Assembly: GCF_000190755.2 (NCBI RefSeq)
Contig: NZ_JH109153.1
Span: 124,001 to 188,000, forward strand
Source: Methylobacter tundripaludum SV96
GTDB lineage: Bacteria > Pseudomonadota > Gammaproteobacteria > Methylococcales > Methylomonadaceae
Reading direction: 5' to 3'
DNA: 64,000 nucleotides
Shown here: positions 1 to 64,000 of the stretch, one piece after another
Layout: the number at the start of each line of letters is the position of its first letter
Position numbering within the stretch: position 1 is the stretch's first letter
Made by a program: the position numbers and the translations under genes
Notes under the pieces: generated by a model
Seen by the model: only the letters and a program-made list of their open reading frames with translations
What the model was told of the DNA's origin: nothing
The model's database searches: none

Positions 1-209
1 TTTTCCAGCCTCGGCAATAGCAATGCCGAATCCTGAGACACCTTTTCAAGACCTGTAGACGATGAAAGGGTGCTTGAAATATTATCGAAAACAGGTTGCG
101 GTTCGGTCAGCAGTTTTTCATCTATTTTTTGGTAAAACAGATTAACTTCATCATAAATTCGAAAAAAAACTCTTCGGTTTTTATTTTTCGTCACGTTGAT
201 CTTATCCAT
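1..209 (-). CDS. PilZ-like N-terminal fragment, runs off the left edge
   Basis: Reading leftward from an ATG at 207-209 gives an open frame of 69 codons that continues past position 1. An AGAGGT ribosome-binding site lies about 8 nt upstream of the ATG. The N-terminus contains the basic stretch KNKNRRVFFRIYDEVNLFYQ, of the kind found at the start of PilZ-type c-di-GMP effector proteins (an arginine pair followed by a hydrophobic strand). The D/NxSxxG half of a PilZ site would lie outside the window, so the family call is an inference from this short stretch. The long non-coding leader upstream separates it from purL. Confidence 0.5.
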   Translation of the reverse strand, partial: MDKINVTKNKNRRVFFRIYDEVNLFYQKIDEKLLTEPQPVFDNISSTLSSSTGLEKVSQDSALLLPRLE

Positions 210-593
210 AATCTACAACCTCTAAACTTTATATTGCCAGGATTTGAATACCCTTATCACACTTCAATCGTTACACGCTGTCCAGGAAACCCTCAAGTAG
301 GCACCTTTAGACGGCGGCACGAGAGAGCTTTATAGCACAATCCGTTCGTCCGCTACTTTCACGAAGCTTTCACTCTATTGAATTAATATAATTATTCACC
401 TGGTGTTCTCGGCAACTGCTCCATGCCGTCATTCTTGTCTCTGTGTTAAATAATTCTTTAGCCTGATTCCGATAATGCCTTCACAGTCTACTGCACCTGA
501 TGCGCTCCCGTTGTGGCGGAAAGCGCCTTAGGTTTCCATTTTTACCCTCCATGTTTTCATGGACGGTGCGTAACATCGGTTAATAAAACGCTT
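210..593. other. Non-coding stretch between purL and the PilZ-like gene
   Basis: About 380 bases without a convincing gene. Just downstream of the purL stop (minus strand) there is a hairpin at about 548-571 with arms TCCATG/CATGGA and an AAAA loop, extended by ACC/GGT. A second imperfect stem with arms GCGCT/AGCGC lies at about 500-524. No run of T follows either, so they are not typical terminators. The stretch could be a structured leader of the PilZ-like gene. I tested it by eye against common riboswitch core motifs (c-di-GMP-I, cobalamin, glycine, fluoride) and found no match. Confidence 0.3.
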
Positions 594-3500
594 TTAACCT
601 ACCCAAACTCTGGCGTTTTTAAACAGACGCATCCACGCGCCATATTCATTCCAGTCATCCGGGTGCCATGAGTTTTGCACCGTTCTGAAGCAGCGCTCCG
701 GGTGCGGCATCATAATCGTAAACCGCCCGTCCGTGGTGGTCAGTCCGGTAATGCCGAACGGCGAACCATTGGGGTTGGCGGGAAATTCCGTGGTTAATTC
801 GCCATAGTTATCGACATAACACAAGGCAACAGCGCCCGCCTCCAGCGCAACCGCCGGATCCACTGCGAATTCCGCACGCCCTTCGCCATGCGCAATGGCG
901 ACCGGCATTCTGGAACCTTCCATACCGGCAAACAGGATGGACGGCGATTTTTGCACTTCAACCAAGGCCACCCGCGCTTCAAACTGTTCCGAGGTGTTGC
1001 GCATGAAACGCGGCCAATGTTCCGCGCCGGGAATAATGTCTTTTAATCCCGACATCATCTGGCAACCGTTACAAACACCCAAGCCGAAAGTGTCGGGTCG
1101 CTGGAAAAATGCGGCGAATTCATCGCGGCAACGCGAGTTGAACAAAATCGATTTTGCCCAGCCGCCGCCCGCGCCCAGTACGTCGCCGTAGGAGAAACCG
1201 CCGCAGGCAACCAGGCCGGTGAAATCAGCCAAGCTCACCCGGCCATGAACAATATCGCTCATGTGTACGTCGATACTGGTAAATCCGGCGCGGTCGAATG
1301 CCGCCGCCATTTCCACATGGCCGTTAACGCCCTGCTCCCGCAGTATCGCGACTTTGGGTCTTATTGCGTTTTTAAACAGCGCTGTCACGTCGTCGTTAAC
1401 ATCAAAGGTCAACGCAACATTCAAGCCGGGATCCTGATCATCGGCGATGCGTTCAAACTGCTGCTGCGCGCATTCCGGGTTGTCGCGCAAGGCCTGCATC
1501 TGGTAGCTGAGTTCGGACCAGCTGCCCTGCAATTCGGCCCGGCCGGCGGAATAAACAACCTCGCCCAAATGGCGAACGGTCAGTTGCTGTTCTTCCATGA
1601 CCTTGCCTATGACATAAATGCAATCGATCAGGCCCGATTGTTTTAACAGCTCCACGACGTCCTTACAGTCGCTCTGACGTACTTGCAATACCGCGCCCAA
1701 CTCTTCATTAAACAATGCCGCCAGCACATCATCGCCCAGGCTATCGAGCGTCAGGGTCACGCCCAATCGGCTCGCGAACATCATTTCCGCCACCGTAGCC
1801 AGCAAGCCGCCATCGGAACGGTCATGGTAGCTAAGCAGTTTGTCTTGGCTATTAAGCGTTTGTATCGCATCGAAGAAGGCTTTCAGCAGGCCCGCTTCAT
1901 CCAGGTCGGGACAGCTATCGCCGAGCTGGTTATAAACCTGCGCCAATACCGAACCGCCCAAACGGTTTTTACCCGCGCCCAGATCAATCAGGATCAAGGC
2001 GCTGTCTTCATCCGGTACGCGGCGCAGTTGCGGGGTCAGGGTAAGGCTAATATCGGCAACCGGCGCAAACGCGGTAATCACCAATGACAACGGCGCAGTC
2101 ATGGTTTTTTCGGCGGAATCATCTTTCCACACGGTTTTCATCGACAAGGAATCCTTGCCCACCGGTATCGCGATACCCAGCGCCGGACACAGTTCCATGC
2201 CTACCGCCTTGACGGTATCGAACAATGCCGCATCTTCGCCCTGGTAACCGGCCGCGGCCATCCAGTTGGCGGACAATTTTATTTTCTTCAGCGAATCTAT
2301 GCTGGCGGCGGCGATATTGGTGATGGCCTCGCCTATCGCCATACGCCCGGATGCCGGAGCATCGATCACCGCGATCGGCGAACGCTCGCCCATCGCCATC
2401 GCCTCACCGGTCACGGCATAAAATCCCGTTGCAGTGACGGCGACATCGGCCACCGGCACCTGCCAGGGACCGACCATTTGATCCCGCGCAACCAGTCCGG
2501 TGACCGAGCGGTCGCCGATATGGATCAAGAAGCTCTTATCGGCGACGGCCGGGAATGACAAGACGCGCTTGACCGCCTCGTCCAGCGTGATGCCGCTGAA
2601 ATCCAGTGACTTGGTGTTGGGTTTAACATGCTCGACATTACGGTGCAGCTTGGGCGATTTGCCGAATAATACCGACATCGGAATATCGACCGGCTTGTCG
2701 CCCAACAACTCGTCGCCGAGCGTTAAATGCTCTTCTTCGGTCGCCTCGCCGATCACCGCAAACAGGCAATGTTCGCGCTCGCAAAAAGCGGTAAATAGTT
2801 CCAACGATTCGGGTTTAATCGCAACCACATAACGTTCCTGCGCTTCGTTGCACCAGATCTGCATCGGCGACATGCCTTTATCGGCATTATGCACATTGCG
2901 CAATTCAAAGCGGCCGCCGCGATCGCAGTCGTGAATGATTTCCGGCACCGCGTTGGACAAACCGCCCGCGCCAATATCATGAATGGAGACTATCGGCGTA
3001 TCGTTGCCCATGGCATTGCAGTGATTAATGACTTCCTGACAACGGCGTTCCATTTCGGGATTTTCCCGTTGCACCGAGGCAAAATCGAGGTCTTCCGAAC
3101 CTTCGCCGGAAGCCTGCGAGGAAGCGGCACTGCCGCCCAGCCCGATTAACATAGCCGGGCCGCCCAGGATGATGATCAACGAACCGGCGGGGATCGGGTG
3201 TTTATCGACCAGCATCGGCCGGATGTTACCCATGCCGCCTGCGATCATGATCGGTTTATGATAGCCCCGAAATTCATTGTCCTTGCCCGGTACGGATTGC
3301 TCAAAGCTGCGGAAATAACCGGCCAGATTGGGTCGGCCGAATTCATTATTAAAGGCTGCGCCGCCGAGCGGACCTTCCAGCATGATGGTTAACGCCGAGG
3401 CGATACGTTCCGGCTTGCCGTTATCCGCTTCCCAGGGTTGCGGGAAGCCGGGTATTTTCAAATGCGATACGGAAAAACCGGTTAAACCGGCTTTGGGCGA

Positions 3501-4463
3501 AGAACCGCGACCGGTCGCTCCTTCGTCGCGAATCTCACCGCCGGAACCGGTTGCCGCGCCCGGATAAGGCGAAATGGCGGTAGGATGATTATGGGTTTCC
3601 ACCTTCATCAGCAAATGCGCGTCTTCTTCGACATAGCCGTATTCGCCGGTCTGGGGATTGCGTAAAAAAACCTGCGTAGTTGAACCTACCGCTACCGAGG
3701 CGTTATCGCTGTAGGCTGACAAGATGCCTTCCGGGCTTTTTTCCGCAGTATTGCGGATCATTTTGAACAGGGATTGCGCTTGCTCTACGCCGTCAATCGT
3801 CCAGTCGGCATTAAAAATCTTGTGTCGGCAATGCTCCGAATTGGCTTGGGCAAACATCATCAATTCGACATCGGTCGGATTCCTGCCCAACGTTTGAAAG
3901 CTCTCGGTCAGATAATCGATTTCATCATCGGACAAGGCCAGACCCAGTTCCGTATTGGCGCTAACCAGCGCGTCGCGTCCCTGTACTGTTATAGCAACAT
4001 GCAGTAACGGCTTGGGCTGATGCTGAACGAACAGTTCAGGTTCGATGTCGCCGTCCAAAACGGTTTGGGTCATACGGTCATGCAATAACACTTTCACAGA
4101 TGCCGATAACGGCCCATCGACATCCAACGTGTACTCAATACCCCGTTCGATCCGTTTAACCTCGGATAATCCGCAACGTTGGGCAATTTCGGTCGCCTTG
4201 CTGGACCAGGGTGAAATCGTGCCTGGGCGCGGCACGACCAGTAAACGTGCGCCCGGAACATCAACGCCTGCTTCCGTGGAACCGTAAGCCAGCAGCTGTT
4301 TTAAAATCCCGGTTTGACGGTCATCCAAGTCATTATCAATATCCACAAAGTGCATAAACCGCGCTGAGACGGCCTTGATTGCGGGTTCTATAGCCTGAAG
4401 TTCGGCCAGCAATTTATTAATACGGAAGACAGAAAGCGCGGAAGTTCCAGAGATTTTTAACAT
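594..4463 (-). CDS. purL: Phosphoribosylformylglycinamidine synthase (single-chain, large type)
   Basis: Cytoplasmic enzyme of purine synthesis: converts FGAR, glutamine and ATP to FGAM. The 1289-residue length fits the single-chain gammaproteobacterial form (about 1295 in E. coli). An N-terminal PurS-like region is followed by the two AIR-synthase-type halves (motifs [12 protein letters not shown] and [16 protein letters not shown]) and a C-terminal class I glutamine amidotransferase domain. In that domain GVCNGCQMM carries the nucleophile (about Cys1131) and PHPER carries the His/Glu pair (about 1254/1256). The gene appears intact and monocistronic. A GGCGAAA-type palindromic repeat separates it from bamC upstream. 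Confidence 0.98.
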
Positions 4464-4483
4464 GGGTAAAAAAGATTCAAATT

Positions 4484-4550
4484 AAAGGCGAAAGACGAAA
4501 GGCGAAAGGCAAAAGGGTTTTTTAACCTTTCACCTTTCGCCTTTCGCCTC
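4484..4550. repeat. GGCGAAA-type palindromic intergenic repeat, copy 1
   Basis: Short iterations of GGCGAAA/GGCAAAA read toward the centre and are mirrored by TTTCGCC iterations on the other side. Together they form a long imperfect hairpin around TTTTTTAACC. It lies between the purL start and the bamC stop. Related copies occur at 46361-46427 and 46931-46991. It may act as a terminator for bamC. Confidence 0.75.
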
Positions 4551-4555
4551 ATAAA

Positions 4556-5200
4556 TCACTTAGCCAAATCAGCTTTGATAGTGTCGTGCAAAAGCGTCAG
4601 CAAACTTAAACTCGTCTCGTCAGCCACCGGTTTTTGTTCTTTGTTCAAGATAACAACATCGGTCTGCCGGTTGTTTTCCACTAATTTAAGAACATACTCT
4701 TGTTCAGTGACTTCAAACCCTTTGAAAAAAAACTGGACCTCGTCCCAAACGGAACCGTCTTCCACTTCCTTTTTATTCGGGTCATATTGGACATCAAACC
4801 GCCCTTCGTCCTGATTGCGATTGGTCACTTCAATAGACTTTCTGCTTAATGCTTTACCCACCATACGCCATGCTATTGCTGAGGGCGCACCGATGCGCAA
4901 GCGCTTTGTTCCCTCACCCGCGTCAACCAGTTCAACCTGAGTTAATTTCCGGTCTACAGTCGGAGCTGTTTCAGTTGGCGGGACAGCGGCGGCGACATCA
5001 GGGCTTTCAGCAACCGGAGCGGCGGCAGGAACGTTTGCGATTGAATCGCCTGCAAGATCGGGCGGCATGATCAGCGGTGGAATTTCAGTCGTAAACTGAT
5101 AATCTTTTTCTTTATCCGGAAATAAATTCTTTATAGTGCTGCAGGCCGATACATTGACCAAAACAGCAACGATAATAAGCGACCTGATTTTAGTTTTCAT
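4556..5200 (-). CDS. bamC: Outer membrane assembly lipoprotein BamC (short form)
   Basis: Periplasm-facing lipoprotein of the BAM complex that inserts beta-barrel proteins in the outer membrane. A type II signal peptide ends in VSAC with the lipidated cysteine at residue 20. A proline/alanine-rich unstructured stretch (about residues 40-85) is followed by one helix-grip domain (about 90-210). At 214 residues it is much shorter than E. coli BamC (about 344) and probably lacks the second C-terminal domain. The gene follows dapA with an 8-base gap on the same strand, as in the dapA-bamC operon of enterobacteria, which supports the call. Confidence 0.85.
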   Translation of the reverse strand: MKTKIRSLIIVAVLVNVSACSTIKNLFPDKEKDYQFTTEIPPLIMPPDLAGDSIANVPAAAPVAESPDVAAAVPPTETAPTVDRKLTQVELVDAGEGTKRLRIGAPSAIAWRMVGKALSRKSIEVTNRNQDEGRFDVQYDPNKKEVEDGSVWDEVQFFFKGFEVTEQEYVLKLVENNRQTDVVILNKEQKPVADETSLSLLTLLHDTIKADLAK

Positions 5201-5208
5201 AATCTGTG

Positions 5209-6084
5209 TTAAATAACTTCGGCCTGACGCATTGCGTCACGAACCGCATCAAAGCAATCTTCGGTCAACCACGTCAACGGTAAACGAATGCCCTTCCCCA
5301 TCAAGCCCATTTCGGCAACCGCCCATTTAACGGGAATCGGGTTAGACTGAATAAACAGGTTTTTGTGCAACGCGGCTAGTTTTTTGTCGATAGCTAAAGC
5401 GTTTTCTTCATCGCCCACTATCGCCAACATAATCATTTCATGCACCAGCTTTGGCGCGACATTGCCCGTTACGGTAATGCTGCCGTTGCCGCCCAACAAA
5501 CAAAACTCGCGACTGGTCGCATCGTCGCCGGTATAAATCGCAAAATCGTCACCGGTCAGATCGCGGATTTTTTTAACTCTGGACAAATCCCCGGTCGCCT
5601 CTTTAACGCCGACGATATTCTTGACATGAGACAGGCGTCCAACGGTTTCCGGCAGCATATCGCAAGCGGTACGTCCCGGCACATTGTATAAAATCTGGGG
5701 AATGTCGACGGCATCGCTAATGGCTTTGTGATGCAGGTACAAGCCTTCCTGAGTCGGCTTGTTGTAATAGGGGGTAACAATCAGACAGGCATCGGCGCCG
5801 GCTTCTTTGGCCAGGCGGGTCAGGTTGATCGCTTCGGTAGTTGAGTTTGCACCGGTTCCGGCAATAACCGGTATCCTGCCGCCGACATATTCAACAATCG
5901 ACTTGATCACATCGCAGTGCTCGTGCTCATCCAGCGTCGCCGACTCGCCTGTGGTGCCGACGGCAACCAGGGCATCGGTCCCTTCTGTGATATGAAATTC
6001 CACCAGCCTTCTTAAGCTTTCCTTGTCCACCGCACCGCGTTCATCCATCGGTGTTACTAAAGCGACGATACTACCTTGAATCAT
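5209..6084 (-). CDS. dapA: 4-hydroxy-tetrahydrodipicolinate synthase
   Basis: Catalyses the first committed step of lysine and meso-diaminopimelate synthesis, condensing pyruvate with aspartate semialdehyde. The 291-residue TIM barrel has the Schiff-base lysine in GVKEATGD (Lys161), the catalytic tyrosine in ILYNVPGR (Tyr133) and the threonine pair in GTTGES (44-45). All active-site motifs are present. It is transcribed ahead of bamC in an apparent two-gene operon. Confidence 0.97.
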   Translation of the reverse strand: MIQGSIVALVTPMDERGAVDKESLRRLVEFHITEGTDALVAVGTTGESATLDEHEHCDVIKSIVEYVGGRIPVIAGTGANSTTEAINLTRLAKEAGADACLIVTPYYNKPTQEGLYLHHKAISDAVDIPQILYNVPGRTACDMLPETVGRLSHVKNIVGVKEATGDLSRVKKIRDLTGDDFAIYTGDDATSREFCLLGGNGSITVTGNVAPKLVHEMIMLAIVGDEENALAIDKKLAALHKNLFIQSNPIPVKWAVAEMGLMGKGIRLPLTWLTEDCFDAVRDAMRQAEVI

Positions 6085-6170
6085 GAAATCTCTCGATCAG
6101 AATTAATGCTGTTACAAAATTGTCGCCATTATAACAAGCAAATAACTAAAACTCAGCCTGATACGTAATT

Positions 6171-6617
6171 TTACGGGTATTTAGCTAAAAACCGATCCAG
6201 CGCATTGGCGAAATCCTGCTTGTCTCGCTGTCCAAGAGGCGGAGGCCCTCCCGATGTTTGTCCTGCACTGCGCATTTCCTCCATAAAATCACGCATGGCT
6301 AATCGCTCCCTGATATTTTCTTTAGTATAGAGCTCGCCTCTGGGATTAATGGCATGGGCATTTTTGGCTATCACTTCAGCCGCCAGCGGAATGTCAGCGG
6401 TTATCACCAGATCATTTTTCTGCAAGTGTTTGACAATGTAATTGTCAGCTACATCGAAGCCGCCCGAGACCTGCACCGCACTGATAACTTTGGATGGCGG
6501 TATGGTTAAAAACTGATTGGCCACCAATGTCAGCGGCAACCGCCTTCGTTCCGCCGCGCGAAATAAAACATCTTTAATCGCATTAGGACACGCGTCCGCA
6601 TCAACCCAAATCCTCAT
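6171..6617 (-). CDS. yaiI: YaiI/YqxD family (UPF0178, DUF188) protein
   Basis: A PIN-like fold family of unproven function. The protein starts [18 protein letters not shown], the hallmark acidic N-terminus of the family, and has the conserved DNYIVKHL and [10 protein letters not shown] segments. It ends in a Gly/Pro-rich loop before a terminal helix. I chose the internal ATG at 6617 because the family begins there and AAAGAGC lies just upstream; a longer frame to 6692 adds 25 residues unlike the family. It is divergent from deaD. Confidence 0.92.
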
Positions 6618-6737
6618 AATCAAGCTCTTTATCCAGTTAATTTTGCTGCAAATGTTAATATAGTGCGTTATAATACTCTGATAAACAAACACATTTCTCC
6701 GCGCTTACGCGCCTTCTAGCTTCCAACAGGTAAATCC

Positions 6738-8528
6738 ATGTCCAATGATGTTTCTACATTACCCTCTTTTAGTGATTTAGCTCTGATTGAACCGGTGCTA
6801 AGAGCACTGAAAGATGTCGGTTATGAAACACCTTCGCCCATACAAGCACAAACCATCCCGCTCCTACTGCAAGGCAAAGACGTTCTGGGGCAAGCACAAA
6901 CAGGCACCGGTAAGACCGCCGCCTTTGCATTACCCATTTTGTCGCGCATCGACCTCAAGCAAAAAGACCCGCAAGTGCTGGTTCTGGCGCCAACTCGCGA
7001 ACTGGCCATTCAGGTGGCAGAAGCGTTTCAACGTTATGCCGCGCACTTAAAAGGTTTCCATGTTCTGCCTATCTACGGCGGACAAGACTACACTACCCAG
7101 CTACGCCAGCTAAAACGCGGCGCTCATGTGGTTGTCGGCACACCAGGCCGGGTTATGGATCACATGCGTAAAGGCACGTTAAACCTGAAAGGTCTCGGCT
7201 TTCTGGTTCTTGATGAAGCCGACGAAATGCTGCGTATGGGCTTTATTGATGACGTGGAATGGATTCTTGACCAAATTCCGGAAAAAAGACAAATAGCCTT
7301 ATTTTCTGCGACCATGCCTTCGGTTATTCGCAAAATCGCTCAGCAATATCTTAATGAGCCTGAACATATCACCATCAAAGTCACCACCGCATCCGCTGAA
7401 AACATACGCCAACGCTATTGGCTGGTCAGCGGTGTACATAAGCTGGACGCGCTAACCCGGATTCTGGAAGCGGAAACGTTTGACGGCATGATTATCTTTG
7501 TCAGAACCAAAACTTCAACCGTTGAGCTGGCAGAAAAACTGGAAGCGCGCGGTTATTCCGCCGCCGCGATTAACGGCGACATGTCTCAAGCGTTACGTGA
7601 GCGCGCCATTGCCAACCTGAAAAACGGCAAACTGGACATCTTAATAGCGACTGACGTTGCTGCTCGCGGACTGGACGTAGACCGTATCACCCACGTCGTT
7701 AACTACGACATTCCTTACGATACCGAATCTTATGTTCACCGTATCGGCAGAACAGGACGCGCAGGACGCACCGGCGACGCCATTTTGTTTATTGCCCCCA
7801 GAGAAAGAAATCTGCTGGCTAATATTGAAAAAGCGACCAAGCAAAAAGTTGAAGAAATGGGCTTGCCTTCAACCGAGGTCATTAACAATAAACGTATCTC
7901 TCGCTTCAAACAAAACATTACCGATACGCTGGCCGCAGAAGAGCTGAGCTTTTTCAGCCAACTGTTGGAACAATACCAACAAGAGCACAATGTAACCGCA
8001 TTGGAAATAGCCTCCGCACTGGCAAAACTGGTTCAGGGCGAAACGCCTTTGTTACTGCAAAATCTGCCTAAAAAATCTAAAGACAGCCGGGACGACAGAC
8101 CGTCCAGGGACGATAGATCGGCAAGACCCGACAGGCCGCAAAAAGACCGCAAGCCAAAGCGCGCATTCGGCGGCGGAGCGGATATTGAAATGGAAACGTA
8201 CCGGATTGAAGTCGGCCACACCCATGGCGTAAAACCCGGTAACATCGTTGGCGCCATAGCCAATGAAACCGGTATTGACGGCGACCATATCGCCCGCATC
8301 AGAATCCAGGACGACTACAGCACCGTTGAATTACCGGCAGGCATACCGAAAGAATTGTTTGAGGAATTGAAAAAAGTCAGGGTAGCCGGACAGCAACTTA
8401 ACATCTCCAAAATGAGTGAAGGCGCTAAAAAAGCGGCGAAAGACGACGATAGCGCTAAAAAAGTGGATAAAAGCAAAAAAAGGGTCGGTTCACCATCCAG
8501 ACGGGCAAAGCCAAAAGCGGCTGAATAA
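6738..8528 (+). CDS. deaD: DEAD-box ATP-dependent RNA helicase DeaD/CsdA
   Basis: Unwinds structured RNA; in E. coli it helps cold adaptation, ribosome assembly and mRNA turnover. Motifs in order are AQTGTGKTAAFALP (Walker A, about residue 55), PTRELAIQV, TPGRV, VLDEADEML (motif II), SAT, then in the second RecA lobe IIFVRTKT, ATDVAARGLDVD and HRIGRTGRAGR. A charged Arg/Asp/Lys linker is followed by the DbpA-type RNA-binding domain (about 480-555) and a lysine-rich tail. At 596 residues it is close to E. coli DeaD (629). Confidence 0.95.
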   Translation: MSNDVSTLPSFSDLALIEPVLRALKDVGYETPSPIQAQTIPLLLQGKDVLGQAQTGTGKTAAFALPILSRIDLKQKDPQVLVLAPTRELAIQVAEAFQRYAAHLKGFHVLPIYGGQDYTTQLRQLKRGAHVVVGTPGRVMDHMRKGTLNLKGLGFLVLDEADEMLRMGFIDDVEWILDQIPEKRQIALFSATMPSVIRKIAQQYLNEPEHITIKVTTASAENIRQRYWLVSGVHKLDALTRILEAETFDGMIIFVRTKTSTVELAEKLEARGYSAAAINGDMSQALRERAIANLKNGKLDILIATDVAARGLDVDRITHVVNYDIPYDTESYVHRIGRTGRAGRTGDAILFIAPRERNLLANIEKATKQKVEEMGLPSTEVINNKRISRFKQNITDTLAAEELSFFSQLLEQYQQEHNVTALEIASALAKLVQGETPLLLQNLPKKSKDSRDDRPSRDDRSARPDRPQKDRKPKRAFGGGADIEMETYRIEVGHTHGVKPGNIVGAIANETGIDGDHIARIRIQDDYSTVELPAGIPKELFEELKKVRVAGQQLNISKMSEGAKKAAKDDDSAKKVDKSKKRVGSPSRRAKPKAAE

Positions 8529-8605
8529 CCTACAACGTTGTGAAAGACCGGCTGCCTCATACGCATCCGGTTAAACAGATTCAATCAATAACATTGCTTA
8601 ACCAG

Positions 8606-8646
8606 CCACGAAGAAAGCCAAGGTAAAAACTTAGCGCTCTTCGTGG
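8606..8646. terminator. Shared hairpin between convergent deaD and dnaQ
   Basis: Perfect 9-bp arms CCACGAAGA (8606-8614) and TCTTCGTGG (8638-8646), followed on the plus strand by TTTTA. It lies between the convergent ends of deaD and dnaQ, so it most likely terminates deaD. The 23-base loop is longer than usual for an intrinsic terminator. Confidence 0.6.
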
Positions 8647-8669
8647 TTTTATGCTTTTAGTTAATACAC

Positions 8670-9395
8670 TTACTGATTCCAAATACACCCCCCTCCGGCT
8701 TTTTCAATAGCCTCCAGACGTTGTTGATGCGCGTTTAATTCCTCTTCCGTACAACGTATGATTTTTAATGCGGGACGATCCGCAGACAAATGTTTAATCT
8801 CCCTATTAACAGCCGCCCCTTCCTGCCTTCCCTGCCCTTCATCCAGCAACGAAGACTGTCCGCCAGTCATCAATAAAAACACATCGGCCAGAATCTCGGC
8901 ATCCAGCAATGCGCCATGCAGATCGCGGTGGCTGTTATCGATCCCATACCGCTTACACAGCGCATCCAGACTATTACGCTGTCCAGGGTGTTTTTTTCTG
9001 GCATAGGTCAGCGTGTCGAATACTTTGCTGTAATCCGTGACCGTTCCCGTCTGACTATTCAGCCGTGAAAATTCATAATTGATAAAACCGACATCAAACG
9101 GCGCATTATGAATGACTAACTCGGCATCCTGAATAAAGGCAATAAAGTCCTTAACAACATCCGCAAAACAAGGCTTATCCTCCAAAAACTGGTTGGTAAT
9201 GCCATGAACCTCAATAGCACCGTCATCAATTATCCGCTCTGGATTAATATAGGTATGGAACCGCTTGCCGGTTAAGCGGCGATTAACCAGCTCCACGCAG
9301 CCAATTTCAATAATTCTGTGTCCTTCCTGCGGATTTAAGCCGGTCGTTTCGGTATCGAGAACTACCAATCGATTTGTAAATGTTCGTTTATCCAC
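8670..9395 (-). CDS. dnaQ: DNA polymerase III epsilon subunit (3'-5' proofreading)
   Basis: Proofreading exonuclease of the replicative polymerase core. The three exonuclease motifs are intact: VVLDTETTGL (Asp14, Glu16), HNAPFDVGF (Asp101) and the DEDDh-type HGALLDAEIL (His160, Asp165). The C-terminal part beyond residue 185 would contact the alpha subunit. The 241-residue length matches E. coli DnaQ (243). In enterobacteria dnaQ is divergent from rnhA; here rnhA lies about 17 kb away. Confidence 0.96.
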   Translation of the reverse strand: MDKRTFTNRLVVLDTETTGLNPQEGHRIIEIGCVELVNRRLTGKRFHTYINPERIIDDGAIEVHGITNQFLEDKPCFADVVKDFIAFIQDAELVIHNAPFDVGFINYEFSRLNSQTGTVTDYSKVFDTLTYARKKHPGQRNSLDALCKRYGIDNSHRDLHGALLDAEILADVFLLMTGGQSSLLDEGQGRQEGAAVNREIKHLSADRPALKIIRCTEEELNAHQQRLEAIEKAGGGCIWNQ

Positions 9396-9586
9396 ACGTC
9401 ACCTTAAGACTTTTATTAATCATTTTTTAGTATAAATTTTTTAAGCCGACATTACTTATTAATTTTTCAAAGCCAATCGATCACCTTCGCCCCAACAAAA
9501 GTCAATCCTATCCTTTACTGTTTTTCTGTTAGAATTTAATCATACCGTTTAGCGTGACCTTTCCGCACATTACAGAAGACATTGTT

Positions 9587-9967
9587 ATGACCATCAAAAA
9601 AACCCAGCCCGATAGAAATAAACTGGATCAAATCGTGACCGATGCCAGGCGCAATCAGGAACTCAGGGAGCAGTCTTATCGCGGTCAGGCTCTTAAGTTA
9701 TACCCTTGGGTATGCGGTCGATGCACCCGCGAATTCGATCATAAAACCCTGACCGAATTGACCGTGCATCATAAAAACCATAACCACGACGACAATCCAT
9801 CCGACGGCAGTAACTGGGAATTATTGTGCCTTTATTGCCATGATAATGAGCATTCACGATACGAAGAAACCCGCTTTGACAGCTCAAAATCGGGTAAATC
9901 CACCGCGCCTGTCGCCACCCACAACCCGTTCGCAGATCTAAAATCCCTACTGGGTAGCAAGAAATAA
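9587..9967 (+). CDS. yajD: HNH nuclease family protein YajD
   Basis: Small HNH-type protein with a zinc ribbon: CGRC (two cysteines), the HNH core LTVHHKNHNHDDNP, GSNWELLCLYCHDNEH and a conserved NPFADLK near the C-terminus. Its cellular role is unknown; the fold suggests nucleic-acid binding or cleavage. I place the start at the ATG at 9587, with AGAAG about 8 nt upstream. A GTG at 9554 in the same frame would add 11 residues without a visible ribosome-binding site. Confidence 0.9.
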   Translation: MTIKKTQPDRNKLDQIVTDARRNQELREQSYRGQALKLYPWVCGRCTREFDHKTLTELTVHHKNHNHDDNPSDGSNWELLCLYCHDNEHSRYEETRFDSSKSGKSTAPVATHNPFADLKSLLGSKK

Positions 9968-9980
9968 TAAGCGTTGGACA

Positions 9981-10427
9981 TTATTTGAAACGCGTTTGCC
10001 TTTGATAAAAGCCTCGTCGCTGAACTTCAAAGCCGTTTTTACAACCGGATTCGATAAGATAATCCCTGAACTGGGGATAATGCTGTTCAAAATAAATACC
10101 GTATTTAAAAGGCAACGCAATAGGTAACGCCGATTCCCCAAGAAACAATTCTACAAACTCATCATCCTCGGCATTACCTGACTTATTAAACGAATGCACC
10201 ACCTGCCCATCAAGAAAAAAACTGTCGCCCTTTATAAAACAAAGCGTTATTTTAAGATGGTTGTTTCTTTTTAACGCCTGATTACTACAAATGGCGATAC
10301 CTTGTTTACTAATGTTAAGTATTTTTACCGGCTGCTCGCGGTGAAAGAAAACCGGCGTTTTTTTCAAAACAGCATTGATGTCGGTTCTTTCGTACCGTAC
10401 TTGTTTTCGGGCCGCTTTTTCCACCAT
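9981..10427 (-). CDS. PilZ domain protein
   Basis: Likely c-di-GMP-binding effector. The N-terminal RYERTDI segment supplies the arginines and NISKQGIAI is the downstream N-x-S-x-x-G motif of the PilZ barrel; both halves of the ligand site are present. No other domain is seen in 148 residues, so it should work by protein contact. The ATG at 10427 was chosen because GGAG lies 8 nt upstream; the frame extends 11 codons further. It is convergent with yajD. Confidence 0.85.
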   Translation of the reverse strand: MVEKAARKQVRYERTDINAVLKKTPVFFHREQPVKILNISKQGIAICSNQALKRNNHLKITLCFIKGDSFFLDGQVVHSFNKSGNAEDDEFVELFLGESALPIALPFKYGIYFEQHYPQFRDYLIESGCKNGFEVQRRGFYQRQTRFK

Positions 10428-10534
10428 GACGTCTACTCCAGATGCGTTTGATTTACCCAAATTCCCTTTCCAAATAAAGCATCTTCATAGAAATCGCTGA
10501 TGGTTTTAAAGGCCATGTTGAAAAGGAATTATCC

Positions 10535-10573
10535 ATTGAGAACAAGTTGATAGCAACTCAACTTGTTCTCAAT
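10535..10573. repeat. 16-bp perfect inverted repeat downstream of icd
   Basis: Arms ATTGAGAACAAGTTGA and TCAACTTGTTCTCAAT match perfectly around a 7-base loop. It lies between the icd stop and the PilZ gene start, both on the minus strand. No T tract follows on the minus strand, so it could be a factor-dependent terminator, an mRNA 3' stabiliser or a protein-binding palindrome. Confidence 0.7.
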
Positions 10574-10647
10574 AATAAGGTCAAAGCTAACGTTCATCTA
10601 TTCGTATCATTACCTAAAAATTAGGCGCAATGGTCTGTTCTTGGCGG

Positions 10648-11949
10648 CTACTTCAAATTTTCAATCAATACATCAGCAAACTCGCTACATTTGACTTCTG
10701 TCGCCCCTTCCATCTGCCGGGCAAAATCATAAGTCACCCGTTTACCGGCAATAGCGACATCCATGGCATTAATGACCGCATCGGCGGCTTCTGTCCAGCC
10801 CATATAGCGCAACATCATTTCGCCGGACAGGATCAATGAACCGGGATTCACTTTATCCAAATCGGCGTATTTCGGTGCCGTGCCGTGCGTGGCCTCAAAA
10901 ACAGCGGTGCCGGTTTGATAATTGATATTGCCGCCGGGTGCAATGCCGATGCCGCCGACTTGCGCGGCCAAGGCATCGGATAAATAGTCGCCGTTCAAAT
11001 TCAATGTAGCGATCACATCGAAGTCTTCAGGCCGGGTCAAAACCTGCTGCAAGGTAATGTCGGCGATAGAGTCTTTAATTAAAATGCGCCCCTTTGCCAG
11101 CGCTTCGGCCTGAACCTTGTTTGCCGCCTCTACGCCAAACTCGGCACGGGTTTTTTCCCAGTGTCCCCAGGTATAGACGTGCTCGGGATATTCGCGCTCC
11201 GCCAACTTATAAGCCCAATTACGAAACGCCCCTTCGGTAAATTTCATAATGTTGCCTTTATGTACAATCGTCAGGGATTTGCGTTTATTGGTGACGGCAT
11301 ACTCGATAGCGGAGCGAATCAGGCGCTCTGTGCCTTCCTGCGAGACCGGTTTTATGCCGATGCCGGAAGATTCCGGGAATCGGATTTTTGCGTATTGCTT
11401 GGGGAAATTTTCTTTTAACAGTGTTAGAAAAATCTTTACATCGTCGCTGCCTTGTTCAAACTCGATACCGGCGTAAATATCCTCGGTATTTTCCCGAAAA
11501 ATCACCATATCGACGGCTCCGGGATTTTTTACCGGCGAAGGTACGCCCTGAAACCATCTGACTGGCCGCAAACACACATACATATCCAGTAATTGGCGCA
11601 AAGCCACGTTCAGAGAACTGATGCCGCCCCCTACCGGCGTGGTCAACGGGCCTTTAATGGACACCAGATAATGCTTGCAAGCCTCGACGGTTTCATCGGG
11701 AAGCCAGGTATCAAACAAGCGGTGGGATTTTTCTCCTGCATACACTTCCATCCAGTGAATTTTCTTTTGCCCGGAATAGGCGCTTGCAACGGCCGCATCC
11801 AAAACACGAACGGCGGCGCGCCAAATATCCGGCCCGGTACCGTCGCCTTCAATAAATGGAATAATCGGATTATCCGGCACGACCAGCTTGCCGTTTTGTA
11901 GAGTGATAGCGCTGCCGTTTGCGGGTGGGTTGAGTGTGAGACTAGCCAT
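10648..11949 (-). CDS. icd: Isocitrate dehydrogenase, NADP-dependent
   Basis: Oxidises isocitrate to 2-oxoglutarate with NADP in the TCA cycle. The 433-residue frame resembles the E. coli Icd type: [20 protein letters not shown] (substrate serine), [11 protein letters not shown], and [13 protein letters not shown]. The Lys-Tyr in that last motif is the known NADP-selecting pair. The start is the ATG at 11949, where AAGGAG lies about 7 nt upstream; the frame is open 30 codons further without support. It is divergent from a second, NAD-type isocitrate dehydrogenase at 12165. Confidence 0.95.
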
Positions 11950-12164
11950 AACAACTCCTTCAAATAATATTGAGCAATGTTGCGCAAGGTAGCGACGTCG
12001 GACCGCACCAACAGTAGGCGCATTAGGCGACGTCTCCATGGACTTAACGCATCATAGCAAAAGGCTGGCGATTTGCACCATTTAACCACTGCAGCTGGAT
12101 AAACACAGGCCTAAAGCACTATAATTTACACAATGATCTGTTTTTTTTAAACTTGGAGAAATGA

Positions 12165-13178
12165 ATGCACGCAGTTACGTTGATAAAAGGTGATGGAATT
12201 GGCCCATCAATAATGGATGAAGCTGTTAAAGTTATTGACGCGTCCGGCGTAAAAATTCAGTGGGAAGAAGCGTTTGCCGGTTTGGCCGCTTTTGAACAAT
12301 TCGGCACGCCGCTGCCGGATGAAACCATGGCATCAATAGACAGAACCCGTCTGGCATTTAAAGGCCCGTTAACCACGGTTGTCGGCGGTTCCGGGTTTAG
12401 AAGCATTAACGTGGCATTGCGGCAGAAGTATGAGCTGTATGCCAACGTCCGTCCCGCCAAAAGCTGGGCAGGCGTAAAAACCCGCTATGACGATGTCGAT
12501 ATTGTTATCGTCAGGGAAAATACCGAAGGACTCTACGCGGGGCTTGAGCATTATCTAACCCCTAAAAAAGACATCGCAGAAAGTCTGGCCGTCGTCACCC
12601 GAACCGGTTCGCAACGCGTGATCGACTATGCTTTTAAATACGCGCAGGATAACAACCGTAAAAAAGTAACCGTTTGCCATAAAGCCAATATCTTAAAATT
12701 TACCCAGGGACTGTTTCTGGATGTCGCCCGGGAAACAGCCGTGCGCTACCCCGACATTCAGTTTGACGAAAAAATCATTGATGCATCCTGCATGCACATG
12801 GTGATGGACCCGTCGCAGTTTGACGTCATCGTCTGCACCAACATGTTCGGCGACATCCTGTCCGATTTGACCGCAGGTCTGGTGGGCGGACTGGGCTTGA
12901 TCCCCGGCGCCAATATCGGTAACGATGCGGCCTTGTTTGAAGCCGTACACGGCAGCGCGCCCGACATCACCGGGAAAAACCTGGCTAATCCTACCGCTGT
13001 GATCATGGCAGGCGTGATGATGCTGGATCATCTCGGCGAACACGAAGCGGCCGCTAAAATAAAAGCAGCGGTTGAAAAAGTGGTTAATGAAGGCAAGTTT
13101 GTTACGCCGGATCTAAATCCGCAATCCAAATGCGGAACCATTGAAATGGGCAATGCGATTGTTGAGGCGATGAAGTAA
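12165..13178 (+). CDS. Isocitrate dehydrogenase, NAD-dependent type
   Basis: A 337-residue member of the isocitrate/isopropylmalate dehydrogenase family. It shows GDGIGPSIMDEA, RSINVALRQKYELYANVRP, VRENTEGLYAG, and VHGSAPDITGKNLANP. Asp-Ile replaces the Lys-Tyr of NADP enzymes at the cofactor site, which predicts NAD use. Homoisocitrate or isopropylmalate activity is less likely because the RSINVALRQ substrate loop is of the isocitrate type. The start has GGAG about 7 nt upstream. It reads toward acnB, so the two may form a TCA unit, with a palindromic repeat in the gap. Confidence 0.88.
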   Translation: MHAVTLIKGDGIGPSIMDEAVKVIDASGVKIQWEEAFAGLAAFEQFGTPLPDETMASIDRTRLAFKGPLTTVVGGSGFRSINVALRQKYELYANVRPAKSWAGVKTRYDDVDIVIVRENTEGLYAGLEHYLTPKKDIAESLAVVTRTGSQRVIDYAFKYAQDNNRKKVTVCHKANILKFTQGLFLDVARETAVRYPDIQFDEKIIDASCMHMVMDPSQFDVIVCTNMFGDILSDLTAGLVGGLGLIPGANIGNDAALFEAVHGSAPDITGKNLANPTAVIMAGVMMLDHLGEHEAAAKIKAAVEKVVNEGKFVTPDLNPQSKCGTIEMGNAIVEAMK

Positions 13179-13184
13179 AACGGC

Positions 13185-13305
13185 ATCGTTCCCACGCTTC
13201 CGGGCGTGGGAACGCAGTCATGGACGCTCCAGCGTCCACTACTGATGTTGAATGCGACGCTGGAGCATCGCTTACCGCATTCCCACGCCGGAGCGTGGGA
13301 ACGAT
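13185..13305. repeat. Composite palindromic (REP/MITE-like) element
   Basis: A 121-bp unit bounded by the inverted repeat ATCGTTCCCACGCT/AGCGTGGGAACGAT. It contains an internal hairpin next to each end and a central one around TGGACGCTCCAGCGTCCA. It lies between the NAD-isocitrate dehydrogenase gene and acnB. The layout is like a non-autonomous palindromic repeat and it could shape the mRNA between the two genes. Confidence 0.8.
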
Positions 13306-13338
13306 AAAATGTTTTAAACCCTCTTCCAGGAACTCCCC

Positions 13339-15897
13339 ATGCTAGAACAATACCGCAAACACGTAGCAGAACGCGCCGCCGAAGGCATCGTACCCAAGCC
13401 GCTTGATGCAGAGCAGGTTGCCGCTTTGGTCGAGCTGATTAAACAACCGCCCGCAGGAGAAGAGCAATTCGTACTCGATCTGTTGGCTAACCGCGTTCCT
13501 GCCGGTGTTGACGAGGCGGCTTATGTTAAAGCGGGATTCCTGGCAGCCATCGCAAAAGGCGAAATCAGCTCACCGATTCTGGATGCGGCGCGCGCCACCG
13601 AATTGCTGGGCACCATGCTGGGCGGTTATAACATCGCGCCGTTGATCGATCTGCTGGATAACCAAGCGCTGGCTCCGATTGCCGCCAAAGCGCTGTCCCA
13701 TACCCTGCTGATATTCGATGCTTTCCACGATGTGCAGGAAAAAGCCGATGCAGGGAACCCATTCGCCAAGCAGGTGCTTAATGCCTGGGCGGAAGCGGAA
13801 TGGTTCACCAGCAAGCCCAAAATGCCTGAAAAACTCACGGTGACCGTGTTTAAAGTAACCGGCGAAACCAATACCGACGATCTGTCACCGGCTCCCGATG
13901 CCTGGTCGCGCCCCGACATTCCGTTACATGCCAAAGCCATGCTGAAAATGCCGCGCGAAGGCATTACCAACGCCGAACAGCAAATCGTCGAACTCAAGCA
14001 AAAAGGCTTTCCGGTCGCTTATGTCGGCGATGTGGTCGGCACCGGTTCTTCGCGCAAATCGGCGACCAATTCGGTATTGTGGTTCATGGGCAATGACATT
14101 CCGTACATCCCCAACAAGCGCGAAGGCGGCGTTTGCATCGGCGGCAAAATCGCGCCGATTTTCTTTAACACCATGGAAGACTCAGGCGCCCTGCCCTTTG
14201 AATGCGATGTGACCCAAATGGCGATGGGCGATGTGATCGACATTTATCCGTATGCGGGCGAAGTTAAGCGTCACGACAGCGGCGAACTGATCTGCAAATT
14301 CGAACTGAAAACCGATGTGATCCTGGACGAAGTACGCGCCGGTGGCCGTATTCCGTTAATTATCGGCCGGGGTTTGACTGACCGTGCGCGTAAGGTGCTG
14401 GGCTTGGCCGCATCCACGGTTTTTAGCCGTCCGGTTGACGCCAAAGACAGCGGCAAAGGTTATACGCTGGCGCAAAAAATGGTCGGCAAGGCTTGCGGCG
14501 TTGCGGGTGTTCGTCCCAACACTTACTGCGAACCGCACATGACAACCGTGGGTTCCCAAGACACCACCGGACCCATGACTCGCGACGAGTTGAAAGATTT
14601 AGCCTGTTTGGGTTTTTCAGCCGATCTGGTGCTGCAATCGTTCTGCCATACCGCGGCATATCCGAAGCCTGTTGACGTCACCATGCAGCATACGCTGCCG
14701 GATTTCATTATGAACCGCGGCGGCGTGTCGCTCCGTCCCGGCGACGGTATTATTCATTCCTGGCTGAACCGGATGCTGTTGCCGGATACCGTCGGCACCG
14801 GCGGCGACTCGCACACCCGCTTCCCTATCGGCATCTCATTTCCCGCCGGTTCAGGCTTGGTCGCGTTTGCCGCAGCAACCGGCGTGATGCCGCTGGATAT
14901 GCCCGAATCGGTTTTGGTCCGCTTTAAAGGCGAGATGCAGCCAGGCATTACTTTGCGCGATCTGGTCAATGCGATTCCTTACGTGGCGATACAGCGCGGC
15001 TTGCTGACCGTTGAAAAACAGGGCAAGAAGAACGTGTTTTCAGGCCGCATCCTGGAAATCGAAGGCTTGCCGGATTTGAAAGTGGAGCAGGCTTTTGAAT
15101 TGTCCGATGCCTCGGCCGAGCGTTCTGCCGGTGGCTGCACGGTGCGCTTGAACGAAGCGCCGATCCGCGAGTATCTGAATTCAAACATTACCCTGCTGAA
15201 ATGGATGATAGCCGAAGGTTACGGCGATGTACGCACCATCGAACGCCGGATCAAAGCCATGGAAGAATGGCTGGCTAATCCGGTATTGCTGGAGCCGGAT
15301 GCCGACGCGGAATACTTTGAAATCATCGAAATCGACATGAGTGAAATCAAGGAACCGTTGCTGGCCTGCCCCAATGACCCGGATGATGTGAAAACGCTGT
15401 CTGCTGTCGCCGGCACTAAAATCGACGAAGTGTTTTTGGGTTCCTGCATGACCAATATCGGTCATTTCCGCGCCGCCGGTAAATTGCTGGAAAAACACCA
15501 AGGCGAATTGCCGACCCAATTGTGGGTAGCCCCGCCGACTAAAATGGATCAAACCCAATTAACCGAGGAAGGCTATTACAGCACCTTCGATAAAGCCGGT
15601 GCGCGCACCGAAATGCCGGGGTGTTCATTATGCATGGGTAATCAGGCGCGGGTCGCCGAAAACGCTACCGTGGTTTCCACTTCAACACGGAACTTCCCTA
15701 ACCGTTTGGGTAATGGCGCTAATGTGTATTTGTCGTCGGCAGAGCTGGCGGCAGTATGTTCGATTCTGGGCAAAATTCCGACTTTTGACGAATACATGCA
15801 CTATGCAAGTCAGATTAACGAAACAGCCGAGGATACCTATCGTTATTTGAATTTTGACCGGATGGATAGTTATCGGCAAAAGGCTAACCACGCATAG
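13339..15897 (+). CDS. acnB: Aconitate hydratase B
   Basis: Bifunctional aconitase / 2-methylisocitrate dehydratase of the TCA cycle, cytoplasmic, with a 4Fe-4S cluster. The 852 residues (E. coli 865) show an N-terminal HEAT-like helical domain, the swivel domain (about 165-370) and the catalytic domains. The cluster cysteines are visible in [10 protein letters not shown] and in [12 protein letters not shown] near the C-terminus. An AGGAA ribosome-binding site lies just before the ATG. It is downstream of the NAD-type isocitrate dehydrogenase gene. Confidence 0.97.
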
Positions 15898-15955
15898 AAC
15901 TTAGACTGCTGGATTATTAGACCGAGACTCAGAAGTATCGCACAATTCGTATTAA

Positions 15956-16477
15956 CGTCATCCCGGCAGGGAATGCCGGGAACCAGAACACAGGGATGTG
16001 CCAGAGTGAACGTATGGAAAAACAACCGTGCGTATATCGTGTGCTTATAATTATTGCACAAATTGTATCAACGTCATCCCGGCAGGGAATGCCGGGATCC
16101 AGAACACAAGGATGTGCCAGAGTGAACGTATGGAAAAACAACCGTGCGTGTATCGTGTACTTATAATCATTACACAAAAATTGTATCAACGTCATCCCGG
16201 CATGGAATGCCGGGAACCAGAACACAGGGATGTGCCAGAGTGAACGTATGGAAAAACAACCGTGCATGTATCGTGTGCTTATAATCATTGCACAAATTGC
16301 ATCAACGTCATCCCGGCAGGAAATGCCGGGAACCAAAACACAGGGATGTGCCAGAGTGAACGTATGGAAAAACAACCGCGTGTATCGTGTGCTTATAATC
16401 ATTGCACAAATTGCATCAACGTCATCCCGGCAGGGAATGCCGGGAACCAGAACACAGGGATGTGCTACAGTGAACCT
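15956..16477 (+). repeat. Tandem array: five palindromes with GIY-YIG gene leader stubs
   Basis: Five copies start with CGTCATCCCGGC at 15956, 16072, 16190, 16306 and 16420 (periods 116, 118, 116 and 114). Each unit has a hairpin (CCCGGCAGGGAATGCCGGG or a close variant), a leader containing ACACAGGGATGTG, then ATGGAAAAACAACC. That is the start codon and first codons of the nuclease gene at 16478. In copies 1-4 this stub runs into about 40 bp containing TATAAT or TATAAT-like boxes and then the next hairpin; copy 5 runs into the intact gene. Copies differ by a few substitutions and 1-3 base indels. Confidence 0.92.
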
Positions 16478-16810
16478 ATGGAAAAACAACCCTGTGTTTA
16501 TATTCTTGCCAGCCGCCCTAATGGGACGCTTTATATTGGAGTCACATCCAATCTAATCGGGCGCGTATATCAACACCGTCAGAATTTAATTGCCGGTTTT
16601 ACTCAGCGTTACAACGTACATAACCTAGTCTGGTACGAACCACACGAGCAACTGGAAAGCGCCATCTTGCGGGAAAAACAACTCAAAAATTGGTCTCGCG
16701 TGGCAAAAAAGCGGTTGATTGAATTGACTAATCCCCAGTGGCATGACTTGTCGCCTGATCTGGGGTTGCCATCCCTGGCAGCTGGATCCCGGCATTCCCT
16801 GCCGGGATGA
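16478..16810 (+). CDS. Small GIY-YIG nuclease, bounded by inverted palindromes
   Basis: A 110-residue single-domain GIY-YIG protein (COG2827-like). The motif is VYIL at 7-10 and LYIG at 18-21, with the conserved arginine in GRVYQHR (Arg29) and the catalytic glutamate in LREKQLKNW (about Glu66). The fold predicts DNA cleavage. The start codon is the fifth repeat of a leader found in four upstream stubs. The last residues (GSRHSLPG) and the TGA stop are encoded by an inverted copy of the upstream palindrome, so the gene sits between inverted hairpins like a small mobile unit. A role in repair or in repeat mobility is inference. Confidence 0.85.
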   Translation: MEKQPCVYILASRPNGTLYIGVTSNLIGRVYQHRQNLIAGFTQRYNVHNLVWYEPHEQLESAILREKQLKNWSRVAKKRLIELTNPQWHDLSPDLGLPSLAAGSRHSLPG

Positions 16811-16811
16811 C
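16782..16811 (-). repeat. Inverted copy of the array palindrome at the gene end
   Basis: These 30 bases are the exact reverse complement of the palindrome start of repeat copy 2 (from 16073). They contain the stop codon of the GIY-YIG gene. With the array on the left, the gene is enclosed by inverted hairpins. Confidence 0.9.
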
Positions 16812-16873
16812 AAGCTACATTGGTATCTGTACCCCTCGCTGGGAAACATGCTCCTCCACTTGCAAAAGCAACC

Positions 16874-18028
16874 ATGCCAGAAATAACCTTTCAACAAACA
16901 ATCACAAAACTGTCCCAAGACAACCCCGGCTTGCTGGAAAAGCAATACAACGGCCTGGTAGCGCAAGGCCACATCCAACACGAGTCCATGCAAATCACCG
17001 CCTTACACCACCTGCAAACCTTACTAGACAACTTGCTGGCAACTATCGAGTACGAGCAAAAATCAACACTACATAAACTCATCCTACCCAGACCTGCCAA
17101 CTACCAAAGCCTCTACATCTACGGCAACGTAGGCCGAGGCAAGTCCATGCTGATGGATTTGTTTTTCGAGGCCTGCCCGATCCGCCAAAAACGGCGGGTG
17201 CATTTCCATGCTTTCATGCAGGAAGTCCACGCCTTCATCCACCAATGGCGCAGGAAAAACAACACCGACGCGATTTCCGCCTTGGCAAAACATATCAGGG
17301 AATCGGAATTGCTGCTTTGCTTCGACGAGTTTCATGTCTCCGACATAGCCGACGCAATGATTTTGGTGCGGCTGTTCCGCAGGCTGTTCGAATTGGGCAT
17401 CGTGGTCGTGATCACCTCCAACTGCCATCCAAACGAACTCTATCATGACGGCCTGCAACGCGAGCTGTTCCTGCCTTTTGTCGGACTCCTGCAGGAAAAA
17501 GCCAAAGTCATAGAACTGGTTGCAAACCGGGATTACCGGCTCAGCCATTTACATGCGCTGAAGAGCACTTATTACTATCCGCTGGATGAGCAGGCCGCCA
17601 ACTTCATACGACAAAGTTATAACGAATTGACTAATTTTGCCCCGCTGAAACCGGGCGTTGTGGAGGTATTAGGCAGAAAAGTAGTGCTGTCAGCGGTACA
17701 CGGCAATGTCGCCCTGACCTCCTTTGATGAACTGTGCATGCACGCCTTAGGCCCGGCCGATTACCTGGAAATCGGCAACCGCTTCGACATCGTGATCCTG
17801 GCTGACATCCCCAAACTGACCAACGAAAAATGTAACGAAGCCAAGCGTTTTGTCACGCTGATCGATGCGCTGTACGAGCATAAAGTGAAACTGATCTGCA
17901 CCGCCGAAGTCCCAGCCCAGGAACTTTACACCTCCGGCGAAGGCTCGTTTGAATTCGAACGGACGGTGTCAAGGTTGATCGATATGCAGTCGGAGAGTTA
18001 TTTGCATATTGAACATGCCAGCCGTTGA
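16874..18028 (+). CDS. zapE: Cell division protein ZapE (AFG1-like ATPase)
   Basis: Cytoplasmic P-loop ATPase of the AFG1/ZapE family; in E. coli it associates with the Z-ring under stress and low oxygen. The 384-residue frame has Walker A YGNVGRGKSMLMD (residues 83-95), LCFDEFHVSDIADAM (Walker B with family-specific DEFxVxDIxDA), ITSNCHPNELYHDGLQR and the C-terminal FERTVSRLIDMQS. The ATG at 16874 fits the family N-terminus; a TTG at 16820 in the same frame would start inside repeat-adjacent sequence. No strong ribosome-binding site is seen. Confidence 0.92.
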   Translation: MPEITFQQTITKLSQDNPGLLEKQYNGLVAQGHIQHESMQITALHHLQTLLDNLLATIEYEQKSTLHKLILPRPANYQSLYIYGNVGRGKSMLMDLFFEACPIRQKRRVHFHAFMQEVHAFIHQWRRKNNTDAISALAKHIRESELLLCFDEFHVSDIADAMILVRLFRRLFELGIVVVITSNCHPNELYHDGLQRELFLPFVGLLQEKAKVIELVANRDYRLSHLHALKSTYYYPLDEQAANFIRQSYNELTNFAPLKPGVVEVLGRKVVLSAVHGNVALTSFDELCMHALGPADYLEIGNRFDIVILADIPKLTNEKCNEAKRFVTLIDALYEHKVKLICTAEVPAQELYTSGEGSFEFERTVSRLIDMQSESYLHIEHASR

Positions 18029-18055
18029 ATCTACTGGGACGATTCTTCTCATGAC

Positions 18056-19990
18056 CTACAATTCTAAAAACTCTTGCTGCACATCAATTTCATTATTAAT
18101 TTCCTCTAGTAATTTTTGAGCTGCTATTTCATCAAATTGCCACTCAATACTACATTCAATAAGCTTGTTTATATTTTCAAAATATTCTGCTTGATTAACA
18201 ATGGTTGATTGATTTTCATCAATTTCATAAACCCCATCAATTCCGTTATAAGTATTGAAAATAATATCCAGGCCTTCTGAGTATTTAATTTTTTTTATAA
18301 AAAATAATTCTATTGATTGACTATGCAATACATTGATTGAATTAGAGATTAATGTATTAAAAACAAATATTTGGGAATTTCCATCTAAATGCCTATGGTA
18401 ACCTCCAAAATTAAATTTATTATTTCCCCCTAAATCACGAAATAAATTATCACACAATTTTTCAGATAACTCTTTACTTTTGGCATTGATAAGATACAAC
18501 TTATTCCCTACTAACAATTTTTTTCTTTTTATAATTAACTCTCGGTTAATTTTGTTAGGCATGTTCGTATAAATTGAGTTAAACTCTTTTAATAAATTTT
18601 CTAATATGTCTTTTAAAATTGATTGTCTAAAATAGGATGACTCAATATCAGCACATAAAGAAACTAAATTAATATGACTATCAAAGTTTACTTCTTTATA
18701 ATATTTAAGCAATATTTCTAATTGTTTTCCTTGCATATTTCTACAAATACATAAAGCCGAAAAATACTCCTGAATTGAACGGTGCGCCCATCGAATATAA
18801 TTACCTTCATGAATCATTAATGGAACTGCATGAGTTAAATCATGAATAATATCGGAGGATATTGCTGTAGGTAACGCTGCTAGTTGTTTTGCCTTATCAA
18901 CAAATTTAAGCAGCTCATCTTTTGTGTACTCAACCTTTTGTTCTCTGTAGGATAAATACCCTAAATAACGTAACACTTGTTCAAATGCATCAATATCAAG
19001 TTTACTTCGTTTATTTCTTTGAAATTCTCCACCTTCTTTAGTCAAGTCATGTGACTCATACAAGGCCTCGAATACTTGACGGTAAAAAATATGCCGTTTC
19101 AAAGGAATTATTGCCTTGTACTCGAAAGACTTATAAAGGAGTGAAGTCAGCAATGGATTAACAAGAAATTCTTCGATATTTTTATATTCTGGTTGTTCCA
19201 ATTTACTGACTAATTTTTCTGCTAAATTATTTTCTGCATACTTCCGTAATAAACAAAATGCTTCTTCTCTTAATAGCGGTTTGATGGTGAAACGTTGAAA
19301 ATCAGCAAATGCAATCAGCCCTTTTTCGTCCCTAGAGGTTATAAAATACTTATTCTTTGGAGCTTTCGTAATAAAAGTTTGTAAATTTGCTGTTACTTCA
19401 GGTCTTTCGCTATCAGCTATTTCATCATAACCGTCAAAGAAAAACACAAACTCTCCTGATTCTAACAAATTAATGATTAAGCTACGCTCACTGCTACCAT
19501 CAATTTCTGCCAGTTGTTCTATAATAAAATCAAGTAACAATTTTTCTCTTGATAACTTACGAAGTTCGATAAATACCGGCATTCCAGATTTTTGTTTAAC
19601 ACAATTAATAAACAAGTATTTAAGTAAAGTCGACTTACCCATTCCAGCCGTATCGACAATAAGTAGTTTGTTTAATTTATTTACGGTTTTGAGTGGGTAT
19701 GAATTTATTTTTTCTTCAACTGTTTTATCGCTTCCAGATGTATGCTTCACAAGTGTTAGCGGAATATAATAATCATCAAGGCGTTTTTGTTCATTTTTAA
19801 ATACTATCGATGTAAATCGTGAATGTCTTTCATATTCATTTTCTAAATATTTCCCATAAGAATTAAAAATATGGTGATAAGTTAGTTTTAGCTCTTCGTT
19901 AATTTTTGAAGTTAACTTATCAATAACAGGTTTTAATAAATCAGCTACAGGTTTAGCTAAAACAGCTATTGTGGCGGTAGTTAGTGCCAT
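18056..19990 (-). CDS. NACHT-domain STAND NTPase (candidate anti-phage protein)
   Basis: A 644-residue soluble protein. A helical N-terminal region (1-100) without a known effector domain is followed by a NACHT module. The P-loop is VDTAGMGKSTLLKYL (Lys119), the hydrophobic Walker B strand ends in FFFDGYDE (Asp186, Asp189) and the sensor region is FITSR (Arg220). HRSIQEYFSA is typical of the C-terminal end of the NTPase region. A C-terminal domain of about 200 residues has no motif I recognise. Bacterial NACHT proteins are known to act in phage defence. Base composition is clearly more AT-rich than the flanking genes, suggesting horizontal origin. GGAGG lies 4 nt before the ATG. It stands alone, convergent with zapE. 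Confidence 0.88.
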   Translation of the reverse strand: MALTTATIAVLAKPVADLLKPVIDKLTSKINEELKLTYHHIFNSYGKYLENEYERHSRFTSIVFKNEQKRLDDYYIPLTLVKHTSGSDKTVEEKINSYPLKTVNKLNKLLIVDTAGMGKSTLLKYLFINCVKQKSGMPVFIELRKLSREKLLLDFIIEQLAEIDGSSERSLIINLLESGEFVFFFDGYDEIADSERPEVTANLQTFITKAPKNKYFITSRDEKGLIAFADFQRFTIKPLLREEAFCLLRKYAENNLAEKLVSKLEQPEYKNIEEFLVNPLLTSLLYKSFEYKAIIPLKRHIFYRQVFEALYESHDLTKEGGEFQRNKRSKLDIDAFEQVLRYLGYLSYREQKVEYTKDELLKFVDKAKQLAALPTAISSDIIHDLTHAVPLMIHEGNYIRWAHRSIQEYFSALCICRNMQGKQLEILLKYYKEVNFDSHINLVSLCADIESSYFRQSILKDILENLLKEFNSIYTNMPNKINRELIIKRKKLLVGNKLYLINAKSKELSEKLCDNLFRDLGGNNKFNFGGYHRHLDGNSQIFVFNTLISNSINVLHSQSIELFFIKKIKYSEGLDIIFNTYNGIDGVYEIDENQSTIVNQAEYFENINKLIECSIEWQFDEIAAQKLLEEINNEIDVQQEFLEL

Positions 19991-20248
19991 AAATCCTCCA
20001 ATTTGGTTAATTTCTAATCATTTGAACATGATCTTTCTTTGTAATAATACCATTTGGAGCTCAAGCTCAGTTGATTTTATTACTTTTGTCGGATGCCAAC
20101 AACAATCGAACAAAACAGTGTCAGGCCTTGCAATATCACACATAGATACTTTGAATATGCCCTCTTTTGTACTCCAAATTACCGGCGACTAATGAAAGGT
20201 TACCCCCGCAAAATATCTTGTTGAAAATAAAATTATAAATTCCTAACC

Positions 20249-21526
20249 GTGAATAGCGCCGTCGAGCGCCGGGACGACAATATAATTAGGAAAATAACCG
20301 ATAAAGCCCTATTCTGGTCGGTTTTTCAACCATCACCAACTTCACCGCAACAGCGAAGTTATTCAACCTCCCACCAATTGCACTTACAGGGGCAGCAAGT
20401 TTTGAGTTTACACAGTTATCAATCGGTAGATCGCGAGCAATTAGCCAAGGACATCAACGAAATTCATCAACAAGCTTTAGCCAATATCGGCATTGACGAT
20501 TTTGAGCATTTAACAAGAATGGAACGCTGGGGGAAAATTTGTTCCATCATCGGCTACGGCACGGCCTGGATTTTCCCTAATCCCATTTCCGCGCTGTTAA
20601 TCAGCCAAGGCAGTTTCACGCGCTGGACACAAGTAGGGCATCCGATTGTTCATAGAGCCTACGACAAAGTTGAAGGTGTCGATAAAAATTACACCAGCAA
20701 AAAATTCGCGCAAGGTTGGCGACGGTTTATGGATTGGCCGGACTGGTTTACTGTCGCGGGCTGGCATCATGAGCATGACGTATTGCATCATTACAGTTTG
20801 GGTGAAAAAGCCGATCCCAATAATGCGCAACACAATATGGAATGGCTAAGACAATCAGGCCTGCCGATGTGGCTACGCTATGTGATCGTGGCGTTCTTTT
20901 CCGGGATATGGAAATTGGTTTACTACACGCCCAGAACCCATAAGGAATTGCACTTAAATTCTGCCAGGCAGCAAGGTGAGCCAAAACCCGTGATGACCCG
21001 CATTGGCGCGTGGAGTCTGTTTACCGAACAGGGCAGATCATTCTGGCTGCAAAGTATTTTGCCTTACATCGCCTATCGCTTTGTGTTGCTGCCTTTGCTG
21101 TTTTTACCGTTAGGAAGTTTTGCCGCTCTCAGCGTATTAATCAATTCAATTCTGGCGGAAATTTTCACCAATATGCACAGTTTTCTGGTGATGATCCCGA
21201 ATCATGCCGGGGATGACGTGATGATGTTTGACGAAAAAGCCAAAGGCAAAGGCGAATTTTATCTGCGGCAGATTTTAGGATCAGTGAATTATCCGACGGG
21301 TTCTAATTTGAATGACTTCTTTTACGGCTGGTTGAATTATCAGGTCGAGCATCATTTGTGGCCCAATATGCCGTTAAGTCAATATCAAAAAGTGCAACCT
21401 CAAGTGATGGCGTTGTGCAAAAAACATAACATTCCTTATCTCCAACAGTCCGTTTTTAAAAGATTGTTGAAAGCGGTGGATGTTATGGTGGGGAAAACTT
21501 CGATGTTGAAGCCAGTCGTTGCGTAA
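20249..21526 (+). CDS. Membrane fatty acid desaturase family protein
   Basis: Integral membrane di-iron enzyme that introduces double bonds into acyl chains. Three histidine clusters are present: GHPIVHRAY (His131, His135), GWHHEHDVLHH (His173-His181) and YQVEHHLWP near residue 365. Hydrophobic segments lie around 96-120 and 205-225, and again at 255-310. The substrate and regiospecificity cannot be read from sequence. The start is uncertain: a GTG at 20249 has no clear ribosome-binding site, and the true start may lie further in. A strong terminator follows at 21634. Confidence 0.85.
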   Translation: MNSAVERRDDNIIRKITDKALFWSVFQPSPTSPQQRSYSTSHQLHLQGQQVLSLHSYQSVDREQLAKDINEIHQQALANIGIDDFEHLTRMERWGKICSIIGYGTAWIFPNPISALLISQGSFTRWTQVGHPIVHRAYDKVEGVDKNYTSKKFAQGWRRFMDWPDWFTVAGWHHEHDVLHHYSLGEKADPNNAQHNMEWLRQSGLPMWLRYVIVAFFSGIWKLVYYTPRTHKELHLNSARQQGEPKPVMTRIGAWSLFTEQGRSFWLQSILPYIAYRFVLLPLLFLPLGSFAALSVLINSILAEIFTNMHSFLVMIPNHAGDDVMMFDEKAKGKGEFYLRQILGSVNYPTGSNLNDFFYGWLNYQVEHHLWPNMPLSQYQKVQPQVMALCKKHNIPYLQQSVFKRLLKAVDVMVGKTSMLKPVVA

Positions 21527-21633
21527 ATGAGAAAAGCCGGGGCTGTTTTTGCAAGTTGATTGGAGTCAGAGTAAAAACTAATACCTAACCTTGCTCGCAA
21601 CCGAAGCGAGGTTATTATGCCGTTTTATTTTTC

Positions 21634-21667
21634 AGCTAACCGGACCGCACCCGGTTAGCTTTTCGTG
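21634..21667 (+). terminator. Intrinsic terminator after the desaturase gene
   Basis: Perfect 10-bp arms AGCTAACCGG and CCGGTTAGCT around a 7-base loop, followed by TTTT. It lies about 110 bases after the desaturase stop codon and just before the start of the interrupted small membrane-protein gene. Confidence 0.8.
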
Positions 21668-21709
21668 ATGCATGATGAGCGACTCATATACCCCTAATCA
21701 CATAAGTAG

Positions 21710-22309
21710 TTACGCAAAAGTTATTTGGAATTTTTTACCGATGTCACTCAGGATTTCCAACACCCACTTTTTCAAGTGTCCGTAACTTTGATAGGCATCA
21801 AGCGGCAACCATTCGTACTTAACTTTACGCCAGAGTATTTCGATCAGGTTCAGCTCCGGGCTGTAAGGCGGAAGAAAATGTAAGTACACACCACGTTGTT
21901 GCCAGCCCGCCAGCTTTTCTTTGAATACGCCGCTACGATGAATGGAAGCATTATCCAACACCACACAGCACGGCACTTTAGTTTCTTCGTACTTGCCTGC
22001 ATACGTTTCGACAAACGCATCAAAGGCATTGACAACCGTATCCGTTGTCACCGATTGTTCGGAGCTGTAGAAAAACAGATCATTGCTGCGACTCAAAAAA
22101 CCTAACACATTCATGCGCTTGCTACGATAGCAGGGTATTTGTCGGGTCTCGCCAATCCGTTGCCATCCATAGGGTACACAGGGTGTCGTGCTAAATCCGG
22201 ATTCGTCAAAGTAGTAAAGCTTCAATTCCCCATCATCCTCTTGCTGTTTCAAGGCCTTCAGATATGCCTTATCACGTTGGAAATCTGCTTCATTACGCTT
22301 TCCCTTCAC
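21710..22309 (-). CDS. IS630-type transposase, catalytic DDE frame
   Basis: Contains the RNase H-like DDE catalytic core: YYFDESGF (first Asp), CCVVLDNASIHRS (second Asp) and PYSPELNLIEILWRKVK (Glu). The frame is open upstream to the A7 run at 22342-22348 (reading KSAYAWKRCRQS), so the natural product is probably a fusion with the upstream frame made by -1 frameshifting. A GTG at 22309 overlapping the upstream TGA is an alternative coupled start. The stop codon lies inside the left inverted repeat. Confidence 0.9.
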   Translation of the reverse strand: MKGKRNEADFQRDKAYLKALKQQEDDGELKLYYFDESGFSTTPCVPYGWQRIGETRQIPCYRSKRMNVLGFLSRSNDLFFYSSEQSVTTDTVVNAFDAFVETYAGKYEETKVPCCVVLDNASIHRSGVFKEKLAGWQQRGVYLHFLPPYSPELNLIEILWRKVKYEWLPLDAYQSYGHLKKWVLEILSDIGKKFQITFA

Positions 22310-22779
22310 TGATTGCCGACAACGTTTCCAGGCATAGGCACTTTTTTTAAAATTCGTTTAAAGGTGTCAAGGCTGGCTTCCTTGCCCGTCTCCTCCAGCA
22401 ATCGTGCTGCGGCGGCCTTGGGCTGGTGTGGGTTTTTGTCAATATAGCCCAGAAAAACGGCTTGTTCCTCAACCGTGAAGCGCACAGGCCTACCGCTTCG
22501 TGGACAATCGTAAAGCCCTATTAATCCCTCTGTTTCCCATTTGTCTAACCATGAGCTGACAGTCTCATGCTGGGGCTCAAACAATTCGCTCAGCCGTGCA
22601 ATTACATACCTTCTATTATTCAATAAGATAGCATGTGCCCGTTGTCTAACCCGGAATAATGGGTGGTTACGATAGGCTTCGGTTAACGTTACTTCCTCTT
22701 CCGGGGTCAGTTTGGCGATGAATTTCAGGTGGACTCCTAATTTTTGTCTGTTATTGCAATCGTTTCCAGTTTGACACAA
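22306..22779 (-). CDS. IS630-type transposase, N-terminal frame
   Basis: Carries the helix-turn-helix DNA-binding part (LSELFEPQHETVSSWLDKWE, then LYDCPRSGRP, a typical IS630 linker). It ends shortly after an A7 run at 22342-22348, where a -1 shift moves the ribosome into the DDE frame. The unshifted frame ends with an out-of-family tail of about a dozen residues. The start is uncertain: TTG at 22779 or a later codon near the AGGAGT at about 22737. Confidence 0.85.
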   Translation of the reverse strand: MCQTGNDCNNRQKLGVHLKFIAKLTPEEEVTLTEAYRNHPLFRVRQRAHAILLNNRRYVIARLSELFEPQHETVSSWLDKWETEGLIGLYDCPRSGRPVRFTVEEQAVFLGYIDKNPHQPKAAAARLLEETGKEASLDTFKRILKKVPMPGNVVGNQ

Positions 22780-23360
22780 TAAATTTACTTCCTAATAACT
22801 TTCGCATTACTACTTACCTCCGAATGAACGGATCACGAACACGTTATTCTCGATAATCCTGTTGCTCTACAGCAGCGATGGGACTTGGGTTAACGATCTC
22901 TACATTCCAGGCAAGCGAAGCAAAGGCATTCATCTTCACGATGTTCCCGCATGGGTTATGTATGACGCTTTTATTTGCGCATCTTTTGTAATGCTATCCG
23001 TGGTTGTTGACCATTACGATAAACGCAACAATGAAACAAACTATAAGCGGTTTGCTGATACATTTCGGGTATTGGGCTGGTGCTTCTTTGCGCTGTCGAT
23101 TGTTCTGGCGATTGTGCGATAAAGCTGGGCAGATTCGCCTTTAAGCAATCCGCCATGAACGGGGCCTTTAACTCCGGACTTTTCCAATATGCCCGATCTT
23201 TTCTGATATTGTGCATTGTTGACGGTTTGCTGGCGCAAAATCCCACTCTACAGCAGTACGAGGCGCATCATTCGAAAACTCCCGGCTTAATCTCAATATA
23301 AGTTTTATCCGGTACTCTATCGGCTTTTAAAACGCTGACTTAACTCAATGAGAGGAAACT

Positions 23361-23948
23361 ATGCAGCAAAAAATGATTCTAACGCTCTGTGCGTCGCTGG
23401 CTATTTCTGTGGCTTTGGTCAACAATGCCGATGCCGCAAATTGGAAAGATGTGCTTAATGCTGTCAATAGCAACGTCAATGGTCAGGCAAATAATACAGG
23501 CCAAGCATTGCAACAGGGTCAACAGGCTGTTAATGCAGCCCAAACGGTGCAGCCCGGCAGTCTGGCCGAGTTATTAATGCAGCGAACAGGCGTGACGGGA
23601 GCTCAGGCTCAAGGAGGCGCAGGCGCTTTGTTTCAGATTGCTAAAACCAAGATGTCGACGGATTCATTTACCCAGCTGGAGCAGTCGGTTCCGGGTATGC
23701 AGGGAATGCTGGGGGCTGCTGCGCCCGCCCTATCGCAACAGGGTGGTTTGGCGGGACAATTGTCTTCTATAGCAGGCGCTTCGGGTGGAACGGCAGGGAA
23801 TTTGATTTCTGTGGTTTCCGCTTTTCAGCAGCAGGGCATGTCGCCTGCGATGGTTCAACAGTTTATCCCGGTGGTAATTGATTACGTCAAAGCCCGCGGC
23901 AATGACGCTTTGGTAAATACCTTAAGCACTGCATTAATCGGGCGTTGA
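23361..23948 (+). CDS. DUF2780 secreted protein
   Basis: A 195-residue protein with a Sec signal peptide (cleavage after ADA, about residue 25). A Gln/Asn/Ala-rich stretch (25-65) is followed by a DUF2780-type domain (70-195) containing VPGMQGMLGAA and QFIPVVIDYV. Function is unknown; the family is found in periplasmic proteins of gammaproteobacteria. The ribosome-binding site is AGAGGAAAC just before the ATG. It lies in the accessory patch next to the IS element but its base composition is ordinary. Confidence 0.8.
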   Translation: MQQKMILTLCASLAISVALVNNADAANWKDVLNAVNSNVNGQANNTGQALQQGQQAVNAAQTVQPGSLAELLMQRTGVTGAQAQGGAGALFQIAKTKMSTDSFTQLEQSVPGMQGMLGAAAPALSQQGGLAGQLSSIAGASGGTAGNLISVVSAFQQQGMSPAMVQQFIPVVIDYVKARGNDALVNTLSTALIGR

Positions 23949-24014
23949 TCTAGAAGAATATCGGACTTCCCACTTAAAGCGGGATGCGCGTATGGCTTAA
24001 CCATTCGCTCTAAG

Positions 24015-24097
24015 TCCTTCGACGCTGCCAGGGAGTGCCTTGTCGAAAGGGTAGACGTTTAGCCGTTCATGGTTCGACAAGCTCACCACGAACGGCT
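24015..24097. repeat. REP-like palindromes
   Basis: Two adjacent imperfect hairpins. One has arms CCTTCGAC/GTCGAAAGG (24015-24050). The other has arms AGCCGTTC/GAACGGCT (24061-24097) around TTCGACAAGCTCACCACG, a repeat core widespread in proteobacterial intergenic regions. The second supplies the last codons and stop of the small minus-strand frame ending at 24067. Confidence 0.8.
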
Positions 24098-24258
24098 GAA
24101 TCTAAATACTCCATGTTAAATTGAAGATCGAATATCGGCTTTAAGGGCACCGAGACAAATGTACCATCATCCCAACAGGGATACCGAGTTGTATAGGTAC
24201 CTATGTCATCGTATAGGTTGAGGCTTTCCAAAAGGTCGTAGACTGTACAGCCGCCCAT
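24067..24258 (-). CDS. Small frame coupled to mltD, tail encoded by a REP-like repeat
   Basis: The ATG at 24256-24258 overlaps the mltD stop (TGATG), so translation could be coupled. The 63-residue product has YDDIGTYTTRYPCWDDGTF and then ends in repeat-encoded residues (SAVRGELVEP). I do not recognise a family. It may be the remnant of a longer gene whose end was replaced by the repeat, or a chance frame. Confidence 0.3.
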   Translation of the reverse strand: MGGCTVYDLLESLNLYDDIGTYTTRYPCWDDGTFVSVPLKPIFDLQFNMEYLDSAVRGELVEP

Positions 24259-25871
24259 CAAGTATTAAGAATCACTTTCAGTTTTTTACCTGGAGTAAGC
24301 GCATTGCTTATGGTCGGTGGATTCCATTTACGCAGGTCTGCGATTGAGACATTAAATTTACGGGAAATTTGTGCCAGCGAATCGCCTTGCTTAACGGTAT
24401 AACTAATTGAACGAATCCCGGCAGCAGATGCAGCTACAGCCTGTTGATTAGCGGCTTTAATGGTCAACTTCTGGCCTGAAACCAATGCAGATTTTGCAGT
24501 GATTTTGTTCCAGCTCGCTATATCATTAACGCTAACCGAAAACTTCTGCGCGATATTCCAGAATGTATCGCCTGGTTTTACGACATAGGTCTGGGCGCTT
24601 CCGGGTTTATTGCTCGCTGTTTTGACGGCGAGTTGGGTATCCGCTGATTTTTGTGCCGTCGGCATTTTTAAAAGCATGCCGGAGTGGATGGAATTACTGG
24701 TTAAATGATTGGCCTGACGAATTGACTGGGGCGTTGTATTATTTTTGTCGGCAATAGATACGAGGTTTTCCCCGGCTTTAACTTTGTGTTGGTTTGGGAT
24801 AGTCTGGATTTGATCATGTCGAATTTGCGCCATTGTCTCGTCATGGTAACGCTTCATATCGACCCGTTCATCATAGGGCAGTTGAGCCAGGTTTTGTTTG
24901 AATGATTGCGCTTTGGCAACGGGAATTAGTAAGTGATGCGGCCCCTGCGGCGCTGTGCTTGAGTGGTTAAAACCGGGATTTAATTTTAAAAATTCATTCA
25001 GCGGCGTATTAGCCAGTTCCGCAGCTTTGTTTAAATCCAGTTGGGATTTGACATCGACAAGCTCACAATAAGGCTTATTGGGGATGTGTTGTAAATCAAT
25101 ATTGTATTTATCGGCATTGGCAAATATTCTGGCGATAGCCAGCAACCGCGGCACATAGTCCGCCGTTTCCTTGGGAAGATCTAATGACCAGTAATCGGTT
25201 GCCAGATTGAGGTTTTCATTTTTTTCGATCGCTTTTCTTACATTGCCTTTGCCGTAATTATAGGAGGCCAGCGCAAGATGCCAATCGCCGTCAAAAGTCT
25301 CGCCCAAGTGTTTGAGAAAAGAGGTTGCCGCTTTGGTTGAGGCATAAACATCGCGGCGACCGTCGTACCAGGCGTTTTGTTGAAGACCATACAGACGACC
25401 GGTAGCCGGTATAAATTGCCAGAGTCCTGACGCATCGCTTTTTGAGTAGGCTTCCGGCAGAAAGGCGCTCTCAACGATAGGCAATAAAGCCAGTTCGCCG
25501 GGGATATTTTTTGCTTCGACTTCGTCGAGTATAAGATGCAAATATGGTTCCGCTCGTTGCTGAACTCTGGCAAGATAGGCTGGGTGTCGTAAATACCAGT
25601 TTATCTCGCGATCAATCCGCTCGTTTTCAATTTCGGGTAGCGAATATAACGATATTAATCGCTCCCAAACCGTATTTTTGTATTTTGATGGTACATTGTA
25701 TTTTTGTTTGCCGAACGGATGGAGAGCATGTCTCACATAGCTGTTATCCATTTCAGCACTGGCAGGCGGCCTATCGTTAAAAGAGTCTTTTGAGGTTGTA
25801 GAGCAGCCTGTTGCAATTAAAAAGATCAACACTAATAAAAATTTGACTGACCTGTTAAAGTTAACGCGCAT
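24258..25871 (-). CDS. mltD: Membrane-bound lytic murein transglycosylase D
   Basis: Outer-membrane lipoprotein that cleaves peptidoglycan glycan strands. The signal peptide ends IATGC with the lipidated cysteine at 23. The SLT domain (about 105-230) has LPIVESAFLPEA (catalytic Glu), SGLWQFIPATGR and LASYNYGKGNV. Three LysM repeats follow (about 360-405, 430-475 and 490-535) with the VKPGDTFWNIAQKFSV-type consensus. At 537 residues it is longer than E. coli MltD (452), which has two LysM repeats. It is divergent from the methyltransferase gene, as in the E. coli mltD-gloB-yafS-rnhA region, but gloB is absent here. Confidence 0.93.
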   Translation of the reverse strand: MRVNFNRSVKFLLVLIFLIATGCSTTSKDSFNDRPPASAEMDNSYVRHALHPFGKQKYNVPSKYKNTVWERLISLYSLPEIENERIDREINWYLRHPAYLARVQQRAEPYLHLILDEVEAKNIPGELALLPIVESAFLPEAYSKSDASGLWQFIPATGRLYGLQQNAWYDGRRDVYASTKAATSFLKHLGETFDGDWHLALASYNYGKGNVRKAIEKNENLNLATDYWSLDLPKETADYVPRLLAIARIFANADKYNIDLQHIPNKPYCELVDVKSQLDLNKAAELANTPLNEFLKLNPGFNHSSTAPQGPHHLLIPVAKAQSFKQNLAQLPYDERVDMKRYHDETMAQIRHDQIQTIPNQHKVKAGENLVSIADKNNTTPQSIRQANHLTSNSIHSGMLLKMPTAQKSADTQLAVKTASNKPGSAQTYVVKPGDTFWNIAQKFSVSVNDIASWNKITAKSALVSGQKLTIKAANQQAVAASAAGIRSISYTVKQGDSLAQISRKFNVSIADLRKWNPPTISNALTPGKKLKVILNT

Positions 25872-25970
25872 CGTCTAAGCCTATTAAGAGTGAAGTTTAT
25901 TATTAGAATGTTACTATTATAGCTTGTTTTTATTGAAAATCATCAAAGTCAGATAGTGTAGAATTCGCAC

Positions 25971-26690
25971 ATGAAACGTAATTTCTTATTTGCCTGGTAT
26001 CAAACTCCTAGAGGCAAGCTGCTACAACAGCTTGAAGCCGACTATTTACAACGGTCCATTACCGTCAGTTGTCAGCAAACCATCTTGCAGATTGGCGGAT
26101 TAGACTGGGAAAGTGAGTTTATCGACTGTACTTTATACAAAAATTTTACGGTACTCGATGCTAAAAGCATGGGCTGCAATAAGGCCAGAAAAATCCAGGC
26201 CAAAGCATACAGCCTGCCCTTGCAAAGTAACTGCATTGATATGATTATAGTGCCTCATTTATTGGAGTTTGATGCCTTTCGATTTCAAACCATGCGGGAA
26301 ATAGAACGTGTTTTGAAGCCGGAAGGAATATTGGTCATACTGAATTTTAATCCTTGGAGCCTATGGATTCGATACCAGTATTTGTGGGATAAAAAAATGG
26401 CCGATTCCTGGGGGGGGCACTTTATTTCCCGCTCAAGAATTTTGGACTGGCTAAAGTTATTAAATTTTGAAGTAACTGTATCGTCGGAATTTAATTTGGA
26501 TACGGTGAAATCGACTCATGGGAAATTTATAACCCGAGGGCACTCGCTCACATCGACCGCTTATGCGATTAAGGCTATCAAGCGCCGTTACAACCTGATT
26601 CCATTAACGCCGGTACGCGCGTTAAACCCCCGTTTAATTCTGACAAACCCACTTAACTCACCGACTACACAACTAAACAAACATGACTGA
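25971..26690 (+). CDS. SAM-dependent methyltransferase (YafS-like)
   Basis: A 239-residue class I methyltransferase-type protein. [10 protein letters not shown] is the region of the SAM-binding motif I (degenerate), followed by the acidic LDAK strand. [10 protein letters not shown] is motif IV and [20 protein letters not shown] is the motif V/VI region. The substrate is unknown. It overlaps rnhA by 8 bases, and this pairing matches the E. coli yafS-rnhA neighbourhood, which is the main reason for the YafS-like call. Confidence 0.8.
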
Positions 26691-27138
26691 TTCCGTCATT
26701 ATTTACACCGATGGCGCCTGCCGCGGCAATCCTGGACCGGGTGGCTGGGGCGTAATACTCTGCTACAAGGGAACTATTAAGGAAATCTACGGCGGCGACC
26801 CGGACACCACCAACAACCGCATGGAGTTGATGGCGGCAATCCAGGCGCTGGAAATCCTGACCAAGCCCTGCTCGGTGCAGATCAATACCGATTCGAAATA
26901 TGTCATGCAGGGCATTACAGAATGGATAAGCAACTGGAAAAAACGCGGTTGGAAAACCGCCTCCAGAACACCGGTTAAAAATGAAGACCTGTGGCGCAGG
27001 CTGGATGCCGCCATTCAACGGCACAATATCGAATGGTTTTGGGTAAAAGGCCATTCAGGCCATAAAGATAACGACAGGGCGGATGAACTGGCTAATCTTG
27101 GCATTGATTCGTTAAAGAACGAACACGAAATGACTTGA
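26683..27138 (+). CDS. rnhA: Ribonuclease HI
   Basis: Degrades the RNA strand of RNA-DNA hybrids during replication and R-loop removal. All four catalytic acids are present: Asp10 in [15 protein letters not shown], Glu48 in NNRMELMA, Asp70 in INTDSKYV and Asp134 in NDRADELAN. His124 is in VKGHSGH and the basic handle loop WKKRGWK is also present. The 151-residue length is normal. Its start overlaps the end of the methyltransferase gene, implying coupling. Confidence 0.97.
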
Positions 27139-27343
27139 GCAGTTTAGGGGGAATTCATTCATCTTTAGAACACCCGTTTTTAGGGTGATTTACTCAACTC
27201 AGCCCTATCGGATGTCCGTTTTTATTAGGCCACTACCACTTGGCTATTTATGAGAGGAAAACTTAATTGTTTATTAGCCTTCCCTTTTTTGAATTTTTCT
27301 GCTCACTTCATCATTCAAATTCAACAATCAAGCACCTACAAGC

Positions 27344-27557
27344 TTTTCCACAACTTCTGTGTATAACTTTGTGCATAAGCTATAAATAACGCCGTTCAGC
27401 CTCGATAAAACCTGCTTCTTTGTTAAATTGTAGTATTTTTATACAAAAAATCATTACAATTAATAATCAATAGGTTGCCATTATAAAATCTTAATAAACG
27501 GCACCTGCCTCAAGCTGTGGCTCAGCATTTATTACAACAAAATCAATCTGTGCATAA
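27344..27557. promoter_or_regulatory. Cluster of DnaA-box-like sites beside an AT-rich tract
   Basis: Three perfect matches to TTATNCACA, read on the minus strand as TGTGTATAA (27358-27366) and TGTGCATAA (27370-27378 and 27549-27557). One near match TTTTCCACA lies on the plus strand (27344-27352). The first two perfect sites are exactly 12 bp apart in the same orientation. A tract rich in A and T lies between them at about 27420-27500. Binding by DnaA is inferred only from the consensus. Confidence 0.5.
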
Positions 27558-27669
27558 ACAACATCCAATAAGCCGATAAGCTATTCAACCGTTAACCAGT
27601 TACAATTTTTTATCGCTTTTAACCCGATACGCTTTAGATGTATTTCAAATCCAGCTCAAAACAATTGAT

Positions 27670-27765
27670 ACCGCCCCGCTTATTTACAACTGGAGGCTTT
27701 AAGCATGATCGGAATTTTGGAATAATTTCCAAAAAACTCCGCGAAAGATCGAAAGATGGGGCGGT
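27670..27765. other. Potential structured RNA or palindromic element
   Basis: Perfect 8-bp arms ACCGCCCC (27670-27677) and GGGGCGGT (27758-27765) enclose about 80 bases with smaller internal stems (GCTT/AAGC, GGAA/TTCC, GATC/GATC). GGAGG followed by ATG and a six-codon frame (MIGILE) lies inside. A further hairpin GCCTCT/AGAGGC follows at about 27774-27788. No known family recognised. Confidence 0.35.
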
Positions 27766-28061
27766 GAGAACTTTGCCTCTAAAAGAGGCCAACATTCAAC
27801 CCTGAGTTGTGATGGTTTGTGTCATAACCAGTCGCATTATCTACGCTATCCGGTCGATGACGCTTTTGATGCAAAGACTTATTTCAGATGACTCGTAGCA
27901 AAAAAGACGCTAAATTGATACCGCCCTTAAAAGTCTAACAACATTCAGTTATCTAATTTAGATCGTAACCAGCTCTCAATACAAACACGAAACGTTAATG
28001 AACCAATAGGCTTCGATATCGTTCCCTCTTCAAATGTAACTGGTCACGTTTTTAAAATTGA

Positions 28062-28790
28062 TTAAACAGCAATTCCTACCTGTAAAGCATCAAACCAGTC
28101 TAAAAACCGTTTGACATCATCACCTTTAAACATCCGCCCATGCTGTGGAGCCAAAATATCAATATCAAGATTTCTTACCCGTTCAATCCAGACTCTTTTT
28201 GCCTGATTTGACGGCATCCATCGCTGATGCCAATAACGCATTTTTTCAACATGCGCAGCAAAATTATCAACAAACACAGGGGCATCAGGACCCTCAATAG
28301 CTCCTCCTACATCCCCTGTCATCAGAATTTTAGCTTGAGGGTCATAAACATGAAAATTCCCGGACGAATGCAAATAATGGGCGGGTATAATCTGCAATTC
28401 CACAGAGTCTAATTTAATGGTTCCGCCGTTATCCGGAATAGGCACATATTCTATTGATTCACAGCTGTAATGCCGCAAAAAACCTTCCCAAATTGCCGGC
28501 GCATGGAGCTTGGCATTTGTTAAAGCCTGATCCCATAAACCCAGCGATGAGATCACGTCAGGATCCTGGTGCGAAGCGAATAGATCCGTTATTTGATCTA
28601 CAGGAGCGTGATGCAACACAGCCGCCATCATCGGAGCAAACAGCTCAGCACCACCTGGATCCAAAAGCAGGCAGCGGTTAGCCGTACGTACTACATATTG
28701 GTTGGTATCGATTACATTGTTGGGCTTGCCTTCATCCCTTCCAAACATAATCCATTGATGCGATCCTTCATATATCTTGGTCGTTTTCAT
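28062..28790 (-). CDS. Oxygen-binding di-iron protein (ODP-type metallo-beta-lactamase fold)
   Basis: A 242-residue metallo-beta-lactamase fold protein related to the oxygen-reducing domain of flavodiiron proteins but without flavodoxin. Predicted metal ligands are H74, D76 and D78 in ASHQDPDV, H138 in PAHYLHS, D160 in MTGDVGG and H217 in PQHGRMF. Di-iron proteins of this family are known in chemotaxis clusters as oxygen or redox sensors that signal to CheA-coupled receptors. Its position at the end of a complete che operon supports that role. Start: ATG at 28790; an alternative TTG lies 9 bases upstream. Confidence 0.82.
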   Translation of the reverse strand: MKTTKIYEGSHQWIMFGRDEGKPNNVIDTNQYVVRTANRCLLLDPGGAELFAPMMAAVLHHAPVDQITDLFASHQDPDVISSLGLWDQALTNAKLHAPAIWEGFLRHYSCESIEYVPIPDNGGTIKLDSVELQIIPAHYLHSSGNFHVYDPQAKILMTGDVGGAIEGPDAPVFVDNFAAHVEKMRYWHQRWMPSNQAKRVWIERVRNLDIDILAPQHGRMFKGDDVKRFLDWFDALQVGIAV

Positions 28791-28819
28791 AAAAAACAAT
28801 GCCTTTTGAGTTAAGCTAT

Positions 28820-29428
28820 TCAGCTATTGCGATAAATGGATAATGCGATTCTGCAACGCTGCACATTATCATGAATGGTATGTGCGGCTTTATCCACACT
28901 TTCAGCAACTGCCTGCAGACTCTGCAAATATTCACCGGCCTGTGATGCCTCGATTCTTGAGTTTGCAGCGATAACCCGTGCGGCACGCGCATGATGCATC
29001 ACCGCTTCAAGTTGGCCTAGCAGTTGCGAAACATCCCGTTTAAACTGCCTCTGACAATCTTGCATTGAAAGTCTTGCATGATCCACCGGCTCCTGCATAG
29101 ATTTGGCATAAACGGCACCTTCAGCCATTTTTGCTGCCAACTCGAATTTATTATAAGCAGCCGTTTTTTGGAATTCATCGACAGTTAATCGATATAGCAC
29201 CAACGCATATATATTGATATTAGTAACCAGCTCAATTGTTTCCTTAGCCAATTCATTAATAAAGTCGGTAATCGGCTGAAATCCTTTTGCTTTATCCCCT
29301 GCCCTAAATGCAATAGCCTTGGCATTGGCCGCTGCTAATGATATTTCCTTAGCCACCACCATGACCGCACTTAGCTCCGAGGTAATTGAAGCTACTGCAA
29401 TAAATTGTGATTTAGTCTGATTAGTCAT
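28820..29428 (-). CDS. Soluble helical protein with two receptor-tip-like hairpins
   Basis: A 202-residue, all-helical protein without membrane segment. Two segments resemble the signalling tip of chemoreceptors (canonical pattern [20 protein letters not shown]). One is NAKAIAFRAGDKAKGFQPIT near residues 36-55; the other is NSRIEASQAGEYLQSLQAVA near 156-175. Both are degenerate. It lies 29 bases upstream of the di-iron protein gene on the same strand, in line with cheB. It may couple the di-iron sensor to CheA/CheW, or act as a decoy for adaptation enzymes. These roles are inference. Confidence 0.7.
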   Translation of the reverse strand: MTNQTKSQFIAVASITSELSAVMVVAKEISLAAANAKAIAFRAGDKAKGFQPITDFINELAKETIELVTNINIYALVLYRLTVDEFQKTAAYNKFELAAKMAEGAVYAKSMQEPVDHARLSMQDCQRQFKRDVSQLLGQLEAVMHHARAARVIAANSRIEASQAGEYLQSLQAVAESVDKAAHTIHDNVQRCRIALSIYRNS

Positions 29429-29574
29429 ATTTAATTACACAGCGTGAAAGTAACATTTTTTAAAATTCTGTATGTGGCGCAATACGTTACCGATCCTGTT
29501 AGGGTAAGTCCTTACGAATATATCCATATAAGAAAACGTTGCCAACTACATCCGAAAAAACGGGTCAGATACTG

Positions 29575-30693
29575 TTAAAGAACCTTGCCGGCATTGCCTG
29601 ATTTAACCAAGCTTAAAACCTTATGCGAAACCTCTTCTAACGATACGACATAGTCAGTGCATCCCAACTTGAATGCAGCACCCGGCATACCCCAAACCAC
29701 GCTGGATTGTTCATCCTGAATAACTGTTTTAGCGCCCGCATCATGCATTTCTTTCATGCCCATTGCACCGTCAGCGCCCATCCCGGTTAATAACACAGCA
29801 ATGGCATTAGCACCCGCACATTGCGCGGCTGAACGAAATAAAACATCAACTGCTGGTTTATGACGATTCACGGGCAGTCCATCGCTCAAATGAATAATAT
29901 ATTTACCTCCCTCTCTGATCACCAACATGTGTCTGTCTCCGGGAGAAAGGTAAATATTGCCGGGTTCAACCGTCTGACCATGCTGGGGAATACAAGCTGA
30001 CATTTCCGTTGCAAGGTCGATATGCCGAACAAATGATTGACTAAATGCAGCGGGTAAATGTTGCGTTATTAAAATAGGCGGGGTATCTGACGAAAATCCT
30101 TTAACCACTGTTTTAATCGCTTCCGTTCCCCCCGTTGAAGCCCCTAAGACAATTATCTTATTGGTGGGACTAATATGTGTTTTTATGGGGGCCGGTTTCA
30201 GAATAACATCAACTGAATGTTTCTCTGAAATCTCAGGAACTGTGGCTGCAGGACTTTTGGGTTTAACCGCTCTATTCTGAATATTTCCTACTTTGGCTTG
30301 TGCCGCAACGATAACTTTGGAAATAATTTCCTCAGCATAGTCATTCAGAGTATTAACAACATCAACTTTAGGCTTGGCAATAAAATCTACGGCGCCTAGT
30401 GCCAGAGCATTTAAAGTCGCCTCTGCACCATGTTCAGTCAGTGTGGAGATCATCACAACCGGAGTTGGTCTTAAGCGCATCAAGTTACTTAAGAAGGTTA
30501 TCCCATCCATGTGCGGCATTTCAATATCCAGAGTCAACACATCTGGATTTAATTGTTTGATCATTTCCCTGGCAATAAGGGGATCTGCTGCCGCGCCGAC
30601 TACCTCAATATCGGGTGACGAACCTAGCACTTCAGTCAGTATTTTCCTGATTAATGCAGAATCATCAATGATCAGTACGCGTATCTTACCCAT
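29575..30693 (-). CDS. cheB: Chemotaxis protein-glutamate methylesterase CheB
   Basis: Response regulator with methylesterase/deamidase activity on receptor glutamates. The receiver domain (1-125) has the phospho-acceptor Asp56 in [12 protein letters not shown] and the lysine of DFIAKP. The linker (130-185) is variable. The effector domain has the catalytic Ser in LGASTGGTEA, His in ITQHLPAAFSQSF and Asp in LLTGMGADGAMG. Length 372 is typical. Its receiver is highly similar to the receiver-only protein encoded just upstream at 30881-31300, from which it arose by, or with which it shares, a tandem duplication. Confidence 0.95.
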   Translation of the reverse strand: MGKIRVLIIDDSALIRKILTEVLGSSPDIEVVGAAADPLIAREMIKQLNPDVLTLDIEMPHMDGITFLSNLMRLRPTPVVMISTLTEHGAEATLNALALGAVDFIAKPKVDVVNTLNDYAEEIISKVIVAAQAKVGNIQNRAVKPKSPAATVPEISEKHSVDVILKPAPIKTHISPTNKIIVLGASTGGTEAIKTVVKGFSSDTPPILITQHLPAAFSQSFVRHIDLATEMSACIPQHGQTVEPGNIYLSPGDRHMLVIREGGKYIIHLSDGLPVNRHKPAVDVLFRSAAQCAGANAIAVLLTGMGADGAMGMKEMHDAGAKTVIQDEQSSVVWGMPGAAFKLGCTDYVVSLEEVSHKVLSLVKSGNAGKVL

Positions 30694-30697
30694 AAAC

Positions 30698-30881
30698 TCA
30701 CTCTAAAAGAAGCCCATCGTCACCGTCAATAGGTGCATTTTTAATATCGATTGCTACCACTTTACTTTAAGCGATTGCATCATTGCTGGAATTCATGAAG
30801 TTTTTTTGCCCCGACATTCACACGTTTTTTCCGTGTAACACCCAGTGCGGCCACTTCAGAATTTCCGATTTTAAACTTCAT
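30698..30881 (-). pseudogene. Remnant of a second cheD 3' end
   Basis: The last codons before cheB read IKNAPIDGDDG, matching the end of intact CheD (IKNAPVEGDVELF). Further upstream another frame reads GVTRKKRVNVGAKKLHEF, which resembles the late part of CheD. The two parts are in different frames and the first ends at a stop, so the copy is broken. Its ATG overlaps the stop of the receiver-only gene. It is best explained as the debris of a tandem cheD-cheB duplication. Confidence 0.55.
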
Positions 30882-31300
30882 TATTCAAGTCTTCTAATAT
30901 TAGCCTGCGATGCTACTATTACCTTAGCGATTATGTCCTCGGCATAGTCATTCAATGTATTTTCTACATCCATTGTCGGTTTAGCTATAAAATCTACCGC
31001 TCCCAACTCCAGGGCAGTTAAAGTCACTTCAGCGTTACTTTCTGTGAGCGCTGAAATCATCACAACAGGCATGGGCCGGAGTCGCATCAAATTACGTAAA
31101 AAAGTTATTCCATCCATGCGCGGCATTTCAATATCCAAGGTCAATACATCCGGATTTAATTCCTTGATCATCTCTCTGGCAATAAGAGGATCTTCCGCAG
31201 TGCCAACTACTTCGATATCTGAAGAGGAATTTAAAATCTCGGTTAGTACCTTTCTGATTAACAATGAATCATCAATAATCAATACACGTATTTTGTTCAT
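30881..31300 (-). CDS. Receiver-only CheB paralogue
   Basis: 139 residues corresponding to the receiver domain and first helix of the linker of CheB, with Asp56 in [12 protein letters not shown] and [10 protein letters not shown]. It stops (ANIRRLE) at the point where CheB continues into its linker, so the methylesterase domain is missing. It is strongly similar to the adjacent full-length CheB at residue level. It could act as a phosphate sink like a second CheY, or be a decaying duplicate. It follows cheD with a 9-base gap. Confidence 0.85.
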
Positions 31301-31309
31301 TGCATACTC

Positions 31310-31948
31310 TTAAAAAAGCTCAACATCACCTTCAACAGGTGCATTTTTAATATTGTTAAAATACTGTCGCTCTCTTTTTACAATTGTATCATTATGCAAA
31401 TGCTCGATTTTCTTCATCCCGACTTTGCCTGTCCTAGGAAAATAAATTATTTTCCTAGGATAAATATCGCCTAAATCCTGAGATAATAGCGGCAACCCTT
31501 CTGTATCAATATATTCCAGGATAAAGTCAATATTTTTAAGACCGACATCAGTCAAGGTTGGAATGATTTTACCGCCGCCAAATACTTTAACTTCCAGGTT
31601 TTTTCTTTTGCCGCCATTCATCAAAATGGTATTAATTAAATGCTCCATGGCATAATTCCCGTAGCGGGTTGCGTTGCCGACAACCGCTTCATTGCCTTGT
31701 CTCAGTTTGTCGGCTGTGGTTTCCGGCAGCATAAAATGATTCATTCCACCTAATCCTGATACCTTGTCCCTAATACATGCCGATATACAAGACCCTAATA
31801 CGGTTGTAATCAATTCATCATCTTGAGTTACGTAGTATTCACCGGGCAAAATCTTTGCGGCAATCACACCACGCTCTTTATCCATATACCTGTTAATGTG
31901 ATCAAAACCGTCGATGGAAGGTAGACCAATCTCATTGCTAGCACTCAT
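31310..31948 (-). CDS. cheD: Chemoreceptor glutamine deamidase CheD
   Basis: Deamidates receptor glutamines to glutamates and, in other bacteria, interacts with CheC. The 212-residue protein has the catalytic cysteine/histidine motifs in TVLGSCISACI and GGMNHFMLP, and the conserved EVKVFGGGKI and GLKNIDFILEYI segments. It has an N-terminal extension of about 30 residues. No cheC is seen in the window. It lies 6 bases after cheR. Confidence 0.93.
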   Translation of the reverse strand: MSASNEIGLPSIDGFDHINRYMDKERGVIAAKILPGEYYVTQDDELITTVLGSCISACIRDKVSGLGGMNHFMLPETTADKLRQGNEAVVGNATRYGNYAMEHLINTILMNGGKRKNLEVKVFGGGKIIPTLTDVGLKNIDFILEYIDTEGLPLLSQDLGDIYPRKIIYFPRTGKVGMKKIEHLHNDTIVKRERQYFNNIKNAPVEGDVELF

Positions 31949-31954
31949 TAGTAT

Positions 31955-32794
31955 TTACGTATTTTTCCTGTAACTGGTACATGCAACCAACTCGAATTCA
32001 TTTGAAAGCTGGTTTAATGATTCTGAATGTCCGATAAATAACCATGATCCGCTAGACAACATTTGAGCATATCTTTGCGCAAGCAATGTCTTGGTTTCAC
32101 GGTCAAAGTAAATAAGAACATTGCGACAAAAAATAAAGTCAAAATGGCATTTCATCGGCCAATCTTGCATCAAATTTAACTTTTTAAACTGAATAATTTG
32201 CTGTAATTGAGGCCTTACCTTTACTTGGCCGGACTGCGATGATTTACCGCGCATAAACCACCGTTTAAGTATCTCTTCTGATAAGTCACTGACACGATCT
32301 TCGGTGTAAATACCCTCCGATGCTGTTTGTAAAACATTAGTGTCCAAATCAGTTGCCAAGATCTTAATATCCCAGTCGGCGGGTACATTTTCCAACAAGG
32401 TAATCGCTAAGGAATAAGGCTCTTCACCAGTCGAGCAACCGGCGGACCACACCCTGATTTGCTTTGAGGTTTTATTCCTAATCAAGACTTCCGGAATAAC
32501 AACATCACGGACATAGTCAAAATGATGCATTTCCCTAAAAAATGCGGTTAGATTGGTTGTTATGGCGTTGATAAATTCAGTAAACTCGTGATCCGGGTAA
32601 TTCTTAAGATACTGGCAATACTCCTTAAAATCCGCTAGTCCGAGTTTCCTTACCCGCTTGGACAGCCTGGAATAGAACATATCAAATCTTTCATCAGGAA
32701 CCTGGATACCTGAATGTTCATTGGACAATTTTCTTAAAAAATTAAAGTCATCCGCAGTGAATTTAAATTCGCGAACCTTCTCAACAATGGCCAT
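31955..32794 (-). CDS. cheR: Chemotaxis protein methyltransferase CheR
   Basis: Methylates receptor glutamates using SAM. The 279-residue protein has the helical N-terminal domain (about 1-80) and the SAM-binding domain. Recognisable segments are FFREMHHF, RVWSAGCSTGEEPYSLA (motif I), ILATDLDTNVL, FDFIFCRNVLIYFD and LFIGHSESL. The nearby receptor ends with a pentapeptide-like tail that could bind this enzyme. It precedes cheD in the operon. Confidence 0.95.
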   Translation of the reverse strand: MAIVEKVREFKFTADDFNFLRKLSNEHSGIQVPDERFDMFYSRLSKRVRKLGLADFKEYCQYLKNYPDHEFTEFINAITTNLTAFFREMHHFDYVRDVVIPEVLIRNKTSKQIRVWSAGCSTGEEPYSLAITLLENVPADWDIKILATDLDTNVLQTASEGIYTEDRVSDLSEEILKRWFMRGKSSQSGQVKVRPQLQQIIQFKKLNLMQDWPMKCHFDFIFCRNVLIYFDRETKTLLAQRYAQMLSSGSWLFIGHSESLNQLSNEFELVACTSYRKNT

Positions 32795-32822
32795 CTTTAA
32801 ACTATTTCCCGTCCGTCAAAAA

Positions 32823-33377
32823 TCACGCGTCATGAACATCGAGTACATCCAACAAACCCAGCAACTGGGCAGACTCAACAAATCGTGGGGATGGATAAAT
32901 AATGGTTACTTTCTTTTGCAACTTAACTGCACTTTTTTTCAATGAAACCAGCAATTGTAAAGTAGCTGTATCTATTGATGATACGTCGGATGCATTTATT
33001 TCGATTTCATCATGCATGGCCAATGAATTCTTCAGCTTTTCGTGTAACTTGACTACATTCTGAATAGTCAACGTAGCGTCTAAATCAATTTGAGAATCCT
33101 CCGTTTCCCCTGATACCGAATCATCGGCAGCTGCTTCCGGCGCGCGTGTATCCATGGCATAGTCGTCAGCCATTTCTTCTATCAAAGCACTAGCGCTTTC
33201 GTCCTCAATTTCATCTATTACTAATTCATTCTCTTTAGTTATATTTAAAATTGCACTTTCATCGCTATCCCCTATTAAATCATCCGTAACCAAATGCTCT
33301 TCATTTTTATCGGTATCCCCATCCATCCACGCTAGAGGATCGTATCCGATTAAATTATTTTCTTCACTTGTTGCCAT
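32823..33377 (-). CDS. STAS-domain protein with acidic N-terminal region
   Basis: The first 95 residues are highly acidic and probably unstructured. Residues 98-184 form a STAS-like domain (LTIQNVVKLHEKLKNSLA, then ASDVSSIDTATLQLLVSLKK) with the usual Ser/Asp position where kinases of the anti-sigma type phosphorylate. STAS proteins occur in some chemotaxis operons and may scaffold or modulate CheA. The start overlaps the end of the parA-like gene by 14 bases. Confidence 0.8.
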   Translation of the reverse strand: MATSEENNLIGYDPLAWMDGDTDKNEEHLVTDDLIGDSDESAILNITKENELVIDEIEDESASALIEEMADDYAMDTRAPEAAADDSVSGETEDSQIDLDATLTIQNVVKLHEKLKNSLAMHDEIEINASDVSSIDTATLQLLVSLKKSAVKLQKKVTIIYPSPRFVESAQLLGLLDVLDVHDA

Positions 33378-34131
33378 ACATCACCTTGCTTTCAAGAAAA
33401 TCATGAGCAAGGCTACGAAAATCCCTTGCCGAACGACTTTTCGGACTATATTCTAAAATTGTTTTACCAAAGCTGGGACATTCTGCAAGCAATGCCGTTT
33501 CTCTAACGACTGTTGCTAATATTTGCTCAGGGAAATGCGTAAGTAAAACATTTAATACCTGACTCGATATTCTTCTATTGGGTGAATATCGCGACATCAC
33601 CAATAATGTTTTATATTTCCGCTGCAAAGCCTTCTCAAACCTCTTAATCGTACCCATTAGATGGGATAACCCTTGCAAGGCAAGAAAATCACTGGCCATA
33701 GGAATTAAAATCTCGTCAGCTGCAATCAATGCATTCGCAACCAGCAATCCTGAAGAGGGTGGACAATCAATAAAAACAAAGTCCTGATCAGTAAGATTTC
33801 CATGCAAGGCATTTTTTAATAAAACACCGCGAGGTGAATTATTGCCGGTTAACTGCTCAATATCCTTAAGTTTTGATCCTGATGCAATTAATTGCAGATT
33901 ATCCCTGACGGAAATGAGCTGCTGATGAACTTCTTTCTTTTTCAGCATAGCTTCATCAATACCGCCAATATCCTGCGCTGTAATACCTAAAGAAACGGCT
34001 AAATGGCCTTGTGGATCAAGATCGATAGCGGTAACTTTTGATCCCAATTCTGCAATCGCATGGCATAAATTTGCAGTCGTAGTCGTCTTGCCAACACCGC
34101 CTTTCTGATTAATTATTGCGACAATTCTCAC
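33364..34131 (-). CDS. ParA/MinD-type ATPase of the chemotaxis operon
   Basis: A 255-residue deviant Walker-A ATPase: INQKGGVGKTTTTANL (P-loop with the signature lysine), IDLDPQGHLAVSLG, and FIDCPPSSGLLVANAL. Relatives in che clusters (ParC-like) position chemoreceptor arrays at cell poles or midcell and segregate them at division. That role is inferred from the operon, where it lies between cheW and the STAS gene. No parB or plasmid genes are near. Confidence 0.85.
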   Translation of the reverse strand: MRIVAIINQKGGVGKTTTTANLCHAIAELGSKVTAIDLDPQGHLAVSLGITAQDIGGIDEAMLKKKEVHQQLISVRDNLQLIASGSKLKDIEQLTGNNSPRGVLLKNALHGNLTDQDFVFIDCPPSSGLLVANALIAADEILIPMASDFLALQGLSHLMGTIKRFEKALQRKYKTLLVMSRYSPNRRISSQVLNVLLTHFPEQILATVVRETALLAECPSFGKTILEYSPKSRSARDFRSLAHDFLESKVMYGNK

Positions 34132-34134
34132 CTG

Positions 34135-34626
34135 TCACACCAAACTTTCAATACCCTCAACCTCATCGGGATTGAGCAATTTATCAACGTCCAGCAGCAT
34201 AATCATCTTTTTCTTATACACATGCATACCTCGCATGTAGCGCGTATCAATTTTTGAACCGAAGTTTGGGGCTTTTTTGATGTCTTCCAAATTAATATCC
34301 AGCACATCAGAAACCGCATCTGCCACTATGCCCATTACAAACTGGTTTGCGCCATGTTCAACGCAGAGCACAATAACTACCGTTTTTGGAGAATAATCGA
34401 AATGCTCCAGAGAAAATCGTTCCCGTAAATCGATGATAGGCACGACGGACCCGCGTAAATTCAACACGCCTTTAACAAAAGCCGGCGTATTCGGTATCAC
34501 GCGAACAGCTTCCCAGCCACGAATCTCTTGTACTTTCAAAATCTCAACGCCATACGCTTCGCCTGCGAGTTGAAAGGTGAGAAATTGCTCTACCCGACTA
34601 TTATTTGACTGCACATCTGTTGTCAT
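34135..34626 (-). CDS. cheW: Chemotaxis coupling protein CheW (second copy)
   Basis: A 163-residue CheW-fold adaptor linking receptors to CheA. Conserved segments are LTFQLAGEAYGVEILKVQEI, RVIPNTPAFVKGVLNLRGSVVPIIDLRERF and VDAVSDVL. It follows the receptor gene and lies only 3 bases before the parA-like gene. A paralogue lies at 37067-37582; the pair differs in length and sequence, suggesting different receptor partners. Confidence 0.95.
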   Translation of the reverse strand: MTTDVQSNNSRVEQFLTFQLAGEAYGVEILKVQEIRGWEAVRVIPNTPAFVKGVLNLRGSVVPIIDLRERFSLEHFDYSPKTVVIVLCVEHGANQFVMGIVADAVSDVLDINLEDIKKAPNFGSKIDTRYMRGMHVYKKKMIMLLDVDKLLNPDEVEGIESLV

Positions 34627-34672
34627 TGTTATAGTTTCCTGTCGGTTATATAGTTTGCAGCTTTAAACATCA

Positions 34673-37006
34673 TTAAAACTCTTCCCATTCGTCGTTGCTA
34701 TCGCTTTTAGGCTTACTTGGTGATAAAACAGAAACTACAGGTTTTTTTACTGTTGCTCTTATTGGTGTTACAGGCGCCTTACTGTGCGCAACTTGCCTGG
34801 TCGCTGCAGAAATATTCTTTGAATTGACTCTAAAGAAACTAAGCAACTGGGTCATGTTGGTAGACTGCTCACTCATGGCAATGCTACCGGCAGCGGCCTG
34901 TTCGGCCAAAGCCGCATTTTGCTGAGTAATATCGTCCATTTGAGAAACCGCTTGATTGACTTGCTCAATACCTGCTGATTGCTCCGAACTGGCACTGGCA
35001 ATGTGCGCAACGATGTCGCCAACTTTTGCAACACTATCGACAATTTCAGTTAACGCTGCACCTGTTTCATTAACGAATGCCGTTCCGGCACGCACTTTCT
35101 GTACACTGTTCTGGATCAGTTCATTACTTTGCTGTGCAGCGGTTGCACTGCGTTGGGCCAGATTACGAACCTCTGTTGCAACAACCGAGAATCCACGCCC
35201 CTGCTCTCCTGCCCTGGCCGCTTCTACAGATGCGTTTAATGCCAATAGATTAGTTTGGAATGCAATTTCATCAATGACACCAATAATTTCAGCGATTTTG
35301 TTACTGCTTTCATTAATTTCCTGCATTGCGGCGATAGCAGACTTAACTACGCCACCGCCTTTTTGAGCGAGTTGACTTGCTGAATTAACAACCTCAGTCG
35401 CTTGCACCGTATTCTGCGCATTATTTTTTACGGTACTGGCCAGCTCTTCCATACTGGCTGCCGTCTCTTCAAGACTGGCCGCTTGTTGCTCGGCTCGATG
35501 TGACAGGTTGTTATTACCACTGGCCATTTCTTGTGATGAACTATCTATAAAGTCAGCGGCATCCCTGATTTGAATGATAAATTCGCTGAGCTTTGCCAAG
35601 GTAGCATTAATATTATTCTTGCATTCAGCGTAAACACCTTGGTATTCATTAGTAATAGCGGTGGTTAAATCACCTTCAGCCATGTTTTCCATGACCCTGT
35701 TAACGTCGCCAAACACACTTTCTATAACATCCGTTAATTCATTGATGCCGGCAGACAGTGCTTTGGTAAATCCCTGCTTATCACTTAATTTTATGCGCGC
35801 ACTCAAGTCACCGGCTTTAACACCCTGCACCAATTGATCGATTTCTTGCTCAATTAAAACTTCATGGGTTCTATCCTGCCATTCAGTCACATAACCAATA
35901 CGCTCACCATCGCTATTAACGGGGCTAGCGATAAGACTCATATGCCGACCGCCAATGACCAGTTGCGATCTAAGTGATTCTTGTGATTTTTCCAATTTTC
36001 CACTTTTAATAGTAGCGTGATATAGATCAACATTTGACCCCATCAACTTATCGGCGGAAAAATCAGGTAACTGGCTGCGAATATCGCTTTCCGCTGTCTT
36101 GAACATTCTCTGAACGCTATCGTTCATGTAAATAATTTCAAAATTCTTATTCGCTACCATGACAGGAGACTGAACATTATCCAGAGCCTGCGTAATCCGT
36201 TTGGACTCTGAGAGGCCTTGCTTGTAATCGGCCAAATCTACACCCAGCTTGACTTCCATACAGTACAATCCACGCAAAAAATCGCCCAGTTGATCGTCCC
36301 GTTTCAAGTTCACCTTATTTCCGAAGCTTCCGCTGCTCAACCGGTAACAAATGGTGATTGCAGCTTCCAGCGTATCGGTTATTACCTTGGTCATATTGAT
36401 ACTGAGTGCCGATGCCGTCATAGCTAACAAGGCCACACCTGTTAACAAGACGTACTCCTGCGTCAAGAACAATCGATACATCAGAAAAAAGATAGGTGTC
36501 AAGAAAGCGGAAACTACAAAAGCATTCTTTTTCGCTATTGCAATTTCGCTAATTGATTTGAACATTGCAGTTAAACCGGTCGGCTTTAACCTTACTTCAC
36601 CGGCACTGATTTTCTTGTATAACTGCTCAGTTGCCGGAATCACATCACGCTTCGGAGGGTGTCGAACAGAAAGGTATTCATAGACTTTTCCATCTTTAAA
36701 CAACGGCATGGCATTTGCCTCGACCCAGTAATGGTCGCCGTTTTTACACCTATTCTTCACCAGTCCCTGCCAGGGTCTAAGCTGTTTTAAGGTTATCCAT
36801 AAATCTTCATAGGCCTCAGCGGGCATATCGGGATGACGAACTATATTATGTTCCTGTCCCATCAACTCATCACGGGTAAATCCGCTGATTTCAACAAATG
36901 CATCATTGACGTAGGTAATACGTCCCATCAAATCGGTTCTTGAAACCAAAATGGTGCCTTTTTTCAGAATGACCTCATTATTAGTTAACGGCATATTAAT
37001 TTTCAC
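34673..37006 (-). CDS. PAS-containing chemoreceptor with CheR-tether tail
   Basis: A 777-residue receptor. The N-terminal PAS domain (about 1-120) is Aer-like: [19 protein letters not shown] and HPDMP. Two hydrophobic segments (about 160-205) have no large periplasmic loop, so sensing is cytoplasmic. A second PAS domain (about 265-385) follows, then HAMP-like helices and the signalling hairpin with tip [20 protein letters not shown]. The C-terminal residues EWEEF match the xWxxF pentapeptide pattern that tethers CheR and CheB in E. coli Tar/Tsr. Aer-like PAS domains often bind FAD and sense redox state, which fits the nearby di-iron protein. Confidence 0.93.
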
Positions 37007-37066
37007 GTTACCTTACCTCTCACACCATGCCAAATACATTTACCCACACGGGGTGTTTGAAAATCA

Positions 37067-37582
37067 TTAACTTTCATCCTGGTCAAGCTCTTCCAACTTC
37101 AGCAATTTGTCCACATCAAGCAGCATCACCATGCGTTCATTAACCGATACCAATCCGTTAATAAATTCATTGCTTACTTTAGTTCCAAAATCCGGAGCAC
37201 TTTGAATTTCGGTTTTATCCACACTAATGACATCAGAGACCGAGTCGACAACAACGCCCATTATGCGTGTTTTGTTGCTATCGCCGGTTTGCAGTACGAC
37301 AACTACCGTCAATGGTGTGTATTCGGCTTTACTCAAATTAAACCTTTCTCTCAAATCGAGAATCGGCACAATAGAACCGCGTAAATTAACAACACCTTTT
37401 TCATAGCAAGGAACATTAGGTATTCTGGAAACAGGCTCCCAACTTCGTATTTCCTGTACTCTAAGAATATCAACGCCATACTCTTCTTTACCTAAGGCAA
37501 AACTCAGATATTGCACAGCGTTATCCAGGTTTCTACTATAGTGATATTGATCTATATCTTTATTTTCAGCTTCTTGTGCCAT
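37067..37582 (-). CDS. cheW: Chemotaxis coupling protein CheW (first copy)
   Basis: A 171-residue CheW-fold adaptor: LSFALGKEEYGVDILRVQEI, RIPNVPCYEKGVVNLRGSIVPILDLRERF and VVDSVSDVIS. It lies 19 bases after cheA. It is the partner that most likely links CheA to the PAS receptor encoded next. Confidence 0.95.
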   Translation of the reverse strand: MAQEAENKDIDQYHYSRNLDNAVQYLSFALGKEEYGVDILRVQEIRSWEPVSRIPNVPCYEKGVVNLRGSIVPILDLRERFNLSKAEYTPLTVVVVLQTGDSNKTRIMGVVVDSVSDVISVDKTEIQSAPDFGTKVSNEFINGLVSVNERMVMLLDVDKLLKLEELDQDES

Positions 37583-37601
37583 ATCTGCTTTTATCTATAT
37601 A

Positions 37602-39710
37602 TTAGCGAATTGAAAAACGCACTAAACCTGGAACATCTAGAATCAGCGCAACAGAACCATCACCCAAAATAGTTGCACCTGAAACACCTTCCACCCGCCG
37701 GTAATTTGCTTCCAATGATTTAATAACAACCTGTTGTTGGCCCAATAACTCATCTACGAGCAAACAACACAGCTCACCCTGCCCCTCGACGACCACAAGG
37801 ACACCCTCTTTCGACTTGGTCGGATTGCCGGAATGGACATTAAAAATACTGCGCATTCTAATAACGGGTAAATATTCATTGCGTAGGCGAAAAGTTTCCC
37901 CTTTACCGGCAACCTTGTTCAGCATTCTTTCCGTAATATTAATTGATTCGATAATAGAAACTAACGGCACAATGTAGGTCTCATCACCGACGGCGACAGA
38001 CTGACCGTCAAGAATTGCCAACGTTAACGGCAAATGGATTGCTATGGTCGTTCCTTTACCCAGCTCTGAAATAATTTCTATGTTGCCGCCTAATGACTGG
38101 ATATTCCTTCTCACGACATCCATACCCACACCGCGACCGGAAATATCAGTGAGCTGTTCAGCCGTAGAAAAACCCGGCATAAAGATCAATTCAAATATCT
38201 GTTTTTCGGTAAGAAGATTATTTTCTTCAATCAATCCTTTTTCTATGGCCTTTGCTAGCAATTTGTCTTTATCTAATCCGCGACCATCGTCAATAATTTC
38301 TATGACGATGTGCCCACCGCGGTGATACGCCTTCAGCTCTATGGTTCCTGTTTCAGGCTTACCTGCTGCAACCCTGTCCGCCGGCATTTCTATACCATGA
38401 TCCAGACTATTCCTAATTAAATGAACCAGCGGATCATTGATCAGTTCAACAACGGCCTTATCAACTTCGGTATTTTCCCCGACCAGTTTCAGCACAATTT
38501 TTTTATCTAATTTACTGCTAATATCATGCACTAAACGTGGAAAACGGCTAAACACAAAACTAATAGGCAGCATCCGAATATTCATGACGCTTTGTTGTAA
38601 ATCCCGGGTATGCCGTTCTAATTGAGCAAGACCTCTTTTAAGTTGCCCCACCTTATCCATGCTAAAGTTCTCGCCAACTAAACCCAGCATAGATTGTGTA
38701 ATCACAACCTCACCAACCATATTGATTAAAGTATCAATCTTGTCAGTATCTACTCGAATCGAACTGGCTTTTGCCGTGGTTTTTGCCGCTTCATTGTCAG
38801 AATCTTGAGAATCAGGCTTTTTGGTTTCTGTAACCGGCTTAGGTTTGACCTCAACGGATTTTGGGGCAGGATTATTAGGTATGATTACCGGGGTAGGTTC
38901 AGGATCGATTTTTTTTACAACGGGGGGTAATTTTACGGCTTTGGCAAGGGGCTGAATTTCCATTTCACAGTCGCCTTCAACCCAATTAAATATTTCCCTG
39001 ATTTCATCGCCGGAAATATCCCCAACAACTTTTAAATCCCAAGAAATATTGCATTCCTCTGGATCTAATTCATAAAAACCGGGAACATCCTGAATATTAA
39101 CAGTGGTTGTCAATTCACCGAGTTCATTCAACTCTCGAAAGAGTCGGACCGGATCATTACCGGTTTTAAGCAAATCCAAATAAGGGCAAAAAGCTATTTT
39201 CCAGCCCTGCTCTTCTAATTCAACGGATTCTTCTTCATCAACATCAGGAGCATCATTGAAGGAAACCTCTTCACTTGTGAATTCCTGTTCAACAGGAAGC
39301 GCTGGCTCTTCTGCCACCGAACCACCATTAAGCACAACTTCCAATGCTGTTTTGTGTTTTTCTACACTGGCATTATTAACATTCTGTTCATTCTGTATCG
39401 CAGTCAACATCTCTCTGAGACAATCAACGGATCCAAGTAAAACGTCTACTGCAGGTTGGGTTACCTTTCTACGCCCGTCTCGCATTTCATCAAGCAGGGT
39501 TTCCATAATATGAGTGTATTCAGCAACAACAGTAAAACCAAAAGTTCCACTGCCGCCTTTTATCGAATGGGCTCCCCTGAAAATGGTATTGATTATTTCT
39601 GAATCAATATCCCCCATATCGAGCGTTAACAATCCTGACTCCATTGCTTCCAGTCCTTCGAAACATTCTTCAAAAAAGACCTGATGGAATTGTGACATAT
39701 CAATAGACAT
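37602..39710 (-). CDS. cheA: Chemotaxis histidine kinase CheA
   Basis: Central kinase of the pathway, 702 residues. The Hpt domain has the phospho-histidine His48 in GAHSIKGGSGTFGF. An acidic/proline linker and a possible CheY-binding region (about 165-260) come next. The dimerisation domain (about 310-370) is followed by the HATPase domain with the N box LIRNSLDHGIE, DDGRGLD (G1) and GRGVGMDVV (G2). The regulatory CheW-like domain is about 565-702. All catalytic motifs are intact. It is the second gene of the operon after cheY. Confidence 0.96.
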   Translation of the reverse strand: MSIDMSQFHQVFFEECFEGLEAMESGLLTLDMGDIDSEIINTIFRGAHSIKGGSGTFGFTVVAEYTHIMETLLDEMRDGRRKVTQPAVDVLLGSVDCLREMLTAIQNEQNVNNASVEKHKTALEVVLNGGSVAEEPALPVEQEFTSEEVSFNDAPDVDEEESVELEEQGWKIAFCPYLDLLKTGNDPVRLFRELNELGELTTTVNIQDVPGFYELDPEECNISWDLKVVGDISGDEIREIFNWVEGDCEMEIQPLAKAVKLPPVVKKIDPEPTPVIIPNNPAPKSVEVKPKPVTETKKPDSQDSDNEAAKTTAKASSIRVDTDKIDTLINMVGEVVITQSMLGLVGENFSMDKVGQLKRGLAQLERHTRDLQQSVMNIRMLPISFVFSRFPRLVHDISSKLDKKIVLKLVGENTEVDKAVVELINDPLVHLIRNSLDHGIEMPADRVAAGKPETGTIELKAYHRGGHIVIEIIDDGRGLDKDKLLAKAIEKGLIEENNLLTEKQIFELIFMPGFSTAEQLTDISGRGVGMDVVRRNIQSLGGNIEIISELGKGTTIAIHLPLTLAILDGQSVAVGDETYIVPLVSIIESINITERMLNKVAGKGETFRLRNEYLPVIRMRSIFNVHSGNPTKSKEGVLVVVEGQGELCCLLVDELLGQQQVVIKSLEANYRRVEGVSGATILGDGSVALILDVPGLVRFSIR

Positions 39711-39901
39711 AGACTTACCTGTGTGCGCCTAAATTCATTTAAACAAGATTAACCCGAAAACTTTCTTTATTGATCCTTGTCTGGATAAACACCTAAAGCA
39801 TTCATCTAAACATTCAGAATAAAGCCGCATGGGACTGAAATATATCAATAGGCATAGGCTTTCCTGCATGCGATTAACACACTTAGGCACGATAGCATCA
39901 A

Positions 39902-40264
39902 CTAACCCAAAACTTTTAGTAATGTTTTTAATAATTGATCAGGATTGAAAGGTTTAACCATCCACCCTGTTGCACCAGCAGCTTTACCTTCTTGCTTTTT
40001 TTCGATTCCTGACTCTGTCGTCAGCATCAGCATGGGAATAAATTTATAATCTGGGAGTGCCCGTAAATCTCTAATTAAAGTAATCCCGTCTTTATTTGGC
40101 ATGTTGACATCAGTTACTACACAATCAAATTTCCTGGCTTGCGCTTTTTCTAAAGCATCAACTCCATCTACTGCTTCTTCGACATCGTATCCAGCAGCCC
40201 TTAAAGTAAATGAAACCATTTTTCTCATTGAAGCTGAATCGTCAACTGCAAGAATACTTGCCAT
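39902..40264 (-). CDS. cheY: Chemotaxis response regulator CheY
   Basis: A 120-residue single receiver domain with Asp8/Asp9, phospho-acceptor Asp52 (VVTDVNMPNKDG), the threonine in LMLTTES and the lysine in WMVKPFNPDQL. It carries phosphate from CheA to the motor or another output; no flagellar gene is in the window. The start at 40264 was chosen because GGAG lies 9 nt upstream; an ATG 12 bases earlier overlaps that site. It is the first gene of the che operon, with a gap of about 190 bases before cheA. Confidence 0.93.
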   Translation of the reverse strand: MASILAVDDSASMRKMVSFTLRAAGYDVEEAVDGVDALEKAQARKFDCVVTDVNMPNKDGITLIRDLRALPDYKFIPMLMLTTESGIEKKQEGKAAGATGWMVKPFNPDQLLKTLLKVLG

Positions 40265-40412
40265 TGTTTTCTCCATTAATCTCTAATTTTCAAAGCAAAA
40301 CCCCGTACGAATATACAGCGCCCTACATTTAACTGACTAAGTATAGCCTAATTATTTTTCTGTATCGCACTTCTAATCTAGAAACTTATTTCTGCATTTT
40401 CATTGCAGCAAA

Positions 40413-40450
40413 CAAAAAAACACCCCACTAGAGAAAATCCCTAGCAGGGT
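40413..40450 (-). terminator. Terminator after tRNA-Leu
   Basis: On the minus strand, ACCC-TG-CTAG pairs with CTAG-TG-GGGT and a T7 tract follows. It lies just beyond the CCA end of tRNA-Leu and upstream of cheY, so it should end the secG-tRNA transcript. Confidence 0.75.
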
Positions 40451-40456
40451 ATATAT

Positions 40457-40541
40457 TGGTGCCGATGGCCGGATTTGAACCGGCACAACTTTCGTCACCA
40501 CCCCCTCAAGATGGCGTGTCTACCAATTTCACCACATCGGC
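40457..40541 (-). tRNA. tRNA-Leu(GAG)
   Basis: 85 bases including an encoded CCA end (40457-40459). The acceptor stem is GCCGATG/CATCGGC. The D-arm has AAATTGGTAGAC, the anticodon stem CCATC/GGTGG encloses TTGAGGG with anticodon GAG at 40505-40507, and there is a short variable arm and a TTCAAATC T-loop. It follows secG, the same order as secG-leuU in E. coli. Confidence 0.97.
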
Positions 40542-40628
40542 TAAAACATGATTGCAAAGATACTATTTAATACACACTATTTTAATTATTTTCTACAGTG
40601 TATTTACTTGCGTCATAAACAATATTTA

Positions 40629-41039
40629 TTACTTTTCTTCAACTGCCTGTTCAGCTCCGGTAACCGCCGGAGCAGCAACAGGCACTTCTTCAGACTTCGG
40701 GTCAGTCACTGGGGCAGCGCTGCCAGATCCTTTTGCGCCACTCACATCAGGAATGCCAAGCGTATCCTGTTCAACCTTGGGGGCGTTCATTAAGTCGTAA
40801 GCCGCACCCTGCTTACCGTTTAACACTGCAAGCCCCAAGCTGGTCATAAAAAACAAAGTTGCCAGAATTGCTGTGGCTCTAGACAAGAAAGACGCCGCCC
40901 CCTGAGCACCAAAAACAGACCCTGAAGATCCTGTGCCAAAAGCTGCGCCTGCGTCAGCTCCTTTGCCTTGCTGCATTAATACTAATCCAACAACCCCTAA
41001 ACCCAACAGCACATGAACAACAATAATTACCTGATACAT
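40629..41039 (-). CDS. secG: Preprotein translocase subunit SecG
   Basis: Inner-membrane subunit that assists SecYEG protein export. Two membrane helices (about 2-22 and 52-73) flank the conserved [15 protein letters not shown] loop. The C-terminal tail (75-136) is Ala/Pro/Glu-rich and longer than needed for the family. It lies between tpiA and tRNA-Leu in the conserved block. Confidence 0.95.
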
Positions 41040-41057
41040 AATAAAGTCTAAACTACT

Positions 41058-41807
41058 CTAAATTGAATGATAAATCTTTAAAAAGGATTCCGCATCCAAC
41101 GAAGCCCCACCAATTAAACCGCCGTCAATATCCGGCATAGCAAACAAGCCTTTTGCATTATCCGGTTTAGCACTACCGCCGTATAAAATTTGTATTTTAT
41201 CGGCAATAGCCTGATCTTTAGCAGCAATGTACTGTCTTATGTACTGATGAACTTCCTGAGCCTGCTCATCAGTCGCTGTTTTTCCTGTCCCTATGGCCCA
41301 AACCGGTTCATAGGCAATCACTGCCGCACTAAAAGCAGCTATACCAGCCAAATTAATAACCGCATCAAGCTGTGTATTAATAACCGCAAAAGTCTGATCT
41401 TGTTCGCGTTGTTCCAGCGTTTCACCTACGCACAGAACGGGAATAATGTTTTGCTCTTGCGCCTGACAAAAACGGGCGGCTACCGATTCATCGGTATCGC
41501 CGTAATAACTGCGTCTTTCAGAGTGTCCTACAAGAGCATATTTGCAATCAAATTCACTTAGCATCGCCGCCGAAACTTCCCCAGTATAAGCACCTGAAGA
41601 TTTATCCGCAACGTTTTGCGCGCCCAACGCCAATGAGGTATTTTTAACTAATTCACTAACTCGGGGTAAATGCACATAAGGTACACATATTGCGATATCC
41701 GCACTATTACCCCCTAATCCGGCAATAATACCTTTTGCAAGCAACTCAGCACTGGCGAGAGTTCCATTCATCTTCCAATTTCCTACAACTAGAGACCGAC
41801 GCATCAC
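41058..41807 (-). CDS. tpiA: Triosephosphate isomerase
   Basis: Interconverts dihydroxyacetone phosphate and glyceraldehyde 3-phosphate. The 249-residue TIM barrel has NWKMNG (Asn10, Lys12), ALVGHSERR (catalytic His), AYEPVWAIGTG (catalytic Glu) and YGGSAKPDN (phosphate loop). It lies between glmM and secG, as in pseudomonads. The start may be the second of two adjacent ATG codons. Confidence 0.97.
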   Translation of the reverse strand: MMRRSLVVGNWKMNGTLASAELLAKGIIAGLGGNSADIAICVPYVHLPRVSELVKNTSLALGAQNVADKSSGAYTGEVSAAMLSEFDCKYALVGHSERRSYYGDTDESVAARFCQAQEQNIIPVLCVGETLEQREQDQTFAVINTQLDAVINLAGIAAFSAAVIAYEPVWAIGTGKTATDEQAQEVHQYIRQYIAAKDQAIADKIQILYGGSAKPDNAKGLFAMPDIDGGLIGGASLDAESFLKIYHSI

Positions 41808-41859
41808 TACTCCTCACATAGAATCAAACCATCTATGATATATATTAATAGCGTTCAAT

Positions 41860-43200
41860 TCAAGCTCCCATTGCCTTCTTAACATCATCAGCTATTTGAT
41901 GCGCGTAATTTTTAACCAACTCTGCCTGTTGACCTTCCACCATTACCCGAATTAATGGCTCTGTTCCCGAAGCTCTAAGCAATACCCGGCCATTATCTCC
42001 CAGCTTCTTCTCGATAGCTTTCACCGCTTTTTGTATGCTCTCATTCTCATCCGGATTTATTTTCTTATCAGTTTTGACGTTTACCAAAACTTGCGGGTAT
42101 TTTTGCATCCCGGATTTCAATTCATGTAAATTCTTACCACTGCTTTGCATTTCCGCCATAATCTGCAAGGCAGCAATAATGCCATCACCCGTTGTTGTTC
42201 TATCAAGACAAATGATATGACCGGAATTTTCGCCACCTAAAATCCCTTGGTGTTCTGTCAGCATTTCCATGACGTACCGGTCGCCCACATTAGCCCTAAG
42301 CAGATTGAGCCCCAACTTCTTCAAGCCATGCTCCATACCCAAATTTGTCATTAAAGTACCTACAACAGGCCCGGACATTAATCCTGCATCCAATCTTGCC
42401 TTGGCAATAATATAAATAAGCTCGTCGCCATCAACTATTTCGCCTTTGTGATCGACCATCACCAATCGGTCGCCATCACCGTCCAAGGCAATACCTAAAT
42501 CGGCACGATAAGATAAAACTGTTGCGGCTAATTTTTCCGGCTTAGTTGCACCACACTCATCATTAATATTAAGTCCGTCCGGCTCCGCCCCAATCGTAAC
42601 GACCTCCGCACCTACTTCGCTAAATACATGCGGCGCTATATGGTAAGTCGCCCCATGAGCGCAATCGATTATGATCCTCATACCGCTAAAATCAAGCCGA
42701 GTCGGCACGCTGGCCTTGCAAAACTCAATATAACGGCCAGGAGCATCAACCAACCGTTTCGCCTTACCCAGCTTTGACGACTCTACCGTTGTCATCGGCG
42801 AATCAATATACTCTTCTATTTTTTGTTCTATTTCATCCGGTAATTTCGTTCCCTGGACCGAGAAAAACTTAACGCCATTATCATAATAGGGATTATGAGA
42901 GGCGCTAATGACAATACCGGCCTGTGCCCTTAAAGTACGCGTTAAATAGGCTATTCCCGGCGTCGGCATAGGCCCTAACAAGCGCGTATCGACGCCCGCA
43001 GCGGTCAACCCTGCCTCTAATGCAGATTCAAACATATAGCCCGAAATGCGCGTGTCTTTACCAACCAGGACAAAACCATGTCCTTCATTCGCAAACACTC
43101 GCCCAGCGGCCCAACCCAGCTTCAAGAAAAAATCCGCTGTTATTGGATGTTCACCCACCTTTCCTCTGATACCATCAGTTCCAAAGTATTTTTTTATCAT
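41860..43200 (-). CDS. glmM: Phosphoglucosamine mutase
   Basis: Converts glucosamine-6-phosphate to glucosamine-1-phosphate for cell-wall and lipopolysaccharide synthesis. The 446 residues have the phosphoserine loop [12 protein letters not shown] (Ser101), the metal loop [19 protein letters not shown] (sugar binding) and [12 protein letters not shown] (phosphate binding). In relatives folP lies between ftsH and glmM; here only a terminator is found between them. Confidence 0.97.
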
Positions 43201-43274
43201 AGCTCTAAAATCTAAAAACAGGTAAAAGGCTAAAGATAACAGCTTACTGTTTCCGCCTGACCTTTATAAATTAC

Positions 43275-43307
43275 ATAAAAAAAGGAGAGACATTACGCCT
43301 CTCCTTT
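43275..43307 (-). terminator. Intrinsic terminator after ftsH
   Basis: 9-bp arms AAAGGAGAG (43281-43289) and CTCTCCTTT (43299-43307) followed on the minus strand by a T tract. It lies 20 bases after the ftsH stop and before glmM, so ftsH and glmM are probably separate transcripts. Confidence 0.85.
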
Positions 43308-43327
43308 AGTGTCAATTCAGGGAGCCC

Positions 43328-45262
43328 TCAGCTTTGCTCTGCAGTCCCGCCAATTGATTTTTCATTTTTTATATCATCCTTGCTCTTAACATCATCTGTT
43401 ATGACATCACCATGAGAAGATGGGGGCTTATCATCCCAACCTTGCGGAGTCCTTACCGGTTTACGAGCCATCAAATCCTCAATTTGATATTTGTCGATAG
43501 TCTCATACTTCATCAAGGCCTCCGCCATAGCATGAAGAATATCTATGTTCTCTTTCAGAATTGTTTCGGCACGCTCATAATTCCGGTCAATAAAAGAGCG
43601 AATCTCTTCATCAATGGTATGAGAAGTCTCCTCGGCAACCGTTTTATGTTGCGTTACCGACCGTCCCAGGAAGACTTCACCTTCTTCTTCACTGTATGAC
43701 AATGGCCCAAGACGCTGAGAAAAACCCCATTTAGTCACCATGTTTCTGGCCAACTCGGTAGCACGCTCAATATCGTTAGATGCGCCAGTACTCACTTGTT
43801 CCCGACCAAAAACCACTTCCTCGGCAATACGTCCGCCGTACAAACTGGAAATCATACTATCCAATTTTTGTTTGCTGGCACTGTACTGATCTCGCTCAGG
43901 CAAAAACATGGTAATACCCAGCGCACGGCCTCTAGGCATAATGCTAACTTTGTAGACAGGATCATGTTCAGGGACCAGCTTACCGACAATTGCATGCCCT
44001 GCTTCATGATAAGCAGTCATTTTCTTTTCTTTCTCATTCATGACCATAGAGGTTCTTTCAACCCCCATGATCAATTTGTCCTTGGCTTTTTCAAGATCCG
44101 ACATATTAACCACACGCTTATTCATTCTTGCGGCGAATAAAGCGGCTTCATTAATTAAATTAGCCAAATCGGCTCCGGAAAAACCCGGTGTACCTTGCGC
44201 TATATACTTAACCTCAACATCATCGGCAATCGGCACTTTTTTAATATGCACAGCAAGAATCTGCTCACGCCCCCTGACATCCGGCAGGCCTACCGTTACC
44301 TGACGATCAAACCGACCTGGACGCAATAAAGCCTTATCCAATACATCGGGGCGGTTTGTTGCAGCGATAACGATAATACCTTCGTTACCCTCAAAGCCAT
44401 CCATCTCAACCAACAATTGGTTTAATGTCTGCTCACGCTCATCATTACCGCCACCCAAACCGGCGCCGCGCTGACGACCCACTGCATCAATTTCATCTAT
44501 AAAAATAATGCAAGGCGCGTGTTTTTTAGCTTGCTCAAACATGTCACGCACACGGGACGCGCCCACACCGACAAACATTTCAACGAAATCCGAACCGGAA
44601 ATGGTGAAGAACGGCACTTTGGCCTCACCGGCAATAGCTCGGGCCAGCAAGGTTTTTCCTGTTCCCGGAGGACCGATCATCAACGCGCCGCGAGGGATTT
44701 TACCGCCTAATTTTTGGTATTTTGCCGGATCTTTAAGGAAATCGACCATTTCGACGACTTCTTCTTTAGCTTCGTCACAGCCAGCCACATCAGCAAAAGT
44801 CACCTTAATCTGGTCTTCTTCGAGCATTCGGGCTTTGCTTTTACCAAAATTCATTGCGCCGCGACCGCCACCGCCGCCGCCTTGCATTTGCCGCATGAAG
44901 AAAACCCACACAGCAATAAGCAACAACATCGGCCCAAAAGAAACCAGCAACTGCATTAACATAGACGGCTGCTCGGGCGGAACGGCCTTGATTTCGACGC
45001 CATTTGCCAGCAAATCGTCTACTAAATGGGGATCTGAAGGTGCGTAGGTTTTAAATATCTGACCACCCTGCATCTTGCCTTTGATGATATTGTCTTCAAT
45101 CATCACCTGCTGAACCTGGCCTGCTTTTACCGACTCGATAAATTGCGAATAAGACATCGAAGAATCAGTCCTATCATTTTGCGGACCGAAATTATTAAAG
45201 ACCGACATCAATACCACTGCAATGACGACCCATAGGATTATATTTTTCATCATATCGTTCAA
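43328..45262 (-). CDS. ftsH: ATP-dependent zinc metalloprotease FtsH
   Basis: Membrane-anchored AAA+ protease that degrades misfolded membrane proteins and regulators such as sigma-32 and LpxC in E. coli. An N-terminal membrane helix ([15 protein letters not shown]) is followed by a periplasmic domain, then a second helix (about 100-120). The AAA domain has [33 protein letters not shown] and the second region of homology RPGRFDRQV. The zinc site is [10 protein letters not shown] favour the TTG at 45262, with AGGGT 7 nt upstream and a family-like MNDMMKN N-terminus; a GTG start at 45271 is also possible. Confidence 0.96.
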
Positions 45263-45425
45263 TTTACACACCCTGGGCCTGAACGGCTCTCGATTTAAAA
45301 ACTAAGTAATTATATCAGGAGTTAACTTTCCTGACTGTCGTTATTTATCTGGATCACCCGTACATGAAAAATACGACTTCATCATACCTGGCACCTCGTT
45401 TCACTGATATTAGGGCCACATAAGA

Positions 45426-46043
45426 TTATTTAAAGCCTTTAGCTAAAATATAAACTTCATTACTTCGCGGTCTTGACGCTTTTGGCTTTCTGATAATCAC
45501 TTTTGTAAAAGACTGCTGAACTTCCTTATGAAAATCCTCAAAACCCGCCCCGTGAAATAGTTTAACCAGAAAAACCCCATCTTTTGCCAACACAGTCTTG
45601 GCCGTCTCCAATGCCAACTCTCCCAAATAAATTGATCGAGGTTGGTCTACGCCCTTATTGCCGCTCATATTGGGCGCCATATCCGACATCACCAGATTAA
45701 TCGGAGCCCCGTCAAGAACAGCGTACAATTGATCCAGAACGGCTTGTTCACGAAAATCGCCCTGAATAAAATCAACACCCTCCAGTGGATCCATCGCTAA
45801 AATATCCAAAGCAATAATTTTGTCTTTTTTCCCGACAATCTGCCGTGCAAACTGAGACCATCCCCCGGGAGCCGCGCCCAAATCAATAATATTCATCCCC
45901 GGCTTAATAAGCTGATCTTTATCCTGAATTTCTTTCAATTTAAAAACCGCACGCGAACGATAACCCTGAGCTTGCGCCATTTTGACGTATTCGTCCTCAA
46001 AATGCTCCTGCATCCAACGACTACTGCTTTTACTTCGTCCCAT
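45426..46043 (-). CDS. rlmE: 23S rRNA 2'-O-methyltransferase RlmE (FtsJ)
   Basis: Methylates U2552 of 23S rRNA late in large-subunit assembly. The 205-residue Rossmann fold has the SAM motif [14 protein letters not shown], the catalytic K-D-K-E set (Lys in [11 protein letters not shown], Asp in MSDMAPN, Lys in LVKLFHG, Glu in SNEVYIL). It lies upstream of ftsH and divergent from yhbY, a conserved arrangement. Confidence 0.96.
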
Positions 46044-46091
46044 AACTGTATTTTAGTGTAAAATTTAGGATTTTGATTTAGGAATTAAAGA

Positions 46092-46358
46092 GTGAACTCT
46101 GCAGACAAGAAAAAACTCCGGGCTCAAGCGCACAGCTTAAAGCCTGTCATTATGATTGGCCAATCAGGACTTACAGCCGCCGTGCTGGCAGAGATTGAAT
46201 TGGCACTTAACAGCCACGAACTGATTAAAGTGCGAATACGCGCTGAAAGGGAAGATCGTAAGCTGATCAGCGAGAAAATCTGCGCTGATACCGGAGCAGA
46301 GCTCATTCAGAGTATTGGGCAAATTGCAGTTATTTACAGATTAAACCCTGATAAATAA
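46092..46358 (+). CDS. yhbY: CRS1/YhbY ribosome-assembly protein
   Basis: An 88-residue RNA-binding CRM-domain protein associated with pre-50S particles. It has LRAQAHSLKPVIMIGQSGLT, containing the G-Q-x-G motif, ELIKVRI and QSIGQIAVIYR. It begins with GTG at 46092 with AAAGAG about 6 nt upstream, and is divergent from rlmE with about 48 bases between them. Confidence 0.92.
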   Translation: MNSADKKKLRAQAHSLKPVIMIGQSGLTAAVLAEIELALNSHELIKVRIRAEREDRKLISEKICADTGAELIQSIGQIAVIYRLNPDK

Positions 46359-46360
46359 AC

Positions 46361-46427
46361 AAGGCCAAAGATACAAGGCGAAAGGCAAAAGGGAATAAAC
46401 ACGCCTCCTTTAGCCTTTCGCCTTTAA
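46361..46427. repeat. GGCGAAA-type palindromic repeat, copy 2
   Basis: AAGGCGAAAGGCAAAAGGG on one side is mirrored by CCTTTAGCCTTTCGCCTTT on the other. It fills the gap between the convergent yhbY and greA genes and could terminate both. Confidence 0.78.
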
Positions 46428-46428
46428 C

Positions 46429-46905
46429 TTAAATATATTCAATCGAAATAATTTCATAATCGACATTGCCGCCCGGCGCTTTAACCGTAACAACATCTTC
46501 AACCTCTTTGCCGATCAAAGCCCTGGCAATTGGCGAGCCGATTGAAATGCGACCTTCCTTGATATTGGCCTCATCTTCGCCAACAATCTGATACGTCACC
46601 TTTCTCTCGGATTCAATATCTTCTATTTCCACTGTCGCGCCAAACACCACCTTCCCATTGGCATCCACCTTGGTAATGTCAATAATTTGCGCATTAGAAA
46701 GTTTACCTTCAATTTCAGAAATACGTCCTTCGGCAAAGCTTTGTTGCTCTTTCGCAGCATGATATTCGGCGTTTTCTTTCAAATCGCCGTGCGCTCTAGC
46801 CGTAGCAATCGATGCAACGATACGCGGACGCACAACCGACTTTAATTCTTCCAATTCGGCACGTAATTTTTCCGCACCTTTGACGGTGAGAGGTACTTTA
46901 TTCAT
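46429..46905 (-). CDS. greA: Transcription elongation factor GreA
   Basis: Rescues backtracked RNA polymerase by stimulating transcript cleavage. The 158-residue length equals E. coli GreA. The N-terminal coiled coil (about 1-75) carries the acidic tip in [15 protein letters not shown], and the C-terminal FKBP-like domain has [18 protein letters not shown]. The ATG at 46905 has GGAG 7 nt upstream; 15 further upstream codons are not family-like. It lies downstream of carB. Confidence 0.97.
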
Positions 46906-46930
46906 TTTAAAACTCCAATAATTATTTTTT

Positions 46931-46991
46931 AGGCGAAAGGCTAAGGGCAAACAGCGAAAGTCGCCGCTCTTTTAGCCTTTAGTCTTTTGCC
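46931..46991. repeat. GGCGAAA-type palindromic repeat, copy 3
   Basis: AGGCGAAAGGCTAAGGGCAA is mirrored by TTTTAGCCTTTAGTCTTTTG, with a GCGAAAGTCGCC part in the loop. It lies in the gap between the carB stop and the greA start. Confidence 0.72.
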
Positions 46992-49900
46992 TCAAACCAG
47001 ACTCTTATGCAGATCCTGTAAGCAATTCACATCGCCTGCATCCAATTCACCCAGCGCGTAACAGGCCGCTCTTGCTCCGGCCATGGTCGTGTAATAAGTT
47101 ACGCGGTGCTGCAGGGCTTCTCTGCGCATGGTAAATGAATCCGAAATTGCTTTCTTGCCTTCCGTCGTATTAATAATCAGCTGAATCTGATCGTTTTTAA
47201 TCATATCAACCGTGTTAGGGCGACCTTCGTTAACCTTATAAACCACTTCACAAGGAATACCTGCGTCTTTAAGAAACTTTGCCGTCCCACCGGTAGCAAC
47301 AATTTCATACTTCTTATCGACCAGCATTCTGGCAACATCAGGCGCTTTTGCTTTATCCGCATCGCGAATACTGATCAGCACTTTGCCGCTATGATTCAAG
47401 TTGACACCGGCAGCACGCTGAGATTTAGCAAAAGCTTCACCGAAAGTTTTGCCCACCCCCATCACTTCACCGGTCGACTTCATTTCAGGCCCCAATAAAG
47501 GGTCAACGCCTGGAAACTTAACAAACGGAAACACCGCTTCTTTAACCGAATAATAATCAGGAATGCGCTCTTTGGTAATGCCTTGTTGTGCCAAAGTTTG
47601 TCCGACCATGCAACGCGCCGCAATTTTAGCCAGCGCATAACCGGTCGCCTTGGATACAAAAGGTGCGGTACGCGAAGCCCGTGGATTAACTTCAAGCACG
47701 TAAATATCTTCGCCCTGAATAGCAAACTGGGTATTCATCAAACCCACAACGCCCAACGCTTCGGCCATCTTGGTCACTTGCTCACGCAATTTATCCTGAA
47801 GCTCCGGCGCTAATTCATACGGAGGCAGCGAACACGCAGAGTCTCCCGAATGCACACCCGCCTGTTCGATGTGCTCCATCAAACCGCCGATCAACACTTG
47901 CTCCCCGTCATAAATGGCGTCAACATCCATTTCGACAGCATCGTCAAGGAAACGATCCAGCAATACCGGCGAATCATTGGAAACGCTGACCGCTTCTTTC
48001 ATATAACGCTGCAAACCCTCTTCATTGAAGACGATTTCCATAGCCCGACCGCCTAAAACATAAGAAGGCCGAACGACTAAAGGATAACCCAATTCTTTTG
48101 CCGCATTAATCGCCTGTTCGACAGAACGGGCCGTTGCATTGGGCGGCTGTTTTAAATTTAGTCTTTCCAGCAACTTCTGGAAACGCTCACGGTCTTCAGC
48201 CAAATCAATCGAATCCGGCGATGTACCGATAATGGGCACGCCCGCCGCTTCCAATGCGCGCGCCAGTTTCAACGGCGTTTGGCCGCCATATTGCACGATC
48301 ACGCCTTTGGGTTGTTCAATATGAACAATTTCCAACACATCTTCCAGCGTTAACGACTCAAAATACAACCGGTCCGAGGTATCGAAATCGGTAGAAACCG
48401 TTTCAGGATTGCAATTGATCATGATGGTTTCATAGCCGTCTTCTCGCAATGCCAACGCGGCATGTACGCAGCAGTAATCGAACTCAATCCCCTGCCCGAT
48501 ACGGTTAGGCCCGCCACCGAGAATAATGATTTTTTCCCTGTCGGAAACCCGCGCTTCGCATTCCTGTTCGTAAGTCGAATACAAGTAAGCCGTGTCGGAC
48601 GAAAACTCGGCGGCACAGGAATCTATGCGTTTATAAACCGGGCGAATGTTCTGTTTATGCCGTACATTGCGGACTTCAGACTCGGACGTATCCAGCAATT
48701 TGGCCAGACGTATATCGGAAAAACCCTTGCGTTTTAATTTATATAGCTCACCTTCTTTCAAGGTCGATAGGGTTTTAGTCGACAATGACTTTTCAGTAAT
48801 GACCAAATCTTCAACCTGCGCCAAAAACCAGGGATCGATTTTACTGGCCTCATGCACGTCTTCCAGACTCATGCCGCTACGGAACGCATCGGCGACATAA
48901 AGCAAACGATCCGGTCCCGGATGGCGCATTTCGCGCTGCATTTTTTCCCGCGCGTCTTCCCGGTTCAAATCGATAATTTCATCGAGACCGCTGATGCCGA
49001 TTTCCAAGCCGCGCAGGGCTTTTTGCAGTGATTCCTGAAAAGTACGGCCGATAGCCATGACTTCACCCACAGACTTCATCTGCGTGGTCAAACGGTCATC
49101 CGCTTGCGGGAATTTTTCAAAGGTAAAACGCGGTACCTTGGTGACTACGTAATCAATAGTCGGCTCAAACGATGCCGGTGTTGCGCCGCCGGTAATCTCG
49201 TTTTTCAATTCATCCAGCGTGTAACCTACTGCCAGTTTTGCCGCCACTTTAGCAATCGGGAAACCGGTTGCCTTGGACGCCAACGCAGACGAACGCGATA
49301 CGCGCGGATTCATCTCGATAACGATCATCCGTCCGTCTTTCGGGTTAATGGCGACCTGCACGTTGGAACCGCCGGTATCGACGCCGATCTCGCGCAACAC
49401 CGCCAGAGAGACGTTACGCAGGATCTGATACTCCTTATCGGTCAAGGTTTGCGCGGGCGCTACGGTGATCGAATCGCCGGTATGCACGCCCATCGGGTCG
49501 AAGTTTTCAATCGAACAGACGATGATGCAGTTGTCCTTGGAATCTCGCACCACTTCCATTTCGTATTCTTTCCAGCCCAGCACCGATTCTTCAATCAATA
49601 ACTCGTTGGTTGGCGACAAATACAGGCCGCGCTCGCAGATTTCAACAAACTCTTCTTTGTTATACGCGATGCCGCCGCCGCTGCCGCCCATCGTAAATGA
49701 AGGACGGATAACGGTCGGATAACCCACTTCCTGCTGCGCAGCCAAAGCCTCTTCCATGGAATGTGCGGTTTTCGACTTTGCCACTTCATAACCGATTTTG
49801 CGCATCGCCTGATTGAACAGCTCACGGTCTTCGGCCTTGTTAATCGCCTCTTTGGTAGCGCCGATCATCTCAACGCCGTACTTTTCCAAAACACCGTTGG

Positions 49901-50210
49901 CGTCAAGGTCAAGCGCGCAATTCAACGCAGTTTGTCCGCCCATCGTCGGTAATATGGCATCGGGGCGTTCTTTAGCGATGATTTTTTCTACGGTTTGCCA
50001 GTCGATAGGCTCGATATAGGTCGCATCGGCCATATCCGGATCGGTCATAATCGTTGCCGGATTGGAATTTACCAGAATAACGCGATAGCCCTCTTCCCGC
50101 AGTGCTTTACAGGCTTGCGTGCCGGAATAATCAAACTCACAGGCTTGACCAATAACAATGGGGCCCGCCCCCAGTAATAAAATCGATTTTATGTCGGTTC
50201 TTTTTGGCAT
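46992..50210 (-). CDS. carB: Carbamoyl-phosphate synthase large subunit
   Basis: Makes carbamoyl phosphate from bicarbonate, ammonia and two ATP for arginine and pyrimidine synthesis. The 1072 residues hold two ATP-grasp halves. The first has [17 protein letters not shown] and [15 protein letters not shown]; the second has [19 protein letters not shown] and [15 protein letters not shown]. The C-terminal allosteric domain (about 935-1072) would bind UMP/ornithine effectors in E. coli. It is downstream of carA with a palindromic repeat in the gap. Confidence 0.98.
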
Positions 50211-50255
50211 GTTGTATGCGTTACCATTTATATTGCTGTTAGTTATGTAGGCTGG

Positions 50256-50288
50256 GTAGCGTAACCCACGATTGTCGGGTTACGCTAC
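50256..50288. repeat. Palindromic repeat between carA and carB
   Basis: 12-bp perfect arms GTAGCGTAACCC and GGGTTACGCTAC around a 9-base loop. A related half GTCGTAACCCGACCTAC follows at about 50334-50350. REP-like element inside the carA-carB transcript; no T tract. Confidence 0.78.
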
Positions 50289-50350
50289 GCTCGGTAATTG
50301 CTCCTGCATTACTCTACCTCCTGCATCCATGCAGTCGTAACCCGACCTAC

Positions 50351-51490
50351 TTATTTGTTTACTTGTTCCATCATCTCGATGAAATCATCGAATAAAGCCT
50401 CCACATCATGAGGACCGGGACTTGCTTCCGGGTGCCCCTGAAAACTCATCGCAGGACAATCCGTCCGCTTGATGCCCTGCAAGCTGCCGTCGAATAATGA
50501 ACGATAAGTCGCTACGACATTGTCAGGCAGACTAGCTTCATTAGCCGCAAACCCGTGATTCTGGCTGCTGATCATAACCCGGCCCGTAGCTATTTCCTGA
50601 ACCGGATGATTGGCGCCATGATGGCCGAATTTCATTTTTTCAGTTTTCGCGCCGCTGGCCAAAGCCAATAACTGATGTCCCAAGCAAATACCGAATACCG
50701 GGATTTTCTTTTCCAGAATGGTTTTAATGGCCTCAATGGCATAAGTACACGGCTCAGGATCGCCGGGGCCATTGGACAGGAAAACCCCGTCAGGATTCAT
50801 TGCCAGTACTGTTTCAGCCGGTGTTGTTGCAGGAACAACCGTGACACGGCAACCGCGATTAGCCAGTAACCTAAGAATGTTGCGTTTAACGCCAAAATCA
50901 TAAGCCACAACGTGCTTGGTCAAATTTTCAGCTTGCGTATGTCCATTTTGCAAATGCCAGATATTTTCAGTCCATTCATAAGGCCGATCGACCGTGACTT
51001 CCTTAGCCAGATCCATCCCCTTTAACCCTGGAAAGCCTTCAATCGCTTTCTTTGCCGCGTCCACATCAACCGACTCACCCGCCATAATGCAGCCGCGCTG
51101 TGCGCCCTTGTCACGCAAAAGACGAGTTAATTGTCGGGTATCAATATCGGCAATAGCGACGACGTTATTATCAAGCAAATATTGCTGCAAGGTTTTAGTG
51201 CTGCGCCAGTTACTGGCCAACAACGGCAAATCCCTGATCACCAAGCCACTGGCAAAAACGCCGACAGACTCATCATCTTCGTCCGTCGTACCGACATTAC
51301 CAATGTGAGGATAGGTTAATGTCACAATTTGTCGGGCATAAGAAGGATCACTGAGAATTTCCTGATACCCGGTCATAGCCGTATTAAAAACAACCTCACC
51401 CACGGAACACCCATCTGCACCTATGGCTACACCGTTAAAAACCGTCCCATCTTCCAAAACCAATAAAGCAGACCTAGTCAAACACGTCAC
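50351..51490 (-). CDS. carA: Carbamoyl-phosphate synthase small subunit
   Basis: Glutaminase subunit that feeds ammonia to CarB. The 379 residues have an N-terminal CarA-specific domain ([27 protein letters not shown]) and a C-terminal class I amidotransferase domain with the nucleophile in GICLGHQLL and the His/Glu pair in [11 protein letters not shown]. It precedes carB by about 140 bases. Confidence 0.98.
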
Positions 51491-51502
51491 CTCAAATGTG
51501 CA

Positions 51503-51538
51503 AAACGGGATGAACCCTTACGGACTCATCCCGTTGTA
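51503..51538 (-). terminator. Hairpin upstream of carA
   Basis: 10-bp perfect arms AACGGGATGA (51505-51514) and TCATCCCGTT (51527-51536); on the minus strand TTTTG follows. It probably ends the transcript of the upstream membrane-protein gene. A leader or attenuator role for carA is also possible. Confidence 0.6.
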
Positions 51539-51674
51539 AAAAAACAAAACTGAGGTAATTTTACGAGATTATACTGCTTCGGTCATTAACAATTTTTTAA
51601 ACCCGCTGATATCCTGCATATTATAAAGCCCATTTTGCGCTGGATTAAATTGATGCGGATCAACCCAGCCACAG

Positions 51675-52208
51675 CTAAACCAGAGAAGACAAAGAAGAGA
51701 TTTTTTGCTCAACGCCGATAATAGCCCGATTCAAAATACCCAGATTTTTTTCTTCAATGATTTGCATACCCATCACATAAAAAATGGGCATCCATAGCGG
51801 ATTAATCAGGATTCCGCCCAACGCACTTTTCCATGTTCGTTTCAGGTTTTTTAAAGGATTAAACGACTCCGCCAAAGAATGCATCGGATAGTCGGCAAAA
51901 ACAGCAGCAATCGGATACAGGATGATCTTTTCATGCCCCTCAAGCTGAGCCATGGATTCCAGGAGTTTCCGCTCCATGTTGTGATAATTGATCCGGGCAA
52001 AGCCCGCCGAAATAGCGAAAGTAAGCGCCACCAGAGGCAGCAGAATGCTCGGCGGCGCGACAGGTGCGAAAGTGGAAGACAACATAACGATACCAAGCCC
52101 CAACATCAGGGCATCTTCGCCCCGCTCCACATCGCGATCGATGCCTTTAATAATGGAGGAAACAGCGTTGTCAAACTGGCCTTTTAAATAATCTTTTTTT
52201 TGTGCCAT
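51675..52208 (-). CDS. Membrane protein of unknown function
   Basis: A 177-residue protein that I do not recognise. Two closely spaced hydrophobic segments (about 33-50 and 55-70) and another (about 130-150) predict an inner-membrane protein. The N-terminus is charged (KKDYLKGQFDNAVSSIIKGI). AAGGAGAA lies just before the ATG, supporting translation. It is separate from the car genes by a terminator-like hairpin and from the pilus locus by about 260 bases with nothing recognisable. Confidence 0.6.
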   Translation of the reverse strand: MAQKKDYLKGQFDNAVSSIIKGIDRDVERGEDALMLGLGIVMLSSTFAPVAPPSILLPLVALTFAISAGFARINYHNMERKLLESMAQLEGHEKIILYPIAAVFADYPMHSLAESFNPLKNLKRTWKSALGGILINPLWMPIFYVMGMQIIEEKNLGILNRAIIGVEQKISSLSSLV

Positions 52209-52469
52209 GGTATTCTCCTTATGGATAGTGCTTAAAGCACACCTTATGAAAAATGTCAGATACGCGGACCAAGTAGACTGGATACGAAGCCCAGTAAAAG
52301 CCGCGTGTTCTTTGTGCCGGAATTACCGGCCCACGCCTTTTGTTTAATTATTATTCTCCGTTTCGGCCAGTTTAATTGAGCTTTTAGTCAACGGCAAATT
52401 TGAATTTCCAAGCTGAATGGATCGTAACAAACCAATAGCAATGGCGATGTTTTAAGCTCGTACCTCGCA

Positions 52470-55400
52470 TTAATAAAGCTCACGGATGTAAATAAATTTA
52501 CTGTTGCCTTTGTAGATGCCGAAGGTGGCGCGGGCGGTGGGATTGTCATCGAACAAATTGCCGTCACCGCCCTGATCCACACCATCCCAGTTGAACCGCA
52601 TCCAGACAGGTACCGTCGCCGTAATATCCAGTGCGCCGGCATTACCAATGCCGGGAGCTCTAAAATTTAAATTAAAATTCCCACCATCAGTAGATAGCGG
52701 TGGTTCATGAAACTGATTAGCACTTGTGCCAGCCACAGAGTAACCCAGACCACTATTACCACTACCAACACCGGTATCCCAAACAAATAATTCTGCTGGC
52801 ACTAGCCCATCATCTGCAATCGGATCTGTTGCTGTCAGGGAAATACCAGTTGTGCATTGGTCAACGGCATTCTTTACCCAGCCATTACCATTCCAATATT
52901 CAGCCGTTAACGGCATAGCCAAATCCAGTAACTCAGAACCATAAGCATTTTGCAGGCTGAGACGGCCGAAACGCACTATAGTGGTTAACGAATCAACGCT
53001 TGAAACCCCTGGAGAGACAGCCGTACCGTTGAGTTTTGTGATCTGAACACTGTCCGTGGCATCGGTAATTGTCGTCCGTATCTTTACACTATCATAGGCA
53101 CCATCTATGACCGGGGTTGTTGCGTTCCGGGCATCGAAGCGGTAGGTATCGTCTGCCGTGTAAACGCCTAGTGTCCAACTGCGTGCAGGTACTGCCGGTT
53201 GCGAGAGCCGGGATAGCAAATCGGTCGTACTAGCGCCATTAAGAAGTTTTATACCGAGAGTGGAAACTGGAACATAAGCACTTGATGAACTCACATACCG
53301 TGTTGCAGTGGTGTCAGTCTTGCTCTGTGCTGTGACATCCAGAACAATGCCCAACGCGTCGTTATCCATATAAGTAAAGCCGCCTGCACAACCGGGAGTG
53401 AAGCTTGCATTTACTGCAAAATGATGGGGATAGAAACGTCCAAGCGGCCCCAGTGCCGAACTGCCGATAGTGCAACCATACTTGCCGTTGCTGTTGCCGG
53501 TGTTCGAGGTTGATCCAGTGACGCAATCATTACTTTGATCAACCCCGGTATAGGCTGCATCGGTCACAGCGTCGGCATTGAATGTGATCGTGCCAACGTC
53601 GAGATATTGGAAGTTATTGCTAACGCTGCTACCAGCCGCCTGCGGAAAACCTGAAGCTGCTGTAGAACCCGAATTGCTCCAGGTTAACTCCGCAGTGCTA
53701 ACGGCATTCGAAACATGATCGACGACGCTCGCGGTATTAACTACCGGTGTTCCGGTATAACCAACTGTCACGCCAGGATGAACCGTCAAGTTGAAGTCCT
53801 CCCCTGCCGCAAGCTTGTTGGTTGATGGATTCAGCGCAGTCGTTGTGGAAAGTGTGAACTGTTGTGGACGCACCGAGAAATCATCGGAAGAACAGCCGTA
53901 AACGGTGGATACTACATTGGCATCACTCACCCGGCAGCGCAATGTCTTGTAAGCATTTGCCACACTGAAATTGGCCGTAGTTTTACGCCCCAAATTGGCA
54001 CTGCCAATACTCAGCGTCTGGGTTGCAACCGGATTTGCATAAGCGGAACAAGAGGCGGCCGGTGTATTGTCATCGAACAGTTCCACGGTAACATTCTTGG
54101 CGGTACCCCCGGAAACCACATAATTGCTTTCGACTGCACCCGAGGAGTTCAATGCAACCACATCAAAACTGAACGGGGTTCCTGCCAGCTTGGTATAAAG
54201 CCTCGCAGTTCCACTGCTGTAGGGTGTAATCGTGGTTTCGAGGCAATTGAAATTAGAGCCTCCCGGACAAGCCGAAACGACCATACTGCAGCTGGCAATA
54301 TTGGCCGCCGTATTCAAACAGGTTACTGTCGCATTCGCAGGAGTAGGAGAAATTGATGTTAAGCTGAGCGTGTTAGTACCAGTAGTGGATGGGGTCGCCG
54401 ACAAAAGCGCCGACCCACTCGTCCCTATGCTGACGGCAGTACCATATGGCTGCAAGCTCGCAGTGATTCCGCCGGTCGTAATCGCCGAACTGCATGTAAC
54501 GTCGGCGCACGCCTTTACCGTGATGCTCTCGGCAGCACAATTCGAGCCTTCGCCATCGTGTTCGATCTGCAAGTGATCAAAAGCAAAGCAGCTGTGCGTC
54601 GCATTCTTGATGGTCGTAATCTGAGCTGCCGTCAGTACACCATTATAAAGGGACACTTCATCGATTACACCGTTCGCCGAATAGTTGGTCGAATTACCGT
54701 TTCTGGTATCGCCAATCAGCAGGCTTTGCCAACCCGAATTAGAGGTGATATTGGTGTTTATAGACTCTTGCTCTAGTACGCCGTTAATATAGGATCGCAT
54801 GAATTGATTACCACTGCCCCCGGTTAAACTCCAAGTCACCGCAATATGCACCCAGGTTCCGGCCGCTGTTGCATATTGATTCGAATCGATACTTCGAGAG
54901 CTGCCGCCGGAGTTATCAAGTTGAAATCTGATCCGACCAGTCTTCATCAGTCGAATGAAGAATTGAGTCGAGTTAGTATTACTCGCATCGGCCAAAGTAC
55001 GATCATCGGAAGTCGCTCCGGAGTTCCAAGCCGTATTGCTCTTATACCAAAAGGCAATAGTGCCCTGATTACCCAGGCTATTAACATCAATTCCGGTATC
55101 CACTGCCTTTTGCGTTGTTGCGCTTGAGTTCTGAGGAATAGTGGCGCCGCGGCAGGTATCGCCTTTACCCCCCCCAGCTGGAGTAGCTTCCGTTGTAATG
55201 CTATTAAGTGCAGTACCGTTGCGATTGTTGCCGCTGCTGTCCTTGACCTCTCCAGACGTTCCGTTCCAGCTCGCCTCGTCCATTTTGTAGTAGGCATAGG
55301 CGCCCGGCGACAGCGCATAACTGTCGCTGGCAGTGTTGTTAGCAAGATTACTGTCATACTGTCCCCCGGCTACCGTAGCACTGTTGGTAATGGTGCCGGA

Positions 55401-57359
55401 CGCATTGACGGCCACCGCCACAGTCAGCGTAATCGTCGGTGCCGATGCGCCTCCGGCAAGACTGCTGTTATAGGTACAAACCACCACTGCCGTGCAAGTC
55501 CAATTGGTGCCGGTAGCCGAAACAAAGGTCAACCCAGTAGGCAAGGTATCGGTGACAGTAACCGCCCCGGCAGACTCGCTTAACGGACCGGCATTACTCA
55601 CGGTCAGAGTATAAGTAGCGTTGCTCCCCTGCAATAACCCCCCACCCCGAACAATAGCCAAGGACAAATCGGTGGTCTGCACGGCCTGAGAATTGGTAGC
55701 TGTGTTGTTGCTCGCCACATTATCGAGCTGAGTTCCCGCGACGAGTGCAGTGTTGATCAGCGTTCCGGTCGCATTGGCAGCGACAGTGGCGGTCAGCGTA
55801 ATCATACCGGCCGACGCGCCACTAGCCAGACTACCGCTACGTGTGCAGGTGGTATAAGGGGCATTGCACACCCAACCGATACCGGACGCACCGGTATATG
55901 TAAGTCCGGCTGGCGGCGTATTAGTCACCGTGATCGGCCCGGTCTCGGCAATGGGTCCGTTGTTAATGACGTTGAGGGTGTAGGTCACCGTCTGTCCGCG
56001 TACCATGCTGCCACTGAAAGCCATCGTGGTCGCAAGATCGGCAGCCTGCACGGCCTGAGAATTGGCAGCCGTGTTGTTGCTCGCCTGATTGTCGAACAGA
56101 ATTCCCGCTACGGTTGCAGTATTGGTGAGCGTTCCGGTCGCATTGGCAGCGACAGTGGCGGTCAGCGTAATCGCGCCAGCCGACGCGCCACTAGCCAGAC
56201 TGCCGGTACGGGTACAGGTGGTGTAGGGGGAGCTGCAAACCCAGCCAGTGCCGGACGCACCGGTATAAGTAAGTCCGGTAGGCGGCGTATTGGTCACCGT
56301 GATCGGCCCGGTCTCGGCATTAGGTCCGTTGTTGACGACATTGATGGTATAGGTCACCGTTTGTCCACGCGCCATGGCGCCATTGAAGGCCATCGTGACC
56401 GCGCGATCTGCCACCGGGGTATTCGGTACGGCGATGATTTCAGCCGACAACAGCACCAAATCTTGTCCGGAGCTATATACAGTACTGGCCGTAGTCTGCC
56501 CGGCCTGAATGATGGGAGAAGACAGCGTATAGGCATCGAAATCGACCCCATAAGAATTACTATCGCTGTTGATATTACTCACCGAATTGAACTGATTGCC
56601 GATGGGATTGCTCGCATCAGTGAGTGCTGTACTATTGAACGTGAGATCCTCGCCGCCGCCCGAAAGTGTGGGGTCACCTTCCCAAGTGATGTGCCCGTGC
56701 TTGCCGGTGGACGAACCGATAGGCGTGGGAATTTCGAAATTGCCGACATTCAGCGTAATGCTGCTGTACTGGTAATACTGAAACCCTTCATAAAGGTTAA
56801 GCACGCGAAACGTCTCGGATGAGTCGGAATAGATTACCAGTAGTGCCCAACCGCCAACTACTGCTTCTGTACTGCAATAGGCTTGGGTATTGTCGGTGTT
56901 ATCAACAGTCAATCCGGAAAAAGTATAGGTGCCGTTTCTTTTCGTTGTCACCGCACTAGTGACATCTACCACCCCGTTGAAGTAATCGTAGCCTGTCGAA
57001 GCCGAGGTATATTGCCTGCTGGCGGTAACAGAGGTTCCTTCAAAAGTTACCGTATAATCAGGTGTACCACCCGACCCCGCCCAATAAAGATAAGCCTTCT
57101 GGACAGTCGCTGAAGCAGGAATACCGGCGAGTGTCGCACTTGTAGATGTACCAGTTGAGACAACCGAACAGGCGTTAGACGTATTAGACCGAGTTCGTAT
57201 TGTTTTCTGTGTGCCGACATAACTTACGTTGCCCGCGTAGCTTTCCAGCAGCGTGATGGGCGTGTCGGCAATGGCAATATACGGAACTAGGAGCGACGCG
57301 AAACCAACAGTCGTCAGCAAAACTGTAAGGTGGATTCGCCGACAGGCAATCCACCTCAT
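52470..57359 (-). CDS. mshQ: MshQ-like surface protein with DUF11 repeats, LamG and DUF6701
   Basis: Very large secreted protein. The signal peptide is best placed at the ATG at 57359 (RRIHLTVLLTTVGFASLLV, cleavage near AIADT); the frame is open to 57560. An N-terminal beta-rich domain (to about 315) is followed by three DUF11 repeats (about 320-435, 437-557 and 560-675; the first two nearly identical). A LamG/concanavalin-like domain (about 687-920; YYKMDEASWNG, GVIDEVSLYNG) comes next. The C-terminal DUF6701 domain typical of MshQ ends FGIYKGNSKFIYIRELY. DUF11 and LamG are additions to the usual MshQ plan and suggest an adhesive tip protein of the MSHA-type pilus. It is the last gene of the locus. 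Confidence 0.82.
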   Translation of the reverse strand: MRWIACRRIHLTVLLTTVGFASLLVPYIAIADTPITLLESYAGNVSYVGTQKTIRTRSNTSNACSVVSTGTSTSATLAGIPASATVQKAYLYWAGSGGTPDYTVTFEGTSVTASRQYTSASTGYDYFNGVVDVTSAVTTKRNGTYTFSGLTVDNTDNTQAYCSTEAVVGGWALLVIYSDSSETFRVLNLYEGFQYYQYSSITLNVGNFEIPTPIGSSTGKHGHITWEGDPTLSGGGEDLTFNSTALTDASNPIGNQFNSVSNINSDSNSYGVDFDAYTLSSPIIQAGQTTASTVYSSGQDLVLLSAEIIAVPNTPVADRAVTMAFNGAMARGQTVTYTINVVNNGPNAETGPITVTNTPPTGLTYTGASGTGWVCSSPYTTCTRTGSLASGASAGAITLTATVAANATGTLTNTATVAGILFDNQASNNTAANSQAVQAADLATTMAFSGSMVRGQTVTYTLNVINNGPIAETGPITVTNTPPAGLTYTGASGIGWVCNAPYTTCTRSGSLASGASAGMITLTATVAANATGTLINTALVAGTQLDNVASNNTATNSQAVQTTDLSLAIVRGGGLLQGSNATYTLTVSNAGPLSESAGAVTVTDTLPTGLTFVSATGTNWTCTAVVVCTYNSSLAGGASAPTITLTVAVAVNASGTITNSATVAGGQYDSNLANNTASDSYALSPGAYAYYKMDEASWNGTSGEVKDSSGNNRNGTALNSITTEATPAGGGKGDTCRGATIPQNSSATTQKAVDTGIDVNSLGNQGTIAFWYKSNTAWNSGATSDDRTLADASNTNSTQFFIRLMKTGRIRFQLDNSGGSSRSIDSNQYATAAGTWVHIAVTWSLTGGSGNQFMRSYINGVLEQESINTNITSNSGWQSLLIGDTRNGNSTNYSANGVIDEVSLYNGVLTAAQITTIKNATHSCFAFDHLQIEHDGEGSNCAAESITVKACADVTCSSAITTGGITASLQPYGTAVSIGTSGSALLSATPSTTGTNTLSLTSISPTPANATVTCLNTAANIASCSMVVSACPGGSNFNCLETTITPYSSGTARLYTKLAGTPFSFDVVALNSSGAVESNYVVSGGTAKNVTVELFDDNTPAASCSAYANPVATQTLSIGSANLGRKTTANFSVANAYKTLRCRVSDANVVSTVYGCSSDDFSVRPQQFTLSTTTALNPSTNKLAAGEDFNLTVHPGVTVGYTGTPVVNTASVVDHVSNAVSTAELTWSNSGSTAASGFPQAAGSSVSNNFQYLDVGTITFNADAVTDAAYTGVDQSNDCVTGSTSNTGNSNGKYGCTIGSSALGPLGRFYPHHFAVNASFTPGCAGGFTYMDNDALGIVLDVTAQSKTDTTATRYVSSSSAYVPVSTLGIKLLNGASTTDLLSRLSQPAVPARSWTLGVYTADDTYRFDARNATTPVIDGAYDSVKIRTTITDATDSVQITKLNGTAVSPGVSSVDSLTTIVRFGRLSLQNAYGSELLDLAMPLTAEYWNGNGWVKNAVDQCTTGISLTATDPIADDGLVPAELFVWDTGVGSGNSGLGYSVAGTSANQFHEPPLSTDGGNFNLNFRAPGIGNAGALDITATVPVWMRFNWDGVDQGGDGNLFDDNPTARATFGIYKGNSKFIYIRELY

Positions 57360-57682
57360 CTGCGACAGGCTGTCATCGGTGCTGTGCATGTGCGGCGGTT
57401 TGTTGTCGCGAAACCGCCCTACAGCGCTAAGCGGGACGGGGTTTAAACTCCATACCAAACATTTACCAATACTCATGACACACATTGCAAACAGAGGTCG
57501 TTGGCGCAAACAAAACAAACTGAAACAGATCCTATTTTTCCAAACCATTATGTTATGCATTTTTACTCTCTTGGCTATTCTGTATTTGTCAGTTGCACTT
57601 TGTTGTTTCGAGTTGCGCTGGTCGACAGCTATTCATTACTCGATTTTTCTTAGCAAAAACGCCGCACTTTATGATAAGTTTC

Positions 57683-58078
57683 TTAAATTCGTGGAATAAT
57701 CGCAACGGTTTCCTTGATAGCCGCAACCAAACCAATGCCGCTTTTTCTTCAGGATAAGTATGCGTCAAATCGTTACGTATTTTTCGGCAGGTATGCCATT
57801 CGCCCGGAATCCATTAATCCGGATTTTTCCTGCTTGTTAAGTTTGTCGATAAAAGTCATCTCCGACGTCTCGGCATCTATCGTCTCGACAATTAGTGGAA
57901 TCGATCGCCGCCCAATGCCCTCCTGTATCTTCATGAAACGAAAAACTATCTGATCAATATATTCAACAACATCCTTATCATCCCAATGTTCCCAACCGAC
58001 GGGTAGATAAAGCTTGAGCTTTTCCAGCGCGTGGCAAATAGGGATGTTTTTTTCCTGCTCGGAAACAGCCGACTTCAC
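57683..58078 (-). pseudogene. HEPN toxin gene broken by two small indels
   Basis: The intact N-terminal part (to residue about 99, MAYLPK) reads like a HEPN protein (FIDKLNKQEKSGLMDSG). An A5 run at 57780-57784 shifts the frame to an early stop. In the next frame the HEPN active motif RNDLTHTYPEEKA is found (R-N-x-x-x-H). About 40 bases on, the original frame resumes as LVAAIKETVAIIPRI and stops at 57683. So one extra and one missing base destroy the catalytic segment. It overlaps the MNT gene by 4 bases (ATGA), as in functional MNT/HEPN modules. Confidence 0.8.
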
Positions 58079-58395
58079 TTTTTCGAAAAATTCATTCCCA
58101 GCCTGATTTCTTTAGCGCTTAAAGCATCATAAATAGGCAATCGCGGGAGTGCATCTATTTTATTCATAACAATATCTATTTTTTGACCACCGAATCGTTT
58201 TACCAGCTCGCCCCCAAAACGCAACTTCTTGGCGTAGGCATAGTCTTCCGGGGGAATTTCGATACACAGATCAATGTCCACACCCTTTAAGACATCATCC
58301 GAACGCGATCCAAATAACCATACGGCAACTCGCTTGCCAAATACAGTGCTTGCAGTTTCTTTGATGACTTGTGCTGCAGAAGGTGCAATTCTCAT
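58075..58395 (-). CDS. mntA: MNT-domain nucleotidyltransferase (antitoxin)
   Basis: A 106-residue minimal nucleotidyltransferase with LFGSRSDDVLKGVDIDLCIE, the G-S-x10-D-x-D motif; the third carboxylate is in KIDIVMNK. In MNT/HEPN modules this enzyme adds AMP to the HEPN RNase and blocks it. Here the downstream toxin is broken, so the antitoxin is without an active partner in the locus. The pair sits between mshP and mshQ and looks like an insertion into the pilus operon. Confidence 0.85.
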   Translation of the reverse strand: MRIAPSAAQVIKETASTVFGKRVAVWLFGSRSDDVLKGVDIDLCIEIPPEDYAYAKKLRFGGELVKRFGGQKIDIVMNKIDALPRLPIYDALSAKEIRLGMNFSKK

Positions 58396-58520
58396 GGGTT
58401 CTTATTATGCGGAGACTTATCGCCTTGCGGTTGCCGACGATTTTAATTCATCATCGGTCATTGTTCTAATTTGTTAAACCGCTGCCCTACCCGGCAACTC
58501 CACGACACAATTGATTAAAA

Positions 58521-58940
58521 TCATTGCGTTACGGTTGCGGTTAATTGGCGTTCAACAAAAAATCTCCCGACACTGGCATTTATCGCGGTGGCGGTAATTT
58601 GGTACATATTGATTACAGTTGAGCCTTCAGTTGCTGGCGTCCGGGCGCATGTCACTGTCACGGTGTAGTTGACAGTACTTAAAGGCGTCGTTGGTACTGC
58701 CAACGGAAGGACAAATTGAGAGGAAGCCGGCGATGGTACACAATAGTTAACCCCCCTAACAGCTTGATAAACTCCCCACTCAATCCCCGATCGCGCCGCC
58801 TGATAAGCCATTGCACCCTCTTCATCCAGTGCGCTGCTTTGGTGCTGCATGATAGACACCCGGCCGATAAACACGGCGATACCACCCAATACCACGATCA
58901 GGAAAATAGCCATGATGAGGCTGAATCCGCGCTGTTTCAT
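58521..58940 (-). CDS. mshP: MSHA-type minor pilin MshP (PilX-like)
   Basis: A 139-residue protein beginning MKQRGFSLIMAIFLIVVLGG, a type IV pilin-like leader with a hydrophobic helix. It lacks a classic Glu5 context (GFSLIMAIF), as is usual for MshP/PilX. The rest is a small Thr/Ala-rich head with a few cysteines. The ATG lies right after the mshO stop (TAACATG), indicating coupling. It is a predicted minor pilin or assembly factor. Confidence 0.82.
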   Translation of the reverse strand: MKQRGFSLIMAIFLIVVLGGIAVFIGRVSIMQHQSSALDEEGAMAYQAARSGIEWGVYQAVRGVNYCVPSPASSQFVLPLAVPTTPLSTVNYTVTVTCARTPATEGSTVINMYQITATAINASVGRFFVERQLTATVTQ

Positions 58941-58941
58941 G

Positions 58942-59775
58942 TTACGGCACATTCTGGACATGAACCTGATGCAGCAACGTTACGCTGTCGCTGTTGTTGG
59001 ACAGGGTGAGGCGCATCACCACAAGATCGGCGCGTTGGGTGACCCCGGCATTATAGACAAAACTGCTGGTGGCGCAGTTAACGCCAGTTGCTAACCGGGC
59101 AATGCTGGTTGCGGCACTGAGCGGAACAATAGTGATATCGGTTGGCTGTGCGGCCTGTTTGGCATAACCGGAATAACGCCATAAGGTGTTTCCGATACAG
59201 GCAAATGTTACCGGTCCTGAAATGATCTGGAAACGATTGCCGGGCGACTCAAATAGAAACTGCATACCACCGCTAAAGCATATTCTAGTTGTAGACAGAG
59301 TACAGGTGGCACCGACAGTTGAAGTCAGCGCCACCACATTAGCCCCGGCATAAGCAGAGGCGGGGGTAGTGTTGTAGACCACGAGTTCTTGTCCCGCTAC
59401 AGGAGCGGATGGCAGCGCGCCGATCACATCGAAGCTGGTATCAGCAGCCACAAAATCCAGAATATCGCCTGCGCAGGCCGCACTGCAATCCTGTTCCTTG
59501 CGATAGCGCCCGCCGGTAGTAGTCGGCAAAAACTCGATAAAACTGTCGCTAACCCGTACGCTGTTAGGCAAAGCAGTACGAAGTTCACGCGCCATACGGC
59601 GCAAAGCGGTATCCGCCGCATCGGAAAGTTCGGCGCGGTCGAGTGCCTCGAAATAGCCGTTCAAGGGAGCGGCGAAGCTGGACGCCAAGACGGCAAGTAT
59701 TCCGGTGATGACTATCACCATGACGGCTTCAATCAGGGTAAATCCGGATTGGCTGCGGTTGCAGGATAGCATCAT
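58942..59775 (-). CDS. mshO: MSHA-type minor pilin MshO
   Basis: A 277-residue prepilin-like protein with the leader/cleavage and helix QSGFTLIEAVMVIVITGILA (Glu at mature position 5). The head domain includes LRRMARELRTALPNSVRV. It is typical of MshO in position and length. Its start overlaps the mshD stop (TGATG), so translation is coupled, which matters because mshD is frameshifted. Confidence 0.87.
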   Translation of the reverse strand: MMLSCNRSQSGFTLIEAVMVIVITGILAVLASSFAAPLNGYFEALDRAELSDAADTALRRMARELRTALPNSVRVSDSFIEFLPTTTGGRYRKEQDCSAACAGDILDFVAADTSFDVIGALPSAPVAGQELVVYNTTPASAYAGANVVALTSTVGATCTLSTTRICFSGGMQFLFESPGNRFQIISGPVTFACIGNTLWRYSGYAKQAAQPTDITIVPLSAATSIARLATGVNCATSSFVYNAGVTQRADLVVMRLTLSNNSDSVTLLHQVHVQNVP

Positions 59776-60378
59776 CAGGGCTCCCGTGGCGTATAGCGGG
59801 TGCGGTAACCTTCGAGCACCACGGTCGTGTTGAGCGGACCGGTGACAGTAACGGTGATCGACAGCGAGTTGGCAGCAGTAATACCGTTTATTGCCTTATT
59901 AACAACGGCCACGGCGGCGGTATAGCCGTTGAAGCCAAGATTGTTACCGGCAATATTCATGATAGCCCCTGACGCCATGCTGAATCCGTTATAGTCGCTG
60001 ACATTATCAAAAAAAGGGGCTGCGTAGCGCGTTTCGCCAGCCTCAGGACCAAGCTGACCGAGCACCAAGCGACTTTCGTCATTCGCACCGTCAGCCCCCC
60101 CCTGTGCAACCTGCCGCCGTGGTTGCTGTCGTGACATTGGGGTCGTCGGGATCACAAATGGTAAACGGCATCAGCTCGATTTCTTCCAGCAACGCTTCAG
60201 CAATCGCCAGTGCCTGCTTTTTGACCACCGGATCGGCGGAATGCCGTACGTTGAAATTGATCGAAGAAATAATCCCCGTCATCGCCACGCCAACGATGAC
60301 CATGAATATAATCAACTCTATCAGCGTTACGCCTCTTTGCCGGGCAGCCTCAGGAAAATTAGCAGGCTGTTTCTTCAT
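59775..60378 (-). pseudogene. mshD: mshD, frameshifted at a G8 run
   Basis: The first part encodes a prepilin leader (RQRGVTLIELIIFMVIVGVA) and runs to AAGCTGGG, then a stop at 60091. The rest of the protein (GADGANDESRLVLGQLGPEA to TVVLEGYRTRYTPREP) lies in another frame. The break is at a run of eight C on the plus strand (60095-60102, G8 on the coding strand). With seven G, one continuous frame of about 200 residues results, the normal length for MshD. It may be a true mutation, phase variation or a sequencing error. Confidence 0.85.
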
Positions 60379-60793
60379 GGACATATCCTGTCTCGGGTTC
60401 GAGGCATATTACCTTGATTACATCCCCGCCGGACACGGTAATGGTTGTCACGGTAGCCACGTTAGGCCGGCCAAGACCATTGAATGTCACAGTGCCAAGG
60501 CCGCTTACGGAGACGCCATTCGGCAAAGGGTCGCATTGTTCACCGGCTACTCGCAGTCCATTTACAGAAGAGCCGTTACAAGGATTAACCGGAAAAGTTA
60601 TTGTGTGCGTCGTCCGATGAGCAATAGCCAGTTTCTGCGCCAGTCTAATTGAAGATTTGACGATCTCTGCATAGTCGCTGGCCGCATGGCCGGCAAAGTT
60701 AAGTCGGGGCGCGGCGTAGGCTGTCAGTATACCCATGATAACTATTATCACGATCAATTCTATCAGCGAAAATCCGTTGCACCGCCTACTCAT
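60359..60793 (-). CDS. mshC: MSHA-type minor pilin MshC
   Basis: A 144-residue prepilin-like protein: CNGFSLIELIVIIVIMGILT (Glu at mature position 5), then a head with SSIRLAQKLAIAHRTT and four cysteines that could pair. The ATG at 60793 overlaps the end of the upstream ligase-like gene by 8 bases, and its own end overlaps mshD by 20 bases, so the genes are tightly coupled. The frame is open 25 codons further upstream without support. Confidence 0.85.
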   Translation of the reverse strand: MSRRCNGFSLIELIVIIVIMGILTAYAAPRLNFAGHAASDYAEIVKSSIRLAQKLAIAHRTTHTITFPVNPCNGSSVNGLRVAGEQCDPLPNGVSVSGLGTVTFNGLGRPNVATVTTITVSGGDVIKVICLEPETGYVHEETAC

Positions 60794-62585
60794 GCGACAC
60801 CGATTCAAACAATCGTTGTGCCGCTTTGAATTGTGGCCGTTTAAGCGCAAGCACCTTGGCTTGCTCAATGGCTTTAGCGTGCTCGCCTACAAAGTCCAGG
60901 CAACGCACGTATTCCATTTGAACAACATCCGGATGCGGTTGCAGACTTTTGGCTTGATTAATCAAAGTCATGATGTCCTGATGTGAAGCCGGTTGTTTAA
61001 GCATGGTTCCGTATTGGCGATGCAGGGCTGTTTTCTCCAGCAAATTATTGACTTCAAAAGGGTTAACTTCAAGTCCTTTGCTAAAAATAACATTGCTTTT
61101 TTCCAACAGATCGGGCCTATTCTGGGCAACGCCTTGATCCCGCCAAATGACGCCCTCTTTCCAGTAGTAGCCGGCAGTTCGCGGCTGCAAAGTCCGTGCA
61201 ACGCCACTCCAAAGCAAGGCTTGCTGTGCGTCTCCAGCCAGTAATCGGTACGAACTGTAATTGGCTGCAACCAAGGCAAAAGCGGGTAAGCCCAACCATG
61301 CCAGCAAACCCATCACCAGCGCGTTGCCGATAAATCCGGAACGCAAACCTAAAAAATATTGCATCGACATTTTCGGCAACTGCCAATGAGTTGCGCCCAT
61401 GTCGATGAGTTGTTGATTGATAATACCCAGATAAGCGCCAAAAACAGCCATCAACACCGGAATATAAAAAGGGTAGTCCACCAACGCATGAGCCAACATG
61501 GAAGTAATGGCTGCCGCAGACAGGATAAGCGGCAAGCGCTGCCCGGCCATTGCCTGCTGACGGAATTTGAACAATTGTCCGTACACCGCAACAATCAGTA
61601 ACAAAAACAAACCCAAGCCTAATAGGCCGGTTTCCAGTGCAAACTCCAGATAGTCATTGTGAACGAAAATTATGCGCCTATCGAGAAAGGGCGGTACTTT
61701 ATGGGCTTCAAAATAATAACCGAAGTTATAATAACCGATCCCCAACCACAAATGTTCGGCTAGTCCCTTCCAGGCAACCTGATATATTTCCCAACGATCT
61801 GAGGTATCGCCATACATGAGTGTGGCAAAAACAGCATCCGTGCTCCAACTGGCCAGCCCTAACCAGGCATAAAGTTTAAAAAAACCCAAAACAGAGAGAA
61901 ATCCAACAGCTACTCTGCGGTAGCGTCGCCAATGCGCCACTACTTCGGCTTTTCCAACTAAAGTTACCAAAAACAAAACACCGGACAGCAAACCTACATA
62001 ACCACCACGACTTTGCGTTGTGAGCAGTCCTGCAAACAGCAACAGCGTCAGCCCGTACACACCGCGCCCGCCACGGCCCAACAGATAATAGCTAAGAACC
62101 GGCATCAAACCGAGATTAAGCGCCGTCGCCAGAATATTAGGGGTTGCAAACAGCGCCTGCGCGCGCGCACTTTTTCTACCCAAAAATCCCCAGCCGGTCA
62201 GCCATTGCACCAGCGCCCAAACAGCAATCAGCCCAATAACCGCACAAAATATCTTAAAGCCTGTTTGCGTCAACCAGACAGAGCGGCACGAAGCGGCAAT
62301 AAAAGCAATCAACAGTGTAGCGGGAAAATAGATACCGCCGGCGTAGTAGGCGGGATTGAGGTACAACGCATTAATGAGCAGCAGCAGACAAAACCCGACT
62401 AATGCGGCGTTAATCCATGTCAGCGAAAGCCGTTCTTGTTGCTGCCTGGCCAATACCACCAATAAGCATAGCCCTAACCACCAGAAAAAAAAATCGATGT
62501 AGCGAGATGCCTGCAATAAGCAAAGCAATGCGCTAATGACAAAAAAGGGCGCGAACGCCCTTTTTAAAATTGAAACGAATTTCAA
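60786..62585 (-). CDS. O-antigen ligase / oligosaccharyltransferase-like membrane protein
   Basis: A 599-residue protein with about ten membrane segments in the first 440 residues. A Wzy_C-type periplasmic loop contains YGDTSDRWEIYQVAWKGLAE, GIGYYNFGYYF and HNDYLEFALETGLLG. The C-terminal 140 residues are helical and resemble TPR repeats. Relatives attach O-antigen to lipid A or glycans to pilins. Its location between the major pilin gene and mshC, which is not usual in Vibrio msh loci, suggests pilin O-glycosylation (inference). Confidence 0.8.
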   Translation of the reverse strand: MKFVSILKRAFAPFFVISALLCLLQASRYIDFFFWWLGLCLLVVLARQQQERLSLTWINAALVGFCLLLLINALYLNPAYYAGGIYFPATLLIAFIAASCRSVWLTQTGFKIFCAVIGLIAVWALVQWLTGWGFLGRKSARAQALFATPNILATALNLGLMPVLSYYLLGRGGRGVYGLTLLLFAGLLTTQSRGGYVGLLSGVLFLVTLVGKAEVVAHWRRYRRVAVGFLSVLGFFKLYAWLGLASWSTDAVFATLMYGDTSDRWEIYQVAWKGLAEHLWLGIGYYNFGYYFEAHKVPPFLDRRIIFVHNDYLEFALETGLLGLGLFLLLIVAVYGQLFKFRQQAMAGQRLPLILSAAAITSMLAHALVDYPFYIPVLMAVFGAYLGIINQQLIDMGATHWQLPKMSMQYFLGLRSGFIGNALVMGLLAWLGLPAFALVAANYSSYRLLAGDAQQALLWSGVARTLQPRTAGYYWKEGVIWRDQGVAQNRPDLLEKSNVIFSKGLEVNPFEVNNLLEKTALHRQYGTMLKQPASHQDIMTLINQAKSLQPHPDVVQMEYVRCLDFVGEHAKAIEQAKVLALKRPQFKAAQRLFESVSHE

Positions 62586-62590
62586 AAAAA

Positions 62591-62947
62591 TTAGCCACTA
62601 CAAAGAGCGGTGTCAACACTAAACGGAGTTCCAGTGGGAGCGTTAGAACCAGCATATGTAGCTGTGAGACTCGGGCATGTGCCTGAAAAGGTTACATCAG
62701 GCGACGTCAATGCGGTAGTGGTGTCTATAGCTGCCTTTGTAGAAGAGCTTCGGTTTTTTGCATAGCTAATTGCAGCCGCTGATTGAAATGCGGCAATCCC
62801 TCCGGCTACCACTGCCTGCTTAGCGTCTACATCAAGTCCTTGCAATTTCGGTAATGCAGTCGCTGCCAGAATACCCAAAATCACGATAACAACAACCAGT
62901 TCGATTAAGGTAAAACCGGATTGAGCCTGTCTAAATTGTGTGTTCAT
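62591..62947 (-). CDS. mshA: MSHA-type pilin
   Basis: A 118-residue type IV pilin: short leader MNTQFRQAQSG, then FTLIELVVVIVILGILAATA (Glu at mature position 5) and MSHA-like LPKLQGLDVDAKQAVVAGG. Two cysteines near the C-terminus (GTCPSL, ALCSG) could form the D-region loop. It is a little shorter than Vibrio MshA. It lies 5 bases upstream of the ligase-like gene on the same strand. Confidence 0.88.
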   Translation of the reverse strand: MNTQFRQAQSGFTLIELVVVIVILGILAATALPKLQGLDVDAKQAVVAGGIAAFQSAAAISYAKNRSSSTKAAIDTTTALTSPDVTFSGTCPSLTATYAGSNAPTGTPFSVDTALCSG

Positions 62948-63038
62948 AATTATCTCTTTATTATTAATAACCTAAGGCCGCAGCCCATACTTTTTAGGAC
63001 CTCAGCCCTTGTGTTAGCATAGCGTAATAAATGAAAAT

Positions 63039-63656
63039 TTACAAATTCCCCCACTCCCCTTCCCCACAAAATAAATAATACCTGAGCACGACAAGGACAT
63101 ATAGACTGGCGGTCAGGATCAATGCACCAAAAAACCGGTGATAGCGGAAGAAGAACTGTTCGATAAAATGATGTTTGCTGTTGATCCAGAACGACACATG
63201 TTCAGTGCAAATCCAGCGATTGGCCGATGTCTCAATATCGCGTAGCAGGCTGGGTTTGGTCAGCACGATGCCGCCAATCAGCGCCGCCAGTACACTACCG
63301 ATCAGTAGCATTGTGACCAGGGCGTCCGACAACCACCAGTAGTTCTTCGGTATCAAGGTTGAAATAAATCTGAGGTTGTAGCGAAACAGAAAAGTGTGCA
63401 ACACAAACACAGCCCCGATCAGTACAGCCGCTCCCATCAACCGATGATGCCGGTAGATAAAAGGCTCTACCCGTCGCCGACAATCAAACTGCACGGCGAT
63501 TTTTTCAGTGCAAATCCAGCGGGAAATCTGTTGATTCAAGCGCATCAACTGTTCAGGCTTGAGCAGCATTGCCGCCCCCACCAAAATACCCACAATACTG
63601 CCGCTCCAAAAAAACATCAGCGCAGACTGCAGCAGAATTTGATTCAATATGTTCAT
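63039..63656 (-). CDS. Membrane protein with internal duplication, between two pilin genes
   Basis: 205 residues with four hydrophobic segments. The two halves match: LLKPEQL..SRWICTEKIAV..FIYRHHRLMGAAVL and LTKPSLL..NRWICTEHVSF..FFRYHRFFGALIL. Each half has a K-P-x-x-L, R-W-I-C-T-E and Y/R-H-R motif next to a membrane helix. I do not recognise the family. It sits between two pilin genes, so a role in pilus assembly or modification is possible. Confidence 0.65.
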   Translation of the reverse strand: MNILNQILLQSALMFFWSGSIVGILVGAAMLLKPEQLMRLNQQISRWICTEKIAVQFDCRRRVEPFIYRHHRLMGAAVLIGAVFVLHTFLFRYNLRFISTLIPKNYWWLSDALVTMLLIGSVLAALIGGIVLTKPSLLRDIETSANRWICTEHVSFWINSKHHFIEQFFFRYHRFFGALILTASLYVLVVLRYYLFCGEGEWGNL

Positions 63657-63719
63657 GGTATTAAGTATAAATTCGGTTTACCCCCCAACCCTATCGACAA
63701 TTGCCGATAGGGAGTGAAG

Positions 63720-64000
63720 CTAACAGCCTGTCGTAGTAATAATGCTGATAATGGGCGCGGCATTGGCGACGGGTTCGGTATAGGTAAATGAGCAAGCGCT
63801 GGAGGAACTGCCGCCACGCACTTGAAAAGTTGCTACCGACCCTGACGAGATATAGTCATACCCCTCTGCCTGCAATTCGGTCTGGTTTGGATTAAATACG
63901 GTGGTCAGTCCTGCGGCGGTCAATATACCCGTTGTGCCGATTGAGGTAGCCGCGGGATAGCCGTTAACCAGGTTAATAATACCCGCCTCGCTACACAGGG
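63720..64000 (-). CDS. Second MSHA-type pilin, C-terminal part (runs off right edge)
   Basis: The open frame extends through the right edge. The visible 92 residues include CSEAGIINLVNGYPAATSIG, GILTAAGL and ACSFTYTEPV, with a C-terminal cysteine (TTTGC). This head pattern is typical of MshA/MshB-type pilins. The N-terminal leader is outside the window. In Vibrio the order is mshB-mshA-mshC-D-O-P-Q, so this could be mshB or a second mshA. Confidence 0.8.
   Translation of the reverse strand, partial: LCSEAGIINLVNGYPAATSIGTTGILTAAGLTTVFNPNQTELQAEGYDYISSGSVATFQVRGGSSSSACSFTYTEPVANAAPIISIITTTGC

Follow-up and report, generated by a model that had tools for sequence, protein, structure and literature searches.

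The closest described systems to the locus studied here are the RAYT/REPIN elements and the CGTC-tagged REPs. In RAYT/REPIN, the enzyme gene lies between two inverted REPs, gene-less REP pairs are the non-autonomous forms, and enzyme and repeat are inherited together (Nunvar 2010, PMC2817692; Bertels 2011, PMC3116915). The CGTC-tagged REPs, as set out in the available text of Di Nocera et al. 2013 (PMC3733652), carry a CGTC tag or its variants TGTC/CCTC, an 8-9 bp stem starting with AT, a 4-5 nt loop, and a CCA tail. They occur mostly as inverted pairs (HH dimers), take in Neisseria dRS3 and Rickettsia RPE-4/RPE-6, and are known from five phyla, with Neisseria, Rickettsia, and Wolbachia among their hosts. 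These repeats "apparently lack a dedicated transposase" in the words of that paper, the available text of which reports no CGTC-flanked tyrosine transposase either; the term "GIY" is absent from its main text.

The window, that is, the whole 64-kb stretch of Methylobacter tundripaludum SV96 DNA that was analysed, contains hairpins that share with the CGTC REPs their tag, stem, loop, CCA tail, and inverted pairing, and on these features they fit the published class. Unlike the repeats of PMC3733652, for which the available text reports no associated transposase gene, those in the window have a nuclease gene between them. We propose that a small clade of GIY-YIG nucleases is the missing partner enzyme of the CGTC REPs. 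For the window itself, we consider it probable that the locus is an autonomous REP element whose enzyme is the small GIY-YIG nuclease encoded between inverted, outward-tagged CGTC hairpins, moving by the mechanism proposed below. The wider reading, in which a hydrolytic GIY-YIG nuclease of ~95 residues recognises and spreads CGTC hairpins as a separate mobile-element class, parallel to the RAYTs, and is the enzyme that the superfamily as a whole (dRS3, RPE-4/6, and others) has been missing, seems to us only somewhat better than an even bet. A literature search whose scope stopped short of bioRxiv and most subscription papers returned no paper linking a GIY-YIG gene to REPs; PMC9465073, which names both GIY-YIG and RayT, has GIY-YIG only as a row of a gene table, with no REP link, in the part available.

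The window element and its array

An earlier note on this DNA had described five units of about 116 bp, each combining a hairpin and leader with the opening codons of a GIY-YIG gene; the fifth was joined to the intact gene, and an inverted hairpin supplied the last codons and stop. This layout is confirmed (Table 1), with hairpins at 15957, 16073, 16191, 16307, and 16421 on the plus strand and the inverted one at 16786-16811. Start-to-start spacings of the five tandem units are 116, 118, 116, and 114 bp, and Tandem Repeats Finder places the array at 15940-16491 with a period of 116, 92% matches, and a score of 946. Each unit reads, in order, CGTC plus a 9-bp stem, a 5-nt loop, CCA, a small palindrome (CACAGGGATGTG generally, CACAAGGATGTG in unit 2), a leader, and ATGGAAAAACAACC. 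Units 1-4 end after the leader, the ATG, and about eight codons of the nuclease, and unit 5 continues into the intact gene. The 3' end of the gene enters the inverted hairpin, which has a small palindrome of its own in front; since these two together encode the last ~14 residues and the stop, those residues are element-end sequence. The six hairpins are the only ones of CGTC type that the fixed hairpin rule finds in the 64 kb, and 20 mononucleotide shuffles of the window held 0.2 on average. Five of the terminal tags are CGTC and one is TGTC; the outermost A-T pair of the stem is broken (GGGAA) in units 1, 3, 4, and 5 and intact in unit 2, at the right end, and in most of the dispersed copies compared. 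The window copy is intergenic, with REP ends on it, and its neighbours are, as we take it from reading the open reading frames, an aconitase-like gene and a gene for a ZapE/AFG1-like ATPase.

Table 1. Features of the array and of the complete element, in window positions
Feature	Position	Strand	Basis or remark
Array: four truncated left-end units	15956..16419	+	Hairpin, CACAGGGATGTG-type sub-hairpin, leader, ATG + ~8 codons, linker with TATAAT-like box
Unit 1 CGTC-tagged hairpin	15956..15985	+	Hairpin rule
Unit 2 CGTC-tagged hairpin	16072..16101	+	Hairpin rule
Unit 3 CGTC-tagged hairpin	16190..16219	+	Hairpin rule
Unit 4 CGTC-tagged hairpin	16306..16335	+	Hairpin rule
Unit 5 hairpin, left terminus of the intact element	16420..16449	+	Hairpin rule
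Complete GIY-YIG REP element	16420..16812	+	Left hairpin, leader, gene, right hairpin
Left sub-terminal palindrome CACAGGGATGTG	16453..16464	+	Several dispersed REP pairs have it too
GIY-YIG nuclease gene, 110 aa	16478..16810	+	Pfam match, alignment, model
Right sub-terminal palindrome GCCATCCCTGGC	16768..16779	+	Lies in the reading frame; dispersed REP pairs have close variants
Right terminal hairpin	16783..16812	-	Tag TGTC on the minus strand; encodes the last residues and stop

Two further features of the window may be recorded. Adjoining the element and the ZapE-like gene is a 644-aa reading frame (18056-19990, minus strand) with a P-loop (DTAGMGKSTLLKYL) that by eye looks like a NACHT-type NTPase, and a 369-bp tandem repeat in two copies (55677-56397, 85% matches) lies inside a 1696-aa reading frame (52470-57560, minus strand).

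One point of the earlier note needs correction: the start of units 1-4 is not that of the living gene (..GAGTGAACGTATGG.. in units 1-4 versus ..CAGTGAACCTATGG..), and the sequence after codon 8 also differs. The stub form of units 1-4 was found once more, in the species G011, and the four units are near-identical, with breakpoints and linker common to all. Because the divergent start is shared and recurs in G011, units 1-4 look like copies of one old stub and not like independent truncations of the present gene, and the array is best read as a tandem amplification of that stub. The simplest history would be a truncated left end older than the split between G000 and G011 that was subsequently amplified in tandem to four copies in the window lineage, probably by unequal exchange. 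The earlier note had left the choice between tandem duplication and repeated insertion and loss; the near-identity of the units and their one shared stub form favour the former, and the latter is not needed for the array. If the stubs were instead left by four independent insertions and losses of the element, then the loss seen in relatives at this very site, between acnB and zapE, would supply a precedent, but the common breakpoints and linker and the single occurrence of the stub form in G011 speak against it, and one stub followed by tandem amplification is simpler. We regard four independent events as distinctly unlikely.

The 110-residue protein matches the Pfam GIY-YIG family (E 6.3e-15) and no other Pfam domain, and hence has no transposase domain known to Pfam. 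Invariant in 26 aligned sequences are Y8, Y19, G21, R29, H33, E66, and N85, and we take the conserved Tyr, Tyr, Arg, Glu, and Asn of the GIY-YIG domain to have catalytic roles. A structure model made from the 26 sequences (mean pLDDT 88.9) resembles a GIY-YIG fold, with pLDDT below 50 for residues 103-110, the hairpin-encoded end. The nearest solved structures, at modest scores, are UPF0213 (1zg2), Slx1 (6seh), and UvrC-N (1yd6), with no Foldseek match at E <= 0.001 (best 1.7e-3). The title of 6seh names Slx1 as a branched-DNA nuclease, and by analogy such an activity would fit action on hairpins or cruciforms. In the 4.85-Mb genome, the only full-length match of the window protein (P0001) is to the window gene; no CGTC hairpin lies within 1.5 kb of the two other GIY-YIG-like matches (L032, L034; 30% identity). 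No homologue was found in phages at E <= 1e-8.

Association of the nuclease with CGTC hairpins

A scan of genome contigs with a 16-row alignment gave at least 586 loci, the best 80 of which were examined for an outward-tagged CGTC hairpin within 200 bp by the fixed hairpin rule (one of them, L118, lies on the same contig as the genus locus L051). Such a hairpin is present upstream of the gene in 46, downstream in 43, on either side in 64, and on both sides in 25. At control ORFs lying over 1 kb from the gene in that DNA, hairpins are about 30 times rarer (20/739 either, 2/739 both; Fisher p 1e-61 and 4e-25, which are nominal because related loci are not independent), and short control ORFs have one in 7/180 cases. 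Hairpin density is 2.35 per kb within 200 bp of the gene versus 0.068 per kb elsewhere. The orientation is biased, with 47 plus and 17 minus hairpins upstream and 44 minus and 19 plus downstream, and the upstream plus hairpin ends 9-38 bp before the start of the match in 32 of 46 loci. A relaxed rule raises the counts to 66/80 either and 30/80 both, versus 32/739 and 2/739 for the controls. There remain 16 of the 80 loci with no outward-tagged strict hairpin (14 under the relaxed rule), and a variant inverted repeat is present at several loci that have no strict hairpin (e.g., L153, L160, L166, and L194). When only the nearest hairpin on each side is viewed, both sides are canonical at 20 of the 80 loci and one side, with nothing opposite, at 23; another 24 are arranged otherwise, for instance with whole REP pairs beside the gene, and 13 have none.

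By phylum, either-side flanking was seen at 52/64 loci of Pseudomonadota, 2/3 of Myxococcota, and 2/2 of Nitrospirota, at 1/1 each in Bipolaricaulota, Thermodesulfobacteriota, FCPU426, Rifleibacteriota, and Planctomycetota, at 3/4 unplaced loci, and at 0/1 each in Chlorobiota and Nitrospinota; since many of the records are metagenome bins, some of these placements may be wrong. A second sample, the 29 best-matching loci of 398 Pseudomonadota genomes with the window excluded and a slightly looser inner limit, gave 22/29 either and 16/29 both. Within the genus, the gene is present at E <= 1e-10 in 10 of 23 genomes. Strict hairpins stand on both sides at two of the 11 genus loci besides the window gene (L049, L051), on one side at L050, L052, L055, and L056 (the last a truncated gene), and beside rather than around the gene at L053, L054, L058, and L059; L057 has no strict hairpin. 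Matches also occur in 31 records of a plasmid collection, some of them chromosome-sized, eight of which were fetched. At loci from Shinella (L236) and Rhizobium (L237), the gene has canonical hairpins to both sides; one from Azospirillum (L235) is flanked left and right by a complete REP pair, with one degenerate arm; and in Neisseria gonorrhoeae (L231) the gene is surrounded by 16 CGTC hairpins within 3.3 kb, those closest to it on either side being non-canonical in orientation. No hairpins were found near the gene at L230 (a Rhizobium plasmid locus), L232, L233, and L234. The homologue at L234, on Planktothrix agardhii plasmid p1, sits without CGTC hairpins in a place where the record annotates an MmeI-type restriction gene on one side and the DISARM helicase gene drmA on the other. 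Near-gene hairpins match others on the same contig only a little better than those of other loci do: over 27 loci, on average 27% of other loci matched as well, with ~50% expected by chance.

The association extends from flanks to whole genomes. Among the 398 Pseudomonadota genomes, with the gene and Y1_Tnp each called at E <= 1e-10, the gene occurs in 100 and at least one strict CGTC REP in 96, and the reversed REP pattern had no matches. Genomes with at least 5 REPs have the gene in 38 of 58 cases versus 62 of 340 for those with fewer (OR 8.5, p 1.2e-12), and in the largest sampled family (f40, 74 genomes), it is present in 14/17 REP-rich genomes versus 15/57 (p 5e-5). Y1_Tnp, found in 156 of the 398 genomes, has no association with the REPs (26/58 vs 130/340; OR 1.3, p 0.38). 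The strict pattern misses AT-richer stems, as in G323, with 0 strict and 77 looser copies. A clear gene is missing from 20 of the 58 REP-rich genomes, 13 of these 20 having no profile match at E <= 0.001, and at weak-match loci from such genomes CGTC hairpins are near in 2/10; in the genus of the window, G002 has 113 REPs and no gene match at E <= 1e-10. Either, then, REPs can persist after the gene is lost, or the gene escaped detection in draft assemblies. By the pattern applied in the genus, G011 has a single REP together with the gene. The earlier note had tied the GIY-YIG nuclease to its own REP-like hairpins and named homologues lying away from hairpins, or near them at chance frequency, as the finding that would overturn this; most of the sampled homologues carry hairpins, far above controls, and the tie is seen again in genome-wide co-occurrence. 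As an association, the note's idea of a counterpart to the RAYTs is thereby largely upheld.

Hairpin class follows the nuclease tree beyond host taxonomy. Classes were assigned by stem, after inspection; 59 of the 80 loci are single-class (three of them "other"), 16 lack an outward-tagged hairpin, and five mixed loci were dropped. The class changes 12 times on the nuclease tree, which was built from 101 columns and has weakly supported branches, while free shuffles average 29.9 changes (minimum 25) and shuffles within phylum, class, and order average 29.3, 25.3, and 26.8 (200 each, p 0.005; eight of the 59 loci have no class name in this test). In Dyella, one hairpin class is found at L142 and L168 and a second at L139 and L149, and the tree places these two pairs apart from each other. 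The match to the tree shows gene and hairpin travelling together; as the two are physically linked, it may reflect co-inheritance and not recognition. Paralogues within one genome, G418, where five of six nuclease matches were fetched, have four strict hairpin families: CTGAAC (L243), CCTGCG (L244), CCAGCG (L246, both hairpins pointing the same way), and CCCGCG (L247), with only a CCTGCG-like inverted repeat at L245. Dispersed copies away from the genes, counted by hand among 59 loose-pattern places, number 12 CTGAAC, 13 CCAGCG, 8 CCCGCG, and 0 CCTGCG. In four other multi-copy genomes (15 loci fetched), hairpins stand on both sides at L248, L251, L255, L257, and L262 and on one side at L250; nine loci have none by the strict rule, some of them showing a variant inverted repeat.

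Gene-less pairs, remnants, and gene loss

With an array unit as query, the 4.85-Mb genome gave 53 matches at E <= 10, among which are at least eight inverted pairs besides the window, 0.1-0.6 kb long, and the strict pattern finds 35 copies, 18 plus and 17 minus. Among the loci fetched (30 of the 53 unit matches plus a further set), the right-end palindrome is retained in nine other REP pairs, each of which first came to light via the unit query. The interior of six of these nine gene-less pairs (L006, L007, L010, L014, L015, and L016) matches the 3' coding end of the gene or of its genus homologues better than do 300 mononucleotide shuffles (p 0.003-0.010, uncorrected), and the same test found no such remnants in L008, L024, and L025. 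The match encodes the conserved N-P-x-W-x-D-L end of the protein, and these REP pairs therefore look like internally deleted gene-bearing copies; L006 also matches the array unit over 68 nt, into the gene start, at 84%. In Rhizobium CIAT894, two REP pairs adjoining the element have, by eye, both of its internal ends (at modest scores), the hairpin sequence here being quite different. Over 145 hairpins away from the gene (52 loci), 23 interiors best match their own locus where ~2 are expected; several of the 23 are tandem neighbours, and shared interior is not general.

Other repeats are layered onto these REPs. An insert of ~50 bp, with the sequence CGGCAACTGCTCCTGCGTTGCTCTACCTCCTGCATCCATGCAGTCGTGG in direct, complementary, or closely similar form, sits at about one point beside the REP arm, at the right ends of L051, L052, and L050 and at L015, L025, L028, and L030 of the window genome, and is a nested repeat within REPs. 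An outer inverted repeat (..TTATACACAAGT / ACTTRTGTATAACG..) encloses some CGTC REP pairs, on both flanks of L010 and L027 and on the left flank of L014, and adjoins CCACGCG hairpins like those around the Y1_Tnp locus L048.

Occupied and gene-less sites, a comparison the earlier note had pointed to, can be set side by side between acnB and zapE, where relatives have lost the gene. The element occupies this site in G000, G013, G003, G011, and G007. G012 has the left end only, G014 has a single double-tagged palindrome CGTC...GACG with the gene missing, and G004 has an old stub followed by a double-tagged palindrome, the gene being gone. Such palindromes would be the product if a left and a right hairpin fused, and enzyme-made breaks or spontaneous deletion between the 9-bp arms could each provide the route. 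An acnB tree, built to order gain and loss, is mostly unresolved, and among pairs that differ in state only G011 (occupied) and G021 (no CGTC) is firm. CGTC...GACG palindromes, possibly fusion scars, also occur at L058, L109, L125, L163, L208, and L209. In Azospirillum lipoferum 4B (L235), a gap of 617 bp separates sufB from sufC and contains the gene with two REP pairs; the gap is 87-129 bp in the three closest relatives fetched (L238-L240), and five Azospirillum relatives have no element there, with intergenic variation too high to fix the ends. Neither a target-site duplication nor a base-exact empty site was established at the loci compared, sufB-sufC among them.

Mechanism, rivals, and comparison with known systems

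From these patterns we infer binding, cleavage, and movement along the following lines, with the nuclease as the mobiliser of the hairpins that the earlier note had suspected. The nuclease would recognise hairpins of its own family, as single-strand hairpins or as cruciforms, and would nick at or beside the CGTC tag, after which repair would copy or remove the segment between the hairpins. Gene-less copies with both ends would then be the dispersed CGTC REP pairs, perhaps mobilised in trans, and loss of the gene could fuse two hairpins into one double-tagged palindrome.

The GIY-YIG domain is classic for homing nucleases. A free-standing one that settled in or next to CGTC REPs already in place, the REPs themselves being spread by other means, would account for the tight flanking of the gene, for whole REP pairs beside it (24 of 80 loci are non-canonical, and L235 is a case in point), and for REPs in genomes that do not have it. 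If this were the case, however, the gene 3'-end remnants in 6 of the 9 pairs with a right-end palindrome would be hard to place, since they mean that those pairs descend from gene-bearing copies, and the spread of the REPs would be left unexplained, as Y1_Tnp does not co-occur with them. We consider such a parasite of REPs unlikely. Should RAYTs or other Y1 transposases mobilise the CGTC REPs, with the nuclease gene as a passenger, the 11 Y1_Tnp matches in the window genome, 10 of them over the Pfam cut-off, would offer candidates. A CGTC hairpin is nevertheless found within 1.5 kb of 0/11 of them, several have other hairpins of their own around them, there is no co-occurrence over the 398 genomes, and the available text of Di Nocera et al. 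2013 is without a CGTC-flanked tyrosine transposase (PMC3733652); we reject this origin as very improbable. That the hairpins are ordinary terminators or regulators around the gene by chance, hairpins being common near gene ends, is hardly credible and is rejected in view of the far poorer control ORFs, short ones included, the window shuffles, the close upstream spacing, and a hairpin class that tracks the nuclease.

Returning to an element mobilised by its own nuclease, a candidate enzyme of ~100 residues beside CGTC REPs in several phyla makes the question of their missing transposase testable. The GIY-YIG nuclease is unrelated in fold to the bacterial transposases that are known, and its type is not known to act through a covalent DNA intermediate. 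If the proposal is true, it would amount to a second, unrelated origin of REP mobility.

MITEs and insertion sequences have terminal inverted repeats and internally deleted derivatives, and the element resembles them in both. In the window genome, non-autonomous copies resemble the gene-bearing element in their interior as well as at their ends (6/9), as is MITE-like; unlike insertion sequences, the element has no known transposase domain and no target duplication has been established for it. With RAYT/REPIN (REPtron), it has in common an enzyme gene between inverted REPs, gene-less pairs, co-inheritance, and repeat-specific paralogues. RAYT/REPIN combines a tyrosine transposase (PF01797) with a GTAG tag, whereas the window element combines a GIY-YIG nuclease with a CGTC tag, and we rate the arrangement of REP and enzyme as known and the unrelated enzyme as what is new here.
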